Shown here: positions 1 to 39,673 of the stretch, one piece after another
Position numbering within the stretch: position 1 is the first letter of the stretch
How the letters are laid out: every line of letters begins with the position of its first letter
Source of the DNA: a virus
IMG/VR virus record: IMGVR_UViG_3300036791_000604
Span: 1-39,673 of that record
Length of the DNA: 39,673 nt
Reading direction: 5' to 3' (one strand)
The notes under the pieces: generated by a model
Databases searched by the model: none
What the model was told of the DNA's origin: nothing
What the model saw: only the letters and a program-made list of their open reading frames with translations
Program-made: the position numbers and the translations under genes

Positions 1-161
1 TGGACTAGCTTGGACTCGCTTGGACTCCCAACTAGAAACCCCTGGAAAGTCCACGTTTGTCCGGGCTAGTCCACTCCCCGCGAACGATGGGCGATATTGG
101 TTCAGCACCCTTGATCTACGGCGTTTGGGCCGTCTCCGTATCACAATCCGTATCACACGCC
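1..161. repeat. attL-like direct repeat (left copy)
   Basis: Bases 1-161 match 39417-39577 in direct orientation with only two differences (128 G versus 39544 C; 149 C versus 39565 G). The integrase ends about 100 bp inside this copy, the usual position of an attachment site. The repeat contains TGGACT at 1, 11 and 21 (10-bp steps), inverted copies (AGTCCA) at 48 and 68, and GTATCACA at 138 and 150. The repeat may continue left of the window. No tRNA is visible in it. The two mismatches argue against a simple circular-assembly overlap. Confidence 0.75.
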
Positions 162-268
162 GGCCAGCGACGAAACGGCAGACAGGCAGTCCGGTAGGGC
201 CACTCGAGGACTACGGTCCAGTTGCCATCGGCCCAGTAGACGAACCACGGTCGCGGCCACTGATTCAT
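116..268 (-). CDS. 50-aa tryptophan-rich small protein, coupled to int and ending inside attL
   Basis: An ATG at 268-266 overlaps the integrase stop as ATGA, so this tiny frame looks translationally coupled to int. It encodes 50 residues, rich in Trp and aromatics in the first half (begins MNQWPRPWFVYW). The end, ACDTDCDTETAQTP, is encoded by the repeat itself. The stop TAG at 118-116 lies in the repeat. The same C-terminal peptide is encoded by the right-hand repeat, and both base differences between copies are silent in this frame. The function is unknown. It could be a spurious frame, but the coupling and the silent changes favour translation. Confidence 0.5.
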   Translation of the reverse strand: MNQWPRPWFVYWADGNWTVVLEWPYRTACLPFRRWPACDTDCDTETAQTP

Positions 269-1344
269 GCCGGCACCGCCTCGAGCTCCGCGAAAGCCGC
301 GTGAATCTCCGCGAGTCGGCCCTCGTCTACGGCGTGGGCATACGTCGCGATCATCTTGTCCACGGTCTTCTCACTCCAGCCCGCCTGGGCCGCGATAGCC
401 GCGTTGGGGAGGTCGAGCCGCACCTTCATAAACCAGACGCCGTAATGCTTGGTCGCGACGTAAAACTCATGCTCGAGGCCGGCGCGGGCGCGAACCTGTT
501 GCCAGTAGGCGCAGAGCGTCGGCGCCGTCAGCCGATTCCCCGACTTGTTGCGAAAGACGAGCCCGCCGGTCGGATATCCCTGCACTCGCTGGAGCTCGGA
601 GAGCGCGGCCAGCGCCGGCGCCGTCAGCGCGACAACACGAGCGTGGTTTGACTTCGGCACGTCGGTCTTACCGCGATAGAAGCGTTCATCGATCAGGATG
701 CGACCGGCGCCAAAGTCGATGTTGTCCCAGCCAAGCGCGATCAGTTCGCAGGGTCGCATCAGCGTGTAGGCCGCGAACGTGAACAGAGCCCGCATTACCG
801 GCGCGTAGTCCCCCAACACGTCGCAGCCGGTGACGAGCGCGAGCATTTGATCCTCGGCCGGCGGGCGGCGGTCTTTGCGGTGCCGGCGCTGCGACAGTCC
901 GAGAAAGCGGTTGCGCTCGAGGACCTCGAGCCTGACCAAATAGTTGAACAGTTGCACGACCGCCGGGAGCATCGACGCCGGCACGCTCGCGGCGAAGTCC
1001 TCGGCCTCGACGCGAGTGATCGACGCCGGCGGCCGATCCCCAAATTCGCGGCGGAACGCCTTCAACTGGGTTCGCAGCGTGTCGATTGTCGAGCTCTTGT
1101 ACGGGCGGCCGCCACGGGCTCTCAGAGCTCCGCTCTCCATTCGGCTAAGGAATCGGTCGGCCCACGCCTCGCACGGCGCCTGCGGGCCGGAGACGAGCTC
1201 CCACGGTCGGTCGCGGCGAGCCTCGAGGACGGCTAGATCGCGGTCCCGTTTGGAGTCAAACCAGCCGAGATGATGGAACGTCTGTTTGGCGCCGGCTCGC
1301 GGGAGAATCTCGACGCGGCCGAGATATCGTTTCTTGCGGGTCAT
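265..1344 (-). CDS. int: Tyrosine-family site-specific integrase
   Basis: This 359-aa integrase would catalyse recombination between phage and host attachment sites. The start is the ATG at 1344, preceded by AAGGGAAAG; the frame is open further upstream but that part overlaps the Xis-like gene. An arm-binding-like N-terminus (MTRKKRYLGRVEILPR) is followed by a SAM-like core-binding segment at about 55-150 and the catalytic domain at about 160-345. Visible catalytic elements are Arg197 in TLMRPCEL, the box VATKHYGVW at 296-304, Gly-Trp at 322-323 and the nucleophile Tyr335 in ATYAHA. Relative to the canonical HxxRH box, His is Val and Arg is Lys; GH is GW. I recall related boxes (ATRHFGAW-like) in actinobacterial integrases, so this is probably an active subfamily rather than a dead enzyme. 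Confidence 0.93.
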   Translation of the reverse strand: MTRKKRYLGRVEILPRAGAKQTFHHLGWFDSKRDRDLAVLEARRDRPWELVSGPQAPCEAWADRFLSRMESGALRARGGRPYKSSTIDTLRTQLKAFRREFGDRPPASITRVEAEDFAASVPASMLPAVVQLFNYLVRLEVLERNRFLGLSQRRHRKDRRPPAEDQMLALVTGCDVLGDYAPVMRALFTFAAYTLMRPCELIALGWDNIDFGAGRILIDERFYRGKTDVPKSNHARVVALTAPALAALSELQRVQGYPTGGLVFRNKSGNRLTAPTLCAYWQQVRARAGLEHEFYVATKHYGVWFMKVRLDLPNAAIAAQAGWSEKTVDKMIATYAHAVDEGRLAEIHAAFAELEAVPA

Positions 1345-1376
1345 CGAAGTCTTTCCCTTCGGTGGTCCTGGCCCGG

Positions 1377-1616
1377 TCAGCGTTTCGGCGCGACCGGGCC
1401 GTTTTTGTGGGGGTCGCCACAAATCGTAGCCCGATCGCCGGCGAGCTCGAGGTGCCCGTGTTCCGCGAGCCACGGTTCGACCTCGGAGACGCGAAACTTG
1501 ATCCGGCCGAAGATCGTCGCGTGCGGCATCCCGGCGGCGACGGCTCGCTGGATCGATTTGGGCGAACACGACAGATAGGCCGCGAGCTCCCGCTTGTCGA
1601 GCCACGGCTCGCTCAC
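1377..1616 (-). CDS. Excisionase-like helix-turn-helix protein
   Basis: This 79-aa protein has the compact winged-helix layout of MerR-type excisionases: EPWLDKRELAAYLSCSPKSI, then a recognition segment and FRVSEVEPWLAEHG at 41-54. That family binds DNA near att sites and directs Int towards excision. The GTG start at 1616 is chosen because it overlaps the preceding stop as GTGA. It lies 32 bp upstream of int and would be co-transcribed with it. The last 20 residues are unstructured and basic. A longer frame from TTG at 1682 is possible but would overlap the previous gene. Confidence 0.8.
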   Translation of the reverse strand: MSEPWLDKRELAAYLSCSPKSIQRAVAAGMPHATIFGRIKFRVSEVEPWLAEHGHLELAGDRATICGDPHKNGPVAPKR

Positions 1617-1813
1617 GAGTGTTCCCGACTCGCTTGTCGAGCCCGCCACGCCGGCACCCAAACCGGGACGTGTTCCGGGCAATACGCGTCCCCCGACTTG
1701 CTGAAAAACCAGCCCTCCTCAGACGCTCGGATCGCGTCGAACTTGGACCCGCGAAAACTTGCGTCACAGTCGGGGGCACAGCAGACGGTTTGATGTTCGC
1801 TGCCGTAGGTCAC
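1613..1813 (-). CDS. Small cysteine-containing putative zinc-binding protein (66 aa)
   Basis: The GTG start at 1813 overlaps the stop of the nuclease gene as GTGA, and the stop overlaps the Xis-like start the same way. The protein shows a CCAPDC cluster near residues 11-16 and a C-terminal YCPEH at about 44-48, a plausible zinc-knuckle arrangement. It also has an aromatic EEGWFF segment. It is a short recombination-operon protein that I cannot assign to a named family. Its role is unknown. Confidence 0.65.
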   Translation of the reverse strand: MTYGSEHQTVCCAPDCDASFRGSKFDAIRASEEGWFFSKSGDAYCPEHVPVWVPAWRARQASREHS

Positions 1814-2151
1814 GAGCGCTCCCGCAACCAGAGGAGCGCGAGCAGTTCCTCGAGCTCGGTGATCGCGAGCCAAGTCGTCTGGCGATTCCAACGGTGCGCG
1901 ACCACGGGCAGGATGCCGACGCCGGCGTGGGCCGCGTCGGTGCTCGCTTGGGTCCAGCACGCCCGCAGCGCGAAATGGTCGGTCAGCTTACTTTCGATAA
2001 GCGTCGCGGCCGGTCCAAACGCGATGTCGCCGTTCCCGGCGCTGCCACTGTCGAAGTTCCGGGTCGCGTTCTCCCAGCCGGCGGCTTGGACGAGCCCGAC
2101 CACCTCGAGCTCGCCCCTGGCGCCCTTGTTCCGCGAGCGCCGGCCGCTCAT
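1810..2151 (-). CDS. PD-(D/E)XK nuclease, Holliday-junction-resolvase-like
   Basis: The 113-aa product begins MSGRRSRNKGARGELEVVGL, the RxKGxxxE N-terminus typical of archaeal-Hjc-like and phage resolvases (Glu14). It continues with NFDSGSAGNGDIAF (Asp42) and the core IESK (Glu53, Lys55), giving the E...D...ExK active site. The closing WNRQTTWLAITELEELL matches the C-terminal helix-strand of these enzymes. The family cleaves branched DNA. Here it would resolve recombination intermediates made by RecT or processed before packaging. The ATG at 2151 overlaps the upstream stop as ATGA. Length fits the family. Confidence 0.82.
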   Translation of the reverse strand: MSGRRSRNKGARGELEVVGLVQAAGWENATRNFDSGSAGNGDIAFGPAATLIESKLTDHFALRACWTQASTDAAHAGVGILPVVAHRWNRQTTWLAITELEELLALLWLRERS

Positions 2152-2519
2152 TCCCAGTCGCCAGTTTCGGGCGGGAAGGAAAAGTCCGCGCCGTCTTCGC
2201 TGTGCTGGCCGATCGCGTCGAGCAGGAGCTCGTGTTCGCGATTGAGGTGCTCGAGTAGGACGTGGCGGTGATCGATCGAGAGCTTGCGCGACCGCTCGCG
2301 GACGCGTTTGCGATAGAGCCGGTCGGCGTCCTGTCGCTTCTTCGTCCACTTGGTCAGCAGTCGCACGGCGGCCTCGGCGTCGGTCTCGTCAGAGCGACGC
2401 TCGTCGTCGTCGTCGTCGCGGTCGGCGGTCGCGGCCGGCGGGGAGCTCAGCGCCGGCACTTGGTCGGCGTCTAGGACGACGGTCGCGGCCGGCGGGTCGT
2501 CATCGAAAATGTTCGCCAT
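2148..2519 (-). CDS. Hypothetical charged protein (123 aa)
   Basis: The start is the ATG at 2519, with AAAGGTGAACA just upstream. The first 50 residues are acidic and Pro/Ala-rich with an Asp run at about 34-39. Residues 50-110 are a highly charged helical segment (WTKKRQDADRLYRKRVRERSRK...) that could bind DNA or another protein. It is the first gene after a 162-bp non-coding gap that carries an 18-bp palindrome, so it may have its own promoter. No family was recognised. Confidence 0.7.
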   Translation of the reverse strand: MANIFDDDPPAATVVLDADQVPALSSPPAATADRDDDDDERRSDETDAEAAVRLLTKWTKKRQDADRLYRKRVRERSRKLSIDHRHVLLEHLNREHELLLDAIGQHSEDGADFSFPPETGDWE

Positions 2520-2681
2520 TGTTCACCTTTCTGGTGGGGTTTGGTTGTGCGAATTCGCACAATACGAACGTCTGTTCCCCGTCCCCCCGTCCCCTTATGT
2601 CTCTACGGAGTAATACGCGCACACAAGAACCGCCTCGCGTCTGCGTTAGAACAAGGGGACACAAGTGGACACCGGGACGGG
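2520..2681. promoter_or_regulatory. Non-coding gap with an 18-bp perfect palindrome (operator candidate)
   Basis: This 162-bp gap interrupts an otherwise overlapping operon. It holds the perfect palindrome TTGTGCGAATTCGCACAA at 2545-2562, 26 bp upstream of the next start on the minus strand. It also contains repeated CTTGTGTCC-like words on the minus strand between 2648 and 2667. The palindrome looks like a dimeric repressor operator. No convincing -35/-10 pair could be fixed; a TATTGT word lies next to the palindrome. Confidence 0.55.
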
Positions 2682-3521
2682 TCATTCGGGACTTTCGGGT
2701 GGCGCCTTGGGCACCAAATAGAGACGGGCCTTCGGGTGCGGATCACCGACCCGTCGCTGTCGCGACTCGAAAAAGTGGTACTCGACGCCGACTTCCTTCC
2801 AGCGATATGTGAGGGTGCTCTGCCGAATTCGCACGTCGAGGATGCCTCGGAGGAACACGACGGACTCGCGGGCGCGAAGCCATATCTCGTTGCTCTCGGA
2901 ATCGATCAGCGCCGTCGGGTGCGCCGGCCACGGCGCCTCCGGGTTCTTGCGAATCTGCACCGCGTCGAGGTAGGAGAACTCGTTTCGCTGCCGGAGCGCG
3001 AGTAGGGCGTCGCGGCGGTCGGCCGCCCCCTTCCGAAGCGAGTGTCCCTCGAGCAACCGGGTCGCGTCCATCAGCCGGAATAGCCAGTCTCGCGCCTGCT
3101 CGAGCTCGTCCTCGCCCTCGAGCGCGGGTTGCAGGGTGCAGAGCGCCTGCCACAAATCTCCGAGCTCCTCCGGCTTTAGATGCGCCGGTCGCAACTGCCC
3201 GCCGGCGATCATCGCGACCGCCGTCCGAAGTCGCTGCCCCGACGAGGTGAGGTCGCGCTGCGTGCGCCAGCGGTAGTTGACCTCGCGGGTTCCGTTTGAG
3301 ACCGTCAGCGTGCAGGGCATATCGTGATCTTCGCCGTGCTCAAACGTGGAGACCCGCCACCCCGCCGGCGGGCGCAACACGACCGTCAACCAGTCGCGCA
3401 GCCACTCCGGGTCGTTGAGGATGTTGTCGCTCAACGCCGGAATCGAGCCCTTCGGTCGCTTCGCAGCCCAGTCGCGGCGGCTGTCGTCGTCCATCAGGTC
3501 GTCGGCGGTGACGCGAGTCAT
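2682..3521 (-). CDS. Hypothetical protein (279 aa) of the early operon
   Basis: The ATG at 3521 overlaps the previous stop as ATGA. The protein is soluble and rich in Trp and Arg. Its C-terminal third (about 205-279) has alternating strand-like segments ending KARLYLVPKAPPESPE, possibly a winged-helix module. The position between RecT/SSB genes and the resolvase suggests a DNA-metabolism role. I see no Walker, nuclease or primase motif, so no function is assigned. Confidence 0.72.
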   Translation of the reverse strand: MTRVTADDLMDDDSRRDWAAKRPKGSIPALSDNILNDPEWLRDWLTVVLRPPAGWRVSTFEHGEDHDMPCTLTVSNGTREVNYRWRTQRDLTSSGQRLRTAVAMIAGGQLRPAHLKPEELGDLWQALCTLQPALEGEDELEQARDWLFRLMDATRLLEGHSLRKGAADRRDALLALRQRNEFSYLDAVQIRKNPEAPWPAHPTALIDSESNEIWLRARESVVFLRGILDVRIRQSTLTYRWKEVGVEYHFFESRQRRVGDPHPKARLYLVPKAPPESPE

Positions 3522-3955
3522 AGCGCCCTGCGAATCTGCTCGGCGGTGCAACCGATCGAACACGGCGCGAGCTCGAGCTCGGCCGGCCCGTGTGGCGGGT
3601 CGATGAAAAGGACCGTCACCGTGCCCGCGAGGCAGACGGGGCAGAACGAATCCAGCCGGCCCACCGACGGATAGATCGGCGCGAATCCGGTTCGCTGCTC
3701 GAGCGCCCGCCAGACGCGACGAACCAGCCACGCATAGGTCCCCGGCGCCGGAGCGGGCGCCGGCTTGGGAGGTGGCGGCGCTTTCCAGCGTCGGGCCTTC
3801 GCGCTCATTGGCGGCGCGACCTTCGCGTGGCAGTCCAAACACGTCACCGCGCCGGCGGCGCACGAGTAATGAACCTCCCCGGTCGCGCCGCACTTCTCGC
3901 AAATCGGATCGCCCCAATTCAGCACCCACTCGAGCCGTAGCGGGTCACCGCTCAT
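3518..3955 (-). CDS. Zinc-finger protein with two cysteine clusters (145 aa)
   Basis: The ATG at 3955 overlaps the upstream stop as ATGA. The N-terminal half has CEKCGATGEVHYSC followed by CLDC, a likely four-to-five-ligand zinc ribbon. A proline-rich linker (PPPPKPAPAPAPG) separates it from a C-terminal region with FCPVC and CSIGC, a possible second site. Two zinc modules joined by a flexible linker suggest nucleic-acid binding. It sits between an Rpf-like gene and a larger unknown gene. The family is not recognised. Confidence 0.7.
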   Translation of the reverse strand: MSGDPLRLEWVLNWGDPICEKCGATGEVHYSCAAGAVTCLDCHAKVAPPMSAKARRWKAPPPPKPAPAPAPGTYAWLVRRVWRALEQRTGFAPIYPSVGRLDSFCPVCLAGTVTVLFIDPPHGPAELELAPCSIGCTAEQIRRAL

Positions 3956-4341
3956 AGCCACCCGGTTAGATAGGCGCACGTCCAAGCGCCGGCGCCAGCG
4001 TCGCGCCAGATTCGCCGCGCGACGATCGACTGTTGCAGCTTCGAGGCCAGATACGGGAACGCCGCGAAGACGCGGCCGCCATACGCGGCCCACGTCGAGA
4101 GCTCGATTTGATAGAGCCCGGAGCTCGAGTACGGGTGCGACTGCTCATGCACCTCACCCCGCGACTCGCACTCCACGATCGTCGCGGGGATCGCGTATCG
4201 CGACTGGCCGCCGGCGGCGGTCCAGCCACGATACGGTTCGACGCGCTCGAGCCGCGACTGCCTCGGCAGATCACTAGGACCGGCAGGGGGCCGGGGCGCG
4301 ACGATCAGACTAACAGCGAGTACCGCGACTGCGGTCGCCAT
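3952..4341 (-). CDS. Secreted Rpf/transglycosylase-like protein (129 aa)
   Basis: The protein starts with a hydrophobic export segment (MATAVAVLAVSLIVAP, residues 1-16). It then carries a compact lysozyme-like fold: IPATIVECESRG places the likely catalytic Glu, followed by SSSGLYQIELSTWAAYGG and repeated alanine helices ending AWTCA. This is the pattern of Rpf and transglycosylase-like domains, which cut peptidoglycan glycan strands. The ATG at 4341 overlaps the SSB-like stop as TAATG. Finding a secreted wall hydrolase inside a DNA-recombination operon is odd. It could act in superinfection exclusion, wall remodelling or host resuscitation. Confidence 0.78.
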   Translation of the reverse strand: MATAVAVLAVSLIVAPRPPAGPSDLPRQSRLERVEPYRGWTAAGGQSRYAIPATIVECESRGEVHEQSHPYSSSGLYQIELSTWAAYGGRVFAAFPYLASKLQQSIVARRIWRDAGAGAWTCAYLTGWL

Positions 4342-4796
4342 TAGAAGGGAATGTCATCGTCGTCAAAGACACTCGCGGCCGGCGTCGCCGCCGGCACGGG
4401 TTCCTCGACAGGAATCGCGGTTTGCACCCCCTGGGGCCGCTCGAGAACCTTGATATTCAGATAGTTGCCGTTGCGGGTGACGTTGACGAGATAGGTCGCG
4501 CCCTGTCGGTCTTTGAGCGCGTCGTCAACTTCCTCCCACGAGCCGAGCTCGGAGACCTCGATATCCAGCTTGGAGAGCAGTCGCAGGGTGAACGCCTTCG
4601 CGCCACCGTTGACGCCGTGAAACGTCGTCCAGTAATAGCGATAGTCCTCGGTCTGCCACTCGAGGATTATCAGCGTGTCGCCCGCCTGGGACGCGCCCAC
4701 CTTGGCTTTCGCGAGAATCGCGGTGTGATTACCGTCGGGCGGCTCGGCGCCGTCCCCGTCGGCCCCGGATTTGAAGTCATCGAAGTCGTCGCTCAT
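4341..4796 (-). CDS. SSB-like single-stranded DNA-binding protein
   Basis: The 151-aa protein has a central beta-rich region (HTAILAKAKVGASQAGDTLI, then EDYRYYWTTFHGV) resembling phage DUF669/OB-type single-strand-binding proteins. It closes with the acidic tail DDDDIPF typical of SSB C-termini that recruit partner proteins. It lies directly downstream of recT with an ATGA overlap, a standard phage pairing in which SSB assists RecT annealing. The start at 4796 is set by the overlap. The family label is less certain than the function class. Confidence 0.8.
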   Translation of the reverse strand: MSDDFDDFKSGADGDGAEPPDGNHTAILAKAKVGASQAGDTLIILEWQTEDYRYYWTTFHGVNGGAKAFTLRLLSKLDIEVSELGSWEEVDDALKDRQGATYLVNVTRNGNYLNIKVLERPQGVQTAIPVEEPVPAATPAASVFDDDDIPF

Positions 4797-5629
4797 TGGG
4801 TCGCCTCCTCCGGCGTGTGCTCGGCCATCGCGGCTTGGGCGGCCTCGAGGTCCTCGGCGCTGCCGGCCTCGACTGCGCGACGCCACATCGCGCCGATCAT
4901 CTTGGTACAGACCTCCGGCACGCCGTCGAAGTGAGTGCCCATCTCGAGGATGAACTTCTCGCCATCGAGGCCGATCGGCAACTTGGTCAGTCGCCTCGCG
5001 GCGAGCTCCATTTGACCGTCGTCAGCGACCTTGAGCCACGGTGAGGGCGCCGCCGGCGTGGTCGCGGGGAGGTCGATCGTCTCGGTGGCGCTCTCGAGCT
5101 CCTCGTCGCTGAGGCCGAAGTCCTCCGGAACGTAGATCGGAGCGCCCTGGACATCGGGCGCGAACCACTTGACGCCGTTGCTCATCGCCCGCGCGAACAG
5201 CATGTTGCGGGGCGTCTTAGTCCAGTTGTCGCCGCCGGCGAGCCCCTGCTTTTTCGCGTCTTCGATCGTGTACTCGCTGAGGTTGGTCTCCCCGGTCGTC
5301 TTGTCGCGAAACTCGATCGCGCAGTGCGTGTCGTCGTGCTCGAGGACCTTGTAGTCATATCGCGGGTGGGCCTTGATAGCGGCCGCGAGCAGGTTCGCGG
5401 AGAGCGTCACCTTGCCCTTGACGATGTAGATGCCGGTCATTGACGCGACCGGCCCGAAACCGAGCTCGGCGCCGGCCATTACCTTTACGGCCGCCTGGGC
5501 CGCGTCTTTGGAATCTTGAAAGAATCCACTACGCGCGAGTAGGTCTCCGAGCTCGGCCGGCGTCATCGCGTCGGTGCGGATCGCAACCCCGTTTGGCGAC
5601 TGGCGTCGCACTAGCATTTCGGTACTCAT
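4793..5629 (-). CDS. recT: RecT-family single-strand annealing protein
   Basis: The 278-aa product carries the RecT core: MTPAELGDLLARSGFFQDSK, then AELGFGPVASMTGIYIVKGK and VTLSANLLAAAIKAHPRYDY, followed by CAIEF and the basic segment KTPRNMLFARAMSNGVKWF. RecT proteins anneal complementary single strands during phage recombination and replication repair. The start at 5629 overlaps the upstream stop as ATGA. The C-terminal 90 residues are more variable. No partner exonuclease (RecE, lambda-exo or YqaJ type) is visible next to it. The 198-aa neighbour occupies that position but shows no nuclease motif. Confidence 0.88.
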   Translation of the reverse strand: MSTEMLVRRQSPNGVAIRTDAMTPAELGDLLARSGFFQDSKDAAQAAVKVMAGAELGFGPVASMTGIYIVKGKVTLSANLLAAAIKAHPRYDYKVLEHDDTHCAIEFRDKTTGETNLSEYTIEDAKKQGLAGGDNWTKTPRNMLFARAMSNGVKWFAPDVQGAPIYVPEDFGLSDEELESATETIDLPATTPAAPSPWLKVADDGQMELAARRLTKLPIGLDGEKFILEMGTHFDGVPEVCTKMIGAMWRRAVEAGSAEDLEAAQAAMAEHTPEEATQ

Positions 5630-6222
5630 TTGAATAGTTCCTCTAGGTCGGTGATTGGCGCTTGTGGGGACTCTGCCGGTCGCGAAGCAGGGAGGGCGGG
5701 TGCGCCCATTCGCGTGTCTGAGATATCCGACAGAGCCCCCGCAGTCGCGCCCTCGAGTGAAACCGAGCGAACCACCCGGAGCGGTCTTCGCTTTCGCGTC
5801 CAGGTATAGGTCGTGTCGATCATGGCTTGGGCGTCGCGCTCGAGTCTCGAGCGGAGCGCGAGCGCCGCCGTGCCACTGACGGTCGCGGTGCGTTGGATAA
5901 CGCCGGCGCCCTCCTGGGCGCGAATTCTCCCTTGCTCTTGCAGGTCCTCGAGTACGGCCTCGAGCTCGTCGGGGTCCCACTCGCGACGGTTGTCGAATTT
6001 CGCTTCGACCTCCCAGTCGCCAAAGACCGCGAGCTCCCGGCCGACTATTTTCATTCGCCGTCGAAGCTCGGCCTCGAGCGCGTTGTGCCAGCGCTTGACC
6101 TCGCTCTCGTAGCGACGCACGGCCTCGAACGCCTCCGCGAGTGCCTCCGGCGGTTGCTGCTCGAGGTGCTCGAGGACCTCGCCAGTGTCGGGGTTGACCG
6201 CGACGACGAGCTCAGTGGTCAT
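5626..6222 (-). CDS. Hypothetical coiled-coil protein upstream of recT (198 aa)
   Basis: Residues 25-75 form a charged helical stretch (EALAEAFEAVRRYESEVKRW onward). Residues 65-105 (VFGDWEVEAKFDNRREWDPD, then LEAVLEDLQEQG) look like a small beta-hairpin plus helix. The C-terminal third is low complexity and ends ITDLEELFK. The position next to recT is where phages often encode an exonuclease or a Gam-like nuclease inhibitor; the coiled-coil character would suit the latter, but this is inference. The start ATG at 6222 lies 11 bp inside the preceding gene. Confidence 0.7.
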   Translation of the reverse strand: MTTELVVAVNPDTGEVLEHLEQQPPEALAEAFEAVRRYESEVKRWHNALEAELRRRMKIVGRELAVFGDWEVEAKFDNRREWDPDELEAVLEDLQEQGRIRAQEGAGVIQRTATVSGTAALALRSRLERDAQAMIDTTYTWTRKRRPLRVVRSVSLEGATAGALSDISDTRMGAPALPASRPAESPQAPITDLEELFK

Positions 6223-6430
6223 CGATCGTCATTTGGCCGGCGATGACGGGAGACTTGGCGAGCCTTACGCAGTGATCGTGCGCGAATTCCTCACCGTGTT
6301 TTTGGCGAAGCATGATGTCGCTGCCGCCGGCGCCGCCGGGTCGGCCCCAGCCAATCACGCGGTACCACGTAAACCGCGAGTTGGGGTTGACCGCCTCGCC
6401 ACAAAATGCACACGGGCGGTCGATGCTCAC
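6212..6430 (-). CDS. Small zinc-finger protein (72 aa)
   Basis: A GTG start at 6430 overlaps the upstream stop as GTGA. The N-terminal CAFCGEAV and the later FAHDHC give a CxxC...HxxC arrangement typical of a single zinc finger. Between them is a glycine-rich segment (GWGRPGGAGGSD). Such small proteins are common in actinophage early operons and are usually uncharacterised. The product could bind DNA or RNA. Confidence 0.68.
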   Translation of the reverse strand: MSIDRPCAFCGEAVNPNSRFTWYRVIGWGRPGGAGGSDIMLRQKHGEEFAHDHCVRLAKSPVIAGQMTIDDH

Positions 6431-6654
6431 GCGACTTCTTCCTCGGGCCAGGGCGTGCCGTTGGCGTGTGGCGGCCGTGGCGGTTGGGAGTCAATGAGCC
6501 ACGACTCGATTGCGTCACTACCCTCGCGGTCGATTTGCTCCCGACGGCGGCGCCGGCGATTTTCCTTGAGTCGGTCGGCTGTGATTGCACCCCATAGGAA
6601 GAACGCCGGCGCACCCGCCACGACGCCCGCCAAAAACGCGACTGTCACTATCAC
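6427..6654 (-). CDS. Single-pass membrane protein (75 aa)
   Basis: A GTG start at 6654 overlaps the upstream stop as GTGA. Residues 1-25 (MIVTVAFLAGVVAGAPAFFL and on) form one membrane helix. It is followed by a very basic stretch (RLKENRRRRRREQ, about 28-40) and an acidic tail ending WPEEEVA. By the positive-inside rule the C-terminus should be cytoplasmic. The location between a PAS-HTH regulator and recombination genes suggests a signalling or exclusion role, but none is shown. Confidence 0.68.
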   Translation of the reverse strand: MIVTVAFLAGVVAGAPAFFLWGAITADRLKENRRRRRREQIDREGSDAIESWLIDSQPPRPPHANGTPWPEEEVA

Positions 6655-7421
6655 GGCTTTCCGTCCTCGGCGCCATAGAAGTAATAGTCGCTCGTGCCAC
6701 CGATATGCGGGAGCAATTTGGCGAGATTCTCGGGAGAGATTTTGTGTGACCTCGAGTCGCTCGGGGCCATCTCCCAGGTCCTAATCTGATATTGCTGAAC
6801 GCCGGTGAGATTCGCGAGTGCATAGACCGTTAGGCCGGCCCGTTCGCGAGCCTGTCGCAGTCGGAGTTGGATCGTCGGCGGAATTGGAGTAGTCACTGGC
6901 ACTGAGTCGGAACCTAGCTCCGGAATCGCTCCCGTGTAAGGCTCACGCGTGAGAGGCTCACGCGTGAGATTCTCGCTATTTGCGGGCGACTTGAGCTCAT
7001 ACGCCGCGACCACCCGACTGACCACGACATCGAGGTCGGCCGATCGGACGTGCCCGATCCCCGCGTTTTGAAACGGCGACAGCACCGTGAGAAACTTGAG
7101 GCCGCGACGGCGGGGCGACTCCGGGGGCGGCGACTCCTTCCAAACCGGGTGGCAGAACCCGCCAAACGGGATGCGCCGGCCTCGGCGGCTCTCGAGGAGT
7201 GTCGCGCCGACCCAGCGCAAATTTTGTCGGAGGTTCGCGATGCGCTCCGCTCGGAGCGCGGGAGTACAGACCACCCGCAACGCCTCATACGCGTTTCGAC
7301 CGATGACCTCCTCGGCCGCGACGCCGAGTTGCTGCTCTACCGCGTGGTTCCACGCGACGATCGCCATTTGCCAATCGACTACATAGGCAGGATCATCGAA
7401 ACCATCGACAAGTCGCTGCAT
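6651..7421 (-). CDS. PAS-domain/XRE helix-turn-helix transcription regulator
   Basis: The 256-aa protein begins with a PAS sensor domain at about 5-110 (DDPAYVVDWQMAIVAWNHAV, then EEVIGRNAYEAL). A flexible linker with a tandem LTREP repeat follows, then a C-terminal HTH at about 195-245 (IQLRLRQARERAGLTVYALA, then NLTGVQQYQIRTWE). The start is the ATG at 7421, preceded by the strong GGAGGAGACC; an in-frame upstream codon at 7496 lacks such a site. PAS domains bind small ligands or cofactors, so this could be a ligand-responsive phage repressor or activator. It heads the recombination/int segment after a 200-bp gap. Two 12-bp palindromes lie inside its coding sequence. Confidence 0.85.
   Translation of the reverse strand: MQRLVDGFDDPAYVVDWQMAIVAWNHAVEQQLGVAAEEVIGRNAYEALRVVCTPALRAERIANLRQNLRWVGATLLESRRGRRIPFGGFCHPVWKESPPPESPRRRGLKFLTVLSPFQNAGIGHVRSADLDVVVSRVVAAYELKSPANSENLTREPLTREPYTGAIPELGSDSVPVTTPIPPTIQLRLRQARERAGLTVYALANLTGVQQYQIRTWEMAPSDSRSHKISPENLAKLLPHIGGTSDYYFYGAEDGKP
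6942..6968. promoter_or_regulatory. Tandem intragenic palindromes (CTCACGCGTGAG twice)
   Basis: Two perfect 12-bp palindromes occupy 6942-6953 and 6957-6968, 15 bp apart centre to centre. They encode the LTREP LTREP linker of the PAS-HTH gene. They may simply reflect a small coding duplication. Their palindromic form next to a DNA-binding regulator makes an autoregulatory operator possible. Confidence 0.35.
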
Positions 7422-7621
7422 GGCCGGGTCTCCTCCCTGCTCCGGGGAGGGCCGATCATGGTGGCGGGGGGTTGCGTCCCCGGAGGCGACTCGCAACGCG
7501 CCCTTGGGTCCGACGGGGCTCGCGCCGCGTCTCAGACGACGCGAGACCCTACCAGACTGTGAACGCTCGTGGCCCTAAAAGTCGCTGCTATTCGAGATGA
7601 AACACAAGCTGTGTGCTAACG
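7422..7621. promoter_or_regulatory. 200-bp intergenic region upstream of the PAS-HTH gene
   Basis: This gap separates two winged-helix-like genes from the PAS-HTH gene on the minus strand. It contains the strong ribosome site at 7428-7438, a GC-rich potential hairpin around 7525-7555, and the near-palindrome ACACAAGCTGTGT around 7600-7614. A promoter for the PAS-HTH gene is expected here, but I could not fix a convincing -35/-10 pair. Confidence 0.35.
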
Positions 7622-8092
7622 CTAACGGCCGAGCGACCGGACCCACTGCCTCCGGATCGCCGTGCGAATCTCGTCGGGGGCGCCGGAGCCAGCCTCCGCT
7701 AGTTCGCGGGTGAGCCGGAGTCGCTGTGCCGGGTTCAACTTCCCCAGCGTTGTCTCAAACGCGGCGCTCAGTTTGGGATTCTGCAATAGCAACTGCCCCA
7801 TCGGCGTCAAGCGATACGTCTGCCAGCTTCGCTTCTCCTCGTCCTTGACCCGCTCTCCCCGCTCGAGCCAGCCGTAGCGAACCAACCACGAGAGTCGCGG
7901 CCCGACCCCGGAGCGAGTCCCCTCCTCGGCGTCGAGCGTCTCTCCCAGTTGCAACCGAACGTTGTAGGTCGCGGTCCAGCCCTGCTCGTCTCCGAGGTCG
8001 TTGATGACTCCGAGGAGCTCCGAGTCGCTGATGCCCCACAGCGAAACGTCGATCCGCCCTTGCGGCCGGCCGCCGTTGCGCCGGGAGCTCAT
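7622..8092 (-). CDS. Winged-helix-like DNA-binding protein (156 aa)
   Basis: The ATG at 8092 overlaps the previous stop as ATGA. The middle (LSWLVRYGWLERGERVKDEE, then WQTYRLTPMGQLLL) reads like the recognition helix and wing of PadR/MarR-type winged helices. The N-terminal ISDSELLGVINDLGDEQGWT suits the first helix. The C-terminus is helical and basic. It is paired with another probable winged-helix protein, so the two may regulate the early operon together. No named family is assigned. Confidence 0.65.
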   Translation of the reverse strand: MSSRRNGGRPQGRIDVSLWGISDSELLGVINDLGDEQGWTATYNVRLQLGETLDAEEGTRSGVGPRLSWLVRYGWLERGERVKDEEKRSWQTYRLTPMGQLLLQNPKLSAAFETTLGKLNPAQRLRLTRELAEAGSGAPDEIRTAIRRQWVRSLGR

Positions 8093-8583
8093 GCTTCGCG
8101 CTCGTCAACCGACGCCTGCGAGAGCCGGTAAATCTTCTGTTGGCCCTCTTGCCGCGCGAACCGGATTTGGTTGTCCTGGCGCAACTTCTCAAACGCGAGG
8201 CTCGAGACCCCGGACGAGTCGCCGGTGATCGCTCGGACCTGCGTTTGGGTGAAGTCGTCAGCCTGCTCGGTCAGTTGCTCGATCGCGGCCCACGTCCGTT
8301 TGACCGCCTCGCCACTGACTGTCTGCCCGCGAACCAGCCTCTTCGACCCGCCCTTCGCGGGTTTGATCGGCGCCGGCTTGTCGCCGCGAATCGCGGCTAT
8401 CGCCTTCTCGTACCGGCGGAGCTCGGGGTTGACTGTCGCGAGCTCGGCCTTGAGCTCCTCCGCCCGAATGTGCAGCGCAACTCGCTTCTGCTCAATCGCG
8501 GCGATGATGTCCTCGTCCCCGGTCAGTCCGGGGTGTCCGTTCGCGGCCGCCTCGAGCGTCGCTGATGGTTCGAGAGTTTCCAT
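8089..8583 (-). CDS. Coiled-coil plus winged-helix-like protein (164 aa)
   Basis: The ATG at 8583 is preceded by GGAGGAGACCCC, the same start-associated motif found in the rightward block. Residues 25-75 are a coiled coil (IIAAIEQKRVALHIRAEELK and on). A basic linker follows (KPAKGGSKRL), then residues 95-160 look like a winged helix (FTQTQVRAITGDSSGVSSLA ... KIYRLSQASV). This is the first gene of the leftward early operon and has a structured leader. The fold suggests a dimeric DNA-binding protein. The exact function is unknown. Confidence 0.66.
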   Translation of the reverse strand: METLEPSATLEAAANGHPGLTGDEDIIAAIEQKRVALHIRAEELKAELATVNPELRRYEKAIAAIRGDKPAPIKPAKGGSKRLVRGQTVSGEAVKRTWAAIEQLTEQADDFTQTQVRAITGDSSGVSSLAFEKLRQDNQIRFARQEGQQKIYRLSQASVDEREA

Positions 8584-8605
8584 CGGGGTCTCCTCCTGTT
8601 CGCGC

Positions 8606-8659
8606 GTGGCGACCCCCAGTCGGGCCGGGAGACCCCCACGACTCGCCGGGGGCCGCCAC
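8606..8659 (-). promoter_or_regulatory. Long nested stem-loop in the leader of the leftward early operon
   Basis: GTGGCGACCCCC at 8606-8617 pairs with GGGGGCCGCCAC at 8648-8659 (11 pairs plus one G-U). Inside, AGTCG pairs with CGACT. The structure sits about 12 bp upstream of the ribosome site of the 8583 gene and downstream of the endolysin stop. It could be a late-operon terminator, an attenuator or a translational regulator. It lacks a U tract. Confidence 0.5.
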
Positions 8660-8687
8660 ACGATTTCACCGTACCTACCTGGCCGGC

Positions 8688-8704
8688 GGGGCGTTTTCAG
8701 CCCC
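8688..8704. terminator. Weak stem-loop after the endolysin gene
   Basis: GGGGC at 8688-8692 and GCCCC at 8700-8704 enclose a 7-nt loop, about 45 bp past the endolysin stop on the minus strand. The stem is only 5 bp and no T-run follows. It is a weak terminator candidate for the late operon. Confidence 0.25.
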
Positions 8705-8749
8705 TATTACCGCCCGCCACCTTACCACGGGCTCGGACGGAACCGGCGA

Positions 8750-9637
8750 TTACGGTTTCGGCGCGAGCGCGGTCAGTCCCGCGACCCCCTTCCCCGGAGC
8801 GCCACCGTTCCACCCGGAGGACCCCTTCGGTTGCCACGTATAGAAGACCGACCCGTCGGTCATCTCCGCGAATAGGTGCAGGGCGCCATTTGACGCCTTC
8901 TCCGCCGTCAGAGCGCGAATCTTCTTACCGGATGGCGCTGAGGTAAACGGCGACAGTTTCGCGACCTGCTTGCCGGCCTCACCGCCACTCCACGCGGACT
9001 TGTTCTTTGGTTGATAGGTGTAGAAGACGGTCTCGGCGGTCGCTGAGAAAATGTGCAACGTGCCGTTGTCCGCGACTGCGGACGCGATCATGTCATCGGC
9101 CTCCTGAGTCGGTTGCGCCGGCGCTCCGCCACCGGATCGCGCCATTTCCAGAACTTGATCCATCGGGAATCCGGGGCCGGCGTCCCAGTGACCGCCACCC
9201 CACGAACCGAGGTCGTTGTGTTGACAAACACCGCGACCTGAGCCCTGCGCCTGGCTCGCGGTGAGTTTCGTGATCGGGATGCCGAAGTACGCACACTCCT
9301 CCGCGACCCACGCCGCGCAGTTCTCCAGCATTACCGGGTGGCGGGACCACTCCTCCGGCGTCCACTTGGCAAATGCACAGAGCTCGGTCTGGACCGCGAC
9401 CGGGTTCGCGTTTGCGGCGGTCCACGCCTTGTTGGGGCGCTTGACGTATTCGCCAATCGTCCCCGGCGTGTCATCGATGCCCGTGTGGCTCGAGGCCGAC
9501 ACGTTGCCTTTGAAGTAGTTGCCGAGCGACTCAAACGTCAGAGCTCCCTCGGCAGTGTGGATAACGACGAGCCGCGTGGCCGCGCCACCCCGACTCGAAT
9601 AGTTGGGACTTGGAATCCAAATTCGCCTAAGCGACAT
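8750..9637 (-). CDS. Endolysin: N-acetylmuramoyl-L-alanine amidase with C-terminal lectin-like repeats
   Basis: The 295-aa protein has an Amidase_2 domain at about 1-165: RLVVIHTAEG (His27), SSHTGID (His51), and the later CQHNDLG (His140) with HWDAGPGFP (Asp152), matching the zinc ligands of the family. It would cut the glycan-peptide amide bond of host peptidoglycan at lysis. Residues 190-290 hold two copies of a repeat (NGTLHIFSATAETVFYTYQP and NGALHLFAEMTDGSVFYTWQ). They resemble beta-propeller lectin blades and are a likely cell-wall-binding domain. The start is the ATG at 9637, 11 bp inside the preceding membrane-protein gene. Confidence 0.88.
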   Translation of the reverse strand: MSLRRIWIPSPNYSSRGGAATRLVVIHTAEGALTFESLGNYFKGNVSASSHTGIDDTPGTIGEYVKRPNKAWTAANANPVAVQTELCAFAKWTPEEWSRHPVMLENCAAWVAEECAYFGIPITKLTASQAQGSGRGVCQHNDLGSWGGGHWDAGPGFPMDQVLEMARSGGGAPAQPTQEADDMIASAVADNGTLHIFSATAETVFYTYQPKNKSAWSGGEAGKQVAKLSPFTSAPSGKKIRALTAEKASNGALHLFAEMTDGSVFYTWQPKGSSGWNGGAPGKGVAGLTALAPKP

Positions 9638-9950
9638 CTCCCTCGTCTTCTCCCTCTTCGGGTTGCGGGTGCCCGGTCGGCTCCTCGTCGGGCTCGGCGT
9701 TCGGCTCGGGCTCGGGTTCTTCGGTCTCTTGCGGTTCCGGTTTTTCGGTAGTCACTCTGTCTTCCTTTCGTGTTGTGGTTCCAAGGTAAGTCGCGACTGC
9801 GCCGATCAGCGCTCCGAGCACCGTCGAAAACAGCGAGCTCTCCTCGAGCGTGACGTGCCCCTCCGAGAGCGCCTCACTGGCCGCGAGGAGCAAAACGGCG
9901 CCGACAGTGCCGGCCGCGAGGATGAGTGCGATAAGGGTCCGAGAGTCCAC
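9627..9950 (-). CDS. Holin-like membrane protein with acidic tail (107 aa)
   Basis: Two hydrophobic segments are visible, at about 6-26 (LIALILAAGTVGAVLLLAAS) and 40-58 (LFSTVLGALIGAVATYL). A long Glu/Pro-rich soluble tail follows (residues 65-107). It overlaps the endolysin start by 11 bp, the classic holin position. The GTG start at 9950 lies one base after the previous stop. Three small membrane proteins occur in a row here, so which one is the true holin is not certain. Confidence 0.68.
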   Translation of the reverse strand: MDSRTLIALILAAGTVGAVLLLAASEALSEGHVTLEESSLFSTVLGALIGAVATYLGTTTRKEDRVTTEKPEPQETEEPEPEPNAEPDEEPTGHPQPEEGEDEGDVA

Positions 9951-9951
9951 C

Positions 9952-10152
9952 TCAAGATGGCGGTTCCTTCGCGACCGGGGAGACCAACTCTCGAATCCCC
10001 AGCGCCGAGACGAGTGGCGCCGCGACGCCGGCGATCGTGGCGGTGTCCCACGGGTCCCCGGTCGCGAGTTTGATAACGAGCAGCGCGACCGATGTCAGTA
10101 GGCCGATGAAGACGGCGGGCTCGCGCCAGACTCGGACTGCAATCTCGCTCAT
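9952..10152 (-). CDS. Small membrane protein of the lysis cassette (66 aa)
   Basis: One clear membrane helix spans about residues 13-31 (AVFIGLLTSVALLVIKLATG), and a second, more polar one about 38-55 (TIAGVAAPLVSALGIREL). The ATG at 10152 overlaps the preceding stop as TAATG. It may be a holin or an antiholin, given that it is one of three consecutive membrane proteins before the endolysin. Confidence 0.66.
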   Translation of the reverse strand: MSEIAVRVWREPAVFIGLLTSVALLVIKLATGDPWDTATIAGVAAPLVSALGIRELVSPVAKEPPS

Positions 10153-10337
10153 TACTTGTCACCGTTCCCAAACAGGTCGATTAGGAGGTTGATTAGTACG
10201 GCCAGCCCACCGAGGAACGCGACACTGCCGAGCAATTCGGTGGACGTGTTTGTGTTGAGAATCAACACGATCGCCGCCACTACGAGCATCGCAACCGCGA
10301 TCAGGACGAGATAGATACGGGCGCGAGCGCTTCGCAC
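10152..10337 (-). CDS. Small two-helix membrane protein (61 aa)
   Basis: Two hydrophobic segments (YLVLIAVAMLVVAAIVLIL, about 9-27; LLGSVAFLGGLAVLINLLI, about 35-53) with a short loop and a basic N-terminus (MRSARAR) are visible. It is the first of three membrane genes in the lysis cassette. The GTG start at 10337 has no strong ribosome site, but the gene begins within 7 bp of the upstream stop, so reinitiation is likely. Confidence 0.6.
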   Translation of the reverse strand: MRSARARIYLVLIAVAMLVVAAIVLILNTNTSTELLGSVAFLGGLAVLINLLIDLFGNGDK

Positions 10338-10340
10338 CGC

Positions 10341-10649
10341 TCATTGTGGGTCGCTGTCGGGGATGTCGGGTGCCGCCGGCGGCTCGGTCGCGACCGCCGA
10401 CTCGGGCTCGGGTGGCACCTCGGCCGGCACCTCAGCCTGGACGACGTGCACGTCAACGTCGCTACGGCCGGGGACGTTGAGCACAAACGACTCCTCGAAT
10501 TCGCGCCGCTCCCCGACAGCGAGCTCGTCGTCGGGAACGAACGGGAGGTCCTGCGACCCGAATTCAATCGTGTCGCCGGAAGTGACTACGACCTCGAGCG
10601 CGACCCCCTCTTGGACTGGGAACGAGTAGTAGACGCGTTGCAGTTCCAT
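10341..10649 (-). CDS. Hypothetical protein, possibly tail-fibre associated (102 aa)
   Basis: The ATG at 10649 is preceded by GAGAGG. The first 70 residues are beta-rich (MELQRVYYSFPVQEGVALEV ... FVLNVPGRSDVDVHVVQAEV). The rest is a Pro/Ala/Glu-rich tail ending PDIPDSDPQ. It lies directly after the collar-fibre gene and before the lysis cassette, so it may be a virion accessory or fibre chaperone. No family was recognised. Confidence 0.62.
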   Translation of the reverse strand: MELQRVYYSFPVQEGVALEVVVTSGDTIEFGSQDLPFVPDDELAVGERREFEESFVLNVPGRSDVDVHVVQAEVPAEVPPEPESAVATEPPAAPDIPDSDPQ

Positions 10650-10659
10650 TGGCAACCTC

Positions 10660-11427
10660 TCAGGTCTTTATGAGCATGTTCACCGCAACAAACGGCGGCA
10701 TGTTTTCGTGTGCTTGGTCGGCGTTCCGGGACGAGAGCGAGTGTTGGTGGTTCGCGTTTTGTCCGCCCGACCACGCGCCCCACGAGTGGGCGTGATCGGG
10801 GGCGTCGTCATAGGTGTCGCCTTGCGGAGCGCCGCCGATCATATACATCCAGTTTTGGAAGATGCCACCATTACCCAACTGGTGATTCGCGTAACTCGCT
10901 GACCATATTCCGTAAGTGTTCAACCCGTGGCGGTGCCGGGTATTCGCGCCGGCGGTGCCGCCGCTCGTGTAGTGAGCGTGGTCGCCGGCGTCGGCGTTGG
11001 TCGCGCCGTAGCCGTTGACCCCCGACTGCACCCACGTAAGCGCGACTGTCTCGACGCCGCCACGATGGCCTCGAGGGCGGCCGCCCGACGCGCCAATCGG
11101 AAACGTGTTTTGCAGGTTCGGCACGTTGAAAGAGGTACTACCGTCACCGCCACCGTAGAACGTGCCGATCGCCGCGAACAGTTCGGCGTACACAGCGCGA
11201 TCGACCGCCTGGCCGTTGCACATAAGCCAGCCGGAGGGCGCGGCCGCTGCCCCCGTCATTTTGAGGTCGCCTGGATTCCAGCCGAAGCGACCGGCGCCGG
11301 CGTGGGTATCGAGCGCGTCCGCGAGGTCGCCAATGTCCGAGGGCGCGTCGGCCGGGTCGCCATCGCCGGGGACCGGCAACCCCAGAATCGGCGTGGTTCG
11401 CGCCGGCCTCTCGTCAGTAACACTCAT
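10660..11427 (-). CDS. Tail fibre protein with phage tail collar domain (255 aa)
   Basis: A collar domain is clear at about 55-120 (WNPGDLKMTG, then SGWLMCNGQAVDRAVYAELF, then GGGDGSTSFNVPNLQNTFPI). It is followed by a His-rich region (DHAHYTSGG, RHRHGL, DHAHSW, NHQHSL), as in trimeric fibres that bind metal along the axis, and ends NMPPFVAVNMLIKT. The ATG at 11427 overlaps the gpI-like stop as ATGA. It is clearly paralogous to the middle part of the 14248-16272 protein. Confidence 0.85.
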   Translation of the reverse strand: MSVTDERPARTTPILGLPVPGDGDPADAPSDIGDLADALDTHAGAGRFGWNPGDLKMTGAAAAPSGWLMCNGQAVDRAVYAELFAAIGTFYGGGDGSTSFNVPNLQNTFPIGASGGRPRGHRGGVETVALTWVQSGVNGYGATNADAGDHAHYTSGGTAGANTRHRHGLNTYGIWSASYANHQLGNGGIFQNWMYMIGGAPQGDTYDDAPDHAHSWGAWSGGQNANHQHSLSSRNADQAHENMPPFVAVNMLIKT

Positions 11428-12071
11428 AAGTCCTCCGTTTGTGAAGTGGGTGGCGCGTGCTTGACATCGCCCCACGTTGGGTAACCAGCGAGGACGGAAC
11501 CCCAGGTATCCCAATTCGCGTTCAACATCCCCCACGTCTGGCCTTCGCGGACCTCGTAAACCAGGGTTAGGCCGGCGGGTTTCGCGCTCTCGAGCGCCTG
11601 GAGGACGAGCGCCGGGTCGTGTGGCGTGAACGTGTAGGTGAAGACGCGAAGCAGATACGGGTCGCCGTCTGCCTGCTCGTCAAACGTGATTAGGTTGTCC
11701 GGAGTGTCGGGCGGCAAAAACCGGCGAATCGCGGCGATCATCGCGCCCTTGGTCCCGCGATGAAAACCGGGGCCGCCGTTTGCGATCAGGTCGCGGAGCT
11801 CGGGCTCGCTCATGGCGTCGGGGCGCCGGATGCCGGCCCACTGCGCGAGCACCTTGAGCCAGTCCGTCGGGCAGCGATAGGGGCTCGCTAAGACAACCCA
11901 CTGCTCGGTCCCATCGTCGGGTCGCGTGACCTCCGCAATCGGGTCTAGGAGCTCTGACAGCGCGTCACAGAACAACTGCCACGCGTGGCCGTGGTCGGAG
12001 TCCGCGAACGCCGCCGGGTAGGTGCCCGCGAAGAGCTCGTCGCCGGTCTTGTCGAACCCGATCGCGCTCAT
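11424..12071 (-). CDS. Baseplate/tail protein I-like (215 aa)
   Basis: The protein has the size and character of P2 gpI-type wedge proteins: an N-terminal AWQLFCDALSELLDPIAEVT, a central LAQWAGIRRPDAMSEPELRD and RGTKGAMIAAIRRFL, and a beta-rich C-terminus with Trp-containing repeats (TWGMLNANWDTWGSVLAGYP). It immediately follows the J-like gene with an ATGA overlap, as I follows J in P2-like phages. It would form part of the baseplate wedge and anchor fibres. Confidence 0.75.
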   Translation of the reverse strand: MSAIGFDKTGDELFAGTYPAAFADSDHGHAWQLFCDALSELLDPIAEVTRPDDGTEQWVVLASPYRCPTDWLKVLAQWAGIRRPDAMSEPELRDLIANGGPGFHRGTKGAMIAAIRRFLPPDTPDNLITFDEQADGDPYLLRVFTYTFTPHDPALVLQALESAKPAGLTLVYEVREGQTWGMLNANWDTWGSVLAGYPTWGDVKHAPPTSQTEDL

Positions 12072-13336
12072 ACGAGAGCCTCGCGGTAAGCCGGGACGTT
12101 GACGGTGCCGCTAATCACTCCGGGTCGCGGCAACGTGATCGCGTCGGGCATCGTGTAATCGGCGGCGGCGCCCTGGAGCGCGACCGCCCCCACCCAGTCA
12201 ACGCCTCGCTGCCGGTCGAGCAACGCGACCAGATCGTTCATTCGCAATATCTGGCGGCTCGGGACCTCGCCGGCGTCGGGTGGCGGCATGAGCTCCCCGC
12301 CGGCGATCGACGGACTCGCTGAGCCGAGTCGGAAGGTCGCGGGGGAGAGGGCCGTCGCGACCGCCTCGTCGCAGATGCCCTGGACGGTCGGCCCGTCTTG
12401 CTCCGCGAACGTCGTCAGCGTGTAGGCGACATCGATCGTCAGATAGTGGGCGTCGATTACGTGGACGATGAAGTTGACCTCGCGCAGCGACTCGAGTAGC
12501 TGTCGCACCGCGTTCTTGACCTCGACGGTGCACGGCTCGCCGTCGGCGTCGGTGAGAATCAGCGTCACCATTCGCTGATGGCCCCAGGTCCCGTCGGCCG
12601 GGTCATAGCCGTCCATCGCGACCGCTCGAGCGACTCCGGGGACGCGGGTCAGCGCGAGGATCGCGTAGTCGAGTGGCAGGATCGGTCGCAGCGCGATCAG
12701 CCGCATGAGCAGGATCAACTCGCTCAGGTATTGATCGACCGTCTGGCCGTCGGCGCCGTCGCGGGTCGGCACGTCAACCTGGACCGAGGAGACCCACGGC
12801 AACGGATCGACCAACTCGGCCAGCCCCGATAGGCCGTTGCCGGTCTGGCCGGGAGAGGTCGCGTGAATCAGGACATCGGTCAGGACCGTTTCGCCAATCG
12901 GGATAACGACGGTCGTGACAACCTCAAACGGGATTAGGTCGCTGCCCGATTTGGCGAGTGTCAGTTGCGTGCCGGCGGGAATCGTGTAGCCGCCCGTGTC
13001 GGTCGCGGTCCACCTCGAGAGCCCCGTCGCGGTTTGCGGCGCGAGCGCGGGTATGCCGAGCACCTCCTCGCCATACGCCTGATAGATCGCCTCGGGGACG
13101 GTGATCGCCTCTTGCCGAATCTCGGCCGCGACTGTCGAATACTCCTCGGTTAGCCAGACCTCGAGGTTGCCGTCGCGGGCGATCCAGCCGGGGAATCGCT
13201 CCGCAACGTTGTCCCAGATCGCCTGCGATATCGCGGCGCTGTCGGTCTCGACATCGGGCCGCGCCATCGCGGTCTCGGAGGCCGCGAGCTCGGCGTTTGG
13301 ATCGGGGGAGACTTGCGGGTCGCCAATAACGCTCAT
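12068..13336 (-). CDS. Baseplate J-like protein (422 aa)
   Basis: The sequence fits the baseplate J family: N-terminal helices (FPGWIARDGNLEVWLTEEYS), a beta domain (GGYTIPAGTQLTLAKSGSDL, then TSPGQTGNGLSG), and a central helical region with LDYAILALTRVPGVARAVAM typical of the family. J forms the inner baseplate wedge of contractile tails. The ATG at 13336 overlaps the gp25/W-like stop as ATGA, giving the conserved W-J-I order. Confidence 0.86.
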   Translation of the reverse strand: MSVIGDPQVSPDPNAELAASETAMARPDVETDSAAISQAIWDNVAERFPGWIARDGNLEVWLTEEYSTVAAEIRQEAITVPEAIYQAYGEEVLGIPALAPQTATGLSRWTATDTGGYTIPAGTQLTLAKSGSDLIPFEVVTTVVIPIGETVLTDVLIHATSPGQTGNGLSGLAELVDPLPWVSSVQVDVPTRDGADGQTVDQYLSELILLMRLIALRPILPLDYAILALTRVPGVARAVAMDGYDPADGTWGHQRMVTLILTDADGEPCTVEVKNAVRQLLESLREVNFIVHVIDAHYLTIDVAYTLTTFAEQDGPTVQGICDEAVATALSPATFRLGSASPSIAGGELMPPPDAGEVPSRQILRMNDLVALLDRQRGVDWVGAVALQGAAADYTMPDAITLPRPGVISGTVNVPAYREALV

Positions 13337-13680
13337 TCGAGCTCACCTCCGGGGTCGCCCGTCCAGCCCCACATCGCTTGGAGTCGCATGATTCCCTGCT
13401 CGGCCTCGGCGTCGGTGTCGCCCCGCTCGATCATCGGCAGGGCTCGGGGCTCGTGTTCCTCGATCGCGCTCTGCGTCTCGGAGAGCGCGAGCTCCCGATC
13501 GGAAGTGAATTCGAGGAAGTCGGGCCGGCCGAACGCCGGCAGGGTGCGACGCTCCCCCTGGACGGTTCGCAGGGTGAGCTCGACGCAATCCGCGACCTCA
13601 TTCGCGCTCTCCTGCTCGGTCACCGCGAAGTGGTCGCCCTCGAGCCGGAACGGCTGTCCGAAGTGGGGGAGCTCAGTCAT
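13333..13680 (-). CDS. GPW/gp25-like baseplate wedge protein (115 aa)
   Basis: The central segment (SANEVADCVELTLRTVQGER, then RTLPAFGRPDF) matches the GPW/gp25 fold, where a helix is followed by a strand and a RxxxPxFG motif. gp25 nucleates sheath assembly at the baseplate. Size and placement directly upstream of the J-like gene agree. The C-terminal 35 residues are an acidic/Trp extension. The start ATG at 13680 lies 8 bp inside the preceding gene. Confidence 0.8.
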   Translation of the reverse strand: MTELPHFGQPFRLEGDHFAVTEQESANEVADCVELTLRTVQGERRTLPAFGRPDFLEFTSDRELALSETQSAIEEHEPRALPMIERGDTDAEAEQGIMRLQAMWGWTGDPGGELE

Positions 13681-14005
13681 TCGGCTCCGGTCCTATTTGC
13701 GGAGGGCCGCCGCTAGCGACGCGGGTAAACGGCATCATCGCCTGGACCTGCGAGAGAATCTGGGCGTCCTGAATTACCGCCACGTCCATCCCCGGTTGGT
13801 AACCGGGTGGATTGTCGGGTCGCGCCAGCGCGGACTCCCACGCCCCGTCCCAGCCGGGTGACGCGGCCCAGACGCGCCGCCACTCGTGCGACCATTGGTC
13901 GGGATCAATTCCCGCGTCGGCGCACCCCTGTTGCGCGGAGCACTGCGCCACGCGACTTTTCATGTAGGGATCGTCGCCAATAGAGACCTGTGTCAGATAA
14001 GCCAT
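13673..14005 (-). CDS. Hypothetical baseplate-region protein (110 aa)
   Basis: The N-terminus (DDPYMKSRVAQCSAQQGCAD) and the middle (DQWSHEWRRVWAASPGWDGA) suggest a small helical domain with two cysteines. The rest is extended and Pro-rich. Similar small proteins occur in actinophage tail regions as far as I recall. It lies between the gp25-like gene and a small unknown gene, so a virion role is plausible but unproven. The ATG at 14005 follows the upstream TAA directly. Confidence 0.62.
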   Translation of the reverse strand: MAYLTQVSIGDDPYMKSRVAQCSAQQGCADAGIDPDQWSHEWRRVWAASPGWDGAWESALARPDNPPGYQPGMDVAVIQDAQILSQVQAMMPFTRVASGGPPQIGPEPND

Positions 14006-14236
14006 TTATCCCCCTGGGGGTTGGGCGGGCGGAAGTGGCGGCGCCATTACAACGGACGCGAGCGCGGTCCCGACGTTCCCGGTCGGACCAACCTGCGCCG
14101 GCGGCCCACCGAGGCTCGCGACTTGAACCACAGCGAATAGGGTGGTACCGGGAGAGACGGTCCAAGTGGAGACGAGCTCCTGAGCGGCCTCGAGGTCGTC
14201 GGCGTCGAGCGTAAATACAACGTTGAATCGAGCCAT
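14006..14236 (-). CDS. Small hypothetical protein (76 aa)
   Basis: The ATG at 14236 is preceded by a good ribosome site (ACAGGAGCG). The first 45 residues form a beta-alpha-beta pattern (ARFNVVFTLDADDLEAAQEL, then WTVSPGTTLFAVVQV). The C-terminus is Pro/Gly-rich and ends PPAQPPGG. It sits just after the large spike/fibre gene. No function is assigned. Confidence 0.62.
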   Translation of the reverse strand: MARFNVVFTLDADDLEAAQELVSTWTVSPGTTLFAVVQVASLGGPPAQVGPTGNVGTALASVVMAPPLPPAQPPGG

Positions 14237-14247
14237 TTTCGCTCCTG

Positions 14248-16272
14248 TCATTGAGGCCACGCTTTCGCTACAAGGCTTAGTCGCGCTTGGTCGGGGTAAT
14301 ACTGCCAAGCGCCACCGTCCGAGCCGAAAGTCAACTTGACTGTGTACGTCTGCCCAGCCGCGAGCCGAAACAGACGCTTAGCGGTGTAACCCATATAGGT
14401 CTGGACGGTGGAGTGTTGCGACTGATAGTGCATAGCCTGATTCACGCCGTCCTCGTCAGGTGTTGACAACTGCACGCTAAATAGCCCATAGTTGTAAACG
14501 GCGTCCATTTTTTGCACTAGCCCCGCGTCGCCGTTTACTTCCCACCAGACGGGAACGTCGGGCGTAATCGCTAGTTGCATCACATTTCCGGCGCCGTCGA
14601 AGATGTCGCCCATTGGGAGCGCGGCATAGGCGCCGAGCTTCCCAATGATTCGCTGTACCGAAATGCCACCTCCGGCTCCGGGGTCGCCCTTGTCGCCCTT
14701 TGGCCCAACCGACCACTCGGTAACCGTCTCGGTGTCGAATCGCGGGACGGAAATACTCACATACGAGGCCGACCCCGGTTGGACGCCGACAAAGCCAGTG
14801 GCGTTTACGTTGACTCGCGTGTGAGCGTTGGAATTCATGTCGGCGCAAAAGATCAAGTCGCCGGGGGGCCGATACCCAGACGGTAAGGTAAACACCGCCG
14901 AATTGACGGCGCCACCGCTAACAAGTCCGCGAATACTCACAGTGCCATCGGGCCACTTGCGAAATGACGCTGGAGCAAACGAACCGCCGTAATTACCCCA
15001 CCCGTTTTCAAATGCGGGCTCGCCCGGTTGCCCGACGGTATGCCACGGCTCGAGTGGCACCTTGACCGAATCTCCGGGTGGCCCCTGCGGTCCCACGAGC
15101 GCTCCGCCGGGGTCGATCTGCACTCCGGTCACCTTGATAATCAGCGCGACCGCGCACCAGGGCGGCATGTTGTTGTGAGCCGCGTTTCCACCCTCGCCGT
15201 AAATGCCGAGTGCCGGGATGCTGTGAGCGTGGTTCGCGTTGTTGTAAGAGTCCGACTGCCAACTCGTCTGGAAACTGTGTAAGTGGTCAATCGAGCGATC
15301 CATCCCGGTAGTAGCAGCATTGACCCAGTTATATAGCCAGCTTTGCGGCCCCAAGGTTCCTGTAGCGAGTCCGCCGTACCAGTAACCCTGCGGTACGTTG
15401 AAGGCAGTGTGCAAGTGGTCAAGGCCACGATCCGCCGCGTTAGTGACGCCCGTGTGATAGTGGTTTGTGTCCGCGTACCCGCTCGTCCCGCCAGTCGTCG
15501 CGCCCCCGTGAGCGTGCGACGGCATCTCCGCGACTGAGAGGACATGCGTCTCCTCGCCACCCTTTGCGCCCATCGTCTTCCCGGCGTCGGCGCCGACGAT
15601 CATCCTCGAGCGAAGATCGGGGAGGTTGAAAGTCGTTAGGCCGTCGCCCTGCCCCCATGGGGAGCTCGAGCCGCCAAGCGCGGCGTAAAGGTCGGCGTAG
15701 GAGAGGCGACTCAATAGCCGGCCGTCCGCGAGCATCCAGTTGTCCGGGATCACGAGCCCCGACCACGACTTGACAGTGCCGATTTGGTCGCTGTCGTAAA
15801 CCGTGCCGATCGGGCCAGTCGCGCCGGTCTCACCCTGCGGGCCGGTCGCGCCCGTCGGACCTTCCGGTCCCGTCGCGCCTGTCGGTCCTGCCGGCCCTGT
15901 CGCGCCGGGTGGCCCTGGGACCGTCGAGGCCGCGCCTGGCGGCCCTTGCGGTCCCGATGGCCCCGTCGGGCCTTGAGGCCCGGTCGCGCCGGGAGGTCCG
16001 ACGGGTCCGGGCTCACCGCCACCGCCGCCGGCGCCGACGAGCCACGGTCGCCCGCGATTTGACATCAGGACCGTCACGTTGTCCCCGACGTAGCCACTCG
16101 AGCCGGGTGGCATACAGGGACCCCATTCGAGTTGCCCGTCGAACCCCGGCACGATCACGAACACGCCGGCGGAGGTGACGCGACTAATCGTCGCCTCCCA
16201 CGCCTGGGACGCGGAGAACGCCGGCGGGACGCTCGGCCGCGAGGGTGCAAAGAGGAGGTCGAGCTCCGGCAT
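14248..16272 (-). CDS. Spike-like OB domain / collagen-like / collar tail fibre fusion (674 aa)
   Basis: Residues about 25-75 look like the OB-fold of gpV/gp45-type spikes ([20 protein letters not shown] ... [20 protein letters not shown]). Next is a collagen-like Gly-X-Y run at about 85-155, then a collar domain ([20 protein letters not shown], then [20 protein letters not shown]). A His-rich fibre shaft (SHAHGG, NHYHTG, DHLHTA, NHAHS) follows, then a second short collagen-like stretch ([14 protein letters not shown]) and a beta-rich tip domain. The ATG at 16272 overlaps the hub gene stop as TGATG. Likely a central or side fibre for host recognition. Confidence 0.8.
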
Positions 16273-18215
16273 CAGAGCCCCGGCCAGTGTCGCGGGATGT
16301 AGCCGGCCGTCGAGGTCGGTGTCTGTCGCTGTCGCGGCCCCTGCCCGTGGTATGAGCCGGCGCCGTTGGTATCGAAGCGCCACGCGTGGCCCATCCCGTT
16401 CCAGCGAATCCAGACGTGGGCGGCGTTCGCGTAGACGGTGAAGTATTTACCGACGCCACCGACGCCCCAAGTAGCCGCCATCGTCCCGGAGACCGCCGTA
16501 CCGCCACCCATTTGAAAACCGAGGCCGGCGGCCGCGAGCGCCGCGACCGTCGAGCCTGAGCAGTCAAAACCGCCACCCGACGGATAGCCGGCTCGAGAGT
16601 GGCCGCCACCCCAGACGTAGGGGTATTGCTTGTCGTGAATCTGAATCGCGGCGTCATAGACGGTCGCGGCCTTCTGAGGCACGCCCTTGTTCGCGCTCGA
16701 GCCAAGCGAGCCGGCGCTGCTCGTCGCTTGCGCCCGACCGTTGACGGTGACCGTCTGGGTGGTCGTCGCGGGCGCCGGTTCCTTGAGCGACGGCTCTTTT
16801 CGCACCAGCGAAATCTCCGACCGTTGCGATGTCAGCGTTCGCGTGACCTGGGAGACGAGCCACGTCCCTGAGCCGACGCCCTCGTCTTGAATCACGATCA
16901 CGTCGCCGGGGAAAATCGCGTAGCGACGGGTGAGGACAACCAGCTTCGCCTCGGTCGCGCGGCGCCGAGTCTCCCAGTCAAACGCAAGCTCCACGACGCC
17001 GGCGCTGAATTCGCTCAGCCTCGCGATCGGGCTCTGTTGGACGAGCCAGTTGTCGCTCACGTACCAGACGGTTCCGCCGCGACAGAAGAAACGCCACTGC
17101 ACCTCGTCGGCCAGCCGGCGGGCGCACTGCCACGACGTTTCGCGTTGGTCGGCGGTGCCACGCGAGAATTCGTATGGCTCGACTCGGGTGACTTGGTAGG
17201 AGTGGCTCGCGGTGACGCCGGCGCCCGTCGAGGCCGCCGCCTGCGTGCCGCCACCAGAGCCCATGAACGCCTTCGCGAAGTTGTTCCCCTCTGCGTACCA
17301 CTGCGCCGGCGCGGTGCGATATCGCGCGTTGGGCGCCTGCGTGTGATAGCTCGCGTCGAGCCAGTTTTCGCCTTTGGAGCGATAGGAGAGGTACTTGTCG
17401 AGAAACGCGTTGATCGCGTGGTTCGGGTTAGTGACCTGCGCATAGTTGCCCCACGCGCCGACGGACGGTCGCTGCTGATAGAGGCCGGCGGAGTCATAGT
17501 CAACTTGCGCGAGCAGGTTGCGCAGCGTTGACTCTTGGATCGCGGTCGCGACGGCGCCGGCGCAACTGATTCGATCGCCGCCTCGCTGCTTGCATATCTG
17601 CACGATCATCCCGCCGTACTTGATTTGCTCGTTATCGGCAGGGGCGCCCTTCACTCTCAGCGCCGCGAGTACCGCCGGGTTCGGGCCGCTCGAGCTCGCG
17701 GCCGCCACGCGACTCGAGCCGCCGGGGATGTCGGGTTTGAGTTGCGGCTGTCGCTCGTGGAGCTCGGGGCAGCGAAACGGGATCACCGCCTCGTGCGGCT
17801 CGAGGATCATCCCGCGAATGAATTCGGCGCGATTCGTGTTCTTCCGGTTCGCCTTCCGGGGTTTGGAGTAACGACGGAGGAGGTTGATCGCGAGCTCCTC
17901 GAAAATCAGTTGCACCTCGTTACCGTCGCGGGAGACCTTGACGAGCGTGTATTGGATGCCGTCGAGCTCGAGCGCCGAGCGAGTCCGGGTGAGCTCGGAT
18001 TGGAGGAGTTTTCGCGAGTAGTCCTGCACCTTGATCGTCAGGGTGCTCGCGCCGTCGATCGTCATAACGTCTTCGATCGAGGTAACCGATCGGGTGAGAC
18101 GCGCGACCATCCCGCGTTCGCCCTGTAGGTTCAGGTTCGACACGTCGAGGTCGTGCCGGGGCGGCCGAACGGTACCGAGTGGCGTCGCCTTGGTATCGAC
18201 CGTGATCGTCGCCAT
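16272..18215 (-). CDS. Tail hub (gpD-like) with lysozyme-like insert and NlpC/P60 peptidase
   Basis: The N-terminal region (about 1-150: [20 protein letters not shown], then [19 protein letters not shown]) and a later region (about 350-480) resemble the gpD/gp27 hub fold. It is interrupted at about 180-335 by a lysozyme-like insert ([20 protein letters not shown], then [20 protein letters not shown]). Residues 519-647 are an NlpC/P60 endopeptidase: YPYVWGGGH, Cys552 in FDCSGS and His600 in AAHVWIRW. Such hubs locally open peptidoglycan during infection. The start at 18215 overlaps the adaptor stop as TGATG. The double hydrolase would suit a thick wall. Confidence 0.85.
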
Positions 18216-19015
18216 CAGCCGGCCGCCTTCCCGCGAGGAAGTCGCCGTAGCGACGCCGGTTGGAAGTATTCGATCAAGTGCACCGTGACCTGCTGTCGCA
18301 TACGCCGGCCGGTGTCCTCGTCAAGCATCGCGTCGCCCCAAGTGAGCGACTGGATCACCCATCGCTTCTCGGTGTGGGGGACGGCGCCGTAGAGGCGAAC
18401 CGAGTGCGGGGTCTCGTCGGCGCCCTGCTTGGTCGCCAGTGACTCGAGGTCCGCGAGCATCCCTTCGATCCAGACGCCCTGAGCTCGTTTGCTCTGACGC
18501 CGGCGCACGGGCGCCGGCCGTCGCGTCTGCGGAGGCGCGAGCGCTCGAGCGTGGACGCCACCCTTGGACCCGATCACCGCGCTTCTGGAGTTTTTGAGGT
18601 GAGCCGGCCGGTGGGGTGGCGGTGGGATCGGACGGTACACCTTGGTTTTCGTGATCGCGCCGACTGGCCGGCCCGTCGCGCGGTTTTGAAACCTCTGGCC
18701 CTTCGGCAACTTCGGCGGCTTGATAAATCCGCTTGGCAGCGACGGAAAGATCGGGTGCGCGAGCCACCCGTCATACATCAGGTCGAGGTCCATCTCGAGG
18801 TTATTCGCGCCTTCCCACTCGGTAATGCCGACGCTTCGCGGGACCGCGACGACGCCCCAGTTGCCATAGCCGGCGGTGATCTTCGCACCGCCCTCACCGA
18901 GCATCGCGACCGTCCACTGATTCGCGACGGTGTATGCCTGGATCACTACCCAGTGGCCGCCCATCAACTTTCCGGGTCGCTGCTTCGAGAGTGGTATGAC
19001 CTGCCAGTGGGTCAT
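18215..19015 (-). CDS. Hub adaptor protein, gp53/CIS-tube-like (266 aa)
   Basis: The segment LEMDLDLMYDGW, followed at the C-terminus by LESLATKQGADETPHSVRLY and KRWVIQSLTWGDAMLDEDTG plus QQVTVHLIEY, follows the pattern of the tube-adaptor N-terminal domain of contractile injection systems. That domain links the tail tube to the spike hub. A basic Pro-rich insertion lies at about 95-180, and no LysM domain was seen. The order tape measure, adaptor, hub supports the call. The ATG at 19015 overlaps the tape-measure stop as ATGA. Confidence 0.7.
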   Translation of the reverse strand: MTHWQVIPLSKQRPGKLMGGHWVVIQAYTVANQWTVAMLGEGGAKITAGYGNWGVVAVPRSVGITEWEGANNLEMDLDLMYDGWLAHPIFPSLPSGFIKPPKLPKGQRFQNRATGRPVGAITKTKVYRPIPPPPHRPAHLKNSRSAVIGSKGGVHARALAPPQTRRPAPVRRRQSKRAQGVWIEGMLADLESLATKQGADETPHSVRLYGAVPHTEKRWVIQSLTWGDAMLDEDTGRRMRQQVTVHLIEYFQPASLRRLPRGKAAG

Positions 19016-20733
19016 CGGCTCGCCTGCAACTCGTCGGCGTAAGACGCGATTGCCTGCCCGATCTGGCGTCGCTCGAGGTAGGTCTTCACGATGATCGGCC
19101 GGCTAGAACCCGCCACTTGGACCGGCATGATTGGCGGTGGCAGTGGCGCGACCTGGGCGGCTCGAGGGAGCGACAGGACCTCGGGGCCGCGCTCCCCGAC
19201 GAGCGCCATACCGGGTCGCGTGACGATGCCGCCGGCCGCGAGTGGCGCGATGTTGATACCGAACCCCTTGCCGCCAACTCCCGGTACCCATTTGGGGACC
19301 GAGAAATGGATGCGATTGAGGCCGTTTATGACGGCGTTTATCGGCGCCTTGGCGATATTGAGCAACCCGCTAAAGCCGGCTTGGAATCCGCTCTTGATCG
19401 CGTTGCCGACGCTCGTGAATAGCGACTTGAACTTCCCCGGCAGACTGGTAAAGAATCCGAGGATTTTCCCCGGCATACTCGCGAACGTCCCGACAATCCC
19501 GTTGACCACTCCCATCACCCAAGTCTTGACAGTGGTAAACGCGCTTTTGATCGCGTTGACTACGATGTCCACCTTGTCGCGTAAGAGGAAGAACGCGGCC
19601 GCGACCGCCGCGAGGGGTCCGAGCAGGATGCCGGCGAGGATCACCGCGAGGATTCGCCAGTTGTCCTTGATCCAGTTGACAACCGCCATAACGACATTTT
19701 TGATCGCGTTGAACGCGCCGTTGACCATATCCCGGAACCAGCCGACTTTTTGATACGCGATTATCAGCCCGATCACGAGCGCCGCGATTCCCGCGACGAC
19801 GAGCATTACCGGGTTTGACATAAGTGTCAGGTTGAATAGCGCGAGTAGCTTGTTGACCTGTTGCAGAATCATCATCGTCACGATCGCGGCCGTCAGCACG
19901 ACGATTACGTCGGTGAGCATCGGGACCGAGTGCAACAGACTCGCGATTGCCTTGACGATCGGCAAAAACGCCCCTAGGAGCGCCGAGAGAATTGGAATTA
20001 GCGCCGACCCGACGAGTACCTTTAGGCCGGTCATCGCCATGTTCAATTCGCGTTGCTGCTTCGCCATCTCGAGCGCCTGCTTACCACTTCCACCCATCGC
20101 CGGCACGAGGTCGTTCGCGGCGCTGAGTTGGTCTGTCATCGCCTTCCCGCCCTCATTGAGAATCGGGAGCAACTGAGTGCCAGATTTACCGAAGATACGT
20201 TGAGCGAGTGCCGCCTTGTTCGCGCCGTCGGGCATCTTCGCGAACGCGTCGCTAATCGCGGCCATTCGCTGTGACATCGGCATCGCCATCAGACTCTTTT
20301 GGGAGACGCCGAGTTGGTCGAACATCGCGGAGCTCGCCTTGGTCGAGCCACCGAGGGCGCCGAGGTTGCGGCCGAGGGTCGCCATCCCCATCTGCAACTG
20401 TTTGGTCTCGAGGCCACGCTCTTGCGCGACCAGCACCCACGACTGCGACTCTTTCTTACTGAGGCCCGACGATCGAGCGAACGCGGAGGTGGACTTCGCG
20501 AGTTGCTGTGTCGTGTTGATCGAGCTCTTGAGACCCTGGAAACCCTTGTAAAGCACGCCGGCCGCGATAGCGCTTTTCGCGAGCCCCGCAACCCCCTGCT
20601 TGGTCTGCGTCTGGGCGGTGTTCGCGGTCGCGGTCCCGACATCCTCGGTCGCGCCGGTGACCGAGCTCATGTCGCGCTTGAACTGGGGGATACCAGTCGC
20701 GCGGACGTTCGCGATTACGTCTGCTGAGGGCAC
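19012..20733 (-). CDS. Tape measure protein (573 aa)
   Basis: The protein is Ala/Lys-rich with a coiled N-terminus (FKRDMSSVTGATEDVGTATA...), a central block of several hydrophobic segments at about 230-400, and a glycine-containing tail (AAGGIVTRPGMALVGERGPE) that is a common TMP C-terminal signature. It sets tail length; 573 residues implies a fairly short tail. The GTG start at 20733 overlaps the frameshifted chaperone stop as TAGTG. It follows sheath, tube and chaperone genes in canonical order. Confidence 0.9.
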   Translation of the reverse strand: MPSADVIANVRATGIPQFKRDMSSVTGATEDVGTATANTAQTQTKQGVAGLAKSAIAAGVLYKGFQGLKSSINTTQQLAKSTSAFARSSGLSKKESQSWVLVAQERGLETKQLQMGMATLGRNLGALGGSTKASSAMFDQLGVSQKSLMAMPMSQRMAAISDAFAKMPDGANKAALAQRIFGKSGTQLLPILNEGGKAMTDQLSAANDLVPAMGGSGKQALEMAKQQRELNMAMTGLKVLVGSALIPILSALLGAFLPIVKAIASLLHSVPMLTDVIVVLTAAIVTMMILQQVNKLLALFNLTLMSNPVMLVVAGIAALVIGLIIAYQKVGWFRDMVNGAFNAIKNVVMAVVNWIKDNWRILAVILAGILLGPLAAVAAAFFLLRDKVDIVVNAIKSAFTTVKTWVMGVVNGIVGTFASMPGKILGFFTSLPGKFKSLFTSVGNAIKSGFQAGFSGLLNIAKAPINAVINGLNRIHFSVPKWVPGVGGKGFGINIAPLAAGGIVTRPGMALVGERGPEVLSLPRAAQVAPLPPPIMPVQVAGSSRPIIVKTYLERRQIGQAIASYADELQASR

Positions 20734-21469
20734 TAGCGGCGCCCTCTGCCGCGCTTCATTGACTCCGCGAGCTCAGAGACGATCAGCCGCGCGAGTCGCT
20801 TGTCGAGCTCGAGGCGCCAGTAGCCGGCACGCTCGAGCACGCGTGAAAGGGTCGCCCGTTCGGTCGGGTCGGCGGCAATCATCGCGACTGGGCTCACTCC
20901 GAGCGCAGTGGCGAGGCCGAGGGTGTCAATGACGCGACCGTCGAGGATTCCCCCGACGCGGCATCCCCTTCTACGAGACCGAGGAATTGGTTGACCTTGC
21001 CGGCGTGGCGCATGATCGCGAACCCGTCGCCGTCGAACATCCCCTCGTAAACCAACTGCGAGGAGAAAATGAAGTCGGGGTCGGGCCGCTCCCACTGGAG
21101 CAGTCGCGCCAGCCGGTCATCGAACTTGACGGGGCCGAGCTCGTCCTCGAGTACGAGCCACTCGCCATTGGTCGGGTCGATCGCTTCGACCGCCTTACAG
21201 GCGCAAGAGAGCACCTCCAGCGAGGTCGCCATGTTCACGTCGGCGGCCGTGAGCGACTGGAATCGCTCGAGCTCGGCCAGGGAGACGGTCCCGTACCGAA
21301 CGCGAAGTTTGCCCTCCCACTTACCGGGGAGCTCGAGGGTGAGTGCCGCTTTCTTTCGCTTCTGCGCGGCGGTGGCGCGAAGTTCTGACAGTAGCGATCC
21401 GGGTGCGGCGTCGCCAGCCTGCCCCGGTTGCGAAACGCCGGGGATTGGAAACTTCTCGATGGTACTCAT
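20733..21469 (-). CDS. Tail assembly chaperone, -1 frameshift product (about 245 aa)
   Basis: Downstream of the first chaperone frame, a second frame on the same strand runs to a TAG at 20735-20733 and overlaps the first by about 200 bp. A candidate slippery site G GGG GAA lies at 20954-20948 (minus strand). A -1 slip there would join ...DAASGE to ILDGRVIDTLGLATALG and continue to ESMKRGRGRR. This copies the G/GT and E/E' arrangement of lambda- and P2-like phages, where the longer product recruits the tape measure. The exact slip position is inferred. Confidence 0.65.
20894..21469 (-). CDS. Tail assembly chaperone, unshifted form (191 aa)
   Basis: The ATG at 21469 overlaps the tube stop as ATGA. 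The first 40 residues are flexible. A beta segment follows (LTLELPGKWEGKLRVRYGTV), then a helical domain (LAELERFQSLTAADVNMATS ... KVNQFLGLVEG) like other phage tail chaperones. It ends in a Ser-rich tail (TVASLTPSASPLRSE) once the frame passes the slip site. It would coat the tape measure during tail assembly. Confidence 0.75.
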   Translation of the reverse strand: MSTIEKFPIPGVSQPGQAGDAAPGSLLSELRATAAQKRKKAALTLELPGKWEGKLRVRYGTVSLAELERFQSLTAADVNMATSLEVLSCACKAVEAIDPTNGEWLVLEDELGPVKFDDRLARLLQWERPDPDFIFSSQLVYEGMFDGDGFAIMRHAGKVNQFLGLVEGDAASGESSTVASLTPSASPLRSE

Positions 21470-21876
21470 GCGATCGAATCGATTGTGCACTCAATTTCGA
21501 CCATCGACGTGTCGCTGCCCATCGAGTCGTGTGTCGGTGGAGTGCACCGTTTGATCGTGCCGCCGAGCCACTCCACGGCGCCATTCTGATTGCCGGCCGG
21601 GTTTAGTGGCACCCGGCCGATCGTGATTCGCGTCTTGCCGCACTGTTGCCGTATCCACTTGACGTTGCTCGAGAGCCAATCGTCGTGGTGCCGCGACATG
21701 GTGACGTTTCCATACGTTTGACGGCCGCCGAGCGATATCGCTCGGTCCATCCCGCCGGGGCGAAAGACGAGCTCCTCGGAGTCGGTCTCGCCCCCATCGT
21801 AGATGTCCCACGTCCCCATATCGACGCCACCGACATTCAGCACGACTAGCCAAGTGTCTTCGCGTTGGGTCGCCAT
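21466..21876 (-). CDS. Tail tube protein (136 aa)
   Basis: The beta-rich protein (TWLVVLNVGGVDMGTWDIYD, then GGMDRAISLGGRQTYGNVTM) ends MVEIECTIDSIA. Size, composition and place right after the sheath gene match tail tube subunits of contractile tails, which stack as hexameric rings inside the sheath. A strong ribosome site (GTAGGAGG) precedes the ATG at 21876, consistent with high expression. Confidence 0.85.
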   Translation of the reverse strand: MATQREDTWLVVLNVGGVDMGTWDIYDGGETDSEELVFRPGGMDRAISLGGRQTYGNVTMSRHHDDWLSSNVKWIRQQCGKTRITIGRVPLNPAGNQNGAVEWLGGTIKRCTPPTHDSMGSDTSMVEIECTIDSIA

Positions 21877-21888
21877 CTAAGTTGCCTC

Positions 21889-23427
21889 CTACACCGATAC
21901 GGTTATCGGCGTCTTCTGAATTTCTATTTGTACCCACTCGCCCGGAGGGGAGACGCGGACGCGAACGACCGCGTGCACCTCGCCATTGGCGATTGTCTCG
22001 TCGGTGTTGACCGAATCGGTGTCAACCATGAACGCGTCTTCGGGCTCGTCGCCATACAACGCCCCCAGGTTGAACCACTCGAGACAAATACCGCCGAGCG
22101 CGACTCCCAGTCGCGTGAACAGTCGCCCCGCGCCGTCGATCTGGCGGTGCACAAATTCCTCAGCGGCGTTGTCGAATTCGTGCGCCATCGCGAGAATCGT
22201 TCGCGATCCGGGAAACCACATCCAATTTGTGTCGAGCGGACCCGCGACCGTCCGAGTGCCATAGGTTCGCAGTACGCCGGTTCGCATCATTCTCGGCAGA
22301 GTGACTCCGAGGTCGTTGAGCAACTCGCGGGTTGTGTCGTCAAACCCCAGCGGAATCCCTCGAGCGCCGAGCGATTCGCCGTTCGCGCCGGCGGCGGCCT
22401 CGTTGGGGTTGCCGGTGGCGCCGTCGGCCCTCGCGATGATCCCGGCTTGCACCGCCGAATAGGGCACTAGTGTCGTCGTGCCGGCGGCGGGACCCGGATA
22501 GATGATTCGCGGCGCGAGGGCGCACGCGTACCGCGACCCGGTGATCCCGTTGAGTCCACTCGCGTCAGCCGCGATTGTCGTCTCGTCGGTGTCGTTTAGA
22601 TCGAGCAGCGCCGGCCGGCGCATCCTGTCGCAGTGGTCGAGAATCGCGGCGTGGGTCGTGTAGTCGGTCGCGCCGGGGTAGAGGACCTGCGCGAACCCCA
22701 TCGAATACGTGAACCGATCGAGCGTCGTGGTGATCGTCGCGGGGTCGAGGTTTGGGTCGTCGGTGCCGCCGGCGAGTGGCGTGTCGGGCGCCTCGAGGAG
22801 CGGGTCCTCCTCGGTCGCAGTGTCGGCCTCGAGCTCGAGGTAGATAGAGGTCGTCTGGCCCCACGAGAGCGCGTCTCCGACCGTTAGAAGCTGCCGCGAC
22901 CGTTCGACCACGATCCCGCCATCGGTGACCACAATTCGCACCGGGACGCCGGCCGCCTGGGTGTCGCTGCCGTTGCCGTTCCCGTTCCCCTCGGCTAGCG
23001 CGACTCCCTCGCTCTTTGTGGCCTTCTTGACCGCCGCCTTGCGCTTGGGGGCGGCCGCGAGTAGCGGCGAAACTTCGGCCACGATCGCGACCGTCACGTC
23101 GTTAGCCCAAGTGCCGGCGGAGCTCGCGTGGACGTGCAACTGCCCAACGTCGGCCTCGGCCGTCGCCGCGAGTGGGCCGACGAGTCGCAGGAACCAGAGG
23201 TTGCCGCCACGCTCAGCGAAGAACGCGCGAACCGAGTTGTGCGCGATCACCCCGCCGGAGCGAGGGCCGAACAGGTTCTCCCAGACCGCGAGTGACTGGA
23301 TATGCGCCGGCGTCATCGTCGGGCCGCGCTCGGCGGTCCCGACCATGAACGCTTGGCCGGAGTCGAGCTCGCCACCGCCACCCGGCGAGGAGTCGGTAAT
23401 CAGGATGTCAGTTCCGGGTCGCGGCAC
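21889..23427 (-). CDS. Tail sheath protein (512 aa)
   Basis: The start GTG at 23427 follows GGGAGGCGAAA. The N-terminus (ILITDSSPGGGGELDSGQAF, then MVGTAERGPT) and the segment LAVWENLFGPRSG match tail sheath domain I. The C-terminal region (FPGSRTILAMAHEFDNAAEE, then INGEVHAVVRVRVSPPGEWV-like ending) matches the conserved sheath domain. Residues about 125-165 form a Lys-rich, Gly/Asn-rich insertion (KRKAAVKKATKSEG ... GNGNGNGSD) that is probably surface-exposed. The sheath shows the tail is contractile. Confidence 0.9.
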   Translation of the reverse strand: MPRPGTDILITDSSPGGGGELDSGQAFMVGTAERGPTMTPAHIQSLAVWENLFGPRSGGVIAHNSVRAFFAERGGNLWFLRLVGPLAATAEADVGQLHVHASSAGTWANDVTVAIVAEVSPLLAAAPKRKAAVKKATKSEGVALAEGNGNGNGSDTQAAGVPVRIVVTDGGIVVERSRQLLTVGDALSWGQTTSIYLELEADTATEEDPLLEAPDTPLAGGTDDPNLDPATITTTLDRFTYSMGFAQVLYPGATDYTTHAAILDHCDRMRRPALLDLNDTDETTIAADASGLNGITGSRYACALAPRIIYPGPAAGTTTLVPYSAVQAGIIARADGATGNPNEAAAGANGESLGARGIPLGFDDTTRELLNDLGVTLPRMMRTGVLRTYGTRTVAGPLDTNWMWFPGSRTILAMAHEFDNAAEEFVHRQIDGAGRLFTRLGVALGGICLEWFNLGALYGDEPEDAFMVDTDSVNTDETIANGEVHAVVRVRVSPPGEWVQIEIQKTPITVSV

Positions 23428-24100
23428 TTTCGCCTCCCAATGGTTCCTTGATGACTGTCACCTCTACTGTCTCAGCGTCGTTTAGGTAAACGCCGATGGG
23501 CGGGTCGCTCGGAGTGTTCGGACCCATTACCCAGTTTGTGACGTTTTCGACTTCAACCACGAGTTGCACGATGCCGCGACACTGGGTCCTGTCCGATATC
23601 GGGCCGAGTTGCTGATAGACCTCGCCGGCGTACTCGACGCGGCGAATCCCCTCGAGCCCCGACCAGCGAACGTCGGGGAGTTGCTGGAGGAGCATCGCGC
23701 GAATCGCGGCGGTGTAGAAACGCGCGAGCCTGACCGCCTGGCGGTTGGCTCGAGCGGAGACGACGGCGCCACAATCGACCGTGAACCTCGCGGTGTAGGC
23801 GCCCTCAGAGTTGCGGGCGGGTCGCGCCTCGATCCCGCCACACGCGACTAGCAACGCCGGCAGTTGGTCCTCGGGGTATTTGGTCGGTTCGCTCGATTCC
23901 ACGATCGAGCGAATGAGCGGGAGGCGTCCGACCTCGAGCCGGCGTTGGCGCTCGACTTCCGCGAGATAGTCGCGAATCCAGAATCGAGTGCAGGTCGCTA
24001 TCGCGTATTCGACCTCGAACCCGGAGAGGATCGGCCCGTAGGCAGTCGCGGCGTGTGGCGCGAATACGTGGTCCTCAAATACGGGGTCGGTGACGGTCAT
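23408..24100 (-). CDS. Tail terminator/completion-like protein (230 aa)
   Basis: The protein lies between the gp10-like gene and the sheath, the usual place of tail terminators. It has an alternating alpha/beta pattern (AIATCTRFWIRDYLAEVERQ, then YPEDQLPALLVACGGIEARP, then IVQLVVEVENVTNWVMGPN) like gpU/terminator folds. The ATG at 24100 overlaps the upstream stop as ATGA. It overlaps the sheath gene by 20 bp. The call rests mainly on context. Confidence 0.65.
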   Translation of the reverse strand: MTVTDPVFEDHVFAPHAATAYGPILSGFEVEYAIATCTRFWIRDYLAEVERQRRLEVGRLPLIRSIVESSEPTKYPEDQLPALLVACGGIEARPARNSEGAYTARFTVDCGAVVSARANRQAVRLARFYTAAIRAMLLQQLPDVRWSGLEGIRRVEYAGEVYQQLGPISDRTQCRGIVQLVVEVENVTNWVMGPNTPSDPPIGVYLNDAETVEVTVIKEPLGGESAATRN

Positions 24101-24408
24101 ACGTTGAAGAGGTAGGTGAGGGTCGCTTGCGCGAGCTCGTCGGTCAGCGACCCGTCCGGGAAGGTCGGTGGCGCCGCCTGGAACGCGAATGGCGCGGCCG
24201 GGTCGTCGGAGACGATCAGCCGCGAATATCGAGACGGGTCGCGGCCGGGGGTGGCGACCACGGTGTTCTCGAGGCCGGCCGGCACGTTTGAGACCTGCGT
24301 GGCGCCGTGATCCGCGACCTCCCCGACGATCGCGTCGAGCCCGTTCGCGTTGTCGATGATCCGGTTGACCATCGCGTCGAATTCGTGGGTGTCGAGGGTG
24401 ACGGTCAT
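24097..24408 (-). CDS. HK97 gp10-like head-tail joining protein (103 aa)
   Basis: The ATG at 24408 overlaps the connector stop as ATGA. The protein starts with a helix (FDAMVNRIIDNANGLDAIVG), continues in strands, and ends TDELAQATLTYLFNV. Size and position between the connector and the terminator fit the gp10-like neck protein family. Sequence support is modest. Confidence 0.6.
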   Translation of the reverse strand: MTVTLDTHEFDAMVNRIIDNANGLDAIVGEVADHGATQVSNVPAGLENTVVATPGRDPSRYSRLIVSDDPAAPFAFQAAPPTFPDGSLTDELAQATLTYLFNV

Positions 24409-24938
24409 ATCGCGTTGCGAGCCTCGTCGCGCTCGACGCCCTCGAGGCGCCGCTCTTCGAGGATGTGGCCGCGAGTCATCAGCCGATCGAGGTTGCGCTG
24501 CCACCAGTCGATCGGCCAGACGCCACCGAGGTCGAGCCCGGAGGTGTCGAGGTCATACGCGGTCGCTGAACCGAGCGTGTTGTCGAGGCAGCGCTGCAAC
24601 CCCTCTCGCGCGTCGAGGAAGATGTCGCGGAGTCGCTCGTAGGTCGATTGGTTGGACTGGGTTTGCTCGGGCCAGAACGCGGCCTCGGTGAGCATTGACG
24701 CGAGGAGGGCGACCGTTGACTCGGCGCCCTCCATGCACGTCGGAGGGATCGGGCCGGCGTCGTCGCGAATCAGGGTTCGAGCGATATCGATTCGCGCCTG
24801 TACCTGCTCGCGGGTTGGTCGCGTGTCCTCGGTCCAGACGCCGAGCTCGTTCCCGTCGCTGTCTTTCGTGCGAGCCGTCAGCAGCGCCGCGACATCCTCC
24901 GGTGTCGCTTCTGGCACTGCCGGCGGCTCGGTACTCAT
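24405..24938 (-). CDS. Head-tail connector (adaptor) protein (177 aa)
   Basis: This mostly helical protein (THREQVQARIDIARTLIRDD-like stretch, then CMEGAESTVALLASMLTEAA) has the composition of gp6/gp15-type adaptors that bind beneath the portal. It is the first gene after the capsid gene, 10 bp downstream, and is translationally coupled to the next gene. The C-terminal 50 residues are charged. The call is by context and fold pattern. Confidence 0.65.
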   Translation of the reverse strand: MSTEPPAVPEATPEDVAALLTARTKDSDGNELGVWTEDTRPTREQVQARIDIARTLIRDDAGPIPPTCMEGAESTVALLASMLTEAAFWPEQTQSNQSTYERLRDIFLDAREGLQRCLDNTLGSATAYDLDTSGLDLGGVWPIDWWQRNLDRLMTRGHILEERRLEGVERDEARNAI

Positions 24939-24947
24939 GGGTCTTCG

Positions 24948-25928
24948 CTACTCCGCGCTCGAGCGCTTCCGGACGGTCGCGCTCCGCTCGCCGCCCTCGG
25001 GCGGGGGCGGGGGAGGCTCGGTAACCGACTGCCACTCGCAGGTCACGAATGGATTGACCAGCGGTTGCGATCCGGGACCGGGCATCATCGGTTGGCCGAT
25101 CGCGACGCCGATTCGCGCGTAGACCTTGACCAACGTCACGTTGTCCTGAAATGCACTCGCGACGAGCACGCCGGCGTCGTCAAACAGCACGCCGTCGGTC
25201 GAGCGACCGAAGGTCACGTCTTCGCGAATTCCGATCGCGAGGTACGACCAGCCGCCGACAATCGCCTCGGGCTCGAAATTCCAGATCAGCGACCGCGAGA
25301 CGGGGACGCCATAAATGGTCATCGCCGGCGCCTCTCCCGGTAGCGCGTGAGCGTCGCGGTATGCCTGGCGCAACGCCGAGCCGATCGCGGGACCGGCAGC
25401 GACCCCATCGGGGAGGATGCCCTGGCCCTCGAGCAACGTCATACCGGCATCGAGCGCGGTGAGCGGATCGCCGCCGGTTGGACCGGGTGTCGCAAACGCG
25501 ATGACGCCACCCGGCGGGAAACTCGCGGGTGCGCCCGTACCGTCCATGATCGCTTGGTCGATGGCCCACGCCATCGCGTCAGCCATCTCCGATTCGACTT
25601 GGCCCTCCACGTCGAAATTCGCGTCCATGATCCACGCGTTCGGGACGGGGAGGACGGCCGCGACCTCTTCGACCTTTATCTCCTTACTCGTCCACTTGAT
25701 TTCGGTGATTGGCTTGCGACCGCCGTAGGCCGGCGTCACGAAAGCCGCCGACGGCCGAAACGCGACGACGGGGATTGACTCGGTTGCGGCGCTCATTCGC
25801 ATCGTCCGACCGAGCGCCATCGCTATTGACTTTTGCTGGATACGACCGATGAAGTCCTGCGCGACTCCGCGTGGCAGGAAGTCCGGTGCGTTTTCCCAAG
25901 GTGGGACGGTGACGGGGCCAGTGCCCAT
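24948..25928 (-). CDS. HK97-type major capsid protein (326 aa)
   Basis: The sequence shows HK97-fold features: an N-arm (SIAMALGRTMRMSAATESIP), the E-loop and spine region (TEIKWTSKEIKVEEVAAVLP and VPNAWIMDANFDVEGQVESE), an A-domain with AIDQAIMDGTGAP, and WNFEPEAIVGGWSYLAIGIR near the end. A strong ribosome site (GAGGAGG) precedes the ATG at 25928. The C-terminal 20 residues are Pro-rich and basic. It forms the capsid shell. Confidence 0.92.
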   Translation of the reverse strand: MGTGPVTVPPWENAPDFLPRGVAQDFIGRIQQKSIAMALGRTMRMSAATESIPVVAFRPSAAFVTPAYGGRKPITEIKWTSKEIKVEEVAAVLPVPNAWIMDANFDVEGQVESEMADAMAWAIDQAIMDGTGAPASFPPGGVIAFATPGPTGGDPLTALDAGMTLLEGQGILPDGVAAGPAIGSALRQAYRDAHALPGEAPAMTIYGVPVSRSLIWNFEPEAIVGGWSYLAIGIREDVTFGRSTDGVLFDDAGVLVASAFQDNVTLVKVYARIGVAIGQPMMPGPGSQPLVNPFVTCEWQSVTEPPPPPPEGGERSATVRKRSSAE

Positions 25929-26111
25929 TGAGCGAAAACCTCCTCTCGCGCCGCAACGCGAGTCAGTGATTAGGTTTTCGGCTCCCGGAGTGAGTCGCGG
26001 TTCTCCCGCTGCCGCCCACTCAAGTCAAACGGACCTGCCGTGCCGCCGTGTGGTTGCGCCGAGGCTCTCCCGTCCGCACGCAACCGACAATTCGCTGTAT
26101 ATCAGACGGGT
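25929..26111 (-). promoter_or_regulatory. 183-bp leader of the capsid gene
   Basis: This is the largest gap in the late operon. On the minus strand it holds a TTGACT word (around 26017-26022), a 7-bp stem GGTTGCG/CGCAACC near 26060-26092, and a CTCGCG/CGCGAG hairpin immediately before the GAGGAGG ribosome site. A capsid-specific promoter or RNA-stabilising hairpin is plausible. No good -10 element was found at the right spacing. Confidence 0.35.
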
Positions 26112-26690
26112 CTAGCCACGCAACCAGGACCGTTCGCGGGGCCGGCCGTTGGGTTGCTCGGTGCGGGCGCCCTGGGTAATCACCGACCCCGATCGCTCCG
26201 GTTTCTTGGCGAGCCACGGTTTCGCGGTGAGTAGCTCGGTGAGCGCCTTGTCGATCTTGTCGCGCCGGCGCTTCTCGTCGCGCTCCTCCACGAGCTCGTC
26301 AATCGCCAAATTGAGCACCGCGTCTTGCGGATCGTTGAAACGATCAGCGGCTCGAGCCTGGATCGCGAGTGTCACGAACTGTCGCTCATATCCGAGGACC
26401 GCCGTCTGATGTTCGGTCGTCGCGGTCTGCCGGCCTCGCTCCTCAGCCTCCCGGACGAGTCGCTCCTGCTCGGTCTCGTGTTGCTTCTGGAGGCGCTCGA
26501 GCGCCCGCCGGCTCTCCACGAGCTCGTGGCGCAACCCGGCCGATTCGGTGTTCGCGCGTCTGTGCCCCTCGAGGGCGCCGTCAACTAGGCGTCGCGTTGA
26601 CTCGTCCAACTTCGCGAGTGCCTCAGCGGAGGGCGCCTCGGGCGCGGGTGGCGGGGTTTCGGGCGGTGGCGCGGGCGGGGTTTCGCTCAT
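26112..26690 (-). CDS. Capsid scaffolding protein (192 aa)
   Basis: The protein has a Pro/Ala/Glu-rich start (TPPAPPPETPPPAPEAPS), a long coiled coil at about 45-105 (LRHELVESRRALERLQKQHE and on), and a basic C-terminus (TEQPNGRPRERSWLRG), which is the usual capsid-binding end of scaffolds. It lies just upstream of the capsid gene. It would be lost from mature heads. The ATG at 26690 gives a normal scaffold length. Confidence 0.82.
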   Translation of the reverse strand: MSETPPAPPPETPPPAPEAPSAEALAKLDESTRRLVDGALEGHRRANTESAGLRHELVESRRALERLQKQHETEQERLVREAEERGRQTATTEHQTAVLGYERQFVTLAIQARAADRFNDPQDAVLNLAIDELVEERDEKRRRDKIDKALTELLTAKPWLAKKPERSGSVITQGARTEQPNGRPRERSWLRG

Positions 26691-26699
26691 ATCTTGACC

Positions 26700-27299
26700 T
26701 CAGAATTCGACGGCGGGGGCGCAACCGCACGGCCCGCCGGGGTGGCGTGGGTTGTCGCGGCTGTGCGGGACGGGGACGGTCACGGCGGAGAGGTAGCGAG
26801 CTCCGGTACTCGCGATGAACTGGCACCAGTCGCACGCGCCGGCGTTGGGCTCGAGCCGCCACCTCGGTTCGCGGTCGGTGACGCGGGCGCCCTCGTCAAG
26901 TCCGACCCGTTGCGCCGTCTGGACCGTACTCTGGGCGGTGCCACCCGCGACCGAGCCGGCGGTCGCTCGGGCCTCGGTCTCTTCGACGCCCTGGCCGAGC
27001 TCTGTGAACAGCGACTCCCAGCCGGCCTCGGCGGTCGGTGACTGCGGAGACGCGTAAGCGACCGCGCCCTTATCGACTGGCAGGACCGGCGGATAGTAGG
27101 CGTTGATATACGCGAGCGCGAGTTGGAACGCTTTTCGCTGCCCGCCGGAGACAACCCGCGAAACGGCAGTCGTGTACGCGAGTCGGGCCTCGTCGGTTCC
27201 CTCGAGCGGGATCGCGTGCGTGAGTCGCGTCACCGTGCCGCCGACGGCATCCTGCACTCGGCCCTGAGCTCGGACGTGCAACGCGTCAAGCTGCGACAA
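26700..27299 (-). CDS. MuF-like minor head protein (199 aa)
   Basis: The N-terminal two-thirds are helical (LAYTTAVSRVVSGGQRKAFQ, then LALAYINAYYPP). The end carries ACDWCQFIASTGARYL and HPGGPCGCAPAVEF, the Cys/His-rich signature of actinophage MuF-like or capsid-maturation proteins. It follows the portal gene, as usual. The start is uncertain: the TTG at 27299 lies 14 bp inside the portal gene, and downstream starts are possible. No separate capsid protease was seen, so this protein may contribute to maturation. Confidence 0.75.
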   Translation of the reverse strand: MSQLDALHVRAQGRVQDAVGGTVTRLTHAIPLEGTDEARLAYTTAVSRVVSGGQRKAFQLALAYINAYYPPVLPVDKGAVAYASPQSPTAEAGWESLFTELGQGVEETEARATAGSVAGGTAQSTVQTAQRVGLDEGARVTDREPRWRLEPNAGACDWCQFIASTGARYLSAVTVPVPHSRDNPRHPGGPCGCAPAVEF

Positions 27300-28758
27300 C
27301 GGGCGCCTCGGGTGGCGCGGCCGGTGGCGGTGGCGGTGACGCCGGCGCCGGGACCGGGACCGGCGCCGGCGCCGTGGAGGCGGCCGCGAGTAAGTCGCTT
27401 GCAGCTTGTTCGGTTGTCCACTCTGAAATCTGTTGCGGTGAGAATCCGCCGTACTCCCAGAGCGCCGGCTCGGGGACGCCGAGCGAGGCCCACTTGGTCG
27501 CGGCGTCCGCGACCTGGGCGGGGTTGCGCTTCTCGGCGTCTACCCATTCGACCTCAAACTCTTCGACATCGACCACGATGCCCGCGAGTTGCGACCAGAG
27601 CCAGAACGCCTGCTCCCACGCTTCGCCGTATTGGTTTTGGCGGTCTTCAACTTTGGAGACGAGCCCGGTTTCGGCCGCGATCAGCGACTCGGCGGAGGGC
27701 GGGTTCGCGAGGTTGCGCTGCATCAGGTAGTGCGCCGGCACCCGCGAGATTGCGGCGAGCGTCGCGATCTGCGAATCGATCGCGGTGAGGTACCCCGACG
27801 GGTCGGTCGCGTCGAACGAGCCGAAGGACCCGTCGGCCTTTTCGTTCACCCACAGTCGCGTCACGGCCGACTTGTACGGTTCGATCGGCTTGCCAGTGTC
27901 GGGGTCGCGGGGGACCTGCAACCCAGTCGCCCACTTCTGCCGGAACGATCCATAGTGGCTCGTCAGCATCAAGTCGAGAGTGAGTCGGTCGATTCGCTGC
28001 AAGATCGGGATGCAGTCCTCTATCTCCGAGGCGCCACCCGCGAGCACGTTGACGCGATTCTCGAACGGAACGACCGGGACGGCGCCGAGCGGGTTGCTCG
28101 TCACCTCGGGACCGTCTGACCACTCCATGAACCGGCCACGCCGGCGCGAGTCGATCGGCATAGCGCCGATGTCGCGTGGCGGCCGGGGGACCTCGGCCAG
28201 CCATCGGTAGGTCGCTTCGGGCCGGTAGAGCTCGGTGACCCACTGCCGGCGCGACCAATCGAGCGGATAGATTTTCAGCGCGGCCGCGACTCGCTGTCGG
28301 TCGGTGAGGTCGGGCTCGTGGGTGACCTCGAACGATGACTCGGGGACGATTCGCGGGCCGCCGCCGGTATCCGCAACCGAGACGTAGCCGGTACCGCCAA
28401 TTAGCGCTTCGGTGTAGATCAGCCGTTGGTCGGCGGTCAGTCGCGCTCGCTGAAACGCGTCCCAGACCTCACTCGCGGCCTCGGTGTTGTCGGCACTGCG
28501 GACGCCCTGGACCCGGAGTCGCTCAGCGACAGAATCGACCACGAGTCGCGCCCACGGCGTAATCGCGTGATCGAGGAATAGTTGGTAGGCGGCCGCGTAG
28601 CCAGCCGGCACGTCGGGGAGGTCCTGTTGGCCGCGATACCAGCCCCAGAGCTCGCCGTTGCGGGCGCGTTGCTCAGCGAGGCGCCACAGCAACCGATCCC
28701 GTTGCAGGTCAATGTCTTCGACTAGCGCCGTGTCCGCAAGCGTGACGGACGCTTCCAT
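27286..28758 (-). CDS. Portal protein (490 aa)
   Basis: The protein follows the SPP1-type portal pattern: an N-terminal region with GWYRGQQDLPDVPAGYAAAY, HAITPWARLVVDSVAERLRV, then the wing and stem (VPVVPFENRVNVLAGGASEI, IPILQRIDRLTLDLMLTSHY), and a crown (RVPAHYLMQRNLANPPSAES). The C-terminus is Ala/Pro-rich. The dodecameric portal is the DNA entry channel and binds terminase. The ATG at 28758 is about 43 bp downstream of the terminase gene. Confidence 0.92.
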   Translation of the reverse strand: MEASVTLADTALVEDIDLQRDRLLWRLAEQRARNGELWGWYRGQQDLPDVPAGYAAAYQLFLDHAITPWARLVVDSVAERLRVQGVRSADNTEAASEVWDAFQRARLTADQRLIYTEALIGGTGYVSVADTGGGPRIVPESSFEVTHEPDLTDRQRVAAALKIYPLDWSRRQWVTELYRPEATYRWLAEVPRPPRDIGAMPIDSRRRGRFMEWSDGPEVTSNPLGAVPVVPFENRVNVLAGGASEIEDCIPILQRIDRLTLDLMLTSHYGSFRQKWATGLQVPRDPDTGKPIEPYKSAVTRLWVNEKADGSFGSFDATDPSGYLTAIDSQIATLAAISRVPAHYLMQRNLANPPSAESLIAAETGLVSKVEDRQNQYGEAWEQAFWLWSQLAGIVVDVEEFEVEWVDAEKRNPAQVADAATKWASLGVPEPALWEYGGFSPQQISEWTTEQAASDLLAAASTAPAPVPVPAPASPPPPPAAPPEAPVVAA

Positions 28759-28801
28759 TGATCGAACACTCTACCCATCGGGGAAACGCCCGTTACTTCA
28801 A

Positions 28802-30232
28802 TCAGAACATGAGCAACTCGCCGGGGCTCGTGTCGGCGGTCGCGAGCTCGTCGGCGCGAGCCTCCCACGCGAGTACCGACGCGACCGCCGCGTCGATCTT
28901 GTCGGCGCTCGTGGACCCCGGTTTCGCGAGCCAGTACCCGCCACGCACCTCTCGCATCTGTGCATTGAGCGCGTGGCGGGTGAGGGTCTCGTCGCCAGTG
29001 TGGGGGATACGACCGGCGGCGAGGTCAGTCCGGAATCGCTCCACGGCGTCGATCATTCGACCCCGCTTAGTCGCGAACCGCTTGACAACCTCACCGTACT
29101 CTCGCGCCCAATCGTCAATCTCCGTCTGCCATAGCGGCGGGTCGAAGTAGGCGCGAACCACGCGATATCGCTCGAACGCGTCGGCAATCGTGGCGTCAAC
29201 CTCTTTGCTCGGTACCTCCCAGGGGCGACCGTCGGCCGGGTCCTCCCAAATGTGGAGCGGTTGCAGGAGGCCGTCGGAGAGCCGGCACGCCATCAGCGCG
29301 GTCGCGTCACCGATCCGGGCGCCGTCGAATCCGAGCGTGATTTGGTCGCGGTCCTCGAGGCGCTCGTCGCTCTTCGCGGCTTGCCATTGGTCGGGGTCCA
29401 GCCACCAGATACTTTCCGAGGCCCAGAGCCCGCACGCGAACCTGGCCCACTGCCACGGCAGGGTTGACGGCGAGTCGTGTCGCTCTTGGAGGAGCTCGCG
29501 GGTTTGCCATGAGGCGGGGTTCGCGCGTTTGACAGTTTTCATGTCGTGCACGTCGTCGCCCTCTCCGAGCGACCACTCGTGCAACACGAACGCCCGATCG
29601 GGGCTCCGCGCGAATAGATAGGCGCCGGTCTGTTTGCGCTCGGTCAGTTGCCGCGCAACCGCCCGCATTGTCCCCAGGGGCGAAGTCTCCCGATCGCCGG
29701 CGGTCGAAATCGTAATCATGCGACCGTCTCGAGGTCCGAGCCCGTCGCGGAAAACGCCGTAGAGCGCGGCCGAGCGGTGGCGGTGGAGCTCGTCCACGAG
29801 TGCGAGCGTGGGTCGCACGCCGTCGGCTGTGTCAACGTCGGCGGCCAGCACGCGAATCCGGCCGGCGTCCTCGAGGTGGCGAATCTGCCGGTATCCACGC
29901 TGGACCTTGACGAGCGCCGCGAGTCCGGGTGAGCGCCGTATGAACCCGTAGGCCGCGTCGAACAGGATCATCGCTTGGTCGCGGCTCGCGGCGGCGATCA
30001 CGCACTCGGCGTCGGGGACGGTGAGGAGGTGAAAGAGGGAGAGCGCCGCGAGTAGGGTGGACTTCCCGTTTTTCTTGGGGAGCAACACGACCGTCTCGCG
30101 AGCGCCGTTGAAGTGGTCGGTGAGGATTCGCCTCTCGAACGGCTCGAGTGGCATCGGGACGCCCTGCTCGAGTACGAGTAAGCCGCAAAACGCGGCGAAG
30201 TGTTTGAGGTCAGCGCGGCCGGCGTTTGGCAA
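28802..30232 (-). CDS. terL: Terminase large subunit (476 aa)
   Basis: The ATPase domain has an HK97-group Walker A (LLPKKNGKST, about 51-60), a Walker B (ALVDELH, 144-150) and a following ISTAGD coupling motif. The C-terminal nuclease domain shows Asp residues in FDGARIGDATALMAC and AYFDPPLWQTEI, and in SADKIDAAVASVLAWE. It pumps and cuts DNA during packaging. The TTG at 30232 is chosen because it keeps the conserved start HFAAFCGLLVLEQGVPMPLE while overlapping terS by only 23 bp. The first ATG (MPLEPF) would remove conserved sequence. Confidence 0.93.
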   Translation of the reverse strand: MPNAGRADLKHFAAFCGLLVLEQGVPMPLEPFERRILTDHFNGARETVVLLPKKNGKSTLLAALSLFHLLTVPDAECVIAAASRDQAMILFDAAYGFIRRSPGLAALVKVQRGYRQIRHLEDAGRIRVLAADVDTADGVRPTLALVDELHRHRSAALYGVFRDGLGPRDGRMITISTAGDRETSPLGTMRAVARQLTERKQTGAYLFARSPDRAFVLHEWSLGEGDDVHDMKTVKRANPASWQTRELLQERHDSPSTLPWQWARFACGLWASESIWWLDPDQWQAAKSDERLEDRDQITLGFDGARIGDATALMACRLSDGLLQPLHIWEDPADGRPWEVPSKEVDATIADAFERYRVVRAYFDPPLWQTEIDDWAREYGEVVKRFATKRGRMIDAVERFRTDLAAGRIPHTGDETLTRHALNAQMREVRGGYWLAKPGSTSADKIDAAVASVLAWEARADELATADTSPGELLMF

Positions 30233-30632
30233 GGTCGATGACTTCCGCGAACGCCTTCTCGCTCTCGGCCGCCGTCGGCTCGGACTTCGCGGCCTCGGCC
30301 GTCGCCTTACCCCAGCGCTCAGGGAAGCGTCGCTCGAGTAACCACGCGGCGGCGCCCCACGATCCGTTCCCGGCGGCTTGCGCGATCCGCGCGACGAAAC
30401 TGACCTCGGACTCGGCTCGAGCTCGCTCCACCCGGTCGAAGAAATTGCGGTGAGGCGTCCCCTCCGGCGCGTCGCGGCCCTTCTCGATCCAGACGTAGTA
30501 AGTGGACCTCGCGACCCCGATCGTCTGCGCCGCGACCTCTGCGGTGGCGCCGGCGCGGATCGCCTGCTCAAGTCGCAGCATCCCGTCGGCGTCGGGGAGC
30601 GGTTTAGCCGCCACGCCGGGATCGTAGGACAT
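30210..30632 (-). CDS. terS: Terminase small subunit (140 aa)
   Basis: A helix-turn-helix is visible at about 25-55 (GATAEVAAQTIGVARSTYYV, then WIEKGRDAPEG), followed by helical oligomerisation segments (FFDRVERARAESEVSFVARI) and a charged C-terminus. It recognises the packaging site and loads TerL. The ATG at 30632 heads the late operon. An array of GAGCTCGAGGC elements lies immediately upstream and could be its binding site. Confidence 0.85.
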   Translation of the reverse strand: MSYDPGVAAKPLPDADGMLRLEQAIRAGATAEVAAQTIGVARSTYYVWIEKGRDAPEGTPHRNFFDRVERARAESEVSFVARIAQAAGNGSWGAAAWLLERRFPERWGKATAEAAKSEPTAAESEKAFAEVIDLAKRRPR

Positions 30633-30657
30633 CGGCGTAACGCCGGTTTCTTCTATC

Positions 30658-30736
30658 GAGCTCGAGGCCGCCGGCGGAGCTCGAGGCGCTCGAGCTCGAG
30701 GCGCCGAGCTCGAGGCCGGCCGGCGGAGCTCGAGGC
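30658..30736. repeat. Five GAGCTCGAGGC elements upstream of terS
   Basis: The 11-mer GAGCTCGAGGC occurs at 30658-30668, 30677-30687, 30692-30702, 30706-30716 and 30726-30736, separated by GC-rich spacers of 3-9 bp. Each copy contains the SacI/XhoI-like palindromes GAGCTC and CTCGAG. It lies in the non-coding stretch between divergent terS and the ArdC-like gene. It might be a pac/cos recognition region or a terminator-like structure. The motif GAGCTCG is common across the whole phage. Confidence 0.7.
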
Positions 30737-30764
30737 CCAGCGCGGGCGCCCTATTTCGACGTTT

Positions 30765-30815
30765 CTAAGAACATCGTAAGAGCCCCTTGACCGAATAGAC
30801 GATATCGTCTATTGT
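30765..30815 (+). promoter_or_regulatory. Rightward promoter P1 with 20-bp palindromic operator
   Basis: TTGACC at 30787-30792 and TATTGT at 30810-30815 are separated by 17 bp, a good sigma-70-type promoter. The perfect palindrome AATAGACGATATCGTCTATT at 30794-30813 fills the spacer and overlaps the -10, so a bound repressor would block transcription. The block 30765-30811 is repeated at 31814-31860 with 43 of 47 bases identical, including TAAGA words 11 bp apart upstream of -35. It drives the ArdC-like gene. Confidence 0.85.
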
Positions 30816-30877
30816 ATGCCTCACGTTGGATACAGGCTCGGAGACGAGCTCGAGAGACCCCGATAGGAGACCCCCAA

Positions 30878-31759
30878 ATGACTAAAAAGGCGTATGCCAA
30901 AAAATTCACTGACGAGCAGAGGGCCGAATACAAGGCCCAACAGAAAGAGGAGGCGCAGGCTCGACTCGCACAAGCGGTTGCGTCGATGCAGAGCACCGAC
31001 GGATTCCAGAACTGGCTCCGAGCCCGCGCACGTTTCCACAATTACTCATTTGGAAACACGCTCCTAATCCTGGCCCAGAACCCGGAGGCGACTCGGGTGG
31101 CGGCGGCCTCAGTGTGGAAGGACCTCGGCCGGTTCCCGGCTAAGGGTTCACACGCCCTGAGAATCTTCGCGCCGATCGAGTGGTTTGTCCCTTGTGATAG
31201 TGACGAGCAGGGCGCCCGCTTCAATTCAAAAAAGAATCGGTGGGAGAAAAAGGTCCGCTCTTTCAAGTTGGTTCCGGTTTTTGACGTATCACAAACCGAC
31301 GGTGACGAGCTCCCCACTCCGCCGATGCCGGCCGAGCTCGAGGGAGACTCACATAAGGACCTCGAACCGAAGCTAGTGAAGTTGGCGGCAGAGCTCGGTT
31401 TCTCGGTTGACACTGAGGCGCTCGAGGGTGATATGGGCGGATACTGTGACCCGACGGCTAAGCGGATTGTCCTGGCCGAAGGACATTCGGCTAACGGTAG
31501 GGTGAGGGTACTAGTGCATGAAATTGCGCACGCTCTCGGTATCGGTTATAAGGACTACGGTCGGAGCATGGCCGAAGTTCTAGTCGAGTCGGTTACCTAT
31601 ATTGTCCTGGCCGGCGCTGGACTGGACATTGACGCCGCATCGGTTCCGTATGTGGCGGGGTGGGCCGGTACTAGTGACGCCCAAACCGCACTCGAGCAGT
31701 TTGCCGGCAAAGTTGACGAGACGGCTAGGCGTATCGAGTCGGCTATTTATGCCGACTGA
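30878..31759 (+). CDS. ArdC-like anti-restriction protein with zincin metallopeptidase domain (293 aa)
   Basis: The start ATG at 30878 follows ATAGGAGACCCCC. Residues 1-140 match the ArdC N-terminal DNA-binding domain (DGFQNWLRARARFHNYSFGN, TLLILAQNPEATRV, then WKDLGRFPAKGSHALRIFAP). Residues 160-293 hold a zincin-like metallopeptidase with HEIAHALGIGY (214-224) and a downstream Glu (MAEVLVES, 231-238). ArdC-type proteins are carried into or made early in new hosts by phages and plasmids to blunt restriction or other defences. It is the first gene under P1 and is followed by a strong hairpin. Confidence 0.87.
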   Translation: MTKKAYAKKFTDEQRAEYKAQQKEEAQARLAQAVASMQSTDGFQNWLRARARFHNYSFGNTLLILAQNPEATRVAAASVWKDLGRFPAKGSHALRIFAPIEWFVPCDSDEQGARFNSKKNRWEKKVRSFKLVPVFDVSQTDGDELPTPPMPAELEGDSHKDLEPKLVKLAAELGFSVDTEALEGDMGGYCDPTAKRIVLAEGHSANGRVRVLVHEIAHALGIGYKDYGRSMAEVLVESVTYIVLAGAGLDIDAASVPYVAGWAGTSDAQTALEQFAGKVDETARRIESAIYAD

Positions 31760-31767
31760 GCTCCGCC

Positions 31768-31798
31768 GGCGTCGGCGCCTCGAGCGGGCGCCGACGCC
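31768..31798 (+). terminator. 12-bp GC-rich hairpin after the ArdC-like gene
   Basis: GGCGTCGGCGCC at 31768-31779 pairs perfectly with GGCGCCGACGCC at 31787-31798 across a 7-nt loop, 9 bp past the stop codon. No T-run follows. It probably ends or attenuates P1 transcription just before P2. Confidence 0.65.
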
Positions 31799-31813
31799 CT
31801 CGAGCTCGAGCTC

Positions 31814-31864
31814 CTAAGAGCTCCGTAAGAACCCCTTGACCGAATAGACGATATCGTCTAAGAT
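31814..31864 (+). promoter_or_regulatory. Rightward promoter P2 with palindromic operator
   Basis: TTGACC at 31836-31841 and TAAGAT at 31859-31864 are 17 bp apart. The spacer contains the same operator, here a perfect 16-bp palindrome TAGACGATATCGTCTA at 31845-31860. The upstream sequence also copies P1. It drives the block of small genes from 31911 to 34220. An ATG at 31863 lies inside the -10 region and so is not used. Confidence 0.85.
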
Positions 31865-31910
31865 GTATCTTGTAATCGAGAAAGACCCCAAAGAAACGGA
31901 GACCCCCACG

Positions 31911-32147
31911 ATGTTCGACTTTGATCCTGAGCTCCCCGGCGGCTTTCAAGAGGCCGACCTGGAAATGGCCGAGCTCGAGGAGGCCGCTAGGTATCACTCC
32001 GCCGAACGTAAGGCCGGCCGTTGTACTCACCAGTGGGTACAGGGTCTAGCGTCCGATGGAACCTGGAAGGGTGACGGGCCGACGCCGGCTAAGGGCGAGG
32101 TCCTCTGCCTGCACTGTAACCAAATCGTCCCCGATCCCTGGGGCTAA
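31911..32147 (+). CDS. Small putative zinc-binding protein (78 aa)
   Basis: The ATG at 31911 follows GGAGACCCCCACG. The first 30 residues are acidic (FDFDPELPGGFQEADLEMAE). The end has GRCTHQWVQG and LCLHCNQIVPDP, a C-x-H...CxxC arrangement that could bind zinc. It is the first gene after P2. An upstream in-frame ATG at 31863 overlaps the promoter and is rejected. Function unknown. Confidence 0.72.
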   Translation: MFDFDPELPGGFQEADLEMAELEEAARYHSAERKAGRCTHQWVQGLASDGTWKGDGPTPAKGEVLCLHCNQIVPDPWG

Positions 32148-32161
32148 GAGGAGACCCCGAA

Positions 32162-32425
32162 ATGACTTACATTAGTGATACGTCTCAGGTGACCTCGGTT
32201 TGGTCACAGTATGGTCACCGATTCATGGGTGACGGTGAGGGTATAGAGTCCTGCCTCACTTGTGGCGCCGTGTATGACTTCATGGCACTAGCCGATGATC
32301 CGACCCGTGGAGAGTACCTACCGACTCCGCACCAATGCACGGGTGACACAAATATGGTGCACGGCTATCCCGGAGAGAGGGAGGCCGGCTTGAATTACGG
32401 CTGTAACTGCCTGCTCTGTAACTGA
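32162..32425 (+). CDS. Small cysteine-rich protein (87 aa)
   Basis: The ATG at 32162 follows GAGGAGACCCCGAA. The middle has SCLTCGAVYDF, then HQC; the end is NYGCNCLLCN, with several cysteines and His suitable for zinc binding. This architecture matches many small early proteins of actinophages. Function unknown. Confidence 0.72.
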   Translation: MTYISDTSQVTSVWSQYGHRFMGDGEGIESCLTCGAVYDFMALADDPTRGEYLPTPHQCTGDTNMVHGYPGEREAGLNYGCNCLLCN

Positions 32426-32446
32426 CGAAAACTAGGAGACCCCGAA

Positions 32447-32716
32447 ATGACAAACTATCCATTCAAGCGTTACGCTCTCGTCACCCTTACTTGGGACCGT
32501 GACAATCCGGCGGCTTATATGCCATCGAATTATCAGGTCACCTATACCGAGCCCTACGGTGACGATCGGCCGGCGTGGCGCACGGCTGTAATCGAGGGCC
32601 GGGACAATGCAGGGTGGACACTTGACGGTTATGTCCTGCCTCGTCTGGCCTCCGGCGGGATGCACGGTAAAGAGGTCGGTCTGGATCACCCGATATTCAA
32701 GAGGGTGCCGGCGTGA
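32447..32716 (+). CDS. Small hypothetical protein (89 aa)
   Basis: The ATG at 32447 follows TAGGAGACCCCGAA. The beta-rich sequence (KRYALVTLTWDRDNPAAYMP, then WRTAVIEGRDNAGWTLDGYV) ends KRVPA and overlaps the next start as GTGA. No family was recognised. Confidence 0.7.
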   Translation: MTNYPFKRYALVTLTWDRDNPAAYMPSNYQVTYTEPYGDDRPAWRTAVIEGRDNAGWTLDGYVLPRLASGGMHGKEVGLDHPIFKRVPA

Positions 32717-32868
32717 CAATCTCGGCGCCGTACCTTGACACTAGCGGACGCCGGCGCTCCCCGGACTGGTTGGTTACAGTCCGGGCCGGCGCAGTAATTC
32801 AAACGTTCCGCTTCACTACAGAAGAGGCCGCACAAACCTATATCACAGAATTGGAGACCCCGAAATGA
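32713..32868 (+). CDS. 51-aa small protein between two coupled genes
   Basis: The GTG at 32713 overlaps the preceding stop as GTGA, and its own TGA overlaps the next ATG as ATGA. The product starts VTISAPYLDTSGRRRSPDWL, continues with VTVRAGAVIQTFRFTTEEAA, and ends TYITELETPK. The last residues LETPK are encoded by the next gene's GGAGACCCCGAA motif. The frame exactly fills the space between its neighbours, which supports translation. The pattern (strand-strand-helix) is that of a tiny folded domain. Function unknown. Confidence 0.68.
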   Translation: MTISAPYLDTSGRRRSPDWLVTVRAGAVIQTFRFTTEEAAQTYITELETPK

Positions 32869-33509
32869 CAACCTATAACGGTTATACGAATTACGAGACC
32901 TGGGCCGTCGGGATGTACCTTGACGGCAACTACGATGGAGAGGGTACCTATAAAGACATCCTCGAGATTACTCGAGAGCAGGGCGCCGACAAATATGACA
33001 CGGCGTCGGAGCTCCAAACCTACCTACAGGGTACGATCGAAAACTCCGACCCCGACGGTATAGCCTCGAGCGGGATTATCGGAGACCTGCTAGGTGCCGC
33101 ACTGTCTGAGGTGAACTGGCTCGAGCTCGCGGAGCATAAGTGCACCGAGATAATGGAGGAGTGGACAACTGAGGCTAAGGACCTCGGAGCGTCGGCCGCT
33201 AGGGACGCCGCAACCTGGGTGACCGACGGTAACAGTTCGGCCGGCCACGTTCGGCGCCTGCTTACCATGCTCGAGGAGGGAGACCCGGCGGCCGACGGTA
33301 TGCTGCCCAATTCACCTAACCTATCGGGTGAGTGGGCCGATGATCCGACGCCCTTGTCCCTGGCTCGAGATGTAACAGGACTTGACGAACCGGCCGACGA
33401 AATTATGGACGCCCTGGCGACCGCGTTCGAGGCCGGCGTGTCCGATGCCTTTATGCCGGCCGTGGAGGCCGAGCTCCGCCGGTTCATCGGTGAGGAGGTG
33501 AGCTCGTGA
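32865..33509 (+). CDS. NYETW-motif phage/plasmid protein (214 aa)
   Basis: The N-terminus YNGYTNYETWAVGMYLDGNY is a motif I recognise from many phage and plasmid proteins of unknown function. The C-terminal half (WVTDGNSSAGHVRRLLTMLE, then NLSGEWADDPTPLSLARDVT) is acidic and helical. Such proteins commonly sit in accessory regions with ArdC-like genes, which fits here. It is acidic throughout, so a DNA-mimic or inhibitor role is possible but speculative. The ATG at 32865 follows TTGGAGACCCCGAA. Confidence 0.74.
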   Translation: MTTYNGYTNYETWAVGMYLDGNYDGEGTYKDILEITREQGADKYDTASELQTYLQGTIENSDPDGIASSGIIGDLLGAALSEVNWLELAEHKCTEIMEEWTTEAKDLGASAARDAATWVTDGNSSAGHVRRLLTMLEEGDPAADGMLPNSPNLSGEWADDPTPLSLARDVTGLDEPADEIMDALATAFEAGVSDAFMPAVEAELRRFIGEEVSS

Positions 33510-33739
33510 CACTCCCCGCTCGAGTGATTGAAGAGCTCGAGGGGCTCGGGCCGGCTACAGTGTCAGACCTGGCCGAGTCACTAGGAGAGCCGGCGTACCT
33601 AATCCGTACAGTGGTACGCCGGCTAGTGCAGACTGGCATCCTCGAATCAGAGGAGCGCTATCAACCTAACGTTACCGGCGTGCGCCGTGGTCGGCAGTAT
33701 TGGCTAGCGGAGGATGCCGGAGAGGAGACCCCAAAATGA
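33506..33739 (+). CDS. Winged-helix DNA-binding protein (77 aa)
   Basis: The GTG at 33506 overlaps the previous stop as GTGA. The sequence RVIEELEGLGPATVSDLAES, then LGEPAYLIRTVVRRLVQTGI and RRGRQYWLAED, is a compact winged helix of the MarR/ArsR type. Its last residues EETPK are encoded by the next gene's GGAGACCCC motif. It may regulate P1/P2 or another phage promoter. Confidence 0.77.
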   Translation: MTLPARVIEELEGLGPATVSDLAESLGEPAYLIRTVVRRLVQTGILESEERYQPNVTGVRRGRQYWLAEDAGEETPK

Positions 33740-33906
33740 CTAGTGGTAAGGTGGGCCGGCCGTTGGTCGGCTCACCTATTCACATTCGGCTAGGCGTCGC
33801 GCTGCTCGAGCGGATCGATCGTTACGCCTCCGCCCACGGTGAGAGCCGAGCCGTGACTATCCGCCGGCTATTGGCTCGAGCGCTCGAGCTCGAGGAGACC
33901 GACTAA
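33736..33906 (+). CDS. Ribbon-helix-helix protein (56 aa)
   Basis: The ATG at 33736 follows GAGGAGACCCCAAA. The sequence SPIHIRLGVALLERIDRYAS, then ESRAVTIRRLLARALELEE, is a typical CopG/Arc-type ribbon-helix-helix: one strand and two helices. Such dimers bind short palindromes. It is a candidate repressor of the two operators in this block. It overlaps the next gene as TAATG. Confidence 0.8.
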   Translation: MTSGKVGRPLVGSPIHIRLGVALLERIDRYASAHGESRAVTIRRLLARALELEETD

Positions 33907-34220
33907 TGGCGGCTCTACGTTTCACCGGGAAATGGATCGAACCGATTCGGGCCGGCGTGAAGACTCAGACACTCCGAGCTCAGTTACCGGCTACCGTGAT
34001 AATGGCCGATCGATTCGACGCCCTCAATGGTTACCGTAAGGGGTCTCCTCGGTTTGCCGAGCTCGAGGTCCTGGCGGTCGATCGGGTCGGCCGTGACGAG
34101 CTCACCGACGCCGACGCTAGGCGTGAGGGGTTCGAGACCCTAGCCGAGCTCCTCGAGGCGCTCGAGGTCCTGTATCCCGGCCGAGCTCCGCTTATGCGGG
34201 TCCGGTTCCGGGCCGTCTAG
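33906..34220 (+). CDS. ASCH-domain-like (PUA-fold) protein (104 aa)
   Basis: The start RFTGKWIEPIRAGVKTQTLR is the classic ASCH opening (a strand, helix and K-T-x-T/L-R), followed by a strand LEVLAVDRVGRDELTDADAR and an EGFE helix region. ASCH domains are RNA- or nucleotide-binding PUA-like folds; some act on RNA or modified nucleosides. It is the last gene of the rightward block, just before a bidirectional hairpin. The role in phage biology is unknown. Confidence 0.8.
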   Translation: MAALRFTGKWIEPIRAGVKTQTLRAQLPATVIMADRFDALNGYRKGSPRFAELEVLAVDRVGRDELTDADARREGFETLAELLEALEVLYPGRAPLMRVRFRAV

Positions 34221-34240
34221 ATGTCTCTTTCTCTGAGGCC

Positions 34241-34270
34241 GTCTCCGGGGCGCTGTGACGCTCCGGAGAC
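34241..34270. terminator. Bidirectional hairpin between convergent operons
   Basis: GTCTCCGGGGCG at 34241-34252 pairs with CGCTCCGGAGAC at 34259-34270 (12 pairs, one G-U) over a 6-nt loop. It sits between the stop of the ASCH gene (34220) and the stop of the leftward ABC/GNAT gene (34289). The 17-mer GAGGCCGTCTCCGGGGC at 34235-34251 recurs at 34303-34319, inside the end of the ABC/GNAT gene. Confidence 0.65.
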
Positions 34271-34288
34271 CCTCCGAAGCCTACCCCA

Positions 34289-35497
34289 CTAGCGGACGGC
34301 TCGAGGCCGTCTCCGGGGCTTAGGTGAGCTCTCAGAGGGTGCCCGTTTTCGGGCCGACGCCGGCTCGGGAATACTAGAAATCAGTGCATCGGCCGTTTCG
34401 AGCTCGAGGCGTGGGCCGACATATCGAAAGCTAGCCGTCGGCCGCCGGCCGGCCGTGAGGAGACGAGCTCCGCCGGCTAGCGTCGGCCTCGGCCGATACT
34501 TGGACTGTAGAGGTCCGGGGCGCGAGATTAGTTCCCAGTTGGGGGAGCGGTCTCGAGTGCGGATCAATCCGGGATGCGCGAGGACCGCGTGCACTCGATA
34601 GCCGATCGTGGTATAGGCGGCCGCGACGTAATCGGAGAGCGCCGGCCCGATGCCGAGACCCTGCCAGTCGGGGAGGCAGACGGTTCGCGCTAGCGCCTTG
34701 AGGTTGCGGTGCGCCGGTTGGGGGCGGTGGAGGATTGCCGAGAAAGCCGCCGGCGTCCCATCGGCCGTGAGCTCGTAACACGCGGCCGTGTGATTGAGGC
34801 CGGCCGTCAGATAGTGAAATGGAGCGTACCTCTGCCATCGCTCCCGGTGGACGCGACGGACCTCGCAGTGGAGCTCGGGTCGTCGTTGAAGACACCTCCA
34901 GCCGAAGTCGATGGTCGCGGGCTCGAACGTCCAGTCCGGTTGCAGCCAATCGATCACGTCGAAGTGGCAGGTCGCGGCGACGAGCCGCCGGCCGGGGTTC
35001 CGCCGAATGTACTTCTGGGCCGCGTGGGCGCCGATCTTCGCGACCTGGCGATCGACAACGGAGGTGAATTCATCGATCACGACCGGCTTATCCGCCGGCG
35101 TCTCGAGCAACGCCCGCGCGAGCGCGACGCGAAACTGCTCACCCGTCGAGAGGACCTTGTGCGGTCGCAGCCACGCCGGAATCGTGTTGAACCCGACCGC
35201 CGAACACGCGGCCGTGATATCCGCGATCGAGAGCTCGGCGTCGAAGTCGTCCAGCACCGAGTCAGCCCGCCACTTGAATCGCGCCGGCGTCCCGAACGCG
35301 TGGTTTAGGACTGTCGTCTTCCCGGACCCCGACGGGCCGACGATCAGACCGACAGTCCAGTCGCGGTCCTCGAGCGGGAGCTCCCCCGTCCAAGTGATCG
35401 CCTCGCGCTCCCGTGGCGGCACGTCGAACATCGCGGAGACCTGTTGCGCCCGCACCGAGCTCGAGAGTGGCGTGGTCACGGTCACGTCGATTTTCAT
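34289..35497 (-). CDS. ABC-type ATPase fused to GNAT acetyltransferase-like domain (402 aa)
   Basis: Residues 1-200 form an ABC ATPase: Walker A GPSGSGKT (54-61), signature LSTGE (116-120), Walker B VVIDE (139-143), H-loop His178. Residues 200-370 form a GNAT-like domain with RYAPFHYL (223-230) and the acyl-CoA loop PDWQGLGIG (276-284). This matches the known ATPase-acetyltransferase fusion class (COG2401-like). The C-terminus is a basic tail. Mu Mom, a DNA-modifying enzyme, is also GNAT-fold and has a comparable HY motif, so DNA modification is a possible role (inference). The ATG at 35497 follows GGGAGG and overlaps the small upstream gene as ATGA. Confidence 0.83.
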   Translation of the reverse strand: MKIDVTVTTPLSSSVRAQQVSAMFDVPPREREAITWTGELPLEDRDWTVGLIVGPSGSGKTTVLNHAFGTPARFKWRADSVLDDFDAELSIADITAACSAVGFNTIPAWLRPHKVLSTGEQFRVALARALLETPADKPVVIDEFTSVVDRQVAKIGAHAAQKYIRRNPGRRLVAATCHFDVIDWLQPDWTFEPATIDFGWRCLQRRPELHCEVRRVHRERWQRYAPFHYLTAGLNHTAACYELTADGTPAAFSAILHRPQPAHRNLKALARTVCLPDWQGLGIGPALSDYVAAAYTTIGYRVHAVLAHPGLIRTRDRSPNWELISRPGPLQSKYRPRPTLAGGARLLTAGRRPTASFRYVGPRLELETADALISSIPEPASARKRAPSESSPKPRRRPRAVR

Positions 35498-35649
35498 GCG
35501 GCCTCCCATTCCTCGAGGGTGCGACGGAGATTCGCGATCAGGTTCGCTTCGGCCGGGACGAGCGCCGGCTCCTCCTCGAGCGCGGCGATCAGTTCGCGGA
35601 TCGACTGCGCGAGCTCCTCGAACGGGTCGGGCTCGGAGTCACCGATCAC
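35494..35649 (-). CDS. 51-aa acidic small protein between two GNAT genes
   Basis: The GTG at 35649 overlaps the GNAT stop as GTGA, and the TGA at 35496-35494 overlaps the ATPase start as ATGA. It encodes an acidic helical peptide (IGDSEPDPFEELAQSIRELI, then AALEEEPALVPAEANLIANL, ending EEWEAA). It exactly bridges the two genes, so it is probably translated. It might be a small subunit or adaptor of the GNAT/ATPase pair. Confidence 0.66.
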   Translation of the reverse strand: MIGDSEPDPFEELAQSIRELIAALEEEPALVPAEANLIANLRRTLEEWEAA

Positions 35650-36170
35650 GACTCACCGCGAATCAGCGCTCGCGCCTGGAGCTCGTCGGTCGGGCCGCCG
35701 CAATAGCGAAAGACGGCGTTGGGTCTGACGCCGGCGTTCCAGCGCCAATGCCGGCCGGGTCGCTTTTTGATCTGGCCGGGTCGCTGGAGCAACGTCCACG
35801 TCGGAGAGCGATCGAACGACCGGATCAGTGGCGGGTGCGCCGGGTACATATGCAACTCCATCCCCAGCGCGTTGTAGGCGCCACCGAGCCGGTCGAGCAG
35901 CGCGAACGCGAGTCCCAGCCCTTGCCAGTCCGGGAGCGTCACGACGCGACTCACGCCGCGAACCTTATGCCCTGTCGCGCCTGGGTGCGGCCGATGCAGG
36001 ATCGCCGCGAACGCCGCCGGTTGGCCGCCGGCCTCGAGCTCGAAACAGGTCGCGCCTCGGTGGAGCTCGGCGGTCAGGTAGTGGTAGGGCGCATAGCGAC
36101 TCCACCGCGAATACGCGACGCGACTGATTGAACACTCAAGCAACGGTCGCGGCGCGAGCTCCCGCCACAC
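35646..36170 (-). CDS. Stand-alone GNAT acetyltransferase-like protein (174 aa), paralogue of the fusion
   Basis: The protein aligns by eye along its whole length with the C-terminal domain of the ABC fusion: RWSRYAPYHYLTAEL, AAFAAILHRPHP, then VVTLPDWQGLGLAFALLDRL and AHPPLIRSFDRSP. The acyl-CoA loop reads PDWQGLGLA (80-88), with the last Gly replaced by Ala. The GTG at 36170 follows GAGGGG and matches the domain boundary of the paralogue; longer upstream frames would overlap the ParB-like gene. Probably works with the fusion protein. Confidence 0.8.
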   Translation of the reverse strand: MWRELAPRPLLECSISRVAYSRWSRYAPYHYLTAELHRGATCFELEAGGQPAAFAAILHRPHPGATGHKVRGVSRVVTLPDWQGLGLAFALLDRLGGAYNALGMELHMYPAHPPLIRSFDRSPTWTLLQRPGQIKKRPGRHWRWNAGVRPNAVFRYCGGPTDELQARALIRGES

Positions 36171-36187
36171 GAACCGCCCCTCGAGCG

Positions 36188-36841
36188 TCAGACCATCAAC
36201 GCTTGGACCTGCAACCCCTCGGCTTGCAGCTTCTTGAGCCATTCGCCTTGCTGGTGCTCGTCGGCGCAAACCACCATCAGCCGGTACTCGATCGCGCCCA
36301 ACTGCTCGGACGCGTCCCCCGCCGGCGCCAGTTGCGAGAGGAGGTGATCGAGGTCCTCCTGCTTGAAGCCGGTCGCCTCGAGAGACGGCAGTTCACCGAG
36401 CAACTCGGCCAACATTTCGTTGTCATAGCTACCGAGCTCCGAGAGCCGGTTGTCCACGAGCGCGATCCGGGTCGCCTCCTCCTCGTCCACGTCCACGAAC
36501 GTCACCGCGACCTTCCGCCAGCCGAGCTCGAGCGCCGCCTGATAGGTGTGATTGCCGGCCAGAATCTCGGAGGTGCGACGGTTGACGACGAGCGGTCGAT
36601 ACTGGCCGTGAGCGCGAAGCGAGGTCTTGATTAGGTCCGGTTTACCGTGACGCGGGTTCCGCTCTCGAGGGTGAATCGAGCCCACGTCCACCGCGAGCCC
36701 CTCGAGCAATCGCAACTCTCGCGAACCGGACGCGACTGCGGTCGCGGCGGGGTTTTTCTCCCGGCCACTGTCCCCCATCTCGCGGTTTTCGCGGCCTTGG
36801 GTCCCCCCCCCACCCTCTTCTAGTGGCGAATCTGGTTGCAT
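36188..36841 (-). CDS. ParB/sulfiredoxin-fold nuclease-like protein (217 aa)
   Basis: Residues about 45-140 show the ParB N-terminal fold: LAVDVGSIHPRERNPRHGKP, then LIKTSLRAHGQYRPLVVNRR, then ILAGNHTYQAALELGWRKVA and IALVDNRLSE. In phages this fold can bind or nick DNA, hydrolyse nucleotides or accompany base modification enzymes. The C-terminal part is a charged helical region. The start is uncertain: the ATG at 36841 overlaps the HNH gene by 22 bp and includes a poly-G tract; the ATG at 36778 is an alternative. It is the first of the putative modification cassette. Confidence 0.8.
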   Translation of the reverse strand: MQPDSPLEEGGGGTQGRENREMGDSGREKNPAATAVASGSRELRLLEGLAVDVGSIHPRERNPRHGKPDLIKTSLRAHGQYRPLVVNRRTSEILAGNHTYQAALELGWRKVAVTFVDVDEEEATRIALVDNRLSELGSYDNEMLAELLGELPSLEATGFKQEDLDHLLSQLAPAGDASEQLGAIEYRLMVVCADEHQQGEWLKKLQAEGLQVQALMV

Positions 36842-37110
36842 CGCAAATGCGCGGCTCGCAGGTTCGATAGGTCATCGGTGCCGCCGTCGCGGACTCGGCG
36901 CACATGGTCGGCAGAGTCGGCGCCTGCCAGTCCACATATCCAACAGATGTGCGAGTCGCGCATAAGTACGCGACCCTTTCTTTTCGCCCATCCTGGGGAC
37001 GCACCTGGCCTCTGCTTGGGTAGCTGATGTGAGGTGCACCGACCGCCATAGGTTGCGGTGTTGGGGCAGCGGGGCTCGACACATACCACCCCTGCCCTAC
37101 CGACCCCCAC
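36820..37110 (-). CDS. HNH endonuclease (96 aa)
   Basis: An N-terminal Cys cluster (CVEPRCPN ... GRCTSH) precedes a clear HNH core: ICWICG (Cys56, Cys59), ADSADHVRRV (Asp68-His69), GGTDDLSNLRAAHLRCN (Asn83, His88, Cys91). The enzyme would cut DNA; phage HNH proteins often assist terminase or drive homing. It ends abruptly after the motif (CNQIRH). The start could be the GTG at 37110 or at 37089. Confidence 0.84.
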   Translation of the reverse strand: MGVGRAGVVCVEPRCPNTATYGGRCTSHQLPKQRPGASPGWAKRKGRVLMRDSHICWICGLAGADSADHVRRVRDGGTDDLSNLRAAHLRCNQIRH

Positions 37111-37112
37111 CC

Positions 37113-37370
37113 CTACCGCCCTCGCTTCTTGACCGACGCGACTGTGCCGGCGTGGCGTTTGCGGACCACCGACTTGACCTTCCCTGTAGTACCCATCGTG
37201 CCCGACTGGGCAGCGCGACTGAGGGCGTTGCGGTGTAGACCCTGGCGTTGCTTCTCGCTGATGCCGGCCTTCCTGGCTTGGTTCTTGGTCGGCACTGGGT
37301 ACTTGCGCACCGATGGGTAGACGAACGCGCTACTTGGTAGCCGGTTGCGCTGTTTCGCGGTCAGTGCCAT
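37113..37370 (-). CDS. Small basic conserved phage protein (85 aa)
   Basis: The sequence (NRLPSSAFVYPSVRKYPVPT, then NALSRAAQSGTMGTTGKVKS) matches a small basic protein type I recall from many phages, with PSSAFAYP and ALSRAAQSGT motifs and a basic tail (KKRGR). The function is unknown; a capsid- or DNA-associated role is possible. The ATG at 37370 has only a weak ribosome site. Confidence 0.72.
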   Translation of the reverse strand: MALTAKQRNRLPSSAFVYPSVRKYPVPTKNQARKAGISEKQRQGLHRNALSRAAQSGTMGTTGKVKSVVRKRHAGTVASVKKRGR

Positions 37371-37400
37371 ACGGACCCGCGTTGAAGGGTACCGGGTCTC

Positions 37401-37586
37401 CTATTCGCTGAGGTTGATCCTGATTTGGGTGGCGTCGGGTCGCAGCTTGACGACGGCGGTTATGTCGAGCTCCCCGCCGGCGCTGAGGTGTACGTCGCGG
37501 ACGTGGACCGACTGGGCCTCTGAGCCGAACGTGCGAATCACGGCGTCGAGCGCGATCCGATCAGCGAGCTCGTCAAGGCTCGACAT
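37401..37586 (-). CDS. Small hypothetical protein (61 aa)
   Basis: A short alpha/beta protein (LDELADRIALDAVIRTFGSE, then HVRDVHLSAGGELDITAVVK). The start ATG at 37586 lies 14 bp inside the preceding gene. No function is assigned. Confidence 0.6.
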   Translation of the reverse strand: MSSLDELADRIALDAVIRTFGSEAQSVHVRDVHLSAGGELDITAVVKLRPDATQIRINLSE

Positions 37587-37761
37587 AGTGCGGCCTCCAG
37601 TTGGTCGGGGTTTTCAGCGCGTCGGACGCGACCTTCGACCACTTGTCGGGCGCCACGTCGGCTATGTGCTCGAGCGCGGCCCGATAGACGGGGACGATTG
37701 CCTCGAGCTCATTTAGCCGATCGATGATTATGAGCTCCTCGACGCGATTGACGCCACTCAT
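37573..37761 (-). CDS. Small hypothetical protein (62 aa)
   Basis: A helical protein (VNRVEELIIIDRLNELEAIV, then YRAALEHIADVAPDKWSKVA) with a basic/aromatic end (NWRPHYVEP). The ATG at 37761 overlaps the upstream stop as ATGA. No function is assigned. Confidence 0.62.
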   Translation of the reverse strand: MSGVNRVEELIIIDRLNELEAIVPVYRAALEHIADVAPDKWSKVASDALKTPTNWRPHYVEP

Positions 37762-37925
37762 GGATTCTCGTCCCAGCGCAACTGCCGAACGCGATCTAGC
37801 CACGCCTGATACTCGAGACTGTCGCGGTCGATTGGCGGGTCTCCGGCGCACTCGCACTGGGGCCGGCTCGGCGTCTCGTACAGCACCCCACAGCGAACGC
37901 AGTGGGACCGATCGGGTTCTCTCAT
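37758..37925 (-). CDS. Small zinc-finger protein (55 aa)
   Basis: The ATG at 37925 overlaps the upstream stop as ATGA. HCVRCGVLYETPSRPQCECA gives a four-cysteine zinc ribbon in the first half. The second half is helical and acidic (YQAWLDRVRQLRWDENP). Function unknown. Confidence 0.65.
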   Translation of the reverse strand: MREPDRSHCVRCGVLYETPSRPQCECAGDPPIDRDSLEYQAWLDRVRQLRWDENP

Positions 37926-38311
37926 ATCGACCGCCCTCCTCGAGCGAAGTCGGGCAGCGGCCGCCGCGACAAGCATCGCCAGACGTGTGCGACTTCCGCG
38001 ATATCGATGTGTTCCGATTTGGGCGGGATCACGACGACGCCGAGCGCGTCATCGCCCGCCACGTCGCGGAACGCGTCTCGCACCTGGGTCCATGTCGGCA
38101 TCGCTGCGTCTTTGCGCGAAACCGAGACGTGTTCCCAGAATTGGCCGTCCTCCTCGAGCGCGACGGAGTGGATTAGGCCGAGACCGCGAGCGCCGTGCAT
38201 CCACGCTCCGAGCCCGTCGGCGCCGTGTTGGACGCGATGCCATCGGGCGCGAATCAGACGGGCCTCGGCGGTGCGAAACGCGTTGACCTGAGTGTGGGTG
38301 ATTTGCGGCAC
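37922..38311 (-). CDS. Conserved phage domain protein of unknown function (129 aa)
   Basis: The segment FWEHVSVSRKDAAMPTWTQV, then ALGVVVIPPKSEHIDIAEVA and HVWRCLSRRPLPDF, resembles a small domain found in many phages that opens with a WxHhSvSr motif and ends with HLW. The function is unknown. The GTG at 38311 starts 4 bp after the preceding stop. Confidence 0.72.
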   Translation of the reverse strand: MPQITHTQVNAFRTAEARLIRARWHRVQHGADGLGAWMHGARGLGLIHSVALEEDGQFWEHVSVSRKDAAMPTWTQVRDAFRDVAGDDALGVVVIPPKSEHIDIAEVAHVWRCLSRRPLPDFARGGRSI

Positions 38312-38314
38312 TCG

Positions 38315-38569
38315 CTATCCCTGGCCCACGGGCACGACCATAACCGTGACGCCGTGGGACTCCGCGAGCGCTTTCGCGTGGATCATCAGGTCCCCGAACG
38401 CGTCGAGCGTGTTTTCGTAGCCGGCTAGGCCGATGCCACCTCGCTGCCCGGTGTCGATCAGGATGATGGCCTTGTCACCCTCGCGGTATTCGGAGTGGGT
38501 TTGAATCGCTTCGATCGCGACGTTCGAGAGTCGCGTCAGCCGATCGTGGGGCTCGCCTTCGGTTTTCAT
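38315..38569 (-). CDS. Small hypothetical protein (84 aa)
   Basis: The ATG at 38569 follows AAAGGAGACCC, the start-associated motif. The alpha/beta sequence (LTRLSNVAIEAIQTHSEYRE, then GDKAIILIDTGQRGGIGLAG, then GVTVMVVPVGQG) suggests a compact fold. No function is assigned. It overlaps the HNH-repeat gene as ATGA. Confidence 0.66.
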   Translation of the reverse strand: MKTEGEPHDRLTRLSNVAIEAIQTHSEYREGDKAIILIDTGQRGGIGLAGYENTLDAFGDLMIHAKALAESHGVTVMVVPVGQG

Positions 38570-39057
38570 GGGTCTCCTTTCTGGGCGCTTCGCTTGACGC
38601 CTCGTGGTACTGGGTCGAAACCAGCCGCCGCAATACCAGCGTTCCACGATCCAAAAACCTCTCGCACCGTCCGCTGGCACGGGTGCGACGTTCCGGCAAC
38701 GCCTAGGCCGGGGGTTCGCCGCAAGGTGCGATCCCATTGTTTCGAGGTGGGTGGACCACCGTGGCGCCGAGCCCACCTTTGAATCGCCGCGATGATTCGC
38801 TCCTCGGTCCAGTGTCGGCCGCCGAAACGGTCGTTGTATAGCTCGCGGCCGATCCACTGGAATGTCTCGCGGCTCGCAGGAGACCCCCCACTACGGGCTT
38901 GCCTCGATCGTTTGTACTCGGCTCGCGCCTCGGGGTGTCGAGCAAACCAGTCCTTCCTATGGCAAGTGCGACACATACCTCGACTAAACGCAGGTCGTCC
39001 GCAAGCACAACTGCGACCCTTTTGCTTCTCGTACAGCCTCCTTGTCGGGGCGCTCAC
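38566..39057 (-). CDS. Homing-endonuclease-associated repeat protein with zinc finger (163 aa)
   Basis: The N-terminus has CACGRPAFSRGMCRTCHRKD, a likely zinc finger. Residues 75-150 match the HNH-associated repeat: RHWTEERIIAAIQRWARRHG, GPPTSKQWDRTLRRTPGLGV and VREVFGSWNAGIAAAGFDPV. Such repeats bind DNA. No complete HNH catalytic core is visible, so this may be a DNA-binding protein rather than an active nuclease. The GTG at 39057 overlaps the upstream stop as GTGA. Confidence 0.72.
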   Translation of the reverse strand: MSAPTRRLYEKQKGRSCACGRPAFSRGMCRTCHRKDWFARHPEARAEYKRSRQARSGGSPASRETFQWIGRELYNDRFGGRHWTEERIIAAIQRWARRHGGPPTSKQWDRTLRRTPGLGVAGTSHPCQRTVREVFGSWNAGIAAAGFDPVPRGVKRSAQKGDP

Positions 39058-39338
39058 AGCGCCACCCTGTTGCGCCGTCGGACGACGCCGGCGTCTTTGA
39101 CGAGCTCGCCATCGGAGAGGATCGGCCATTCGCGGGCGGTGAATTGGCCCTTTGCGATCAGGACGACATCGGTCGGGGTCCCAGTGCTCGGCGTCAGTCG
39201 CACCGCCCAGCGATAGAAGTAGCCGACCCGATGGTGCGTGAAGTCGGGACCCTCGGCCCAGTTGATGATGCGACGAATTTCGGCTCGCGCCTCCGGGGGG
39301 ACGGTCTGCATCCACTGGGCTCCACCGCGAAAAGCCAT
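39054..39338 (-). CDS. Hypothetical first gene of the right-arm operon (94 aa)
   Basis: The alpha/beta protein (QTVPPEARAEIRRIINWAEG, then VGYFYRWAVRLTPSTGTPTD, then VVLIAKGQFTAREWPI) has no recognised family. The ATG at 39338 has a weak ribosome site. It lies just inside an inverted repeat and the right att, so it heads the leftward right-arm operon. Confidence 0.62.
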   Translation of the reverse strand: MAFRGGAQWMQTVPPEARAEIRRIINWAEGPDFTHHRVGYFYRWAVRLTPSTGTPTDVVLIAKGQFTAREWPILSDGELVKDAGVVRRRNRVAL

Positions 39339-39367
39339 CTAACGTGAAACCTCACGGTGAAACAGAT

Positions 39368-39408
39368 TTGTGATACACCGCAAAACCCGTATCACAATCC
39401 GTATCACA
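39368..39408. promoter_or_regulatory. Inverted and tandem GTATCACA elements (Int arm sites or operator/promoter)
   Basis: TTGTGATAC at 39368-39376 and GTATCACAA at 39389-39397 form a 9-bp inverted repeat with a 12-bp spacer. Another GTATCACA lies at 39401, 12 bp after the second. The same word occurs twice at 12-bp spacing inside each att repeat (138, 150; 39554, 39566). On the minus strand TTGTGA (39397-39392) and TATCAC (39375-39370), 16 bp apart, could be a promoter for the right-arm operon. Arm-type integrase sites are equally likely. Confidence 0.55.
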
Positions 39409-39416
39409 ATCGCGCC

Positions 39417-39577
39417 TGGACTAGCTTGGACTCGCTTGGACTCCCAACTAGAAACCCCTGGAAAGTCCACGTTTGTCCGGGCTAGTCCACTCCCCGCGAA
39501 CGATGGGCGATATTGGTTCAGCACCCTTGATCTACGGCGTTTGCGCCGTCTCCGTATCACAATCGGTATCACACGCC
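39417..39577. repeat. attR-like direct repeat (right copy)
   Basis: This is the second copy of the 161-bp repeat at 1-161 with two substitutions. It marks the right end of the prophage. On the minus strand it contains the last codons and the TAG (39534-39532) of a frame entering from the right flank. Beyond 39577 the similarity ends abruptly (left GG, right TT). Confidence 0.75.
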
Positions 39578-39672
39578 TTGCGGACGGCCTCACTGAGCGC
39601 GACCTGCTCTCGAACGCGAGGATCGGAGCTCCCTCGATTCGCGTCGGCGTAGGCGCCGGGGCCGAGTACCTC
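39532..39672 (-). CDS. C-terminal part of an open frame entering from the right flank (probable host gene)
   Basis: The frame is open from the window edge to a TAG inside attR. Its 46 visible residues end SEAVRKACDTDCDTETAQTP; the last 14 are shared with the left 50-aa protein. This is the expected picture if the phage integrated into the 3' end of a host gene and carries a copy of that end, leaving the gene intact. The gene is incomplete here, so its identity is unknown; it could also be a chance open frame. Confidence 0.45.
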   Translation of the reverse strand, partial: EVLGPGAYADANRGSSDPRVREQVALSEAVRKACDTDCDTETAQTP

Positions 39673-39673
39673 G

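Follow-up and report, generated by a model that had tools for sequence, protein, structure and literature searches.

A ParB-linked ABC-ATPase/GNAT cassette of a contractile-tailed bacterial virus as a candidate DNA base-acylation system

The window analysed here is the whole 39,673-nucleotide stretch of IMG/VR record IMGVR_UViG_3300036791_000604, from a contractile-tailed bacterial virus. An earlier note had described a four-gene cassette at 34289–36841. Its four ORFs are confirmed; they form one strand-coupled block on the minus strand, in which neighbouring genes overlap each other. The locus comprises:

36188–36841, minus strand: ParB/Srx-fold protein, 217 aa, cassette gene 1 (Pfam PF02195, ParB_N, 5.4e-8, above cut-off; phrog_723, 3e-42)
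36191–36289, minus strand: TAIL, the C-terminal module of ParB, EYRLMVVCADEHQQGEWLKKLQAEGLQVQALMV (HMM from ParB tails)
35646–36170 (ORF open to 36269), minus strand: stand-alone (solo) GNAT acyltransferase (Pfam Acetyltransf_1, 6e-6, above cut-off; AF2; Foldseek)
35494–35649, minus strand: 51-aa acidic protein, probably helical (kept in the relative L002)
34289–35509, minus strand: ABC-ATPase/GNAT fusion (ABC-GNAT), 406 aa (phrog_11143, 8e-100; ABC_tran, 1.5e-6, above Pfam cut-off; AF2)
34910–35509, minus strand: ABC ATPase domain; motifs GPSGSGKT (Walker A), LSTGEQ (signature), VVIDEF (Walker B) and CH (switch His) (columns invariant or near-invariant in 60 sequences)
34400–34897, minus strand: fused GNAT domain with YAPFHYL, ARTVCLPDWQGLGIG, AHPGLIR and W325 (every invariant GNAT column kept)
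33906–34220, plus strand: ASCH-domain protein, YqfB-like, convergent with ABC-GNAT across a gap of 68 nt (Pfam ASCH, 1.6e-5)

The convergent ASCH gene at 33906–34220 was absent from the earlier note.

Compared with L002, the cassette genes are under purifying selection (dN/dS 0.11–0.21); the value for the 51-aa ORF is 0.30 at 78% identity, from 40 codons only. Profile searches of Pfam, PHROG and NCBIfam gave no significant family match for the 51-aa protein. The fusion is covered along its full length (residues 9–369) by phrog_11143, a family of unknown function. Its GNAT half scores 0.017 in Pfam, below the cut-off, and we assign it nonetheless because of the phrog_11143 match and the AF2 model (pLDDT 89.9, pTM 0.82), for which Foldseek returned ABC nucleotide-binding domains at 7e-8. 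The window protein thus has both an ABC ATPase with complete motifs and a fused GNAT with HYL, RxV and PDxQG. The solo GNAT model (pLDDT 90.6, pTM 0.85) has GNAT topology and matches GNATs at 1e-6. The TTG start of its ORF falls within ParB; the likelier true start, judging from the letters upstream, is the GTG at 36170, which is preceded by GAGGGG.

The motifs RYAPxHYL and PDWQGLG are indeed common to both GNATs, and 61 GNAT halves show no variation at H-Y, R, P-D, Q-G and W. In a 177-row tree the two proteins form one clade (SH-aLRT 93), with branch lengths of 1.01 for the fused GNAT versus 0.42 for the solo GNAT. We considered whether the solo GNAT is what remains of a further fused gene that came from a different lineage; in the tree, however, its sister is the fused GNAT of its own locus, with the same support of 93, though the branch is long. 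On this phylogeny the solo GNAT arose by duplication within its lineage, and the earlier suggestion of two acetyltransferase subunits holds for the window lineage as a local duplication.

How general is this arrangement? Across 178 dereplicated ABC-GNAT loci, ParB lies upstream of ABC-GNAT almost without exception, and nearly always carries the TAIL at its C-terminus, as it does in the window. When the window and loci cut at a contig end are left out, ParB/TAIL is upstream in 168 of 171 loci, two of these being one-chain fusions. The conserved core is therefore two genes, ParB and ABC-GNAT. As a four-gene unit the cassette recurs only in one close relative, while the ParB/ABC-GNAT core occurs in hundreds of loci: outside the window, the solo GNAT and the 51-aa ORF were found only in L002 (a 91% relative). 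The family spans at least 594 candidate stretches in viral contigs and 416 stretches in bacterial genomes, and a DNA-level plasmid search gave no match. This distribution bears on whether the locus is a toxin-antitoxin or abortive-infection module, with one or more GNAT toxins and the 51-aa acidic protein as antitoxin. The GNAT genes do share overlaps with a small acidic ORF, and some toxins, for example AtaT, are GNATs, yet a module of this kind is hardly plausible when its antitoxin is missing from all loci but the window and L002, the conserved unit is ParB plus ABC-GNAT, and PADLOC gave no toxin match. PADLOC returned no full-length match of the cassette proteins to any defence protein, only partial ones (mad3 for the ABC motifs; a type II methyltransferase model for the ParB domain).

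Many ABC-GNAT copies adjoin terminase genes, and nearness to terminase and portal genes is recurrent. SMC/Rad50-type ABC ATPases function in recombination, and ABC-GNAT could by analogy serve packaging or recombination as an ATPase whose GNAT domain is structural. We consider this very unlikely: the GNAT motif residues are near-invariant family-wide, genes for acyl supply adjoin some copies, and modification late in infection would also give a terminase neighbourhood.

The TAIL itself, which we read from its sequence as a beta-alpha-beta fold, appears specific to this partnership. An HMM seeded with 177 ParB tails, leaving out 42-aa and 49-aa Mu-like phage proteins, was run against 22,331 non-seed ORFs, and its matches were limited to ABC-GNAT partners. 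They are the free-standing 49-aa protein in L045 (9e-10), the 42-aa protein in L044 (1e-5) and the single-chain fusions L162 and L194; including the two small proteins as seeds left the outcome unchanged. Two Mu-like phages have kept, of ParB, the TAIL alone as a 42–49-aa protein, and at two planctomycete loci everything is joined in one chain. The 42–49-aa ORFs, which precede ABC-GNAT, resemble Com at first sight; we rejected this identity because they lack a cysteine ribbon and their match is to the TAIL of ParB.

The earlier note had compared the GNATs to Mu Mom, and a specific relationship was not borne out. Profile–profile comparison with ten diverse Mom proteins was not significant (hhalign probability 1.6%, E 0.031), with HYL of the cassette GNAT and HYS of Mom in register in that same non-significant alignment, and a narrow Mom profile set gave no match. 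In fold searches generic GNATs ranked first, protein acetyltransferases among them; the Mom homologue LP65 Orf128 was recovered at 4e-4, among many GNATs. RimI and GCN5 are among the closest solved folds, which could suggest acetylation of host proteins such as RNA polymerase (cf. phiKMV Rac) to redirect the host, and phage GNATs of this sort are treated in PMC7824862. Such a role seems quite unlikely to us: it leaves the ParB-TAIL, the single-chain ParB fusion and the exchange with Mom described below unexplained, and takeover genes are usually early, whereas many cassette copies adjoin terminase genes.

The cassette resembles Mu Com-Mom in having a small partner gene directly upstream, and may also do so in its GNAT fold with an H-Y motif past the first helices. 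It differs in its fused ABC ATPase, in a partner that is ParB-TAIL rather than the Com zinc finger, and in the absence of significant sequence or profile homology between the GNATs. At one syntenic locus of Arthrobacter phages, Sonny has ParB and a Mom-like gene, and EastWest has ParB-TAIL and ABC-GNAT. Identity between the two is 57% in the ParB domain and 64%, 80%, 45% and 32% in flanking genes, yet the ParB C-terminal tail differs (CPNC in Sonny versus TAIL in EastWest). In two transposable (Mu-like) phages ABC-GNAT sits after the tail genes, like com-mom in Mu. ParB-linked Mom-like genes occur in phages Antuna and Sonny. PX29, which counts against the acylation reading, encodes ABC-GNAT as well as a Mom-like protein, and neither of the two genes preceding its ABC-GNAT was recognised as a ParB.

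ParB-fold proteins do occur in base-modification contexts, as had been proposed: related ParBs precede Mom-like and TGT genes or are fused to methylases, and one lies directly upstream of a TGT-family gene (Typha gp1). The ParB-like DpdB is likewise a member of Dpd systems (PMC12839542). DpdA-type 7-deazaguanine modification shares a ParB-like partner with the cassette but proceeds by transglycosylase base exchange, in contrast to the acyl transfer proposed here. The main text of the MetaGPA cytosine-modification paper mentions none of the cassette domains, and a literature search found no paper on COG2401.

Taken together, the Mom-like swap, the com-mom-like position, the company of ParB, and the acyl-supply and ASCH neighbours suggest that the cassette is probably a DNA base-acylation writer; of the earlier proposal, ATP-driven nucleic-acid acyl modification is supported by context. 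The N-terminal ParB domain would bind DNA. Because the linkage is near-universal and both single-chain fusions and a free-standing TAIL exist, the TAIL would dock on the ABC ATPase. The ABC domain, which has no membrane domain and is for that reason presumably not a transporter, would use ATP to clamp or to switch conformation. The GNAT, whose fold and acyl-CoA-binding motif are established, would move an acyl group from acyl-CoA to the exocyclic amine of a base, by analogy with TmcA/NAT10 on RNA cytosine and Mom-type enzymes on DNA. In the window lineage the GNAT has been duplicated, and the extra copy is a gene of its own, placed after ParB and before ABC-GNAT; a single ParB/ABC engine may therefore serve two acyltransferases that differ in donor, base or site.

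TmcA/NAT10 has ATPase and GNAT in one chain, and its product chemistry would suit an ASCH/YqfB partner. TmcA (2zpa) is among the fold matches (4.5e-5, rank 35), and NAT10-type chains appear weakly in the profile search (E 0.74). The cassette could acylate tRNA or rRNA cytosine, with the ASCH protein reversing or reading ac4C in RNA; E. coli YqfB does act on N4-acetylcytidine (PMC6972931). This seems unlikely: the fixed ParB partner, the Mom-like exchange at one locus and the com-mom position point to DNA, and the ATPase of TmcA is of helicase type, not the ABC type seen here. TmcA/NAT10 further differs in its RNA substrate, and the GNAT matches it at fold level only.

DNA base acylation remains our preferred reading, and the ASCH neighbour may indicate its product. 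In 44 of 170 loci an ASCH gene and ABC-GNAT meet tail-to-tail, and the association recurs over the tree (23 label changes, of which supported branches force at least 13). With a curated Pfam ASCH check, 23 of 50 whole virus records were positive, one each; the reciprocal check gave 19 of 80. The window ASCH matches the NCBIfam N(4)-acetylcytidine aminohydrolase NF003443 at 5.5e-7 (29.8 bits, below the 93-bit equivalog cut-off) and PDB 9kyf at 1.5e-4, and with 1te7 too K-T-x-T-x-R and E are aligned. YqfB uses catalytic residues K, T, R and E, and acts on several N4-acyl-2'-deoxycytidines as well (PMC6972931). By the PDB alignment, equivalents of K21, T24, R26 and E74 are present in the window ASCH, a putative amidohydrolase; the H70 equivalent is Asp. 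Its only further relative found is on the L002 contig. The majority of ASCH partners have K..E.R where YqfB has K..T.R, and by this motif may be readers, not hydrolases. The likely task of the adjoining ASCH protein in the window is to remove or recognise the acylated product, and this makes N4-acyl-cytosine the leading, though tentative, candidate for that product.

Downstream of some ABC-GNAT copies lie PanD and CoA-transferase III, or a formyltransferase, none of which was found in the window. Gordonia/Rhodococcus phage Jace combines ABC-GNAT with PanD and CoA-transferase; EastWest and Gordonia phage BiggityBass are further phages with the cassette. In those lineages they would supply the donor, with beta-alanyl-CoA as the specific prediction. 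It is tempting to generalise to a family of N4-acyl-cytosine writers, beta-alanyl in PanD/CoA-transferase III lineages and formyl-derived in Mu-like ones, in which ASCH, where it occurs, erases or reads the mark, and in which a shared ParB adaptor changes its C-terminal tail to exchange the writer for Mom; in this full form the idea is rather doubtful.

The cassette would probably serve to protect or mark the phage DNA at a late stage of infection, though the indications for this are weak. An anti-restriction role, as the earlier note proposed, fared poorly. The window has no copy of 17 of 38 expected palindromic hexamers and one copy of an eighteenth, and palindrome avoidance is equal in ABC-GNAT phages and controls (p = 0.69; other viral loci, not host-matched). 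There is no sign of general protection from restriction, because avoidance persists in the window and in ABC-GNAT phages; by the same comparison, we set aside as unsupported the idea that modification relieves avoidance.

DNA acyl modification by ABC-ATPase/GNAT proteins has already been predicted in PMC7824862 (citing the group's own ref. 136), with Tenacibaculum phage pT24 as example, and the function we propose is identical to the one given there. The window protein aligns with pT24 ABC-GNAT over 92% of its length (32% identity, 5e-54); the window adds the duplicated stand-alone GNAT and the 51-aa protein. Ref. 136 is probably Iyer 2013. To our knowledge, phage DNA acylation has been characterised only for Mom. 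The accessible portions of PMC7824862 leave TAIL, ASCH, PanD/CoA-transferase and the Mom swap unmentioned, and ParB is absent from its main text. The fixed ParB partner, the Mom swap and the nearby candidate acyl-making and acyl-removing genes make the machine directly testable. If the proposal is true, the cassette would be a second, ATP-driven route to DNA acylation, ParB would be a common adaptor that carries a different tail for each of several unrelated DNA-modifying enzymes, and the donor-making and eraser genes would be named, predicting the chemistry. For that DNA chemistry, Sonny and EastWest offer a natural experiment. Current annotations of the ABC-GNAT family read iron transporter, hemin importer or hypothetical protein.

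The window (39,673 bases, IMG/VR) derives from a contractile-tailed phage, with genes for a portal, a major head protein, RecT and a terminase large subunit, and with the following tail gene:

21889-23427, tail sheath

All four cassette ORFs described in the earlier note are present on the minus strand where it had placed them. We found a ParB_N domain in the ParB protein and a GNAT in the 207-codon ORF, while the 51-aa ORF gave no significant match across all libraries searched. In the 406-aa protein an ABC ATPase is fused with a GNAT, giving a full-length match to phrog_11143, a family of unknown function (8e-100). The ABC and GNAT motifs of the window proteins are intact. AlphaFold2 models were confident for the solo GNAT (pLDDT 90.6, pTM 0.85) and for the ABC-GNAT fusion (pLDDT 89.9, pTM 0.82), and Foldseek matched the former to GNATs and the latter to ABC nucleotide-binding domains. 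An HNH endonuclease ORF (36820-37110, minus strand) overlaps the ParB start by 22 nt, and an ORF with a homing-endonuclease-associated HNH repeat lies at 38566-39315 (minus strand, 1.7e-9).

The cassette is real, but only its core recurs widely: ABC-GNAT and a ParB ending in a predicted beta-alpha-beta module (TAIL). ABC-GNAT matched 56 INPHARED records (33 covering 80% or more of the protein), at least 594 candidate stretches in viral contigs and 416 stretches in bacterial genomes, with many Planctomycetota and Nonomuraea among the 80 matches listed. From the loci in hand we made 178 representatives (<95% identity) and counted upstream partners in 171, leaving out the window and six loci truncated by a contig end. 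In 168 of these, ABC-GNAT is preceded by ParB, the ParB C-terminal module or both: ParB with TAIL lies immediately upstream in 136 and farther away in 22, TAIL only in 5 (some being truncated ParB genes), ParB with a divergent tail in 3, and in 2, from planctomycetes (L162 and L194), ParB, TAIL, ABC and GNAT share a single open reading frame. Neither was found upstream in 3/171. The median gap between ParB and ABC-GNAT is -4 nt over all, and a 22-nt overlap is frequent.

Clear stand-alone TAILs occur twice, in Mu-like phages of Pseudomonas and Porphyromonas. Both were kept out of the TAIL model, which was seeded with ParB proteins only, and it recovered them at 9e-10 and 1e-5; its other matches among 22,331 ORFs were exclusively further ABC-GNAT partners. 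We infer from these sequence patterns that TAIL would be a docking module for ABC-GNAT and ParB an adaptor that can be lost. The Porphyromonas phage007a copy (L044, 3876-4004) is annotated 'acr candidate protein'; because it is ABC-GNAT's stand-alone TAIL partner, an anti-CRISPR role is doubtful. In INPHARED, ABC-GNAT itself is annotated as an iron-siderophore transporter in Streptococcus and Oenococcus phages and as a hemin importer in vB_VmeM-32, and in Enterococcus phage 9184 it overlaps a DNA polymerase annotation.

Most likely, the widespread, closely linked ParB-TAIL/ABC-GNAT pair is a DNA base acyltransferase. This functional class was predicted earlier: according to a comparative study (PMC7824862), which gives pT24 as example, the GNAT/ABC-ATPase protein had been predicted to acylate a DNA base in an uncharacterised way. 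The protein of pT24 is homologous to P0001, the window's ABC-GNAT. Parts of the neighbourhood may already have been described with the original prediction. We believe the following to be new: TAIL as specific partner and its occurrence both free-standing and within single chains; the exchange with Mom at a syntenic locus, in which the tail of ParB changes too; the repeated presence of a convergent ASCH; PanD/CoA-transferase and formyltransferase genes as neighbours; and the GNAT duplication in the window lineage.

The exchange is seen in Arthrobacter phages Sonny and EastWest, which are collinear here (gp68/gp73 64%, gp72/gp78 80%, sliding clamps 45%, gp74/gp80 32%). Between these flanks the two phages encode ParB proteins that share their N-terminal domain (57% over 118 aa). 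Next in line are a small ORF and a Mom-like gene in Sonny, but ABC-GNAT in EastWest. The tail of ParB tracks the downstream enzyme, being CPNC in Sonny and TAIL in EastWest; in Antuna, a ParB with CPSC directly precedes a Mom-like gene. The ParB proteins before Mom-like genes in L236 (2469-3002) and L237 (2145-2720) end in a CPSC/CPNC half zinc ribbon, reminiscent of the zinc finger of Mu Com. Related ParBs precede a queuine tRNA-ribosyltransferase-like gene in Typha or lie inside proteins annotated as DNA methylases. Porphyromonas phage007a is Mu-like (transposase, MuB-like, Gam-like), and its ABC-GNAT sits at the right end, beyond the tail genes, the same place that com-mom holds in Mu; in Komp_PAO1_1 (transposase and Gam) ABC-GNAT follows the tail-fibre genes. 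These contexts favour a role in DNA modification. A point against it is PX29, whose ABC-GNAT and Mom-like gene lie apart from each other; neither of the two genes preceding its ABC-GNAT was recognised as ParB. The specific kinship to Mom proposed for the GNATs could not be demonstrated: profile comparison gave a probability of 1.6%, for which reason we do not file the GNAT under Mom, with the HY motif nevertheless aligned in register. The GNAT may nonetheless act as Mom does.

An anti-restriction role had also been suggested, yet protection is not apparent. The window avoids palindromes strongly: 18 of 38 palindromic hexamers with an expectation of at least 4 are absent or nearly so, versus 32 of 2,690 other hexamers. 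CCGCGG (expected 38), GCGCGC (expected 22) and TTAA (expected 18) are absent, as are CCCGGG, GTCGAC, GACGTC, TGATCA and others; CTCGAG (143), GCCGGC (176) and GAGCTC (125) are abundant. Viral ABC-GNAT loci resembled control viral loci, which were not host-matched (median palindrome O/E 0.725 vs 0.755, p = 0.69). Modification could be sequence-specific or partial, or serve a purpose other than restriction protection. An ArdC-N-domain protein with a metallopeptidase part (DUF6782; 30812-31759, plus strand) matches a PHROGs anti-restriction family and is possibly another counter-restriction gene of this phage.

ASCH genes lie tail-to-tail with ABC-GNAT in 44/170 loci, in four HMM groups, most overlapping the ABC-GNAT end; ASCH matches elsewhere in those loci are few. 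Curated Pfam ASCH occurs exactly once each in 23 of 50 whole virus records. Reciprocally, ABC-GNAT lies within 4 kb of 19 of 80 related ASCH loci, a count that leaves out L321 (generic ABC match only). Explaining the ASCH label on the ABC-GNAT tree takes 23 changes, of which supported branches force at least 13; the association was therefore gained or lost repeatedly.

N4-acyl-cytosine is the leading candidate product, by analogy with two enzymes. TmcA, an ATPase-GNAT fusion producing N4-acetylcytidine, is a neighbour of the GNAT at fold level. The window ASCH is of the kind of YqfB, the E. coli N4-acylcytosine amidohydrolase, and aligns to PDB 9kyf and 1te7 with K21, T24, R26 and E74 kept. 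Replacing any of these abolishes or strongly lowers YqfB activity, and its substrates include N4-acetyl-, isobutyryl-, hexanoyl- and benzoyl-deoxycytidine and several dCTP forms (PMC6972931). K..E.R is the motif of most other ASCH partners, which may act as readers; binding of modified bases has been described for PUA/ASCH domains (PMC12839542; PMC12707154). In the window, ASCH (33906-34220) ends a tightly packed plus-strand run after an HTH (33506-33739) and a ribbon-helix-helix-like gene (~33736-33906), with overlapping start and stop codons.

Directly after ABC-GNAT, phage Jace (L114), L092, L093, L096, L155, L172 and L173 carry a gene pair for the aspartate 1-decarboxylase PanD (Pfam 2.6e-28) and a short protein of CoA-transferase family III (1e-10); in L129 and L147 the pair is present in part. 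Since PanD makes beta-alanine, beta-alanyl-CoA is a natural prediction for the donor in these loci. In the two Mu-like phages a formyltransferase-fold gene takes the place of the pair (3e-17, 1e-10).

The solo GNAT and 51-aa protein occur only in the window and its close relative L002 (ABC-GNAT 91% identical). Solo and fused GNATs of this lineage are mutual closest relatives (177-domain tree, SH-aLRT 93, quick method), with faster evolution of the fused copy (branch 1.01 vs 0.42). Both retain all invariant residues and are under purifying selection. We therefore read them as a local duplication that then diverged, possibly in donor or target. A second local duplication is found in L092 (878-4138), where tandem ABC-GNAT genes flank PanD and CoA-transferase III downstream of one ParB-TAIL.
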